DNA from: Chloroflexota bacterium
GTDB lineage: Bacteria > Chloroflexota > Anaerolineae > Anaerolineales > Anaerolineaceae
NCBI GenBank assembly: GCA_021848775.1
Contig: JAJZTR010000006.1
Span: forward strand, 1-33,105
DNA length: 33,105 nt
Direction of reading: 5' to 3'
In this document: positions 1-33,105 of the stretch, one piece after another
Numbering within the stretch: position 1 is the first letter of the stretch
How the letters are laid out: each line of letters starts with the position of its first letter
Notes under the pieces: model-generated
Database searches by the model: none
What the model was told of the DNA's origin: nothing
The model's input: the letters and a program-made list of their open reading frames with translations, nothing else
Translations under genes and position numbers: made by a program

Positions 1-1
1 C

Positions 2-634
2 GGGGTACTGCGCCCCAGCCGCGGGCTGGTGGAGGTAGCCGGGCACGAACCGGGCGGGCATATCTGCATTGCTTATGTCCCGCAGCGTTCGCAGGTGGAC
101 TGGAATTTTCCGGCCACCGTAGCCGATGTGGTGATGATGGGTCGCAGCGGCAAACTGGGTCTCATCCGCTGGCCGACCGCCCGCGACTGGCATTTGGTGA
201 ATCAGGCTCTCGTCACCGTCCGCCTGGACGATTTGGCCAACCGCCAGATTCAGGAGCTTTCTGGCGGGCAGCAGCAGCGCATGTTCATCGCCCGGGCGCT
301 GGCTCAGGAGGCCGAGTTGATCCTGATGGATGAACCGCTCACCGGTCTCGACACCCGTGCCCAGGATGAACTGTTCGACATTCTGGAATTGCTGCACGAG
401 CAGGGCGTGACGGTGATGATCGCGCTGCACGATCTGGAAATCGCCAGCCAGCGCTTCGACCGCGTGATGCTGCTCAACCGCCGCCTGGTGGGTCTGGGGC
501 TTGCCGAGGAGGTGTTCAAACCGGAGATTTTACTGGCTGCATACGGCAGCCATTTGCGTCTTTTACCCGGGCGGAACGGCACTCTGGCGCTCGGCGATTC
601 CTGTTGTGACGATGGAGAACACGACCATGATTGA
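2..634 (+). CDS. Metal (Mn/Zn-type) ABC transporter ATP-binding protein, 5'-truncated by window edge
   Basis: ATPase subunit that would power import of a divalent metal (Mn2+, Zn2+ or Fe2+) through the permease encoded next. The frame is already open at base 2 and reads VLRPSRGLVEVAG, so the GTG at 29 given by the ORF track is internal. The Walker A region lies upstream of the window. Visible motifs are the Q-loop block IAYVPQRS followed by WNFPATVADVVMMGR, typical of the MntA/ZnuC/TroB family, the signature LSGGQQQR, Walker B LILMDEP with the D-loop GLD, and the switch His in ALHDLE. The C-terminus is unusual in ending CCDDGEHDHD, a cluster of potential metal ligands. The stop overlaps the permease start by 8 bases, indicating translational coupling. 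Family identity is firm; the metal is not determined. Confidence 0.93.
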   Translation, partial: GVLRPSRGLVEVAGHEPGGHICIAYVPQRSQVDWNFPATVADVVMMGRSGKLGLIRWPTARDWHLVNQALVTVRLDDLANRQIQELSGGQQQRMFIARALAQEAELILMDEPLTGLDTRAQDELFDILELLHEQGVTVMIALHDLEIASQRFDRVMLLNRRLVGLGLAEEVFKPEILLAAYGSHLRLLPGRNGTLALGDSCCDDGEHDHD

Positions 635-1475
635 TGCCCTACTGCAACCCCTGCAATATCCATTCATGCAGCGCGGTTTGGCCGCCGCGGTATTGGTCGG
701 CATCGTCTGCGCTGTGCTGGGCGCTTACGTGGTGCTGCGCGGCATGGCTTTTTTTGGCGATGCGCTGGCGCATGCCATTTTGCCCGGCATTTCGATTGGC
801 TACCTGGTCGGCGGCGGCGCGCGCGAGCCGCTTTTCTGGTGGGCAATGGGCACTGCGGTGGTCAGCGCGCTGGGTATTGGCGCGGTCAGCCGCACCGCCC
901 GCATCAAGGAGGATACCGCCATCGGCATCATCTTTGCCGGCATGTTCGCTCTGGGCATCGCCTTAATCTCGTCGGTGCGCAGTTATACGGTGGACCTGGC
1001 GCATTTCCTGTTTGGCGACGTGTTGGGGGTGGGCGCGAACGACCTGCTGCTGACGGCTATTTTCGGCGGGCTGATTCTGGTAGTGGTGTTTCTCTTCTAT
1101 AAAGAATTCATGATCCTGGCTTTCGACCCGGTCCTGGCGGCCACCCTGCGCCTGCCCGCCCGCCTGCTGGATAACATTTTGATCGTATTGATCGCGGTCG
1201 CCATCGTGGTGTCGCTGCAGACCGTGGGTGTGGCTTTGATGGTCGCCATGCTGGTCACGCCGGCAGCCACCGCCTTCCTGCTCACCCGCCGTCTGTGGAA
1301 AATGATGGTTTTGGGGGCGGTCATCGCCTCCGCTTCAGCCGTGGTCGGATTGTACCTGTCCTATTACATGAATATTGCCTCGGGCGCGGCCATTGTGCTC
1401 ACCTGCACGGCTGTGTTTATTGTGGTGTGGGCTGCCACCGGCATCAACCGCCGCCTGCGTAGATTTGCACGGTAG
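627..1475 (+). CDS. Metal ABC transporter permease (MntB/ZnuB/TroC family)
   Basis: Integral membrane permease of a divalent-metal ABC importer, working with the upstream ATPase and a substrate-binding lipoprotein not in the window. The ATG at 627 (MIDALLQPLQYPFMQRG) is preferred over the track start at 501 because family members begin just before this segment and the overlap with the ATPase stop is a normal coupled arrangement; ATG 612 is a possible alternative. The protein is about 282 residues with roughly eight or nine hydrophobic helices. It carries the family block VLRGMAFFGDALAHAILPG near residue 40 and a C-terminal region with VGVALMVAMLVTPAATA. Metal specificity cannot be read from the permease. 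Confidence 0.93.
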   Translation: MIDALLQPLQYPFMQRGLAAAVLVGIVCAVLGAYVVLRGMAFFGDALAHAILPGISIGYLVGGGAREPLFWWAMGTAVVSALGIGAVSRTARIKEDTAIGIIFAGMFALGIALISSVRSYTVDLAHFLFGDVLGVGANDLLLTAIFGGLILVVVFLFYKEFMILAFDPVLAATLRLPARLLDNILIVLIAVAIVVSLQTVGVALMVAMLVTPAATAFLLTRRLWKMMVLGAVIASASAVVGLYLSYYMNIASGAAIVLTCTAVFIVVWAATGINRRLRRFAR

Positions 1476-1534
1476 GGAGCGGTTGGCAGCTTTAACCCGC
1501 ATCCCAGCCTTTCTCCTATTAGGGAGCAGGACTC

Positions 1535-1560
1535 TCAAGCAAGCGGCCTCGCGCGCTTGA
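1535..1560 (+). terminator. Imperfect hairpin, possible terminator of the metal ABC operon
   Basis: TCAAGC and GCTTGA form a 6-bp outer stem around an inner GCG/CGC stem, with a 2x2 internal loop. No T-run follows directly, so it is only a weak intrinsic terminator candidate. Confidence 0.3.
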
Positions 1561-1620
1561 AATCCGCAGGCATCCGCTTAACCAGCACGGCTTGACCCTC
1601 AGCAAGCAGCGCTATTTTTC

Positions 1621-1648
1621 TTGAGGTTGATTCACAAGGTTGTATAAT
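1621..1648 (+). promoter_or_regulatory. Sigma-70-like promoter for glgC
   Basis: TTGAGG (1621-1626) and TATAAT (1643-1648) are separated by 16 bases. The -10 is perfect and the -35 matches four of six consensus bases. The predicted transcript start is near 1655. Confidence 0.6.
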
Positions 1649-1782
1649 CAACAAAGATTTACCAGATCAACATGTTAACAGTTGATGAACAACCTCCCTC
1701 CCATGCAGGCCATTCAGTACAATTATCGGTATCCATAAAAGCGGTTCGGAGCAGGAAACCCAATCTTCCAAGGAGCTGAATT

Positions 1783-3060
1783 ATGACGCCGACCAATGAT
1801 GTGCTGGCGGTTATTTTAGGCGGAGGTCGTGGTTCCCGCCTGTTCCCGTTGACCGCGGTCCGTTCCAAGCCAGCCGTACCCATCGCGGGCAAATACCGCC
1901 TGATTGATATCCCGATCAGCAACTGTATCAACTCGGATATTTTCCGCATCGCGGTGCTGACCCAGTTCAACTCGGTTTCTTTGCACCGCCATATCGCCAA
2001 CACCTATCTCTTCGACGCTTTCCACACCGGCTGGGTGCAAATCTGGGCGGCGGAACAGACTGTTTCCAGCGCTGACTGGTATCAGGGCACAGCCGACGCG
2101 GTGCGCAAACAGCTTTTTGAAATCCGCTCCACCCGCACCTCTTATGTGTTGATTCTGGCCGGGGATCATCTGTACACGATGGACTTCAGACCGATGATCG
2201 ATTTTCACATCCAGAATCAAGCCGAAATCACCGTGGCGGTGCAGCCGGTCCCCCGTGACGAAGCCGGTCGTTTTGGCATTCTCAAGCGCGACCAGGAGGG
2301 CCGCCTGATCGATTTTGCCGAAAAACCAAAGGACCCGCAAATATTATCCCGCATGATCTCACAGAGTGATGCCGGGCGGCCTTATCTGGGTTCGATGGGC
2401 ATCTACCTGTTCAACACCGAAACCCTGATCAGCCTGCTCGAAAAAAATATGTCGTTTGACGACTTCGGCGGAGATGTGATTCCGCACGCAATCCAGGTTG
2501 CCAGTGTATTCGGCTACGACTTCACCGGTTTCTGGGAGGACATTGGAACCATCCGTTCGTTCTACGAAACCAATTTGAGGTTAACCACCCCCGATTCGCC
2601 TTTCAATCTTTACGATTCAGAGCACCCGATCTATTCCCACGGACGTTTCCTGCCCGGGTCGATCGTCGAAGATTCTGCCCTTGAAAATGTGCTGCTGGCT
2701 GAAGGCTGCCGCATCCGCAAGGCGGAGATTCGCCATTCGGTCATCGGCGTGCGCAGCATCATCCAGGAGGGTGTGGTCATCCAAGACACCGTGATGATGG
2801 GAGCGGATTATTATTTCAAAGGCAGCCATGGCGAGACGAAATCGGCGGAAGCGGGTTATATCCCCATAGGTGTCGGCAGCGGGACACGTATCAGCGGCGC
2901 GATCATCGACAAGAACGCGCAAATTGGCAAAAATGTCGTCATCCGGCCGTTCCCGCGCGGCACCGACCTCGACCTGCCGTTGGGCGTGGTGCGGGATGGG
3001 ATTGTGGTCGTCGCCAAAAACACCATCATCCCCGATGGAACGGTCATCGCACCCGATTAA
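1783..3060 (+). CDS. glgC: Glucose-1-phosphate adenylyltransferase (ADP-glucose pyrophosphorylase)
   Basis: Makes ADP-glucose from ATP and glucose-1-phosphate, the committed step of bacterial glycogen synthesis, in the cytoplasm. The 425-residue length is typical. The N-terminal nucleotidyltransferase domain starts with LGGGRGSRLFPLT, followed by KPAVPIAGKYRLID. The segment WYQGTADAVRK, the sugar-phosphate region FAEKPKDP, and GSMGIYLFN and WEDIGTI are all as in GlgC. The C-terminal part (about residues 290-425) is a left-handed beta-helix of hexapeptide repeats, normally the allosteric and oligomerisation domain. The start is supported by AAGGAG seven bases upstream. No other glycogen gene is in the window, so it appears to stand alone. 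Confidence 0.96.
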   Translation: MTPTNDVLAVILGGGRGSRLFPLTAVRSKPAVPIAGKYRLIDIPISNCINSDIFRIAVLTQFNSVSLHRHIANTYLFDAFHTGWVQIWAAEQTVSSADWYQGTADAVRKQLFEIRSTRTSYVLILAGDHLYTMDFRPMIDFHIQNQAEITVAVQPVPRDEAGRFGILKRDQEGRLIDFAEKPKDPQILSRMISQSDAGRPYLGSMGIYLFNTETLISLLEKNMSFDDFGGDVIPHAIQVASVFGYDFTGFWEDIGTIRSFYETNLRLTTPDSPFNLYDSEHPIYSHGRFLPGSIVEDSALENVLLAEGCRIRKAEIRHSVIGVRSIIQEGVVIQDTVMMGADYYFKGSHGETKSAEAGYIPIGVGSGTRISGAIIDKNAQIGKNVVIRPFPRGTDLDLPLGVVRDGIVVVAKNTIIPDGTVIAPD

Positions 3061-3161
3061 CACCCGTGATTCGCTGATCGCATAGCCGCCGCTACATCCG
3101 TAAGATCCTATTGATTTAATTCCAGTCCATCAAAGCCAACAATAATTAATTTGGAGACTGT

Positions 3162-6023
3162 ATGACTGAACAGAAAGAGATGCCTCAAAATCCTTCCATC
3201 AACCTGGATGTGACCGTTACATGGCATTCGCTGCCCCAGCAGGATGTCCTTTCCCGTCTGGATTCTCAGCAATCCAGCGGCCTGACCTCAGAAGAGGCGG
3301 CCCTCCGCCTGGCAGCCTTCGGCCCGAATGAGTTGGAAGAACCTCCACGCACCACCTTTTTGCAGATGGTTTTACGGCAGCTCAACGATTTTGTGGTTAT
3401 CTTGTTGATCATTGCGGCCATCATTTCGACCGTCATCTCCGCTGTTGAGCATGAACCTTACATCGAATCGATTGCGATTATGGCGATCGTCATCTTGAAT
3501 GCGGTGCTGGGAGTGGTGCAGGAAAGCCGGGCCGAACAAGCCCTGGCTGCCTTGAAAAAGCTTTCCGCGCCGGACGCGCATGTGCTGCGCGACGGTCACC
3601 GCATTACCGTGCCCACCCGCGACCTGGTGCCGGGTGATATCGTGTTCCTTGAGTCGGGCAACTACATTCCCGCAGATTTACGCTTGCTGGATGCGGTCAA
3701 CCTGCGGGTCGAGGAAGCTGCCCTAACCGGGGAATCGGTGCCGGTGGAGAAAAATGCGGCGGCGGTTCTGAACCAGGACAGCACAATCGGCGACCGCAAA
3801 AATACCGCCTTTATGGGTACCCTGGTGGCCTACGGCCGCGGCCGCGGGGTGGTAGTTTCCACCGGGATGCACACGCAATTGGGCATGATAGCCACCATGC
3901 TGCAGTCGGTTGAGATGGAAGAGACGCCCCTGCAGCGGCGCTTGCAGCAGCTGGGTAAAACCCTTGGTTATGCTGCCCTGGTCATCTGCTTGATTGTTTT
4001 CCTGGCGGGCATCATCCAGGGTGGCAGCGTCCTGGAAATGTTCATGGTCTCCGTCAGTTTGGCCATAGCGGCAGTGCCCGAAGGGCTGCCCGCCATTGTA
4101 ACCATCGCGCTGGCGCTGGGGATGCGCGAGATGGTCAAACGCCATGCGCTGATCCGCCGCCTTTCATCGGTGGAAACGCTGGGATCCGCCACGGTCATCT
4201 GCTCGGATAAAACCGGCACCCTGACGCAAAATGTGATGACCGTCACCCGGCTGTGGGTGGACGGGCAGGACATTGAAATAACCGGTACGGGTTCTTCCGC
4301 CGAAGGTGAGTTCCTGCTGGATGGCAAGACGGTCGATATCACCAAATATCCGGCTGTCCGGACGGCGTTGTGGGTGGGGGCATTAAATAATGACGCTGAA
4401 TTGGAGCGCCTCGATGGCGACGATGGTCAGTCAGGCTATCGAATCGTGGGCGACCCGACCGAAGGGTCGATATTGATCGCGGCGGCGAAAGCGGGTTCGC
4501 TTCCTGATCAGCTTAACCAGGCTTTTCCGCGCGAACGCGAAATCCCTTTCGATTCTGAGCGCAAGCGCATGGTCACCGTACATGGGATTAAAGCTGCCCG
4601 GCAAGAAGACCCTTCGCCGTTCGATGGCAACGGCACAGCAAAATATGCCGTGGTGGTTAAAGGCGCGCCCGATATTGTGCTCAAGCTTTGTTCCGATTAT
4701 CAGACTGCCGCCGATACCCCGGCTCCGCTGAATGATGACCACCGCAGCCGCATCCTTGACGCAAACGATCGTATGACCCAGGATGCGCTGCGTGTTTTGG
4801 GTGTTGCTTACCGCGTGGTCAATGACGAGCCTGAGAAACTGGCAGCCGATCAGATGGAATCCGATCTGATTTTTGTGGGGTTGATTGGCATGATCGATCC
4901 GGCCCGCCCGGAGGTTCGACCGGCGTTGGAAAAAGCCGCTCGGGCCGGCATTCGCACCATCATGATCACGGGCGATTACCCCAATACGGCCCGCGCGATT
5001 GCAGAATCCATTCACCTTCTGCGTCCGGGGCACCAGGTGCTTTCCGGCGCGCAGCTCGATGAAATGGACGATGCTGCCTTGAATAAAGCCGTAGAGCATA
5101 CCGATGTATTCGCCCGAGTTTCTCCGGAGCATAAGATGCGCATTGTGGACGCGCTCAAAGCCAACGGAGAGGTGGTGGCGATGACCGGCGACGGCGTCAA
5201 CGATGCGCCGGCGATCAAACGCGCCGATATTGGTGTTGCCATGGGCATCACCGGCACCGATGTGGCAAAAGGCACCGCGGATATGGTGCTGACCGACGAC
5301 AACTACGCCAGCATCGTCTCGGCGGTCGAGCAGGGACGCATCATCTACGCCAACATCCGCAAGTTCGTGTATTACCTGATATCCTGCAACCTGGCGGAAA
5401 TCCTGATCATTTTCCTGCCAACCGCCTTTGGCCGTCTGATGTTCCCCAATGCTGAAAGGACGGTGCTCTCGCCGCTGGCGCCTATTCAATTGCTGTGGTT
5501 GAACCTGATCACCGACGGCGCCCCGGCGCTGGCATTGGGCACGGAGGTCGGTGACCCGGACACCATGGAACAGCAGCCGCGTCCTCCGAAAGAACCTATT
5601 ATCAATTCGTCGATGCGGCTGGGAGTGGCCATTCAAACCGTGGCCATCACAGCGGTGACCCTGACGGCTTATGCCATCGGCTTGAGCCACAACGAACTCT
5701 ACGCCGAGACCATGGCCTTTCTGACCCTGTCCCTTTCAGAACTTTTACGCGCCTTTACAGCCCGCTCTGAAAACTATCCGCTGCTGAAGATCGGCGTTTT
5801 CACCAACAAATGGATGAACTGGGCGGTGTTGTTCTCCTTTGTCCTGCTCATGCTGGTGGTTTATGTGCCAGTATTAAATCCGATTTTCAACACCGTTCCA
5901 TTGACCTGGACGGAATGGCGCTTTATCCTGCCATTGTTGATGATCCCCTCGCTGGCAGCCGAGTTGGGCAAGGAAATTACTCACCGGAAGGCGCTGCGCC
6001 GCCAAGCCGAGAGTCTGAGTTAA
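3162..6023 (+). CDS. P2A-type calcium-transporting ATPase
   Basis: Membrane pump that exports Ca2+ (possibly Mn2+) using ATP. At 953 residues it is a normal length. It has TGES near residues 189-192 (actuator), PEGLP near 306-310 in helix M4, the phosphorylation motif CSDKTGTLT with Asp about 349, the KGAPD nucleotide-binding segment, MITGD, and the hinge TGDGVNDAP with Asp about 677. Residues lining the SERCA calcium sites appear kept: Asn and Glu in M5 (SCNLAE, about 743 and 746), Asn, Thr and Asp in M6 (NLITDG, about 781-785), and Glu in M8 (SLSELLRAF, about 860). That is compatible with two ions per cycle, unlike single-site PMCA-type pumps. GGAGA precedes the ATG. The residue mapping is by eye and therefore inference. 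Confidence 0.95.
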   Translation: MTEQKEMPQNPSINLDVTVTWHSLPQQDVLSRLDSQQSSGLTSEEAALRLAAFGPNELEEPPRTTFLQMVLRQLNDFVVILLIIAAIISTVISAVEHEPYIESIAIMAIVILNAVLGVVQESRAEQALAALKKLSAPDAHVLRDGHRITVPTRDLVPGDIVFLESGNYIPADLRLLDAVNLRVEEAALTGESVPVEKNAAAVLNQDSTIGDRKNTAFMGTLVAYGRGRGVVVSTGMHTQLGMIATMLQSVEMEETPLQRRLQQLGKTLGYAALVICLIVFLAGIIQGGSVLEMFMVSVSLAIAAVPEGLPAIVTIALALGMREMVKRHALIRRLSSVETLGSATVICSDKTGTLTQNVMTVTRLWVDGQDIEITGTGSSAEGEFLLDGKTVDITKYPAVRTALWVGALNNDAELERLDGDDGQSGYRIVGDPTEGSILIAAAKAGSLPDQLNQAFPREREIPFDSERKRMVTVHGIKAARQEDPSPFDGNGTAKYAVVVKGAPDIVLKLCSDYQTAADTPAPLNDDHRSRILDANDRMTQDALRVLGVAYRVVNDEPEKLAADQMESDLIFVGLIGMIDPARPEVRPALEKAARAGIRTIMITGDYPNTARAIAESIHLLRPGHQVLSGAQLDEMDDAALNKAVEHTDVFARVSPEHKMRIVDALKANGEVVAMTGDGVNDAPAIKRADIGVAMGITGTDVAKGTADMVLTDDNYASIVSAVEQGRIIYANIRKFVYYLISCNLAEILIIFLPTAFGRLMFPNAERTVLSPLAPIQLLWLNLITDGAPALALGTEVGDPDTMEQQPRPPKEPIINSSMRLGVAIQTVAITAVTLTAYAIGLSHNELYAETMAFLTLSLSELLRAFTARSENYPLLKIGVFTNKWMNWAVLFSFVLLMLVVYVPVLNPIFNTVPLTWTEWRFILPLLMIPSLAAELGKEITHRKALRRQAESLS

Positions 6024-6049
6024 TCATCCCTTTTATGCAACAAAATTTA

Positions 6050-6075
6050 AGGGCGAGAAGAGTTCTCCTCGCCCT
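6050..6075. terminator. Hairpin between convergent genes, probable bidirectional terminator
   Basis: AGGGCGAG (6050-6057) pairs exactly with CTCGCCCT (6068-6075) around a 10-base loop. Read on the minus strand, the stem is followed by TAAATTTT, so it best fits termination of the minus-strand gene at 6198-6926. It also lies just after the stop of the Ca ATPase. Confidence 0.65.
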
Positions 6076-6197
6076 CATTGATGATCCATAGGATCTCAGT
6101 TTTTATGCGATGGTTGCCTAATTCCTGACGATCCTGTCACAGGCAATCCACCTGATCGTCCCTGTCAAGGGAATTTAAGTTAAGCTGAGCGGATGTT

Positions 6198-6926
6198 TTA
6201 CCACGAACCGCCCATGCCGCGTCCACCGCGCATGCCGCCGCGCATTCCGCCGCCCATGCTGCCGTGTCCACCCATAAAGCCGTAGGTTTCAAGGTTTTCC
6301 AGCAAGGCGTCAGCCTGAGCCTGGGTGATGGTCCCGTCTGCCAGCGCAGCTTCGATGGCAGCTTTACGAGCCGCAGTCATGCTGGTCTGGAAGCCTTCTG
6401 AGTTGCGCAGAGCATGTCGTCCCAGCATCAGGTCGGCCTGTTCCTGGGTGATGTCTCCGGCAGCTACTGCACCTGCGATGGCGCTGGTGTGCGCCGTTTC
6501 GTAGGCGGCGTTCAACGCGTCCACAGAGATGCCAAGCTCACCTGCCAGCAGTGCCTGGAAGTCGATCTCGCCAGTGCCCATCCAGCCGCCAAAATGCATG
6601 CCGAATCTGCCGGCGCTGCGTTCCTTCATGGCGTCAGCCTGAGTCTGGGTAATCAAATCCGCGGCAACAGCCTGCTCCAGCGCCTTGTCAAAAGCAGCCT
6701 GATTGGCAGCTTCTAGCGCTTCGACGCTGACTCCCAGCGCCTCAGCCAGATTCTCGTTCGAGACGCCAACTCCGCCGTAACCGCCGCGTCCGTGCTGCAG
6801 CATGCCGTACAGGCCTGGGTTCACGGTTGTATCAGCGCTTACGTTATTGAAACCGCCAACACCGATAAAGACGCCCGCGGCCAGAATCACAACGGCCAAA
6901 ATTGAAAGCCATATTTTTTTCCTCAT
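6198..6926 (-). CDS. Secreted repeat protein with three helical ITQ-QAD repeats and Gly/Met-rich tail (DUF2680-like)
   Basis: Exported protein of unknown function, 242 residues. An N-terminal signal peptide (MRKKIWLSILAVVILAAGVFIG) is followed by three similar segments: ALEQAVAADLITQTQADAM, AIAGAVAAGDITQEQADLM and AIEAALADGTITQAQADAL. The first two are preceded by an LGVS/LGIS-VxAL motif. The pattern is like DUF2680-type and similar anaerobe surface proteins. The C-terminus is Gly/Met/Arg-rich (GGGMRGGMRGGRGMGG), which could bind a surface, nucleic acid or metal; none is shown. GGAG lies 7 bases before the ATG. The upstream region has two inverted repeats. It is on the same strand as the sigma/DUF5667 pair but separated from it by about 250 bases. 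Confidence 0.8.
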   Translation of the reverse strand: MRKKIWLSILAVVILAAGVFIGVGGFNNVSADTTVNPGLYGMLQHGRGGYGGVGVSNENLAEALGVSVEALEAANQAAFDKALEQAVAADLITQTQADAMKERSAGRFGMHFGGWMGTGEIDFQALLAGELGISVDALNAAYETAHTSAIAGAVAAGDITQEQADLMLGRHALRNSEGFQTSMTAARKAAIEAALADGTITQAQADALLENLETYGFMGGHGSMGGGMRGGMRGGRGMGGSW

Positions 6927-6962
6927 ACATGTTCTCCTTTGAAGGTAGAGGTTAATTAAATC

Positions 6963-7001
6963 GATCCATTTTGGATCTGCATAAGCATAGCAAATCGCTA
7001 T
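6963..7001 (-). promoter_or_regulatory. Two inverted repeats upstream of the secreted repeat protein
   Basis: GATCCA-TTT-TGGATC (6963-6977) and ATAGC-AAATC-GCTAT (6987-7001) are exact inverted repeats about 24 bases apart, centre to centre. They lie 36-75 bases before the start codon. No clear -35/-10 pair was found with them. They may be operator sites or leader hairpins. Confidence 0.35.
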
Positions 7002-7173
7002 TTAAAATTTGTTTAGATTTGGTTACTTTGGGATTTATTCTTTAGAAGAATTAGATAAGAACGAGGGCCGGTCACGCCAGTTTCACGACCGCGGGCGGTC
7101 TATGCCAGAAAGGTAAAAATCGGCTGCCGCGCCCAGGGGGACATATAGGTATTCATTTACCCGCCACTCCCCA

Positions 7174-8277
7174 TTAATCTTTCGTTTCGGTCGGTTTCTC
7201 GGTTTCGCGGGGGTTGGGCGTCTCGGTACCCTTATCGTCGTCTGGAGTCTCTTGTTGCTTTGTCGGATCGGACATGCTGGTTTCCTCGACCTCTTGCGGC
7301 TCAGGCGTGCTCGAAAGCGACAGCGTGTCCTCCCGGTCGACTTGAGGTGTTCCGGTAATCAGCCGTTGTGGTTTGCCATTGTTTCGATTCGGTCCTTCCG
7401 GTTGATCCTCGTTTGAAACAGGGCCGGTAACCTTCACCGACAGGGCCAGGAAATACTCCTCATCGTAATGCAGCGTGGTCAGTTCAACCTTCTTGCCAAT
7501 TTTCGGCTTGCCAGTGATCTGTGTATTCTCCATCACCAACACTTTAACCCCGCTTACCAGCCACTCCGTGTCACTCATCGCTTCCAGGGTGCCGGAGAAA
7601 TTGAACAAACGCAGTTCCATGTCTTCCACGTCCAGATCCCCTTCGCTGCGTACCTGACCCTTTACTTCAACGTATGAGCCGCTCAAGGACTTGGCAATGG
7701 CTTTTTGGTCTGGGTTAAGATTAAGCGGTACCCCGCCCACCGTCCAGGCTTGTGCAGCGGTTTCTTTCAACGGCCCGGCCAATGTAACGCTTTGTGATCG
7801 TCCAGTTTTGGTTAAGGCTTCTGTTTCGGCAACCCGGCGGCGGTCGAATTCTTCCTCGAGGTTTAACCGGGCAACTTGATCGGTGGTCAAGGCTAACTGT
7901 GCCTGCTCCACCGCTCGTTTGACCGAATACAGCGCCTCACCAGGAACAGCCTTAGCAGATGCCAGGCTGGTGCCGAACACTCCAGCAACGAAGATAAAAA
8001 CAACCATCGCTGTCACGCCAGCAAAACGCAAGCGGGGGAGAAAACCAGATTGCTTTTTCTGCATGCTGCGCGCCTCAGCCAGGAAACGGGTGCGGCTGTC
8101 GATCTGGGCTGAAGCAGGGATGCGCAAAGCCGCACCAGACCGCCGCGCATTGAGGGCAGCCGTCAGGAGCGGGCGAAGTTTTCCGGCCTGGTCGGGGAAC
8201 TGGGCGAGGATCGATTCCAGATCCTCACCGGCTTCCAACCGGGCCAGGCAGGTTTCCAAAAGTGAATAATCGTTCAT
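7174..8277 (-). CDS. Membrane-anchored DUF5667 protein with DUF5666-like extracellular part; putative anti-sigma factor
   Basis: Probably controls the sigma factor encoded immediately upstream; this is inferred from gene pairing. The start at 8277 (MNDYSLLETCLARLEAGED) matches the usual N-terminus of the family; the TTG four codons earlier in the track is an alternative and sits 9 bases after a GGAG. Residues 1 to about 75 would be cytoplasmic. One membrane helix follows (FAGVTAMVVFIFVAGVFG), then the DUF5667 hallmark AVPGEALYSVKRAVEQ and a charged helix. Two beta-type segments resembling DUF5666 come next (YVEVKGQV and FSGTLEAMSDTEWLVSGV). The C-terminal 80 residues are acidic, Pro/Thr-rich and probably disordered. 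The gap from the sigma gene is 17 bases, so the two are very likely co-transcribed. Confidence 0.82.
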   Translation of the reverse strand: MNDYSLLETCLARLEAGEDLESILAQFPDQAGKLRPLLTAALNARRSGAALRIPASAQIDSRTRFLAEARSMQKKQSGFLPRLRFAGVTAMVVFIFVAGVFGTSLASAKAVPGEALYSVKRAVEQAQLALTTDQVARLNLEEEFDRRRVAETEALTKTGRSQSVTLAGPLKETAAQAWTVGGVPLNLNPDQKAIAKSLSGSYVEVKGQVRSEGDLDVEDMELRLFNFSGTLEAMSDTEWLVSGVKVLVMENTQITGKPKIGKKVELTTLHYDEEYFLALSVKVTGPVSNEDQPEGPNRNNGKPQRLITGTPQVDREDTLSLSSTPEPQEVEETSMSDPTKQQETPDDDKGTETPNPRETEKPTETKD

Positions 8278-8294
8278 ACCTTGCTTCAATCTTT

Positions 8295-8852
8295 TTATCT
8301 CCCGTCCAACTGCCGCCGCAGAGCAGCCAGAGCGCGGTATTGTAAAACTTTAACGGCATTAATCGATTTGCCCATCACCTGAGCGGTTTCTTCCAATGAG
8401 AGCTCTTGCGAAAATCGCAGTGCGATCACGTGCTGTTGATCCAGTGTCAAATTGAGCATTGCATGACGCACTTCCTGTTTTGTAAAGGCCGCGTCAACTT
8501 CGTGTTCGGGGCTGTGAGGATCCGCTATATCGGTGTGATGGTCAAGGTCCTCATCCCGGCGGCGGTACTTTTTTCGATAAAAATCCATTACAAGGTGATT
8601 CGCTGTCCCGAACAACCAGCCGCGAGCAGATTGAACCGTCTGTTTGTTCTTCAGCACAACCAGGAAACGCAAGAACACTTCCGACGAAATGTCTTCGCAA
8701 ACCTGTTGATCACCTACCCGGTAACAAACGTACCGGTAGACCTGCGGGTAAAGCTGGTCATGAAGGGCAGCAAGCGCCTGCGGGTCAAATTGGTGGGCAC
8801 GTGTCAGCAGTACGGCTGTTTCCAATTCCGTGGACATTTCGGGTGATTGCAT
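8295..8852 (-). CDS. ECF-type RNA polymerase sigma factor
   Basis: Alternative sigma factor of about 185 residues that would direct RNA polymerase to an envelope-related regulon. Region 2 is visible as LYPQVYRYVCYRVGDQQVCEDISSEVF with the downstream ARGWLFGTANHLVMDFYR segment. Region 4 is LTLDQQHVIALRFSQELSLEETAQVMGKS with the recognition helix INAVKVLQYRALAALRRQL. The track ORF begins at 8939, but MQSPEMSTELE at 8852 (or the Met at 8837) is preferred. A promoter ends 10 bases before 8852, so the longer ORF would begin upstream of its own transcript. No Shine-Dalgarno sequence precedes 8852, suggesting near-leaderless translation. It is followed by its DUF5667 partner. Confidence 0.9.
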   Translation of the reverse strand: MQSPEMSTELETAVLLTRAHQFDPQALAALHDQLYPQVYRYVCYRVGDQQVCEDISSEVFLRFLVVLKNKQTVQSARGWLFGTANHLVMDFYRKKYRRRDEDLDHHTDIADPHSPEHEVDAAFTKQEVRHAMLNLTLDQQHVIALRFSQELSLEETAQVMGKSINAVKVLQYRALAALRRQLDGR

Positions 8853-8862
8853 CAATGGTTTA

Positions 8863-8890
8863 AGTATAACCGATGAAATTTCATCGCCAA
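8863..8890 (-). promoter_or_regulatory. Promoter of the sigma factor with a 16-bp palindrome in the spacer
   Basis: On the minus strand TTGGCG (8890-8885) and TATACT (8868-8863) are 16 bases apart. Nearly the whole spacer is the perfect 16-bp palindrome CGATGAAATTTCATCG (8871-8886). A dimeric regulator bound there would block the promoter. The expected start of transcription is at or a few bases before the ATG at 8852. Confidence 0.55.
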
Positions 8891-9009
8891 CTATACATCC
8901 ACCCTTGGGAAATGTGCGACGGTTCAATGAGGCCGGCAAAATGCGCCGGCCCCATTAATCTTGGCTTCACAATCTTACGAAATCATTTTAAGGTTCTTTT
9001 TTGGCTGTC

Positions 9010-9037
9010 CGGCTAAAACTTGTGAGTTTTAAAGCCG
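9010..9037 (-). terminator. Hairpin after the Asp/His-tail protein gene
   Basis: CGGCT-AAAACT pairs with AGTTTT-AGCCG around TGTG, with a two-base AA bulge. It starts 8 bases past the stop of the minus-strand gene. In that direction an A-run rather than a T-run follows, so it is not a classical intrinsic terminator; on the plus strand a T6 run follows. Confidence 0.4.
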
Positions 9038-9044
9038 TCGTTTT

Positions 9045-10235
9045 TTAGTCGTCACCATCGTGGTCGTTATCTTCGTTGTCATCGTCGTCATAACCACCAT
9101 GACCATTGTCTTGATCATCATCATGGTGATCATCATGGTCATCATCATGGTCATCGTCATGATCATCATACTGACCGTCGTTCTGATCATCATACTGATC
9201 GTCGTCCTGATCATCATCTCGATCATCGTCGACGTCATCGTCATGATCTTCAAGTTCAATTTCATGCGCCAAATAGGTGCCATCATTTTGAACGAATGCT
9301 TCGATCTTAACCACGTCACCTACGACCGGGCTGCCTTCGATTTTTGTCGAGGTATCAATAATGAAGCTCATCCCGCCAATTACCCACAGGGTATCCGAGA
9401 TGGATTCAACCTGACCGGTGAATTTAAACTCCTCATCATCGTCATCATCTTTGTCATCCTCAGATTCCTTGGAGGGATCGACCGCAAGTTTGATCTCATG
9501 GGCCAGGTAGGTGCCATCAGCGTTGAGGAGACCCTCTACTTTTACCAGGTCGCCAACAGCCAGCATGCCTTTGATTTCAGTGGTCGCATCCGTATTGACG
9601 GTTTTTCCACTGATCACCAAAACACTGCCGGTGATGGAATCAATTGTGCCAAAGAATTCAATCTTTGTGCCGCCGGGTGCTGAAATATCGCCTTTGAGCT
9701 GGATTTTTTCAGCCACCATCATTCCAGCTTCAATGTAACCTTCGACTTCAACCAGCGAGCCGACAGCGATTCCTGAATCGATCATCGCCATATCGACGCT
9801 GACCTGTTCGCCTGATACAGTCCACTGGCTGGCATCCATGGCTTCAACGATTCCATAGAACTCGAACTTTGAAGCGGAAACCATCGAATCCATTTTTTCG
9901 ATTTTCAGCGCGTAGCGGGTTAAATCAGGCAGAAGCATCGCTTTCACCTTCACGCTGTCGCCAACTGCGGGTGTACCACTGGTGTCCGTCAGTGTGTCAT
10001 ACCGAAAGTCAATGCCGCTCACGGTATAGGTGTCCGCCTGGACGGATTCCACCACACCCTTGAATTCAATCACACCAAGCTCAGGAGCATCGACTTTCTC
10101 CAGCCCGGGAATGTAGGACATAGGGTTTGAGAAAGCTGCCTGGGCTTTTTTCGCTGTGTAACCGGAGAAAGCCATTACGGCTGCCACAGCAATCAGCGAA
10201 GCTGTCATGATTAATAAAAATTTTCCGCGTTTCAT
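9045..10235 (-). CDS. Secreted DUF5666-repeat protein with a long Asp/His-rich C-terminal tail
   Basis: Exported 396-residue protein of unknown function. A signal peptide (about 1-33, ending near KKAQAAF) is followed by four repeats of about 70 residues. Each opens with a variant of EFxGxVESI and contains VGDxVKVEG and an AxxIxL ending: EFKGVVESV, EFYGIVEAM, EFFGTIDSI and KFTGQVESI. These match the small beta-barrel pattern of DUF5666. Repeats 3 and 4 are separated by an acidic linker (ESEDDKDDDDDEE). The last ~70 residues are almost only Asp and His with some Gln, Asn and Gly, a strong candidate for binding Ca2+ or transition metals outside the cell. AAGGAG lies 6 bases before the ATG. It sits upstream of, and on the same strand as, the sigma/DUF5667 pair, whose product also has DUF5666-like parts. 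Confidence 0.85.
   Translation of the reverse strand: MKRGKFLLIMTASLIAVAAVMAFSGYTAKKAQAAFSNPMSYIPGLEKVDAPELGVIEFKGVVESVQADTYTVSGIDFRYDTLTDTSGTPAVGDSVKVKAMLLPDLTRYALKIEKMDSMVSASKFEFYGIVEAMDASQWTVSGEQVSVDMAMIDSGIAVGSLVEVEGYIEAGMMVAEKIQLKGDISAPGGTKIEFFGTIDSITGSVLVISGKTVNTDATTEIKGMLAVGDLVKVEGLLNADGTYLAHEIKLAVDPSKESEDDKDDDDDEEFKFTGQVESISDTLWVIGGMSFIIDTSTKIEGSPVVGDVVKIEAFVQNDGTYLAHEIELEDHDDDVDDDRDDDQDDDQYDDQNDGQYDDHDDDHDDDHDDHHDDDQDNGHGGYDDDDNEDNDHDGDD
9048..9260 (-). repeat. Low-complexity GAT/GAC/CAT codon tract encoding the Asp/His tail
   Basis: On the plus strand this reads as degenerate ATCATC/GTCATC trinucleotide units. It is simple-sequence DNA prone to length change by slippage, always in multiples of three. 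Its antisense is an open Ile/Val-rich frame in the track, an artefact of the repeat. Confidence 0.8.
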
Positions 10236-10420
10236 TCAAATCTCCTTAAATATCGTTAATTTTAAAAGTAAATGTTCATTGATATAGTCGCTCTACTTGC
10301 CCGGAAGTTACAGAAACGACTCGCTGAAGAACCATTTTGCCTGAATAATGACCTGTTTTCTGGATATCCAACCAAATTTTTTAATGAATTGTAAAAAATT
10401 TGTGGCAAAATAAATTAACC

Positions 10421-10987
10421 ATGAAACTTCAATCAGACTCACCCCCTAGGGGGAACTTGTGGATATTAACGGGCCCGCGCGGCTCCGGAAAAACGACCCT
10501 CTGCCTGCGGCTGGCCGCTGAAGCACGCGCACTCGACTGGGATGTGGCTGGTGTGGTCTCCCCGGCAGCGTTCGACGGCCCGGACAAAACCGCTATCGAG
10601 GTCATGGATTTGCGCAGCGGTGAAAGCCGCCGGTTCGCCCGCCGTCCCGTGAATTCCGAGGCCAATCCTTCAAACCACACCGGCTGGGTATTCGACCAAA
10701 TGGTCCTGGTTTGGGGCAATGAGGTGCTGGCGAACGCGGTCCCCTGCGATATGCTGATTGTGGACGAAATGGGGCCGTTGGAATTCGAGGCCGGGCGCGG
10801 CTGGAGTGCAGGCCTGGCTGCGGTCGATTCGCGGTCTTACCGCGTCAGTTTGGTCACCATCCGCCCGGAGCTGCTGGCGGTCGCCCGCCAAAGGTGGCCG
10901 TTCGCCGGAGTGGTGGATATGGCTTCACCGGATAGTTTTCTTGAGCCCATGGAAGGGCAGACCGCGCGAAAACCCGGAGAGGATTGA
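10421..10987 (+). CDS. THEP1-like nucleoside-triphosphatase
   Basis: P-loop NTPase of 188 residues, the usual size for the THEP1/NTPase_1 family, which hydrolyses nucleoside triphosphates in vitro and whose cellular role is unclear. Walker A is GPRGSGKTT near residues 18-26. Walker B is LIVDEMGPLE near residue 115, the family hallmark DE-GPLE. The ATG at 10421 is preferred over the GTG at 10400 because family members begin only a few residues before the P-loop strand. No Shine-Dalgarno sequence is visible; an AT-rich stretch lies immediately upstream, so a leaderless transcript is possible. It is divergent from the DUF5666 protein gene and its stop codon lies inside the left arm of a large inverted repeat. 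Confidence 0.88.
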   Translation: MKLQSDSPPRGNLWILTGPRGSGKTTLCLRLAAEARALDWDVAGVVSPAAFDGPDKTAIEVMDLRSGESRRFARRPVNSEANPSNHTGWVFDQMVLVWGNEVLANAVPCDMLIVDEMGPLEFEAGRGWSAGLAAVDSRSYRVSLVTIRPELLAVARQRWPFAGVVDMASPDSFLEPMEGQTARKPGED

Positions 10988-11080
10988 TCTGAGGGGCAGG
11001 ACTTTTCACCCTTGAACAGGTAGAGGCGTCCGGATGGACGCCTCTACGAACCTTTCACAGATCATCCCTCTCAGATCAAT
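10983..11080. repeat. Nested inverted repeat (outer 11-bp arms, inner 12-bp hairpin) between convergent genes
   Basis: Outer arms ATTGATCTGAG (10983-10993) and CTCAGATCAAT (11070-11080) are exact, extended by about three more pairs including one G-T. Inside is a perfect 12-bp stem, GTAGAGGCGTCC (11020-11031) and GGACGCCTCTAC (11036-11047), with loop GGAT. The right arm is followed by TTATTTTATTT. It may act as a bidirectional terminator. The inner hairpin resembles dispersed GTAGGGGCG-type palindromes found in many genomes, so a mobile or REP-like origin is also possible. Confidence 0.75.
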
Positions 11081-11085
11081 TTATT

Positions 11086-12099
11086 TTATTTGAGTTCCTG
11101 AAAGCCTTTGCCGAAAATATCGCGTGCCGGGTTGACGATCACAAAAGCATTCGGGTCGGTGTGCTGGACAATGGACTTCAGCTCAGCAATTTCGGTGACG
11201 GTGACCGCCACCATGAGAATGGAATGCTCCTTATTGGTGTATAAACCTGTCCCCGACAGAGCGGTCACCCCGCGGGCCATGCGGGCTAGAATGGTTTTGC
11301 CAACTTCATTGGGTTGGTCGGTGATTATCCAGACCAACAACTGGCGGCGTTTGCGCAGGCCAGGAATACGCTTCTTCAGCGGAGTGGTGTCTCCCTCCAC
11401 GTCCATAAAATCGAACTTCGGCAGCACCTCGCCGCTGGTCTGGCTCAACCGAATGGTGAATAGTGCCAACAGCACCATAAATGTAGTGAAAATAATTCCC
11501 GCCAGAAAAACCGTCATTCCTGGTATGGAACCGACATCGGCGCGTTGAATAAACTCTTCCCATGAAATCACTGGTGTCGGGTGAATATAAATTTTCAAAA
11601 TCCAGGAGAGCCCCAGAATAAGATATATGAAAAAATAGTTCCGCCGCAGCCTGCGGCCGATTGCTTCCAGCATTGAAATCGGGAATTCCGGGTTAAGCAG
11701 TGAGTCAGCCAGGCTTTCAGCCCACTCAGCATGAGGGGAAAACGGCGGCACCAGCATGGCAGCAAAGAAGTCGGTTTCCACCAGCCGGGCGCGCAGGCTC
11801 CATAATTCATAGTAGCGGTAGCGGCGGGCCTCGATCCATAAGAACAAAGTCACCAGCAGAGCAGTCAGGATGATCGCCCCAAAGTGATTGTCAGGGCTGG
11901 CCAGCGCGAAAGAAAGCGCCGCGCCTGTGGAGATAACCGCCCAGTTGGTGGTTGCATCCAGGCGATTGCGCCAGACGTTGCTGCGCGTAATTTCGGCGCG
12001 GTAGTAATGCACCATGGCAGTGGTGAATTCAGAGGGTCGCAGTTCGTACCCACGGAACTTCCAGACGGGTTCCTTCGGCGGTTCATTGGGTAAGGTCAT
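11086..12099 (-). CDS. DUF2270 membrane protein fused to a C-terminal DUF2179 domain
   Basis: Membrane protein of about 337 residues, function unknown. The start at 12099 (MTLPNEPPKEPVWKFRG) is chosen because GGGAGG lies 7 bases upstream, whereas the longer track ORF would run back into the methyltransferase gene. The DUF2270 part (about 15-230) has the FTTAMVHYYRAEITRSNVWRNRLD segment and four hydrophobic helices in two pairs, with IEARRYRYYELWSLRARLVE between them. The C-terminal ~90 residues (RGVTALSGTGLYTNKEHSILMVAVTVTEIAELK... NPARDIFGKGF) match the pattern of DUF2179, the soluble domain at the end of YitT-like membrane proteins, thought to bind small ligands. It follows the methyltransferase by 20 bases. 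Confidence 0.85.
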   Translation of the reverse strand: MTLPNEPPKEPVWKFRGYELRPSEFTTAMVHYYRAEITRSNVWRNRLDATTNWAVISTGAALSFALASPDNHFGAIILTALLVTLFLWIEARRYRYYELWSLRARLVETDFFAAMLVPPFSPHAEWAESLADSLLNPEFPISMLEAIGRRLRRNYFFIYLILGLSWILKIYIHPTPVISWEEFIQRADVGSIPGMTVFLAGIIFTTFMVLLALFTIRLSQTSGEVLPKFDFMDVEGDTTPLKKRIPGLRKRRQLLVWIITDQPNEVGKTILARMARGVTALSGTGLYTNKEHSILMVAVTVTEIAELKSIVQHTDPNAFVIVNPARDIFGKGFQELK

Positions 12100-12119
12100 C
12101 GGTACACCTCCCTTAAATC

Positions 12120-12701
12120 CTAATTTTTCACCACGGATGGTTTTTCGACCACCACCCACACGGTATGATCCATGTGGTAAATACTGACCTTCGCGCCAAG
12201 TTGATGGAACATCGCGGCTATTTGCTCATCCCGCAAAAAATGACTGCGCATGAGCAACAGCTTTTCACCCAGCGCGATTAATTTGACGTAGAAAGTACGA
12301 ATATCCGGCTCTTCCACCACCAACCGGCCGCCAGGCGTTAACGCCCGGTACAACTCGCGGGCGGTAGCGGATTGGTCGTGTACATGATGAAATGCGTCCA
12401 CCATGACAATTCTGGGGAACGTGCCGTCCTTAAAAGGCAGCAGTTCGGCGCGGGATTGTGCCGGTATCAGTCCATCCTTCTGCGCGGATTGCAGCAGCAT
12501 CTTATAGGAGATATCCTGGATGACCACGCACGCTCCCGCTGCGCTCAAAACCTGCGCAACGCGTCCGGTCCCTCCCGCAACATCCAACAGCAGGTTCGCA
12601 TTTTCAGGGCTCACCAGATCCAGAAATTCCCTGGCTGGGGCTGCATGAAACAAACGCTCATAATAGGGCGCTAAAAAATCGAAATGGTCGAAACCAGTCA
12701 T
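12120..12701 (-). CDS. Class I SAM-dependent methyltransferase (UbiE-like)
   Basis: Rossmann-fold methyltransferase of 193 residues. Motif I is LLDVAGGTGRVAQVL (about 37-51) and the acidic motif II residue is in VVIQDIS. Motif post-I/IV is IVMVDAFHHVHD, as in UbiE/COQ5-like enzymes, and LTPGGRLVVEEPD follows. The substrate cannot be told from sequence; quinone, lipid and small-molecule targets are all possible. A promoter-like TGGTAGAAT ends 7 bases before the ATG and no Shine-Dalgarno sequence is present, so the mRNA is probably leaderless. It leads a two-gene operon with the DUF2270-DUF2179 gene. Confidence 0.88.
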   Translation of the reverse strand: MTGFDHFDFLAPYYERLFHAAPAREFLDLVSPENANLLLDVAGGTGRVAQVLSAAGACVVIQDISYKMLLQSAQKDGLIPAQSRAELLPFKDGTFPRIVMVDAFHHVHDQSATARELYRALTPGGRLVVEEPDIRTFYVKLIALGEKLLLMRSHFLRDEQIAAMFHQLGAKVSIYHMDHTVWVVVEKPSVVKN

Positions 12702-12708
12702 GCTTTTT

Positions 12709-12717
12709 ATTCTACCA
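12709..12717 (-). promoter_or_regulatory. Extended -10 element for the methyltransferase operon
   Basis: On the minus strand TGG precedes TAGAAT, followed by 7 bases and the ATG at 12701. Transcription should therefore start at or next to the start codon. Confidence 0.45.
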
Positions 12718-12760
12718 GCATTGTGAAACAGGGGGCGTGAAGACCCAGTTCGTTCTTAAC

Positions 12761-12788
12761 TTGACAAAGTCTATCTAATTACTATAAT
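12761..12788 (+). promoter_or_regulatory. Near-perfect sigma-70 promoter of the DtxR-MCO-ZIP operon
   Basis: TTGACA (12761-12766) and TATAAT (12783-12788), both consensus, are 16 bases apart. This is the strongest-looking promoter in the window. Such strength with overlapping half-sites suggests that expression is limited by repression. Confidence 0.8.
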
Positions 12789-12804
12789 ATTAGCATACCC
12801 TAAT
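12775..12804 (+). promoter_or_regulatory. Putative DtxR/MntR operator: three CTAAT/ATTAG half-sites over the -10 and start site
   Basis: CTAAT (12775-12779), ATTAG (12789-12793) and CTAAT (12800-12804) alternate in orientation. They give CTAAT-N9-ATTAG across the -10 and ATTAG-N6-CTAAT across the expected transcript start. TTAG/CTAA-type inverted repeats are the core of known DtxR/IdeR boxes. The regulator gene begins 14 bases downstream, so autoregulation is likely. Confidence 0.55.
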
Positions 12805-12818
12805 TAAGGATTTAGTGT

Positions 12819-13490
12819 ATGTTAACTTCTTCGGTTGAAAATTACCTTAAGACCATCTACAGCCTGCAGCAGGAAACGGGTTGGGCTAGTACTTCCGCCA
12901 TCGCCGAAATTATGGAGGTTGCCAATCCATCGGTGACCATGATGCTCAAACGCATGGCAGCCATGGACCCGGCGCTGATCACGTATGTCCCCTATGAGGG
13001 TGCCAAACTGACACCCGGCGGCGAAAGACAGGCGCTGGATGTGATCCGGGTGCACCGCCTGATGGAAACTTTTCTGGTGAAGGCGCTGGGTTACACCTGG
13101 GATGAAGTCCATGAAGATGCCGAACGCTTGGAACATGCCAGCTCGCCGCGGCTGATCGAGCGGATGGCTTCATTTCTCGGCGACCCAGCGCGCGACCCGC
13201 ACGGCGAAGACATCCCCGACCGCAACGGCAAACTGCCGCAGCGCAGCGAAACACCTTTGACCCAGCTCGACCCGGGTCAAAGCGGGCGGATTGTCCGTGT
13301 CGCTGCTGACAAACCCGACATCCTGCGGTATCTGGACGAAATTGGCCTGACCTTGGATGTCACGGTCGAAGTATTGGAAAAAGCGCCTTTCTCCGGGCCT
13401 GTCACCATCAAAAACCCCCAACCGGGCAGCGCTGCCCGCGCCCTTGGCCGCGAGGTAACCAACCGAATCTACGTCGAAGCCTCTGATTAA
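12819..13490 (+). CDS. DtxR/MntR-family metal-dependent transcriptional regulator
   Basis: Cytoplasmic metal-sensing repressor of 223 residues. The N-terminal winged helix (VENYLKTIYSLQQETGWASTSAIAEIMEVANPSVTMMLKRM) is followed by the metal-binding and dimerisation helices (VIRVHRLMETFLVKALGYTWDEVHEDAERLEH). That region contains the His, Glu and Asp positions typical of DtxR/MntR. The C-terminal ~80 residues (LTQLDPGQSGRIVRVAADKPDILRYLDEIGL) form an FeoA/SH3-like domain, as in IdeR and DtxR but not in short MntR. AAGGA lies 8 bases before the ATG. It leads an operon with the multicopper oxidase and ZIP genes, which are probably its targets. Fe2+ or Mn2+ is the expected co-repressor; the sequence does not decide which. 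Confidence 0.93.
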   Translation: MLTSSVENYLKTIYSLQQETGWASTSAIAEIMEVANPSVTMMLKRMAAMDPALITYVPYEGAKLTPGGERQALDVIRVHRLMETFLVKALGYTWDEVHEDAERLEHASSPRLIERMASFLGDPARDPHGEDIPDRNGKLPQRSETPLTQLDPGQSGRIVRVAADKPDILRYLDEIGLTLDVTVEVLEKAPFSGPVTIKNPQPGSAARALGREVTNRIYVEASD

Positions 13491-13508
13491 CGGTAACAGG
13501 AGGAATCT

Positions 13509-14513
13509 ATGATTTCCAGAAGGAATTTTATTAAATCGCTAGGTGTGACCCTCGGACTGGTAGGTGCAGCCAGCCTGCTGCCCCATCCGGCTACCAGCGC
13601 GCATGACACGAGTCGCGCGTCAATGGGTATGGATCAGCCGGGCGGTCATGCCGATTTGAGCGGCACTGTAGGTGAAACCGATTTGTCGTTGTTCGACCCG
13701 AGCGCCTTCATGACCCGGTTCGATATGGGCACGGTCAGCCAGACCAGCAGCGGGCGTACCCTGCGCGAGTATGCCGTCACGGCGCTTGATCAGGAAATCG
13801 AAATTGCTCCCGGGGTGTGGTTCCCGGCCTGGACCTACAACGGCCAGGTACCCGGTCCCACGTTTCGCTGCACTGAAGGGGATCTGCTGCGATTTCATTT
13901 CAGCAACGGCTCCACCCACCCGCACACCATCCATTTCCACGGTAATCACCCGCCGGGCATGGACGGGGTGTCGCCGATCATTAATCCCGGTGAGAGTTTC
14001 ACCTATGAGTTCGAAGCGCGCCCCTTTGGGCTGCACCTGTATCACTGTCATGTGATGCCATTAAAAAAACATATTCACCGCGGGCTTTACGGCACCTTCA
14101 TCATCGATCCCCCTGGCGGGCGGTCGCCGGCGCACGAACTGGTGATGGTGATGAACGCCTTCGACACCAACTTCGACAACGAAAACGAGGTATATGCCGT
14201 CAACACGGTGGCATTCCATTACTCGCGGCATCCGGTTCAGGTGCGGGTTGGCGAACTCATCCGGGTGTACCTCACCAACCTGACCGAGTTTGATCTGATC
14301 AATTCATTTCACCTGCACGCCGCCATGTTCCGGTTGTTCCGCACCGGCACCAACCTCGAAAACTACGAGTTGACCGATAACGTCATCATGGGGCAGGGCG
14401 AACGCCACATCCTTGAATTCACCCTGGATTACCCCGGACAGTATATGTTCCATGCCCACCAGTCGGAATTTGCCGAGCTGGGGTGGATGGGGTTGTTCGA
14501 GGCGGTGGCGTAG
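13509..14513 (+). CDS. Tat-exported two-domain multicopper oxidase
   Basis: Extracytoplasmic copper oxidase of 334 residues, likely a metal oxidase given its neighbours. SRRNFIKSLG followed by a hydrophobic stretch is a twin-arginine signal. Domain 1 carries HTIHFHG (about 139-145) and HLYHCHVMPLKKHIHRGL (about 176-193). Domain 2 carries FHLHAAMF (about 267-274) and MFHAHQSEF (about 313-321). Together these supply four HxH pairs, the full eight His for a trinuclear cluster between subunits. Only domain 1 has the type 1 Cys (C180), as in type C two-domain enzymes; the domain 2 equivalent is Ala316. By alignment with nitrite reductases the axial type 1 position is Leu193 rather than Met. AGGAGG precedes the ATG, 18 bases after the regulator stop. 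A nitrite reductase is less likely because the HCH pattern is laccase-like. Confidence 0.9.
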   Translation: MISRRNFIKSLGVTLGLVGAASLLPHPATSAHDTSRASMGMDQPGGHADLSGTVGETDLSLFDPSAFMTRFDMGTVSQTSSGRTLREYAVTALDQEIEIAPGVWFPAWTYNGQVPGPTFRCTEGDLLRFHFSNGSTHPHTIHFHGNHPPGMDGVSPIINPGESFTYEFEARPFGLHLYHCHVMPLKKHIHRGLYGTFIIDPPGGRSPAHELVMVMNAFDTNFDNENEVYAVNTVAFHYSRHPVQVRVGELIRVYLTNLTEFDLINSFHLHAAMFRLFRTGTNLENYELTDNVIMGQGERHILEFTLDYPGQYMFHAHQSEFAELGWMGLFEAVA

Positions 14514-14522
14514 GAGAAACCC

Positions 14523-15764
14523 ATGGACATGGACAAATCAACTTCCCGTTTAACCTGGCGCATGCCTTCCTGGCTGCTCTCGTTATTTCCGCTGGTTCTT
14601 CTGGGGCTGCTGGCATGGGTCTTCAGCCTGACCAACCCCCTGGGGTTGTTCACCGCCAATGTGCCGCCCATCGAGCAGATATCGGTCGAGCGGGTGCTGG
14701 TCACACAGGACGGATTCGATCTGCAGCTGCTTAACTCCGGTCCGGAACCGGTAAAAATATCCCAGGTGATGGTGGACGATGCTTACTGGCAATTTACTCA
14801 GGATCCTCCCGGTTCGCTGCCGCGGCTGGGGCGCGCCACCTTATCCATCCCCTATCAGTGGGTCGAAAACGACTTGTACAACATTCGCTTGATTTCCTCG
14901 ACGGGATTGACCTTCGATGCCCAGGTACCCATCGCCACCCAGACGCCTGTTCCGGGCGGGCGGGAATTCCTAGCCTACGGTCTGCTGGGCGTCTACATCG
15001 GTATCATCCCGGTGGGCATTGGCCTGCTGTGGTACCCTGCCATGAGGCGCATGGACCAGCGCTGGCTTGGCGCCATCCTGGCGCTGACGGTCGGACTGCT
15101 GGTTTTCCTGCTGGTTGATACGCTGCTGGAGGTAATCGAAATCGGATCGACCCTGCCGGGCGTGTTCCAGGGTGTGCCGCTGGCATTGTTCGCGGCGCTC
15201 ATTTCCTGGCTGGGAATCGTAGCTCTGAGCTCGCTGCGTAAAAAAGGCAGTTCGCAGGCAAAAGCGCGGAGCCGATTTTCACTGGCATTCCTCATCGCCG
15301 CCAGCATTGGGCTGCATAACCTGGGCGAGGGGCTGTCGGTAGGAGCGGCTTTTTCCCTTGGCGAAGCAGCGCTCGGCACCTTCCTGGTAGTCGGGTTCAT
15401 CCTGCACAATGTCACCGAAGGCATTGGCATCGCGGCCCCGCTGCTGCCTGCCAACACATCCGAGGCAGATAACACAGAGCGGTCAACCCCAGGTCTGGGT
15501 TCCTTTCTTTTGCTGCTGCTGGTTTCAGGCGGGCCGGCCATTTTGGGAGCCTGGCTGGGCGGTTTTGCCTATTCGCCGGTGCTAAGCACGCTTTTTCTTG
15601 GCATCGGCTTAGGCGCCATCTGGCAGGTGATTGTGGAAGTCGTCGGGCTGCTGCGTCGTTCAGCTGCCGCCGCGAAGTCATCCTGGGTGAACGCGCTCAA
15701 CCTGGGCGGGTTTACAAGCGGGATTGCCATTATGTATCTGACGGCGTTCCTGGTCAAATTCTAG
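14523..15764 (+). CDS. ZIP-family metal transporter with an extracytoplasmic N-terminal domain
   Basis: Membrane transporter of 413 residues, probably importing Fe2+, Mn2+ or Zn2+. One N-terminal helix (about 15-35) is followed by ~110 residues without membrane segments (about 40-145), a beta-rich outer domain uncommon in bacterial ZIPs. The ZIP core begins near 148. The binding helices are GLHNLGEGLSVG (H265, E269) and ILHNVTEGIGIAAPL (H295, E299), the paired H-x3-E metal sites of the family. The cytosolic loop between them and the N-terminal core is short and not His-rich. An AGGAG overlaps the stop of the oxidase gene 7 bases upstream, so translation is coupled to it. The outer domain could accept metal from the oxidase; this is inference. 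Confidence 0.88.
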   Translation: MDMDKSTSRLTWRMPSWLLSLFPLVLLGLLAWVFSLTNPLGLFTANVPPIEQISVERVLVTQDGFDLQLLNSGPEPVKISQVMVDDAYWQFTQDPPGSLPRLGRATLSIPYQWVENDLYNIRLISSTGLTFDAQVPIATQTPVPGGREFLAYGLLGVYIGIIPVGIGLLWYPAMRRMDQRWLGAILALTVGLLVFLLVDTLLEVIEIGSTLPGVFQGVPLALFAALISWLGIVALSSLRKKGSSQAKARSRFSLAFLIAASIGLHNLGEGLSVGAAFSLGEAALGTFLVVGFILHNVTEGIGIAAPLLPANTSEADNTERSTPGLGSFLLLLLVSGGPAILGAWLGGFAYSPVLSTLFLGIGLGAIWQVIVEVVGLLRRSAAAAKSSWVNALNLGGFTSGIAIMYLTAFLVKF

Positions 15765-15794
15765 CCTGCGAAGGATTCTGCGCCTCGGCGTATG

Positions 15795-16526
15795 CTACTT
15801 ATCCAGCTCATACAACGAGATATGCCGCTGGCTGGCGGCGCCGAACGCCGACTGCTCCCAGCCGCCCCAGCGGTGGCGCAGCCGCAGTCCAGCCAGCCGG
15901 GCCATCAAATCCATTTCCGCCGGCCAGATGTACCGCAGTCGAACCGGGAAAATCTCTACGCCTTGCGCGCTCAGGTGAACATGCTGCGCGGTGATCAGCT
16001 GCCGGGGGATGTCCACCTGGCTGGCATCCAGAAATAGATTGTCGTTGTCCATGCTGTTCACCCGCAAGACCTGTCCGGCGCTGAAACGCTTGAGGTCCGG
16101 CACGAAGGCCTCGACCACGAATACACCTTCCGGCGTCAAGTGACGGGCAGCGTTCTCAAAACAGTGTAATTGCTGTTCCTGCGTAAGCGGGGCAAAAATC
16201 GTGTTGAACACAATATAGACCAGTGAAAATTTGCCCTGCGCTTCAAGCGTTGTAAAATCGCCCTCCAGCACTTGAATCCGGTCGCCGCCGGGCTTGGCTT
16301 TCAGCTTCTCGATCATCGCCGGTGAGGCGTCGATGCCGTGCACCTCAACCCCCATCGCCTGCAGGGGTAATGCAATGCGGCCGGTGCCAATGCCAAACTC
16401 CAGCGCCCGCCCCCCCTGTGCCATTTGAGCCAGGCGGTGAATAGCTATTTCTTCGTAGCCCGAGTACAAATCATCATATACCGCAGCGATTCTTTCGCCA
16501 TAGGTTTCAGCTGAATAAGATTCCAT
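15795..16526 (-). CDS. Class I SAM-dependent methyltransferase
   Basis: Rossmann-fold methyltransferase of 243 residues, unrelated in detail to the one at 12120. The opening AETYGERIAAVYDDLY is typical of a widespread group of small-molecule methyltransferases. Motif I is ALEFGIGTGRIALPL (about 41-55), motif II acidic residue is in VHGIDAS, then VLEGDFT and LTPEGVFVVEAF. The C-terminal part (HVHLSAQGVEIFPVRLRYIWPAEMDLMARLAGLRLRHRWGGW) is also usual for this group. GAGGGAGAG precedes the ATG. It is convergent with the ZIP gene, separated by 30 bases with no obvious terminator. The substrate is unknown. Confidence 0.9.
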   Translation of the reverse strand: MESYSAETYGERIAAVYDDLYSGYEEIAIHRLAQMAQGGRALEFGIGTGRIALPLQAMGVEVHGIDASPAMIEKLKAKPGGDRIQVLEGDFTTLEAQGKFSLVYIVFNTIFAPLTQEQQLHCFENAARHLTPEGVFVVEAFVPDLKRFSAGQVLRVNSMDNDNLFLDASQVDIPRQLITAQHVHLSAQGVEIFPVRLRYIWPAEMDLMARLAGLRLRHRWGGWEQSAFGAASQRHISLYELDK

Positions 16527-16680
16527 ATCACTCTCCCTCTGCGGCTGTTCACTGGCGATTCTTAGAACTTTTCTCTATTGGTAAAATAATTGTACCTTTT
16601 TTAAAACTTAGGTGTTATTATCATTAAACTGGTGTCTGCGAGGCTGACCATTTTTTTGTTTTATGCATGGGGAGGATCTT

Positions 16681-16851
16681 ATGAAACTCAGTGCTCCAAA
16701 AGTTGTCGTCTGGTGGGTCGCCGTAATCCTTGGATTATTGGGGCTGCTTGGCAGCCTTGGCGTTATCGCCGCCCTGTCCGGTTTTGCCTTCTGGCTGGTT
16801 TTTGTTGCTTTTGTTTTGTTGGTGTTAGGCACATTCTTCAAAGATCTCTAG
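16681..16851 (+). CDS. Small two-helix membrane protein, 56 residues
   Basis: Short hydrophobic protein with two membrane segments, about WWVAVILGLLGLLGSLGVIAAL and FAFWLVFVAFVLLVLGTFF, joined by a tight turn and ending in KDL. The start at 16681 is chosen over 16663 because GGAGG lies 5 bases upstream. A strong intrinsic terminator follows about 70 bases after the stop, so it appears to be a single-gene transcript. I do not recognise a function. Confidence 0.75.
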   Translation: MKLSAPKVVVWWVAVILGLLGLLGSLGVIAALSGFAFWLVFVAFVLLVLGTFFKDL

Positions 16852-16923
16852 ATTCAAAAAAGTGCGGCAGGTATATTGAACAGCCTCGCACACCAAAGTT
16901 TCGGCCTGCGCACTTCAACCACC

Positions 16924-16951
16924 TCCCCCTTAAATCAAGGGGGATTTTTTT
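16924..16951 (+). terminator. Intrinsic terminator after the 56-residue membrane protein gene
   Basis: TCCCCCTT (16924-16931) pairs exactly with AAGGGGGA (16937-16944) around AAATC, followed by seven T. This is the clearest rho-independent terminator in the window. It abuts the stop of the convergent lipoprotein gene. Confidence 0.9.
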
Positions 16952-17672
16952 ATTCCCACAAAAATTCGAGCGGCTCAGTCTGGGGCAGAGTGACGCTCTC
17001 CAATTCAGGCGAGATCGAACCGCAGATGTTGTTGAGGCAGTTGCAGTCTTTGTCCATGCGGTTACTGGTGCAGGCAATGGCGGTGTAGCTGACGTACCAC
17101 TTGCCGGTCAGCCCCGATGGGAGATAGGCGTAGAACACTCCAGTCAGGTCGGTCATGGCATCGGTGCGGAAGGCGGTGCTGCTGGCACCCTGGATCATGA
17201 ATTGAATGCCACTGATGGGCTCCCCGGCGCCATCCACCACGCTGCCCGTGATGAGCTGGGCATCTTCCGGTTCACGCACGGGGGCCAGCTGCAGGTCAAT
17301 GTCAGAGGTGATGAGCTGGGCGAAGATCCAGCCGGTTGTGTCATCTTCTAATTCGACGTAAATCCATTCGCCGCCGGGCGATTTGCCCAACACCTGGAAA
17401 GGTGTATCTTTTTCCAGCATGGTCAAAACGGTAAAGAGATAGCCGGGATTGGAACGCAGATTCAGGTAGTCGGTGAGGGCCTTGGCCTCGAACGGCTGAA
17501 AAGGCGTTGCAGTGGGCATGGGGGTGGCGGTGGGCTCCGGCAGGGGTGTCCAGGTAGGCGGCAGCGGAGAGGGCGTCTCCGGGATGGGCGTAGCCGCCGG
17601 TGTGGCCGGGGTTGTGCAAGCCGCCAGCAGGATTAGGATGCACAGGCAAAGCAGTCTGGATAGCTTCTTCAT
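16950..17672 (-). CDS. SH3b-domain lipoprotein with Pro/Thr linker and C-terminal carboxypeptidase-regulatory-like domain
   Basis: Surface lipoprotein of about 240 residues. The start at 17672 is chosen because GGAGGG lies just upstream and it begins a signal sequence MKKLSRLLCLCILILLAAC with the lipobox LAAC (Cys19). The track ORF is 54 codons too long. A Pro/Thr-rich linker (about 20-55) leads to a bacterial SH3 domain (DYLNLRSNPGYLFTVLTMLEKDTPFQVLGKSPGGEWIYVEL...GWIFAQLI), commonly a wall-binding module. The last ~90 residues begin ITGSVVDGAGEPISGIQFMIQG, like carboxypeptidase-regulatory domains, and contain five Cys (CTSNRMDKDCNCLNNICG), perhaps disulfide-bonded. It is divergent from the LCP gene. 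Confidence 0.85.
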   Translation of the reverse strand: MKKLSRLLCLCILILLAACTTPATPAATPIPETPSPLPPTWTPLPEPTATPMPTATPFQPFEAKALTDYLNLRSNPGYLFTVLTMLEKDTPFQVLGKSPGGEWIYVELEDDTTGWIFAQLITSDIDLQLAPVREPEDAQLITGSVVDGAGEPISGIQFMIQGASSTAFRTDAMTDLTGVFYAYLPSGLTGKWYVSYTAIACTSNRMDKDCNCLNNICGSISPELESVTLPQTEPLEFLWE

Positions 17673-18006
17673 TTGACCCTCCTCACTCAAAACAGCACTA
17701 TATTCATTATATACATCTGTGCAAGGGGGAAAAGAGGAGAGTGCACACCCATCAGGTTGGAGTCCGGGATTGAACAATTTTGGATTTCGGACTGCGAAGC
17801 CTGCTTTGATCTGGCATCCGTTGAACATCCTCAATCTGACTCTCGACTCCTCGAGGCGGGCGAAAATTAATTACCCCAACCTGACCCAATAATTTGGGGG
17901 ATAGGGGAGATAAATCAGCGGCACAAGACGACTAGAGTCCCCTCCTATTTTTAATTCATCCCAACCCCCGCAACCTGCTATAATCCTAGTCAGGGATTAA
18001 TCCGTG
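17673..18006. other. Divergent intergenic region between the SH3b lipoprotein and LCP genes
   Basis: This 334-base region has no convincing gene; the track ORFs here are upstream extensions or shadows. It holds the ribosome binding site of the lipoprotein gene at its left end and the extended -10 promoter of the LCP gene at 17976-17984. A small hairpin CCCAA-TAAT-TTGGG lies at 17885-17898. No clear minus-strand promoter was identified. Confidence 0.55.
17976..17984 (+). promoter_or_regulatory. Extended -10 promoter element for the LCP-family gene
   Basis: TGC followed directly by a perfect TATAAT. No good -35 is present, as is usual with an extended -10. The expected start is near 17991, giving a leader of about 16 bases with AGGGA. 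Confidence 0.55.
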
Positions 18007-19245
18007 ATGCCTGCCTCTCCAGTTTTCGCAAAATACGCCTGGAGTTCGATCTTTGTCCTGCTCGTCGCAGCCGGGCTGATTCTGGCAGCCTGTGCGCCGC
18101 CCACGCCGCAGCCTACGGCTGCCCCCACAGTCACACCCTCGGCTACCTCCAGCCTGCCGCAGACCCCCAGCCCCACCGCAATGCGCACCATGCGCAGCGT
18201 CTTTCCCACCGCGCAAATGACCCCCTTCCGCCCGACCCAGCCGCCGCTGGCCGGTATTCAACAGCCGGAAGAGGTGCGTTCGCTGCTGCTGATCGGCACC
18301 GACAGCATGTCGCCCTTCCCGGGACGCAGCGATGCCATCATCCTGGTGTTTTACCATCCCCGGCTGGGGCGCGCCAGCTTTCTTTCCATTCCCCCGGATA
18401 CCTTCCTGTACATCCCCGGCTATACCATGCAGCGGCTGAACACCGCCTACGCTGTGGGCGGATTCGACATGGTCGCGGATGCGCTGGAATACAATTTCGG
18501 GGTGCGCCCGGACGACTATGCCGTGGCGCAACTGGATGATTTTGTGTACTTTATCGACGACATCGGCGGCCTGGAAGTGACGGTGGTCGAGCGCATGCCT
18601 TCCATCTGTTCGGACATTCAACCGGGGCGCAACCTGCTGACCGGCGACCAGGTGATGTGCTACCTGCGCTACCGCGACGAAATGAACGAACTTAAGCGCA
18701 ATTTACGCCAGCAGGAAGTGTTTCGGCTGGTGCTGCAGCGCATGATTCACGGCGGCACCCTGGCGCGGCTGCCGGAATTGTACAGGGTGTATTCCAACAG
18801 CGTCGAATCCAGCCTCAAGCTGCCCGAGCTGATCCGTCTCATCCCCTTCATGCTGCGCCTGGGCGATGCCAACCACCTGGGCTACTTTCAGGTGAAGGCG
18901 CCAGCCCTGGTCACCTGGCAGATCCCGGACGGGTTAAAACCAAGAGTATTTCTGCTGGAACAGGGACCGCTGGCACGGCAGGTGCAGGCCGCCATCGATT
19001 TTGTGCAGGTGCCTGTCCCCAACAGCGAGTTGATTATCACCCTGGAATACGAATTGACCATCTCGCCCACGCCCACCAACACCCGCACCGCCTCAGCCAC
19101 CCCGACCGTCACCGAAACCGGCACTGCTTCCGTCACCCCCACCGTGACCCCGACCCCGACCATCACCCAGACCGGAACCCGGACTGTAACCGGCACTGTT
19201 ACCATTGTAAACACGTCTACCGTCACCCCGTCACCGACGCCTTAA
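18007..19245 (+). CDS. LytR-CpsA-Psr (LCP) family lipoprotein, divergent
   Basis: Probable enzyme attaching glycopolymers to peptidoglycan, or a degenerate relative. A signal with lipobox LAAC (Cys29) and a Pro/Thr linker precede the LCP domain (about 90-280). Family marks are GRSDAIILVFYHP, SIPPDTFLYIPGY, RLNTAYAVGG, DDIGGLEVTV, and YLRYRDEMNELKRNLRQQEV. The usual SIPRDT Arg, which contacts the lipid pyrophosphate, is Pro here. The C-terminal ~60 residues are a Thr/Pro/Ser-rich repeat (TPTVTPTPTITQTGT). Start codons GTG 18004 and ATG 18007 are adjacent; ATG is chosen. An intrinsic terminator follows. Lipid anchoring with a Thr-rich tail is unusual compared with the membrane-helix-anchored LCP enzymes of Firmicutes. 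Confidence 0.87.
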   Translation: MPASPVFAKYAWSSIFVLLVAAGLILAACAPPTPQPTAAPTVTPSATSSLPQTPSPTAMRTMRSVFPTAQMTPFRPTQPPLAGIQQPEEVRSLLLIGTDSMSPFPGRSDAIILVFYHPRLGRASFLSIPPDTFLYIPGYTMQRLNTAYAVGGFDMVADALEYNFGVRPDDYAVAQLDDFVYFIDDIGGLEVTVVERMPSICSDIQPGRNLLTGDQVMCYLRYRDEMNELKRNLRQQEVFRLVLQRMIHGGTLARLPELYRVYSNSVESSLKLPELIRLIPFMLRLGDANHLGYFQVKAPALVTWQIPDGLKPRVFLLEQGPLARQVQAAIDFVQVPVPNSELIITLEYELTISPTPTNTRTASATPTVTETGTASVTPTVTPTPTITQTGTRTVTGTVTIVNTSTVTPSPTP

Positions 19246-19247
19246 TC

Positions 19248-19288
19248 AAGGGGTGCGGCTTCCATAGTGCGCCCATCCTTATTTTTTT
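19248..19288 (+). terminator. Intrinsic terminator after the LCP gene
   Basis: An imperfect stem (AAGG, GG, GCG paired with CGC, CC, CCTT, with small bulges) is followed by A and a run of seven T (19282-19288). It begins 2 bases after the stop codon. Confidence 0.6.
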
Positions 19289-19334
19289 CAAAGAACCTGC
19301 AGCCTTTCCCCCCGTAGCAATTGACTTCCAAATA

Positions 19335-19343
19335 TGCTACACT
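19335..19343 (+). promoter_or_regulatory. Extended -10 element for the lytic-transglycosylase-like gene
   Basis: TGC followed by TACACT. A TTGACT at 19321 is too close (11 bases) to be its -35, although it lies 17 bases from the weaker TATCGG. The position is plausible for a leader of about 50 bases. Confidence 0.4.
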
Positions 19344-19401
19344 TATCGGACGCTGAATTGCAGCGGTGTATTCGGCACGCATCCTGTATCTATGGTAGAG
19401 A

Positions 19402-21261
19402 ATGACCGGACTGAAGCGCTTATTGGCCAGGGGGTTTCTGATTTTGACTGTAGGGGGGCTGCTTGCCTCCGCTGCACTACAGTCTATGCCAGTTCGCGCG
19501 CAACAGGAAACGCCGGAAGCGCCGCAAGCGCCTAAGAGATTGACCACGCTGAAGGTCGAGTACACTGCCAGCGAGTGGTGGTTGGTGCGCTGGAAAGGCG
19601 ATGAGATCACCTGCCGTTTCATCGTCGATCACACCGGGCTGCCCATTGGCGACGAGATTCAGACCTGGTGCGGTGATGTTCTCTATGCCGAATGGAACCG
19701 GACCCAACCCTGCACGCTCAGTACGCCCGGGCAGACCACCCAGACCTGCCCCGGTATGTACTTGCATTTTTTCGAAAGCAAACCAGCGGTGAAGGAAGTC
19801 GAGGTGGAATTACCCCTGCCCAGCGTGTGGATCTCGCTGGTGGGCTGCACAGCCGAACCACCCGGCAACCGCTGCGTCGGTTCGCCCAATCTGCTGTTGA
19901 CCGGCGAGGAACCGCTGCCCAATGAAGTGATTATCAGCATTCAGGGTGTTTTCCAGGGCGAGCCGTTTATCTGCAGCGGCAATCCCTGCACCTTACCGCT
20001 CAAACCGACCGGGTCGCAGGGTGGTGTTTTGGAATTCTGGGCGGATTCAAGTTTTGGTGATTCCAGCCCGCGCTACGAAGCTCAGATACGTGTGCTGCCG
20101 CGCGGCGATTTCATGTCGCCTGAAGGCGGATCGAGCGACCCGCCGCTGTACTACATCGATGTCATCAGCGACCAGTGGCGCGGCGGTCCGCTGGCTTCCT
20201 GTTCCGACACCTGGCAGTCTTTCCCCGAAATTGGCGGACCGGAACCCTGGCTGACCACACCGCAGGAAGCGTCTGCGTTGTACACCGAGGTGTCTTTATA
20301 TTACCTGGCCGCCATGCTCATCACCAATAACCAGGTGGATGCCAGCTCCTGCCCGGACGGCGGACTTGACAGCGCGCTTTCGGCCAATCAATGCGGGCTT
20401 GCGCAGGCGCGTGATGAGGTGATCACCTGGCAGAATCAGTTCGATGAAGAGATTCTGGCTGTCGCCCTCGAGACCGGCATTCCTGCCCAGCTGCTGAAGA
20501 ACGTATTCAGCCGCGAGAGCCAGTTCTGGCCCGGTATGTACGAAAACTACAAGGAAGCCGGGTTGGGTCAACTGACCGACCAGGGCGCTGAGACGGTGCT
20601 GCTCTGGAACCCGGACTTCTTCCAGCAATTTTGCCCGCTCGTGCTGCACCAGACGCGCTGCGACCTTGGATTTGGCAATTTGATCAGCAGCGAGCAAGCC
20701 ATGCTGCAAGGCGCGCTGGTCAAAAAGGTCAATGCTGCCTGCGTGGACTGTGAAGCGGGCATCGACCTGACCCAGGCCGAATTTAGCGTGAAAGTCTTCG
20801 CCGAAACGCTGGCTGCCAACTGCGAACAGGTCGGGCGCATTATCACCAACACCACCAGCCTGGTGCCCGGGCAAACCGCCAGCTACGCCGATCTGTGGCG
20901 CTTCACGCTGGTCAATTACAACGCCGGCGCCGGCTGCCTGACCACCGCCATCAAACGCACCTACCTGGGCGGGGAAGCCCTCGCCTGGCAGAACGTCTCA
21001 TCCCGCTTGGAGGTGGCCTGCCGCGGCGCGCTGGATTATGTCAACGACATCAGCATGGTGAACAGCGGAGTTAAACCGAGCCCAACCTCCTGGGTATTTT
21101 TTGGCACCGGAATGCCGCCCACCGCGCCCATCGCCACGCTGCTGGCGACCCCTCAGCCCACCGCCACACCTGAGCCTGGCCAGCCAACTTCCACACAGAG
21201 TGGCTACCCCTATCCCATCGATACCCCCTACCCGACTCCCACCTTTGGCGGCTACCCCTAA
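19402..21261 (+). CDS. Secreted Cys-rich protein with a lytic-transglycosylase-like (SLT) domain
   Basis: Exported 619-residue protein, probably acting on peptidoglycan. A signal peptide (about 1-34, ending VRAQQ) is followed by ~300 residues of Cys-containing beta-type sequence with no family I recognise. Residues about 350-545 show the SLT pattern: SRESQFWPGM with candidate catalytic Glu372, EAGLGQLTDQGA, and VNYNAGAGC, matching the E-S, G-hG-Q-hT and YNAG motifs. The spacing between the second and third motifs is longer than usual and contains an insert with CVDCEAG. The tail is Pro/Thr-rich and ends in Gly-Tyr-Pro repeats (YPYPIDTPYPTPTFGGYP). The Shine-Dalgarno sequence is weak (GTAGAGA before ATG). 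It lies after the LCP gene but behind a terminator and its own promoter. Confidence 0.78.
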   Translation: MTGLKRLLARGFLILTVGGLLASAALQSMPVRAQQETPEAPQAPKRLTTLKVEYTASEWWLVRWKGDEITCRFIVDHTGLPIGDEIQTWCGDVLYAEWNRTQPCTLSTPGQTTQTCPGMYLHFFESKPAVKEVEVELPLPSVWISLVGCTAEPPGNRCVGSPNLLLTGEEPLPNEVIISIQGVFQGEPFICSGNPCTLPLKPTGSQGGVLEFWADSSFGDSSPRYEAQIRVLPRGDFMSPEGGSSDPPLYYIDVISDQWRGGPLASCSDTWQSFPEIGGPEPWLTTPQEASALYTEVSLYYLAAMLITNNQVDASSCPDGGLDSALSANQCGLAQARDEVITWQNQFDEEILAVALETGIPAQLLKNVFSRESQFWPGMYENYKEAGLGQLTDQGAETVLLWNPDFFQQFCPLVLHQTRCDLGFGNLISSEQAMLQGALVKKVNAACVDCEAGIDLTQAEFSVKVFAETLAANCEQVGRIITNTTSLVPGQTASYADLWRFTLVNYNAGAGCLTTAIKRTYLGGEALAWQNVSSRLEVACRGALDYVNDISMVNSGVKPSPTSWVFFGTGMPPTAPIATLLATPQPTATPEPGQPTSTQSGYPYPIDTPYPTPTFGGYP

Positions 21262-21406
21262 GCCGGAACCTATCCTTTGAGCTGCGCCGGACAGGGGGAA
21301 TGGATCGCGCTGTTTCGCGGGCCGGCCCCCAGCATGGAGCATATCGAAGTGCCGCGGGGACTGATAAATGCATGCATCTGGGTTGGGTTGAGGGTGACCG
21401 CCCGGC

Positions 21407-21434
21407 TTGACTTTCGCCTTCTGCCCGTTATAAT
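21407..21434 (+). promoter_or_regulatory. Sigma-70-like promoter for the four-helix membrane protein
   Basis: TTGACT (21407-21412) and TATAAT (21429-21434) are 16 bases apart. The expected leader is about 75 bases. Confidence 0.7.
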
Positions 21435-21516
21435 TCGCGTGCAAGTCCGTATCCACTAATTCCGGCTGGCAATAACGCCAGGATAACCCATTGACTCATG
21501 TCGTAAGGGAGGAACC

Positions 21517-21999
21517 ATGTCGACCTTCAATCTCATCATCCAAACCCTGCACAACATCGGACGCTGGGGTGTTGTTATTCTCGCCGTAATCGCTATTATC
21601 CGTGCCTTTTCAGGCTGGTTCGGCAAGAAAACATTCACCGCAGCCGATAACAAAGTCGGATTTCTCTACACCATGGCGCTGGATATCCAGGTCCTGCTTG
21701 GATTAATCCTTTACTTCAGCAAGGGCTGGTTCGGCGTCCTGACGACTGACTTTGGCGCTGCCATGAGCTCGAGCGGAACCCGCTTTTTCGCCATCGAACA
21801 TCTGCTTGTCATGATCGCTGCTGTGGCGATCGCGCATATTGGGCGGTCTCAATCACGCAAGGCGGAAAGCGACGTGAAGAAACACAGCCGGGCTGCCCTG
21901 TGGTATTTAATTTCCTTTATCGTGCTGCTGGCATCCATCCCCTGGCCGTTCATGGCTAACGCCCGCCCCTGGCTGCGCCTGTTCGGGATCTCCTTCTAA
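21517..21999 (+). CDS. Four-helix membrane protein, cytochrome-b-like family
   Basis: Membrane protein of 160 residues with four predicted helices. Two His lie in conserved-looking contexts: LHNIGRWGVVIL at the start of helix 1 and FFAIEHLLVMIAAVAIAHIG in helix 3. This pattern recalls small membrane proteins often labelled cytochrome B in Bacteroidetes and Chloroflexota, where the His may bind haem; that is not proven. The segment ASIPWPF near the C-terminus is also typical. GGGAGGAA precedes the ATG and a good promoter lies upstream. It is convergent with the pirin gene, 17 bases away. Confidence 0.78.
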   Translation: MSTFNLIIQTLHNIGRWGVVILAVIAIIRAFSGWFGKKTFTAADNKVGFLYTMALDIQVLLGLILYFSKGWFGVLTTDFGAAMSSSGTRFFAIEHLLVMIAAVAIAHIGRSQSRKAESDVKKHSRAALWYLISFIVLLASIPWPFMANARPWLRLFGISF

Positions 22000-22016
22000 C
22001 CCATTCACGCTCCAGA

Positions 22017-22877
22017 TCAGGTAAGCGCTGAACCCGGGTCGACAAAAGTACCGTTGCGCAGGTCCACCAGCGCTTGCTGTATTTCTTCGCGGGTGTTCAT
22101 CACAAACGGGCCGTAAGGCGCAATCGGTTCGTGAAACGGCGCGCCAGCCATCAGCATAAAACGCATGCCATCGCTGCCTGCCTGCGCCGTGAGCTCATCG
22201 CCATCGGTCAGCACCAGCATGTGCAGTGCAGCAGCATCATCGCCGCCCAGGGTGCCGCTGCCCTCGAAGAGGTACACCAGCGTGGTGTGACCGGCCGGAA
22301 CCGGCTGGCTGAAGGTTGCGCCTGGTCCGAGCTGCACATCCAGATAGAGCGGGTCGGCCGCGATTTCAGTGACCGGTCCGTGCACCCCGCTGACCTCGCC
22401 CGCCACCACACGTACTTTCACCCCCTCCAGCTCAACCGACGGGATCGAATCGGCAAGCACTTCCTGGTAGCGCGGATGCCCCATTTTTTGGGCAGCCGGT
22501 AAATTGACCCACAACTGAAAGCCGTAAATCACGCCGTCAGGTCCGCGGCGCGGCATTTCCTCGTGCAGGATGCCGCGTCCCGAGGTCATCCACTGCACAT
22601 CGCCGGGTCCGATGATGCCGGTGTTACCCAGGCTGTCGCGGTGGCGCACGTTGCCTTCCAGCATATAAGTTACCGTCTCGATGCCGCGGTGCGGGTGGGT
22701 GGGAAAGCCCTGGATGGGTCCTTCGACGGGATCATTGAAAGCGAAATGGTCAAACAGCAGGAACGGATCGTACAGGTTGGAAACCCGCGGCGAGACCGAA
22801 CGGCGCAGTTTAACGTCTGCGCCTTCGATGACCATTTGCGGCTCGATCGAAGTAAGGATAGAACGGGGTGTGCTCAT
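22017..22877 (-). CDS. Pirin family protein
   Basis: Bicupin protein of 286 residues, cytoplasmic. The N-terminal cupin has the pirin signature FPTHPHRGIETVTYML, with the metal-binding His pair, and RHRDSLGNTGIIGPGDVQWMTSGRGILHEE with the further His and Glu ligands. The second cupin (about 150-260) is degenerate, as usual. Known pirins include quercetin 2,3-dioxygenases and transcription cofactors; the role here is unknown. GGAGG lies 5 bases before the ATG, and an extended -10 (TGTTACAAT) lies about 30 bases upstream. Confidence 0.95.
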   Translation of the reverse strand: MSTPRSILTSIEPQMVIEGADVKLRRSVSPRVSNLYDPFLLFDHFAFNDPVEGPIQGFPTHPHRGIETVTYMLEGNVRHRDSLGNTGIIGPGDVQWMTSGRGILHEEMPRRGPDGVIYGFQLWVNLPAAQKMGHPRYQEVLADSIPSVELEGVKVRVVAGEVSGVHGPVTEIAADPLYLDVQLGPGATFSQPVPAGHTTLVYLFEGSGTLGGDDAAALHMLVLTDGDELTAQAGSDGMRFMLMAGAPFHEPIAPYGPFVMNTREEIQQALVDLRNGTFVDPGSALT

Positions 22878-22906
22878 AATTCCTCCAATTAATAATATTT
22901 AGTGAA

Positions 22907-22915
22907 ATTGTAACA
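22907..22915 (-). promoter_or_regulatory. Extended -10 element for the pirin gene
   Basis: On the minus strand TGT is followed by TACAAT. The expected leader before the ATG at 22877 is about 22 bases and contains the GGAGG. Confidence 0.45.
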
Positions 22916-22985
22916 GATTTGCACAACCTCGTTATACCTATAAATGCGTGGTGGAGCTTTATCTGCAAACCATGTAGGCAGGCGC

Positions 22986-23051
22986 CTATGCATCCTGCAG
23001 GTTGTCCCAGTTGACGAAGCGGTCATAATCCAAGCTGAATTGGTCGTACAA
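22986..23051 (-). pseudogene. Possible methyltransferase N-terminal remnant (21 codons)
   Basis: From a TTG at 23051, preceded by GAGAGG at 6 bases, the minus strand reads (M)YDQFSLDYDRFVNWDNLQDA and stops. The YDxFSxDYDRFVNW pattern looks like the opening of a class I methyltransferase, which would normally continue for more than 200 residues. This may be the surviving head of a deleted gene, or chance. Confidence 0.3.
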
Positions 23052-23081
23052 TTCTCGCCTCTCATTGTGACAGGAAGAAAA

Positions 23082-23483
23082 CTAAACCCCGTAGGCTTTA
23101 ACCCGCGGCCACAGCAGCACCACAAAAAAAACTGAGCCCAGTATCTCAAGCCCCTTTCCGGCTGCTTGAAACCCCGCGGGCAGCAGGCCGGTACTGGCGG
23201 AAAGCAGAACTCCCAGGTTGATCAAGCCAAAGGAAGCCCATCCCAGGGACAATGAGCCGCGGGCCGGGCCTTTGGAATGGCGCGGCAGTATCCAATAAGC
23301 CGTGCCCAGTGCCAGTTGAATAATCCAGCCGAGCATCAGAAACTCGATGTGCGATGGCAGCAGCCCCCAGGCTGAGGGAGCAAAATTCAACCCGTTGTTG
23401 GCCAGCAGCCAGGCACCCAGCGAAAAACCTGTCAGCAGGTAGATCAGAGATGCGCGAATAAACCAGACACTCAGCCGCGGCAT
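23082..23483 (-). CDS. Four-helix membrane protein, haem-copper oxidase subunit I-like fragment fold (second of tandem pair)
   Basis: Membrane protein of 133 residues with four helices. Helix 2 starts HIEFLMLGWIIQLALGTAYWILP, which resembles a His-bearing helix of haem-copper oxidase subunit I or NorB, but the protein is far too short to be an oxidase and has no copper ligands. AAGGAG lies 8 bases before the ATG, overlapping the end of the upstream paralogue. Function unknown; haem binding or sensing is a possibility only. Confidence 0.72.
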   Translation of the reverse strand: MPRLSVWFIRASLIYLLTGFSLGAWLLANNGLNFAPSAWGLLPSHIEFLMLGWIIQLALGTAYWILPRHSKGPARGSLSLGWASFGLINLGVLLSASTGLLPAGFQAAGKGLEILGSVFFVVLLWPRVKAYGV

Positions 23484-23484
23484 G

Positions 23485-23916
23485 TTACTTCTCCTTGACC
23501 CTGCCCCAGGTGTTTACCACGAATGCGGCGCCGCCTACCCATAACAGCAGGGCAGCAATTGCCATCATCCAGCCGGCCCAGCGTTCTTGAGTGGTTGCAT
23601 AAAGTGGTTCTCCGACCAGCCGAAGGACCAGACCGGCATTTAGCGTAATCAATGAAACCCAGCCTGCCCGGTCGCTGCGGCGTGGTTTTTCCTGCGTATA
23701 TTTGGGGAACATCCAGAACACCACGCCCATAATCAACTGCGTGATCCAGCCGATGGTGAGAAAGTGTACATACGAAGGGAACAACCCCTGCAAGCGAAGT
23801 TGGACCAGGTTCGCGCTGTCCAGTGCGAGCAGAATCCCAAGCAGCAGCGCCAAAATAAAATAAACCAGGGCGGTTTTAATCCATAAGCGAGTCAGAATGG
23901 GCAATTCAGCCTCCAA
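23485..23916 (-). CDS. Four-helix membrane protein, haem-copper oxidase subunit I-like fragment fold (first of tandem pair)
   Basis: Membrane protein of 143 residues and a paralogue of the next gene: both share the helix 2 pattern HFLTIGWITQLIMGVVFWMFP versus HIEFLMLGWIIQLALGTAYWILP. They are probably a tandem duplication with one base between stop and next start, hence co-translated and perhaps a heterodimer. Upstream lies the terminator of the beta-helix gene. No other respiratory gene is nearby. Function unknown. Confidence 0.74.
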   Translation of the reverse strand: MEAELPILTRLWIKTALVYFILALLLGILLALDSANLVQLRLQGLFPSYVHFLTIGWITQLIMGVVFWMFPKYTQEKPRRSDRAGWVSLITLNAGLVLRLVGEPLYATTQERWAGWMMAIAALLLWVGGAAFVVNTWGRVKEK

Positions 23917-23986
23917 AAAAGCTTTCTCTCTATTTTATGATATTTTCTGGCCAAGTTATTTGCTGGGTGGCAAACATTAAAAGGAA

Positions 23987-24014
23987 CAGGGAACGGCGAG
24001 CCTGCCGTTCCCTG
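23987..24014 (-). terminator. Intrinsic terminator after the beta-helix protein gene
   Basis: CAGGGAACGGC (23987-23997) pairs exactly over 11 bp with GCCGTTCCCTG (24004-24014) around a 6-base loop. On the minus strand TTCCTTTTAATGTTT follows. It lies 23 bases past the stop of the gene. Confidence 0.85.
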
Positions 24015-24037
24015 CAAAATGAAGGTGAAGCCAGATT

Positions 24038-26035
24038 TTACCGAAAAATAAGCGGCAGGAAGACTTTGAGTGGAACTGCCTCGGTCACATCAGAGCAGAC
24101 CGTTTCGCTGTCCACTGTCGCACACACCTGGAAGGAGCCGCCAACAAATGGGGCGGTGAAGGTGGTTTGAGCTGCGCCGGAAGTTGTGAAACCGCTGGCA
24201 GGGTTAACTGAGCCAAGGGTGATTGCGCTGAAATTCGCCGGGATGCCATTGGGGACGAAGCCGGCACTGGATGTGTCTACCAACAATGAGTTATTAATCA
24301 GATTGGCTGTAAAAACCGAGGTTCCGCCAGCCGGCACGGATGTAGGATTTACTGCTGTACTTAAGACCAGCCAGGGAGATAACAGATCTGGATTATTATT
24401 TACCGCGGTGTCACACCCGGGCGCGCCGGGTCCTGCGTTACAGCCCCACCAGTTATTAACCAGGCTGATGCCCAGGCCTGTATCGTTTTGAACCCCGACA
24501 CCATTTCCAGCAATACGGTTGTGATGAAAGTCATCCAATTTGGATTGTGCGATTGGGCCGGCGGCAATCACGCCATAGTTGTTGCCGCTAATGTCATTGC
24601 TTACCACGCTGCTGGTATCCAAATACCCGGAACCGCAAACAGTAACACCGTCAATAGGCGGGTCGGCCGGATCGCATTGATAGAATGACAGGCCGGCGTC
24701 GAATCCCGTCCCAGGACCGCCAATGCTGTTCCCGGTCACCTCCACGGCCAGCACGTTATTGCCAGATCCGGTGCTGGTGCCGAAACCCGCATCAATTTCA
24801 ATGCCAAAAGTTTTTGTGTTCGAAAGGCTGCCCACATACGAAACAGTATTGTTGTTTATTGCCACACTTAACGGAACCCCGGTAAGCACTGCGTTCAGCA
24901 TTTCCAATGCAGGTGGATCGACAGGAGAAAGAATATCCTTTGAGCGGTCGGTCACAAGAATGCCATAAATGTTCTGTCCAGGGTTTTGCGCCGTCCCTGG
25001 TTTGAAAACCTGAATCTGGTTTCCAGAAATTTCCCGGTGATTGCCAAGATCTTCCGGATCGGTAGAGTACACGATCCCCGCCTGAGCACCGGTGATCACA
25101 TTGTTCAAGGTGTCAGCGGGTGTAGAAATACAGAGAATGCTCACAGCTACCAACGGATCGGGTTTTCCTGAATTATTAATAGCGATATCTGAAATGATAT
25201 TTTCTTGAATTGTGCCGATACTCAGAGGAGCTTCGATTTGTATTCCATTTTGTGCCACTGTCGCGTTTGGCGTACCATAAATTGTGTTTCCCTCAATCAA
25301 GAAGGTCAGAGGTGTTGGCCAGGCGTGGGTGGTGAGCGAAATCGCATTTTTATGGAAATTTGAGATCGTGTTTGCCAGTATATCAACGGAGAGCGATCTG
25401 TTTTGATCTGAATTATAGACATAGATACCGACACCTGTATAAGTGTTGTCGAAAGCTGTGCCGCGGATACCACTGATAACATTGTTTATCGCTGCACCCC
25501 CCGCGTTTCGATAGGCAATCGCAAAATAGCGTGGGTAGGTGGGGCTGGCTTTGTTTGCTCCATTGATAGTAAAACCCTGTACGGTTGCCACCACATCCTG
25601 CACGCAAATGATGGGATAGTTGGTGAGGAGGGGAGAATTGCATGCTTCTTTAAGAGTTTTTGGTGGATTAATGACAGCGCTTTCATTCGTCAGCAAGGTC
25701 AGATTTTTATCAATAGAAACCTGCTCGGTATACGTGCCTGCTTTTACTTCAATCGTATCATTGATGGCTGCTGCGATCACTCCCTCCTGGATGGTTGCGA
25801 ATGAATCGGTGCCAAAGGCTGTCGCAGGGCCCGCACCGTCGGGATCAGATCCAGGGGTAGCTCCAATCCAATCATCATCGACATAAATTGTGGCAGCAGC
25901 TTGCGCTGGCTGGATAATCCCAAACACAAGGGAAAATAAAAGGATTGCACCTATCCCAAGTAATGTCGGGCGAAAAAGCCATTTAATTAATCGTTTATTC
26001 GTTTTTTCCTCCCGTGATAACCCCCAGCCCTGCAA
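24038..26035 (-). CDS. Secreted right-handed beta-helix repeat protein with Ig-like C-terminal domain
   Basis: Exported surface protein of about 650-665 residues. A signal peptide (RPTLLGIGAILLFSLVFGIIQPAQAA) is followed by TIYVDDDWIGATPGSDPDG and SFATIQEGVIAAAINDTIEVKAGTYTEQVSIDKNLTLL, the standard opening of parallel beta-helix (NosD/pectate-lyase-like) proteins. Many short turns with GNxI or NNVI follow up to about residue 545. A beta-sandwich-like domain (TAVNPTSVPAGGTSVFTANLINNS) comes next, and the protein ends in PLKVFLPLIFR. Substrates of such folds are often polysaccharides, but no catalytic residues can be assigned. The track start is a TTG with no Shine-Dalgarno sequence; the only good one (GGGAGG) lies inside the ORF, 5 bases before an in-frame ACG at 26002 that would begin a perfect signal peptide. 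Confidence 0.82.
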   Translation of the reverse strand: MQGWGLSREEKTNKRLIKWLFRPTLLGIGAILLFSLVFGIIQPAQAAATIYVDDDWIGATPGSDPDGAGPATAFGTDSFATIQEGVIAAAINDTIEVKAGTYTEQVSIDKNLTLLTNESAVINPPKTLKEACNSPLLTNYPIICVQDVVATVQGFTINGANKASPTYPRYFAIAYRNAGGAAINNVISGIRGTAFDNTYTGVGIYVYNSDQNRSLSVDILANTISNFHKNAISLTTHAWPTPLTFLIEGNTIYGTPNATVAQNGIQIEAPLSIGTIQENIISDIAINNSGKPDPLVAVSILCISTPADTLNNVITGAQAGIVYSTDPEDLGNHREISGNQIQVFKPGTAQNPGQNIYGILVTDRSKDILSPVDPPALEMLNAVLTGVPLSVAINNNTVSYVGSLSNTKTFGIEIDAGFGTSTGSGNNVLAVEVTGNSIGGPGTGFDAGLSFYQCDPADPPIDGVTVCGSGYLDTSSVVSNDISGNNYGVIAAGPIAQSKLDDFHHNRIAGNGVGVQNDTGLGISLVNNWWGCNAGPGAPGCDTAVNNNPDLLSPWLVLSTAVNPTSVPAGGTSVFTANLINNSLLVDTSSAGFVPNGIPANFSAITLGSVNPASGFTTSGAAQTTFTAPFVGGSFQVCATVDSETVCSDVTEAVPLKVFLPLIFR

Positions 26036-26334
26036 TTATCTGGCGGGTTCCCTCGATTGTCGAGCACTATAGTTACCAATAAAATCAAAGCGAATAATGC
26101 CCAAACCAGCGTGCTGGAAATATTGAAAGGTTAAAAAAACCAATTTATCGAGTAATTCTAAATCTTCAATCATATTTGTAATAGTATAAACCGGATTAAG
26201 TTCCAATCCAATGCGTTGGTTAGGTTTTGGGCCGATTCTTGGTAAACTCTATAAATTTCTTATGTGCCGCAATATTAAACATCGCGGGAGCCTTTTCCGG
26301 CTCCCGCAAGATTTCCCTTCTTGTTTGTCATCAA
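26036..26334. other. AT-rich intergenic region between the beta-helix and pepF-like genes
   Basis: This 299-base region contains no convincing gene. Its left part must hold the promoter of the minus-strand beta-helix gene, but no clear -35/-10 pair could be fixed. Its right end holds the terminator hairpin of the oligoendopeptidase gene at 26284-26307. Confidence 0.5.
26284..26307 (-). terminator. Hairpin terminator after the oligoendopeptidase gene
   Basis: GCGGGAGCC (26284-26292) pairs exactly with GGCTCCCGC (26299-26307) around a 6-base loop, 27 bases past the minus-strand stop. Only a weak T-tract (GATGTTT) follows, so efficiency is uncertain. Confidence 0.65.
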
Positions 26335-28137
26335 TTACAGAGCGCTGTAACGTTCCACACGCTTGCCAATGATGCTCAAACTGCCGCGCCAGAAATCCGG
26401 CTGGCGGATATCAATACCAAACCGGGCGGCCAGGGCAGCCGCATCCCCCATTCCGGTGGATGCCAGCAGGGCTTTGTACTCAGGGACGAAGCTTGTGCCG
26501 CGCTGTTGGTAAATCGCGTACAAACCAGTGCCGAACAACAATCCGAAGGCATAGGGGAAGTTGTAGAACGCCAGATAGGAGCTGTAATAGTGCGGCTTCC
26601 AGGTCCACATCCATTTTTGCAGGTAGCGCTCATCCAATCCGTCGCCGTAGGCTTCCTTCTGCGCATTTTCCATAATTTCACAGAACTCATCGGCGGAAAG
26701 TTCAGCCTGCTCGCGGCGCTTGAAGATTTCCGACTCGAACAGGAAGCGCGAATAAATATCGACAATCACCTGCGAATCGCCAGTTAAAGCCGCTTCCAGA
26801 ATCGCCCACAGCTCATCCGCATCTTTGGCCTGCTCCATGACCGCTTCGACCACGATGGTCTCGCACATGATGGACGCGGTTTCCGCCATGGTCATCGGTG
26901 TGGTGCGCTGCAGTTCGGTGCGCCCGGCTTTGAACATGCAATCGTTATGGAACGCGTGCCCCAGCTCGTGCGCCAGCGTGCTGACCACATCCAGCGAGCC
27001 GTCAAAGCTTAGCAATACCCGCGATTCTTTCACGCCAGGCACCGACATGCAGAACGCCCCGCCGCGTTTACCGCTGCGCTGCTCGGCGTCGATCCAGCCG
27101 CTGTCGAAGGCACGGCGGGCAAAGTCAGAGAGGTCCGGCGAGAATTTGGCAAAGTTGTCCAACACAAAAGCACGTGCCTCGTCATAGGTATACGTTCGGC
27201 TGGTTTTACCACCGGGGGCAAACAAATCCCACCAAGCCAGTTTCTCCTTGCCCAGTTTACGCGCTTTTGCCTGGAAATAACGCCGGAACATGGGCAGCGA
27301 TTCACGCATCGCAGTCAGCATGGCGTCCAGGGTCTGGCGGTCGATGCGGTTGATTTCCAAAGCCGAATGCAGGGCATCGGTGCGTCCACGATGCTTGTTG
27401 AGTGTGACCGAAGTGCCTTTAACACCGTTCAGGGCAGCCGCCAGCGGTTCTTTCATACTCTGCCAGGCAGCATTTTCCGCCTCGTAGGCTCTGCGGCGCA
27501 CATCTTCATCCGGGTGGGAGCGCAAGTTGATCAGGGCTGGCATGGATAGCTTTTGTACTTTTCCATCCAATTCGAAATCCACCGTCATCTGCGAGGTGAC
27601 CGTGCCCTGTAGTTTATCCCAGGCGTTGGCGCCGCTCAAATTGAGTTCAGCCGCCAGTGCTTCTTCAGCCGGGCTCATCAGGAACTTGCTTTGTTCAGCG
27701 GTCTCACTCAACATGAATGCATGCTCTTGTGCCGGACCCGGAGCGGCGGTGATTTGCGGCAGCAGAGGAGCAATTTTCCCAATCCATGCCTTAACACGGG
27801 TATTCAAAATATTTGCCTGAACTGAGATTCGTTCAAACTCCGATTCCTTGCGCATGGCAAAAGTATTGAAAGAGTCGGTCGAAACAAACGAGTTAATGTA
27901 GGCGCTCAGGGTGTGCCCCAACAACAAAGTGTTGTTGAGCTCGGTCAGCAGGTCATTAACCTGCCGGGTAACCAGCGCCGGATCGCTGGAAGCGTCCAGG
28001 CTTTCCAGCCCGGAAACACGCTTTTCCAAATCGCCAAGCATCGATTTCCAGCGCTCGATGTCAGCGGAGAACTGTGGGGAATCTAAACCGGGATAAACAT
28101 TGGACAAATCCCAGCGGGGCGGAACTGTTGCAGACAT
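26335..28137 (-). CDS. pepF: M3-family oligoendopeptidase (PepF-type)
   Basis: Cytoplasmic zinc metallopeptidase that cuts short peptides, about 600 residues as is typical. The start at 28137 (MSATVPPRWDLSNVYPG) is preferred: AAAGGA lies 6 bases upstream and family members begin with this RWDLSNVYPGL block. The catalytic motif is HELGH (about 390-394) in TLAHELGHAFHN, with the downstream Glu in TASIMCETIV. C-terminal features YYSSYLAFYNFPYAFGLLFG match the PepF/M3B group. It lies 87 bases after the antiporter gene on the same strand and may share its transcript. Confidence 0.93.
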   Translation of the reverse strand: MSATVPPRWDLSNVYPGLDSPQFSADIERWKSMLGDLEKRVSGLESLDASSDPALVTRQVNDLLTELNNTLLLGHTLSAYINSFVSTDSFNTFAMRKESEFERISVQANILNTRVKAWIGKIAPLLPQITAAPGPAQEHAFMLSETAEQSKFLMSPAEEALAAELNLSGANAWDKLQGTVTSQMTVDFELDGKVQKLSMPALINLRSHPDEDVRRRAYEAENAAWQSMKEPLAAALNGVKGTSVTLNKHRGRTDALHSALEINRIDRQTLDAMLTAMRESLPMFRRYFQAKARKLGKEKLAWWDLFAPGGKTSRTYTYDEARAFVLDNFAKFSPDLSDFARRAFDSGWIDAEQRSGKRGGAFCMSVPGVKESRVLLSFDGSLDVVSTLAHELGHAFHNDCMFKAGRTELQRTTPMTMAETASIMCETIVVEAVMEQAKDADELWAILEAALTGDSQVIVDIYSRFLFESEIFKRREQAELSADEFCEIMENAQKEAYGDGLDERYLQKWMWTWKPHYYSSYLAFYNFPYAFGLLFGTGLYAIYQQRGTSFVPEYKALLASTGMGDAAALAARFGIDIRQPDFWRGSLSIIGKRVERYSAL

Positions 28138-28224
28138 GGTCGATCCTTTCAATAACAGAGGTCGGAATGGAAAATACCAAACCAGTATATTATATCCAAT
28201 CTGCCCTGCTTAACGACCCCCACT

Positions 28225-29682
28225 TCAGGCGGTTAAAATGGCCTTCGCCTGCTCGTAGGCTTCCTGCGGCGAGAGGGAAAGAAGCGCATCACCTGGCTGA
28301 AGAATCATTCCGCCGTTGGGCACTAAAAATTCATCCCCGCGGGCAATCAGCACGATCAAGTAATCGGGTGGCAGATCGAGCTGATAAATAGCCTTGCCTA
28401 TTGATTTGGCTCCCGGGGGAATCTGAATTTCAAGCAGATCACCGCGAATATTTTTACCGGGAACATATTCGATCGGATAATCCCGACTGACCGGCGCATC
28501 CGCATCTACTTTGAGCAGCCGGGCAACATAAGGGATGGTGGTTCCCTGGACCAATACCGAAGCCAGAACCACAAAAAACACAATGTTGAAAATGGTACTG
28601 GCGACCGGAACCCCCATTACCAGTGGATATGTGGCCAGGATAATCGGCACCGCACCGCGCAGGCCAACCCAGGAAATAAAAGCGCGTTCGCGCCATTTGA
28701 ATTTTGATTTGGCAAGGCAAATGACCACACTGACCGGTCTGGATAAAAAGATCAGGCCCAGCGCGATCAAAGTACCTGAAACCGCCACGGCCGGCAGTTC
28801 TGAGGGGAACACGAACAACCCGAGCGTGAGGAACATGATAATCTGCATCATCCATGCCAGACCATCATAGAAGCGGAGCATGCTTTTCTTGTGCAAAAAT
28901 TCACTGCGTCCCATCAGGAGCCCGAAGATATACACCGCCAGAAACCCGCTGCCGCCGATGATGTCTGCAAGGCCAAAGGTGAGAAATACCAGTCCAAAGG
29001 TAAGCACCGGATATAGCCCGTCATACCCCAGTCGGAGGCGGTTGATGAGGAACAGTCCGACCCTGGCAGCTGCATATCCCAGAACTCCGCCCAGGATCAT
29101 TTGTTGGAAGAACAGCAGGATCACATCGAGGAAGGTCGTTTCTGGAATGGTGAGCAGTTGGATGAACCCGATGGTGAGAAAGAATGCCATCGGGTCGTTG
29201 CTGCCCGATTCGAGCTCGAGGATGGGCTTTATCCCACCTTTCAGCCAGATGTCGCGCGAGCGAAGGATGGAAAATATTGCTGCGGCATCTGTCGACGAGA
29301 CGATGGCACCCAGCAGCAGGCTTTCCAGCCAGTCGAAACGCAGTACGACATGCGCGATTCCGGCTGTGATGGAAGCCGAGACGAGCACGCCGAGCGTCGC
29401 CAGAATCAGCGATTCTTTGAAGTATGGGCGAACGCTCTTCCAGTCAGTGTCCAAGCCGCCTGAAAAGAGGATGATGGCCAGCGCAACCATGCCCACCCAC
29501 TGGGCGATGGCCGGGTCATCAAAGTAAATTCCCCCCGGGCCGTCAGCACCGGCAAGCATGCCAACAACCAGAAAGACAATTAATAACGGTACACCCAGCC
29601 GATCGGAAAATTTGCTGGCGATAACGCTCAGTACCAGCAACAGGGCAGCGCCGACCAAGTAGTACTCGAACGCAATCGGCAT
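28225..29682 (-). CDS. Potassium(sodium)/proton antiporter, CPA1 family with C-terminal TrkA-C domain
   Basis: Membrane antiporter of 485 residues related to NhaP2/CvrA. The N-terminal ~390 residues hold about 12-13 helices. These include LFSGGLDTDW, the ion-binding region GAIVSSTDAAAIFSIL and LESGSNDPMAFFLT, and the Arg-containing WVGLRGAVPIILA helix, all typical of CPA1. After IPYVARLLKVD a soluble RCK/TrkA-C domain (about 400-485; LLEIQIPPGAKSIGKAIYQLDLPPDYLIVLIARGDEFLVPNGGMILQPGDALL) would sense a ligand. The Shine-Dalgarno sequence is weak. An extended -10 (TGGTATAAT) lies about 65 bases upstream. Confidence 0.92.
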   Translation of the reverse strand: MPIAFEYYLVGAALLLVLSVIASKFSDRLGVPLLIVFLVVGMLAGADGPGGIYFDDPAIAQWVGMVALAIILFSGGLDTDWKSVRPYFKESLILATLGVLVSASITAGIAHVVLRFDWLESLLLGAIVSSTDAAAIFSILRSRDIWLKGGIKPILELESGSNDPMAFFLTIGFIQLLTIPETTFLDVILLFFQQMILGGVLGYAAARVGLFLINRLRLGYDGLYPVLTFGLVFLTFGLADIIGGSGFLAVYIFGLLMGRSEFLHKKSMLRFYDGLAWMMQIIMFLTLGLFVFPSELPAVAVSGTLIALGLIFLSRPVSVVICLAKSKFKWRERAFISWVGLRGAVPIILATYPLVMGVPVASTIFNIVFFVVLASVLVQGTTIPYVARLLKVDADAPVSRDYPIEYVPGKNIRGDLLEIQIPPGAKSIGKAIYQLDLPPDYLIVLIARGDEFLVPNGGMILQPGDALLSLSPQEAYEQAKAILTA

Positions 29683-29747
29683 GATCGGGTTTGGTCCTTA
29701 TAAGGATTGATGAATTTCAGGCCAGTTTCAACTACTGTCGCACTTTA

Positions 29748-29756
29748 ATTATACCA
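29748..29756 (-). promoter_or_regulatory. Extended -10 promoter element for the antiporter gene
   Basis: On the minus strand TGG is followed by a perfect TATAAT. No good -35 is present. The expected leader is about 60 bases. Confidence 0.55.
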
Positions 29757-29859
29757 GCGCAGACATCGTTTCCCATTCGATCCAAAGGTTTTTACCTGCA
29801 GCAACCATTCTCCAGCGAAACAAAGCCGCATTTACACCAGCCTGGATCCTTGCCATGGG

Positions 29860-29865
29860 TATAAT
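29860..29865 (+). promoter_or_regulatory. Candidate -10 for the MFS transporter gene
   Basis: A perfect TATAAT lies about 54 bases before the TTG start. No -35 or TGN extension is in correct register, so support is moderate. Confidence 0.35.
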
Positions 29866-29918
29866 TATGGCGCAGGATCATTCCCCTCGAAGACCGCTCC
29901 CTTCCTAGGCAATCCCCT

Positions 29919-31163
29919 TTGACCTCGACCTCAACCTCATCGAGAAAGACCAGCCGGATCATGGCGCCAATCGGTATAGGGCTGGCATTTTCTCTGCTTG
30001 GCGATACCACCCTCTATACTGTTTTACCCGACCCGGATATCGCTGCCCAGGCCGGGCTGACCCTGGCGGTTGTAGGCGTAATTCTTGGGATGAACCGCCT
30101 GATCCGTCTGTTGACCAACGGGGTATTTGGTCTGCTCTTTGACCGCCAGCCGAGGCGCAGAATCATGCTGGTTGGCATGCTGGTTGGCGGGCTATCGACC
30201 CTCTCTTATGCAGTCAGCCAGGGGCCGCTCCTCATACTCATCGGGCGTGTGGTTTGGGGTGCTGCCTGGTCAGCCATGTGGATCGGAGCAAACACAATTT
30301 CACTGGACATCTCCGGCCATGAAAACCGCGGACGGGTCACCGGACAGCTGCAAATGTGGTTCTATTTTGCCGTGACTTTTTCGGCCCTGGCCAGCGGTCT
30401 GTTCACCGACTGGCTCGGTTACCGCGGCGGATTGTTCCTCTCTGCCAGCTTTTCCGCGATTGGTTTCCTGTTGTGGCTGTTGTTCCTGCCGGAAACCCGT
30501 CCTGATCCGGCTGAGGCAGAAACGCTTTCGGAGATAAAAGCAAGCTCACCGTCCTATCCCTGGCTGGCGCTGGCAGCCACCTCCATCCCGCTGTTCGCCA
30601 TGGGGTTTGCCTTTTTTGGCGTCCTCAATGCCACCAATATCCTTTGGCTGGGTCAATTCGTCGATGGTGGGATCAATCTCGGCAGGGTGGTGCTGCCAAT
30701 TGCCACGCTTAGTGGAGCACTATTAGCCGGCCGGGTGCTGCTGTCCACGCTGGGAGCGCCGATTGCAGGGGCAGCCTCTGATAAACTGCAGCGCCGCTGG
30801 GGAATCATGACCATCTTGCTGTTACTGGCACTCGCGGGTATGCTGCTGATGAGCCAGACTCAACCGTGGATTGCGTTTAGCGGCGCAGTGGTGATATCCA
30901 TTATGACCGGCGGGGTCTCTGCCCTGTCCAGCGCCCTGATCGGTGACCGCATGGCAAAAGAATGGCACGGGCGGTCCCTGGGTTTTCTCTACACCGCCAG
31001 AGATTTAGGCGCAACCGTCGGCCCGCCTATTGCCCTGGCCTTAACCCCTTTGCTCGGATTGGGCACAGTCTACCGCCTGACCGCTGGCCTGATCGCCCTG
31101 GCAGCCCTGGTGGCAGGATGGATGTCGCTGCGCGAGAGGCGGCGGCAGCCCGGCTTAATCTAA
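29919..31163 (+). CDS. MFS transporter
   Basis: Major facilitator superfamily membrane transporter of about 414 residues with 12 predicted helices. The loop 2-3 motif A is visible as NGVFGLLFDRQPRRRIMLVG and its C-half equivalent as GAPIAGAASDKLQRRWGIM. A drug/sugar-efflux-like architecture is likely but the substrate is not identifiable. The start is uncertain: TTG 29919 has only a weak AGG upstream, and ATG 29961 would leave almost no cytoplasmic N-terminus before helix 1, so TTG is kept. An upstream in-frame stop at 29862 limits the extent. It is followed after 91 bases by the ABC-F gene, which has its own promoter-like element. Confidence 0.87.
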   Translation: MTSTSTSSRKTSRIMAPIGIGLAFSLLGDTTLYTVLPDPDIAAQAGLTLAVVGVILGMNRLIRLLTNGVFGLLFDRQPRRRIMLVGMLVGGLSTLSYAVSQGPLLILIGRVVWGAAWSAMWIGANTISLDISGHENRGRVTGQLQMWFYFAVTFSALASGLFTDWLGYRGGLFLSASFSAIGFLLWLLFLPETRPDPAEAETLSEIKASSPSYPWLALAATSIPLFAMGFAFFGVLNATNILWLGQFVDGGINLGRVVLPIATLSGALLAGRVLLSTLGAPIAGAASDKLQRRWGIMTILLLLALAGMLLMSQTQPWIAFSGAVVISIMTGGVSALSSALIGDRMAKEWHGRSLGFLYTARDLGATVGPPIALALTPLLGLGTVYRLTAGLIALAALVAGWMSLRERRRQPGLI

Positions 31164-31173
31164 AATACGGCTA

Positions 31174-31182
31174 TGGTATACT
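31174..31182 (+). promoter_or_regulatory. Extended -10 element for the ABC-F gene
   Basis: TGG is followed by TATACT. The expected leader is about 65 bases, with no strong Shine-Dalgarno sequence before the ATG. Confidence 0.45.
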
Positions 31183-31254
31183 CTTCATCGCCGGGGGAAA
31201 GGGATCGATCCCGCGCCGGTGTTGTTTTATCTCGGGTTTAATTCTTGAAACTTT

Positions 31255-33105
31255 ATGTCTCTACTGACCGCTAACGCGCTTGCCAAATCCTTTGGCCCGG
31301 TGGACATCTTCAGCGATGTCTCATTGAGCATCCCGCACCGCGCCCGCATTGGGCTTGTGGGTCCCAACGGTGTCGGAAAAACCACCCTGATGCGAATTCT
31401 GCTGGGTGAGGATGAACCTTCTGCCGGCGAGGTGCTGCGCGCGCGCGGCTTGCGCATGGGGTACTTGCCGCAGGAAGCACGCCTGCAGTCCGACCGCACC
31501 CTCTGGCAGGAATGCCTGACTGTCTTCACCAGTTTACTGGAGCAGCAGGCGGAACTGGCCCGTTTGGAAACCGCCATGGCAGACCCGGATCAGGCTGAGG
31601 CCTCATTGATTGCCTATGGCCGCCTCCAGCAAGCATTCGAACATAGCGGGGGTTACACCTTTGAAACCCGCATGCGCCAGACCCTCACCGGTCTCGGGTT
31701 TTCGCGGGCCGATCTCAACCGCCCTTTGGCGCATCTCTCAGGCGGGCAGCGCACGCGCGCTTTGCTGGCCAAATTGCTGCTGGACGAGCCTGACCTGTTG
31801 CTGCTGGACGAGCCCACCAATCACCTGGATATGGCGGCTATCGAATGGCTGGAGAATTATCTGAAGGATTGGCCAGGGGCAGTGCTGATTGTGGAGCACG
31901 ATCGCTATTTTTTGGATCAAGTTGTCGATACGATTTGGGAAATGACCCCGGCACTGGAAGTCTACCGCGGCAATTATTCAGCATACCTGATGCAGCGGGA
32001 AGAACATTACCAGCGGCAATTGGATGAGTATCAGGCGCAGCAGGAATTTATCGAAAAAGAAGAAGACTATATCCGGCGCAACATCGCCGGTCAAAACACA
32101 CGTCAGGCACAAGGTCGGCGGCGCCGGCTTGAGCGCATGCTCGAAGAAGTGCGGCTCGCCCCGCCCAAACAATCGCGAAAAATGCGTTTCCGCTTGCAGG
32201 CTGGCGGCCGGTCCGGCGATCTGGTTTTACGCACCGAAGCCTTGAGCGTGGGCTACCAGGATGAGGGCCGCCCGTTATTCACCGCCCCTGATCTGTTGTT
32301 GAAACGCGGAGAATGCGCGGCGGTCATCGGGCCTAACGGCGCCGGCAAGACTACGTTCCTCAAAACCCTGCTCGAGCAGGTCCCGCCTTACAGTGGTGAA
32401 GTACGCCTGGGTGCCAGCCTGCAAATTGGTTACTTTGCCCAGGCCCACGAGGGTCTGCACGCCGACAGCACGCTGATGGAAGAAATCAACAGGGTATCCC
32501 CGCACATGCTGCCAGCCGAGGTGCGTGATTACCTGGCAAAATTCCTGTTCACCGGCGACGATGTATTCAAAGAGGTCAAGCTGCTTTCTGGCGGCGAGCG
32601 CGGCCGGCTGGCGCTGGCCTGCCTGGCACTGCAAGGTGCCAACCTGCTCTTACTCGACGAGCCTACCAACCATCTCGACCTGCCGTCACAGGAAATGCTT
32701 CAGTCATTGCTGGCTGATTTTCAAGGCTCGATCCTGCTGGTCTCGCACGACCGTTACCTGATCGACGCTCTGGCAACACAGATCTGGGAAGTGGAACCTG
32801 CCAAACGATCGCTGCGCGTTTTCGACGGCACTTATAGTGAGTACCGTACTGCCCGTCAGGGGGAAGCACAGCAGGCTGCCGCTCAAAAGATCGCCGCCCA
32901 GACTGCCAGGGTGGAACTGGATCGTCCCCGCAAATCGGGCAGCGGAGCAGAACGCAAACGCAAGGAACGCATCCGCGTCATCGAGGAAGAAATCGCCAGC
33001 CTGGAGACTCAGCTGGCTGCCCTTTCACGCCAGTTGGAAAATCCACCGGCCGATACTGCTAAAGTGATGCGCCTGGGTCACGACTACCAGAATCTGCAGC
33101 ACGCG
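31255..33105 (+). CDS. ABC-F family ATPase, 3'-truncated by window edge
   Basis: Soluble tandem ATPase that acts on ribosomes, in translation or antibiotic protection, rather than in transport. The ORF is not in the supplied track because it has no stop before the window ends; 617 codons are open in frame from ATG 31255 (MSLLTANALAKSFG). Domain 1 has Walker A GPNGVGKTT (about 36-44), signature LSGGQRTR and Walker B LLLLDEPTNHLD. A linker with charged helices (YQRQLDEYQAQQEFIEKEEDYIRRNIAG...) follows, the P-site tRNA interaction motif region. Domain 2 has GPNGAGKTT (about 359-367), LSGGERGR and LLLLDEPTNHLD. The C-terminal part (ERKRKERIRVIEEEIASLETQLAALSRQLE) is a coiled coil, so perhaps only 10-40 residues are missing. 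The subfamily was not determined. Confidence 0.94.
   Translation, partial: MSLLTANALAKSFGPVDIFSDVSLSIPHRARIGLVGPNGVGKTTLMRILLGEDEPSAGEVLRARGLRMGYLPQEARLQSDRTLWQECLTVFTSLLEQQAELARLETAMADPDQAEASLIAYGRLQQAFEHSGGYTFETRMRQTLTGLGFSRADLNRPLAHLSGGQRTRALLAKLLLDEPDLLLLDEPTNHLDMAAIEWLENYLKDWPGAVLIVEHDRYFLDQVVDTIWEMTPALEVYRGNYSAYLMQREEHYQRQLDEYQAQQEFIEKEEDYIRRNIAGQNTRQAQGRRRRLERMLEEVRLAPPKQSRKMRFRLQAGGRSGDLVLRTEALSVGYQDEGRPLFTAPDLLLKRGECAAVIGPNGAGKTTFLKTLLEQVPPYSGEVRLGASLQIGYFAQAHEGLHADSTLMEEINRVSPHMLPAEVRDYLAKFLFTGDDVFKEVKLLSGGERGRLALACLALQGANLLLLDEPTNHLDLPSQEMLQSLLADFQGSILLVSHDRYLIDALATQIWEVEPAKRSLRVFDGTYSEYRTARQGEAQQAAAQKIAAQTARVELDRPRKSGSGAERKRKERIRVIEEEIASLETQLAALSRQLENPPADTAKVMRLGHDYQNLQHA

Follow-up and report, generated by a model that had tools for sequence, protein, structure and literature searches.

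Bacterial iron uptake systems such as FtrABCD and EfeUOB tie a periplasmic oxidation or cupredoxin step to an iron permease. These systems rely on Ftr1-type permeases and are not known to include a two-domain multicopper oxidase. In fungi, the Fet3-Ftr1 system likewise associates an extracytoplasmic multicopper oxidase with a metal permease and is controlled by metal starvation (PMC12218971, PMC9723733). In ammonia-oxidising archaea, the multicopper oxidase MCO1 and a ZIP-family permease have been read, by analogy with Fet3, as a copper uptake system (PMC7785015, PMC5817080, PMC7819960). According to the portions of these reports available to us, the two-domain oxidase and ZIP-family genes of N. 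viennensis (NVIE_000600/NVIE_000590) adjoin each other and MCO1 carries an axial Leu at its T1 site, but neither an Fe/Mn operator nor a DtxR link is described there. N. maritimus, a marine ammonia oxidiser, reportedly has none of the known inorganic iron importers, and general ZIPs have been suggested to take their place (PMC9723733). Among Bacteria, the oxidase of Arthrobacter sp. FB24 (structure 3gdc) is encoded just ahead of a ZIP gene and is preceded by a divergent DtxR gene; no paper addressing the function of this protein, or that of the related structure 7rab, was found in the open-access literature.

The locus described here lies in a stretch of 33,105 nucleotides from a Chloroflexota bacterium, hereafter the window, and comprises the genes for a DtxR/MntR-family repressor (dtxR), a multicopper oxidase (mco) and a ZIP-family permease (zip), in this order and on the plus strand, separated by 18 and 9 bp (Table 1). 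The original prediction had proposed three such genes behind one strong promoter and with coupled ribosome binding sites, and our gene calls recover the same coordinates, a promoter identical to consensus and Shine-Dalgarno sequences ahead of mco (AGGAGG) and of zip (AGGAG, overlapping the mco stop). It had not described the operator palindrome abutting the promoter, the anchor and Ig-like domain of the ZIP, or a further dtxR-mco unit that the genome carries, truncated by a contig end within mco. Compared by gene arrangement and published descriptions, the window shares with the archaeal MCO1-ZIP systems the adjacency of two-domain oxidase and ZIP genes, and L193 of mco corresponds to the axial Leu of MCO1. 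The FB24 oxidase gene is likewise followed by a ZIP gene, but its product is only 51.5% identical to mco. With Fet3-Ftr1 the unit shares the pairing of an extracytoplasmic oxidase with a metal permease; Fet3, however, is a three-domain enzyme, a ZIP stands in place of Ftr1 and the coupling of oxidase and permease is putative. Membership in that system was discarded, there being no permease of the Ftr1 family (REXXE) in the unit: in Pfam searches the window permease matched ZIP only and no FTR1 family, which also sets it apart from FtrABCD and EfeUOB.

Table 1. Features of the dtxR-mco-zip unit, in window coordinates.
Feature	Position	Strand	Evidence
Sigma-70-type promoter, TTGACA-N16-TATAAT	12761..12788	+	12/12 consensus positions
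Operator palindrome ATTAGCATACCCTAAT (WTTAG-N6-CTAAW), 16 bp	12789..12804		Abuts the -10 box
dtxR, 223 aa	12819..13490	+	PF01325, PF02742 and PF04023 above Pfam cut-off
mco, 334 aa, Tat-type two-domain multicopper oxidase type C	13509..14513	+	Cu-oxidase_3/Cu-oxidase_2 and T1/T2/T3 ligands
zip, 413 aa, ZIP-family permease	14523..15764	+	AlphaFold2 model; Foldseek and profile match to BbZIP
Ig-like domain of the ZIP, about residues 46-135	14658..14927	+	Conserved P49, N71, W113, F131; model strands 53-135

The product of dtxR possesses the DNA-binding and metal-binding/dimerisation domains that define the DtxR/MntR family, as well as a C-terminal FeoA/SH3-like domain, and all three Pfam domains score above their cut-offs (PF01325, 61.3 against 26 bits; PF02742, 100.2 against 27; PF04023, 64.8 against 23), which bears out its initial labelling as a DtxR-type regulator. 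The best NCBIfam model is MntR, but the score (179.9 of 350 bits) and the presence of Asn8 instead of Asp8 led us to reject an MntR equivalog assignment. In alignment columns, the positions of the metal site are occupied by Asn8, His79, Glu83, Glu102, Glu105 and His106; Glu102 is thus present in the window repressor, and the residue at position 8 is mostly Asp in its relatives, so that the metal preference of this particular repressor may differ from theirs.

Two-domain multicopper oxidases are classified by the placement of their T1 copper; the type C label, the comparison of axial Leu residues and the expectation of a trimer are established knowledge for this group. The mco product matches both Cu-oxidase_3 and Cu-oxidase_2 above cut-off and carries a Tat signal (TIGR01409, 20.4 against 16.7 bits), in agreement with the exported two-domain oxidase initially put forward, export being a prediction in both cases. 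The T1 ligands (H139, C180, H188 and axial L193) are confined to domain 1, domain 2 has HAH with no Cys, and the HxH, HCH, HxH and HxH motifs are all in place. The protein is hence a type C two-domain oxidase, and probably trimeric. Across 118 oxidase sequences, the eight T2/T3 His and the T1 residues H139, C180 and H188 are invariant, while E320 and E323, at the place that a T1 site of domain 2 would occupy, are 97-99% conserved. The closest solved structures are 7rab and 3gdc. Identification as the nitrite reductase NirK was dismissed because the NCBIfam Cu_nitrite_red model scores far below its requirement (95.8 versus 296.3 bits).

Assignment of the third gene to the ZIP family had been part of the original prediction, and profile searches alone back it weakly: Pfam Zip matches only the C-terminal part of the protein at 22.1 bits (cut-off 35.1) and the NCBIfam ZupT model reaches 43 bits, also under its cut-off, although PF02535 is matched at E <= 0.01 by 70 of 71 zip relatives. 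The matter is settled by an AlphaFold2 model of high confidence (pLDDT 91), which displays an anchor helix (residues 16-37), the Ig-like domain and eight transmembrane-type helices (146-412), and which Foldseek relates to BbZIP with E=2.6e-7; a profile comparison with BbZIP gives E=1.6e-11. As in BbZIP and ZupT, the eight-helix fold is accompanied by H-N-x-x-E-G motifs in TM4 and TM5, and the metal ligands H265, N266, E269, H295, N296 and E299 are conserved in an alignment of relatives. The protein departs from BbZIP and ZupT in its added N-terminal anchor and Ig-like domain, and the position of BbZIP Glu240 in TM6 is not conserved in the zip alignment. Furthermore, the canonical Pro of HNxPEG is replaced by Gly268 in TM4 and by Thr298 in TM5, and the loss of both prolines marks zip as a divergent ZIP. 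By Foldseek, the Ig-like domain bears a weak structural resemblance to the archaellum stator proteins FlaF/FlaG, to the N-terminal domain of DsbD and to CopC folds; we propose that this domain, lying outside the cytoplasm, would act as the docking face for the oxidase.

The most constant feature of the unit is the pairing of its last two genes. An oxidase scan sampling one genome per species yielded 80 loci spread over Chloroflexota, Gemmatimonadota, Acidobacteriota, Poribacteria, Actinomycetota, Bacillota and others, and in 78 of them a ZIP gene lies directly downstream of the oxidase; of the two exceptions, one falls at a contig end and the other has its ZIP 1.9 kb away. The same order holds at all 13 plasmid loci inspected, with plasmid copies occurring in Deinococcus, Rhodococcus, Arthrobacter, Rubrobacter, Peribacillus, Sinorhizobium, Sulfitobacter, Shinella, a cyanobacterium and haloarchaea. 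Conserved adjacency in relatives, the check on which the original prediction had been staked, is therefore amply found. The regulator is a looser companion: a DtxR gene accompanies 27 of the 80 oxidase loci, mostly upstream and sometimes divergent, and in ZIP-anchored loci it sometimes lies downstream. No other flanking gene cluster recurs in more than 10 of the 110 loci (104 of the 110 fetched oxidases being distinct, with a handful of loci retrieved by both searches), and scans of viral contigs returned no relatives of archaeal or viral MCO1 type. Within the class of the window, 38 of 298 genomes encode the oxidase and 36 of these the orthologous ZIP, and the distribution is patchy, since the sampled genus and family mates of the window lack the pair. 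Distances among oxidases correlate with those among their ZIPs (r=0.73; 0 of 999 permutations), a correlation to which shared vertical history contributes. Judged by gene order, mco and zip are thus shown to form a pair that is hardly ever split, and a joint function of their products is strongly suggested.

The regulatory setting of the pair is provided by the palindrome ATTAGCATACCCTAAT, which is the sole match in the window even if one mismatch is allowed. When 230 bp around the first gene were searched, WTTAG-N6-CTAAW was present at 68 of 102 testable operons, as opposed to five matches in the remaining 699,125 bp of locus sequence; the strict pattern misses about one third of loci. In several GC-rich genomes, the stricter TTTAG-N6-CTAAA occurs exactly once, ahead of mco-zip. 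The window's own genome contains five strict palindromes, three of which were set aside as chance occurrences (one within an ORF, another at the start of rplL and the third upstream of an unrelated gene). Beyond mco-zip, the palindrome precedes feo operons in four of 30 chosen genomes and in two further genomes, and an Nramp gene in another. When 396 genomes of the class were scanned without bias with TTTAGNYTARNCTAAA, 56 distinct sites emerged, about 14 of them at feo, six at mco-zip, six at dtxR, six at loci for binding proteins of the ZnuA/TroA type (metal-ABC) and one or two at Nramp, the remainder being unassigned genes or chance; for these counts, ORFs were called automatically and identified by profile matches, a subset was checked against Pfam, and operon membership was judged by spacing alone. 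At one locus a single operator separates divergent mco-zip and Nramp genes, and on a Deinococcus plasmid dtxR-Nramp diverges from mco-zip, with operators. The palindrome is also kept in plasmid copies from Rubrobacter and haloarchaea as well as Deinococcus. Alphaproteobacterial copies adjoin a bona fide MntR (239 against 153 bits) and display a different palindrome at two of three inspected loci, and no convincing Fur or classical IdeR boxes were seen in loci devoid of the palindrome. Taken at the level of predicted operators, this shows the mco-zip unit to belong to a putative Fe/Mn uptake regulon, in which the window repressor, encoded next to the palindrome, would be the protein acting on it. 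The window's genome (approximately 92% complete) has no match of FeoB strength and none to Nramp, and contains one FecCD and one ABC-3 permease, so that the mco-zip unit could be important there.

On these grounds we regard it as reasonably probable that the operon is an Fe/Mn import unit, repressed by a DtxR/MntR-type protein at metal sufficiency, with the oxidase as the extracytoplasmic partner of the ZIP. With enough Fe(II) or Mn(II) in the cytosol, the metal-loaded repressor would sit on the promoter palindrome and silence all three genes, dtxR included, and starvation under air would lift this block. Tat would then export the oxidase in folded form, and the ZIP would enter the membrane such that its Ig-like domain faces outwards and probably docks the oxidase. 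The ZIP core would import the metal, Fe most likely and Mn next. At the outer mouth of the ZIP the oxidase would work on metal, in the likeliest case as a ferroxidase, and would either hand metal over in a manner akin to Fet3-Ftr1 or control which metal and redox state arrives. It is this oxidase step that we hold with the least certainty. ZIPs carry divalent ions, which leaves a hand-off of Fe(III) conjectural, and the conserved H/N/E ligands of zip, being of the divalent type, speak against a simple transport of Fe(III); the puzzle of an oxidation beside a divalent-ion ZIP, already raised in the original prediction, thus persists. Three versions remain: a ferroxidase hand-off, an oxidase that confers selectivity or protection next to a ZIP importing Mn(II)/Fe(II), and uptake tied to the oxidation of Mn, for which P. 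putida GB-1 offers a precedent (PMC3798386).

The MntR-like ligands of related repressors (Asp8/Glu102), together with the true MntR that neighbours the pair in some lineages, indicate that the imported metal may be Mn and not Fe. A reading in which Mn(II) enters through the ZIP while the oxidase, instead of handing metal over, clears Fe(II) or Cu(I) from the ZIP's mouth to prevent mis-import and Fenton chemistry draws on these features, on the presence of Nramp within the same regulon and on the divalent-type ZIP ligands, and in P. putida GB-1 oxidation of Mn has been observed to raise its level inside the cell (PMC3798386). We nonetheless consider it unlikely, feo operons being the commonest members found in the regulon. 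Copper acquisition, whereby the oxidase would turn Cu(I) into Cu(II) for import by the ZIP, is the published proposal for the archaeal pair, and copper-related neighbours such as CopZ and SCO accompany mco-zip in some plasmid islands; yet the adjacent regulators belong to the DtxR/MntR family and the operator is common to Fe and Mn importers, making this explanation rather improbable for the unit described here. The idea of a detoxifying oxidase that acts on surplus Fe(II), Mn(II) or Cu(I), with the ZIP as an incidental neighbour, can point to P-type ATPase, ArsR, CzcA or CDF genes next to several plasmid copies and the genome's second copy, but appears very improbable, for a co-repressor of the DtxR/MntR type would shut the unit off at metal excess, the regulon is made up of importers and the ZIP is the most constant partner of the oxidase. 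The original prediction had left uptake and protection side by side; its core, a metal-regulated unit in which an exported oxidase would work with a ZIP, stands, and the operator common to Fe(II) and Mn(II) importers favours uptake over detoxification. Because of this shared operator, the pair probably serves Fe/Mn uptake rather than copper handling or detoxification.

No account of the bacterial mco-zip pair or of its Fe/Mn operator was found in the open-access papers that the search covered. The parts and the kind of pair are already known and the archaeal pair has been published; the novelty consists, therefore, in the Fe/Mn regulatory placement and the much wider distribution. Genes of this type are widespread, often on plasmids, and are annotated merely as "multicopper oxidase domain-containing protein" and "metal transporter". 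Placement in an Fe/Mn uptake regulon gives the pair a testable function, explains why a metal-sensing repressor should control an oxidase together with an importer of divalent metals, and gives archaeal MCO1 a possible role other than the hypothesised one in copper uptake. More tentatively, and with the odds somewhat against it, the pair might represent a second natural oxidase-permease system besides Fet3-Ftr1, in which a two-domain, probably trimeric oxidase would bind to the Ig-like domain of a ZIP and couple oxidation at the outer face to import of Fe (or Mn) in both Bacteria and Archaea. If so, the role of MCO1-ZIP in ammonia-oxidising archaea would shift from copper to Fe/Mn, and the pair could account for inorganic iron uptake in marine ammonia oxidisers such as N. 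maritimus, where no known system was found (PMC9723733).

Further observations run against an Fe/Mn uptake role. One is the failure of the strict operator pattern to match at about one third of loci. In addition, MCO1 and the adjacent permease of N. viennensis are modestly up under copper limitation, which favours copper acquisition (PMC7785015), and some of the plasmid copies sit within metal-resistance islands.

The genome of the window (G000) carries a second dtxR-mco unit, on contig C198, where it has its own operator, TTTAGGTCAGGCTAAT, and lies downstream of a heavy-metal P-type ATPase-like gene and an ArsR gene. Its DtxR has Asp8, and its mco is interrupted by the end of the contig. Contamination of the genome stands at 5.66%, and the unit may be either a paralogue or contaminating DNA.

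Beyond this unit, the palindrome (WTTAG-N6-CTAAW) is seen again in three contexts, all possible additional members of the regulon: in the interval separating a rhomboid-like gene from a MacB-like ABC gene (L234, L259, L291, L292), before a PIG-L deacetylase gene (L147, L260) and before the gene for an unassigned 166-aa membrane protein (L243, L281). In another genome, G222, feoA and a feoB G-domain gene, which have an operator of their own, lie about 1.3 kb upstream of mco-zip, beside the operator of the latter. Many genomes of the class have a split FeoB, encoded by a G-domain gene of about 280 aa and, after it, a second gene of about 475 aa, often preceded by a DtxR-FeoA fusion gene of about 340 aa (L204, L206, L208; also L205, L207).

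Within the window, the promoter of the ABC metal transporter lies beyond the contig start, and the DUF5666-repeat protein bears a long tail rich in Asp and His that could bind metal.

Features discussed in the text
Feature	Location	Strand
ABC metal transporter ATPase gene, 5' end cut by contig start	within window 1-1475	+
ABC-3 (Mn/Zn-type) permease	window 501-1475	+
Secreted-looking protein, four DUF5666 repeats	window 9045-10235	-
Second dtxR-mco unit	G000:C198:14759-16277 = L123 2760-4278	
feoA and feoB G-domain gene, G222	L149 2592-3672	
Rieske gene after mco-zip	L212, L213, L222	
Plastocyanin gene after mco-zip	L215, L220	

In Actinomycetota and haloarchaea, mco-zip is followed by genes for small redox proteins, and on a Peribacillus plasmid by a private tatA-tatC pair (L211); these would be possible electron carriers and export helpers, respectively. 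The palindrome was not found at the mco copies of the Thermoactinomycetaceae (L101, L107, L110), the leaders of which share, upstream of mco and immediately 5' of the ribosome binding site, a hairpin and U-run suggestive of attenuation.
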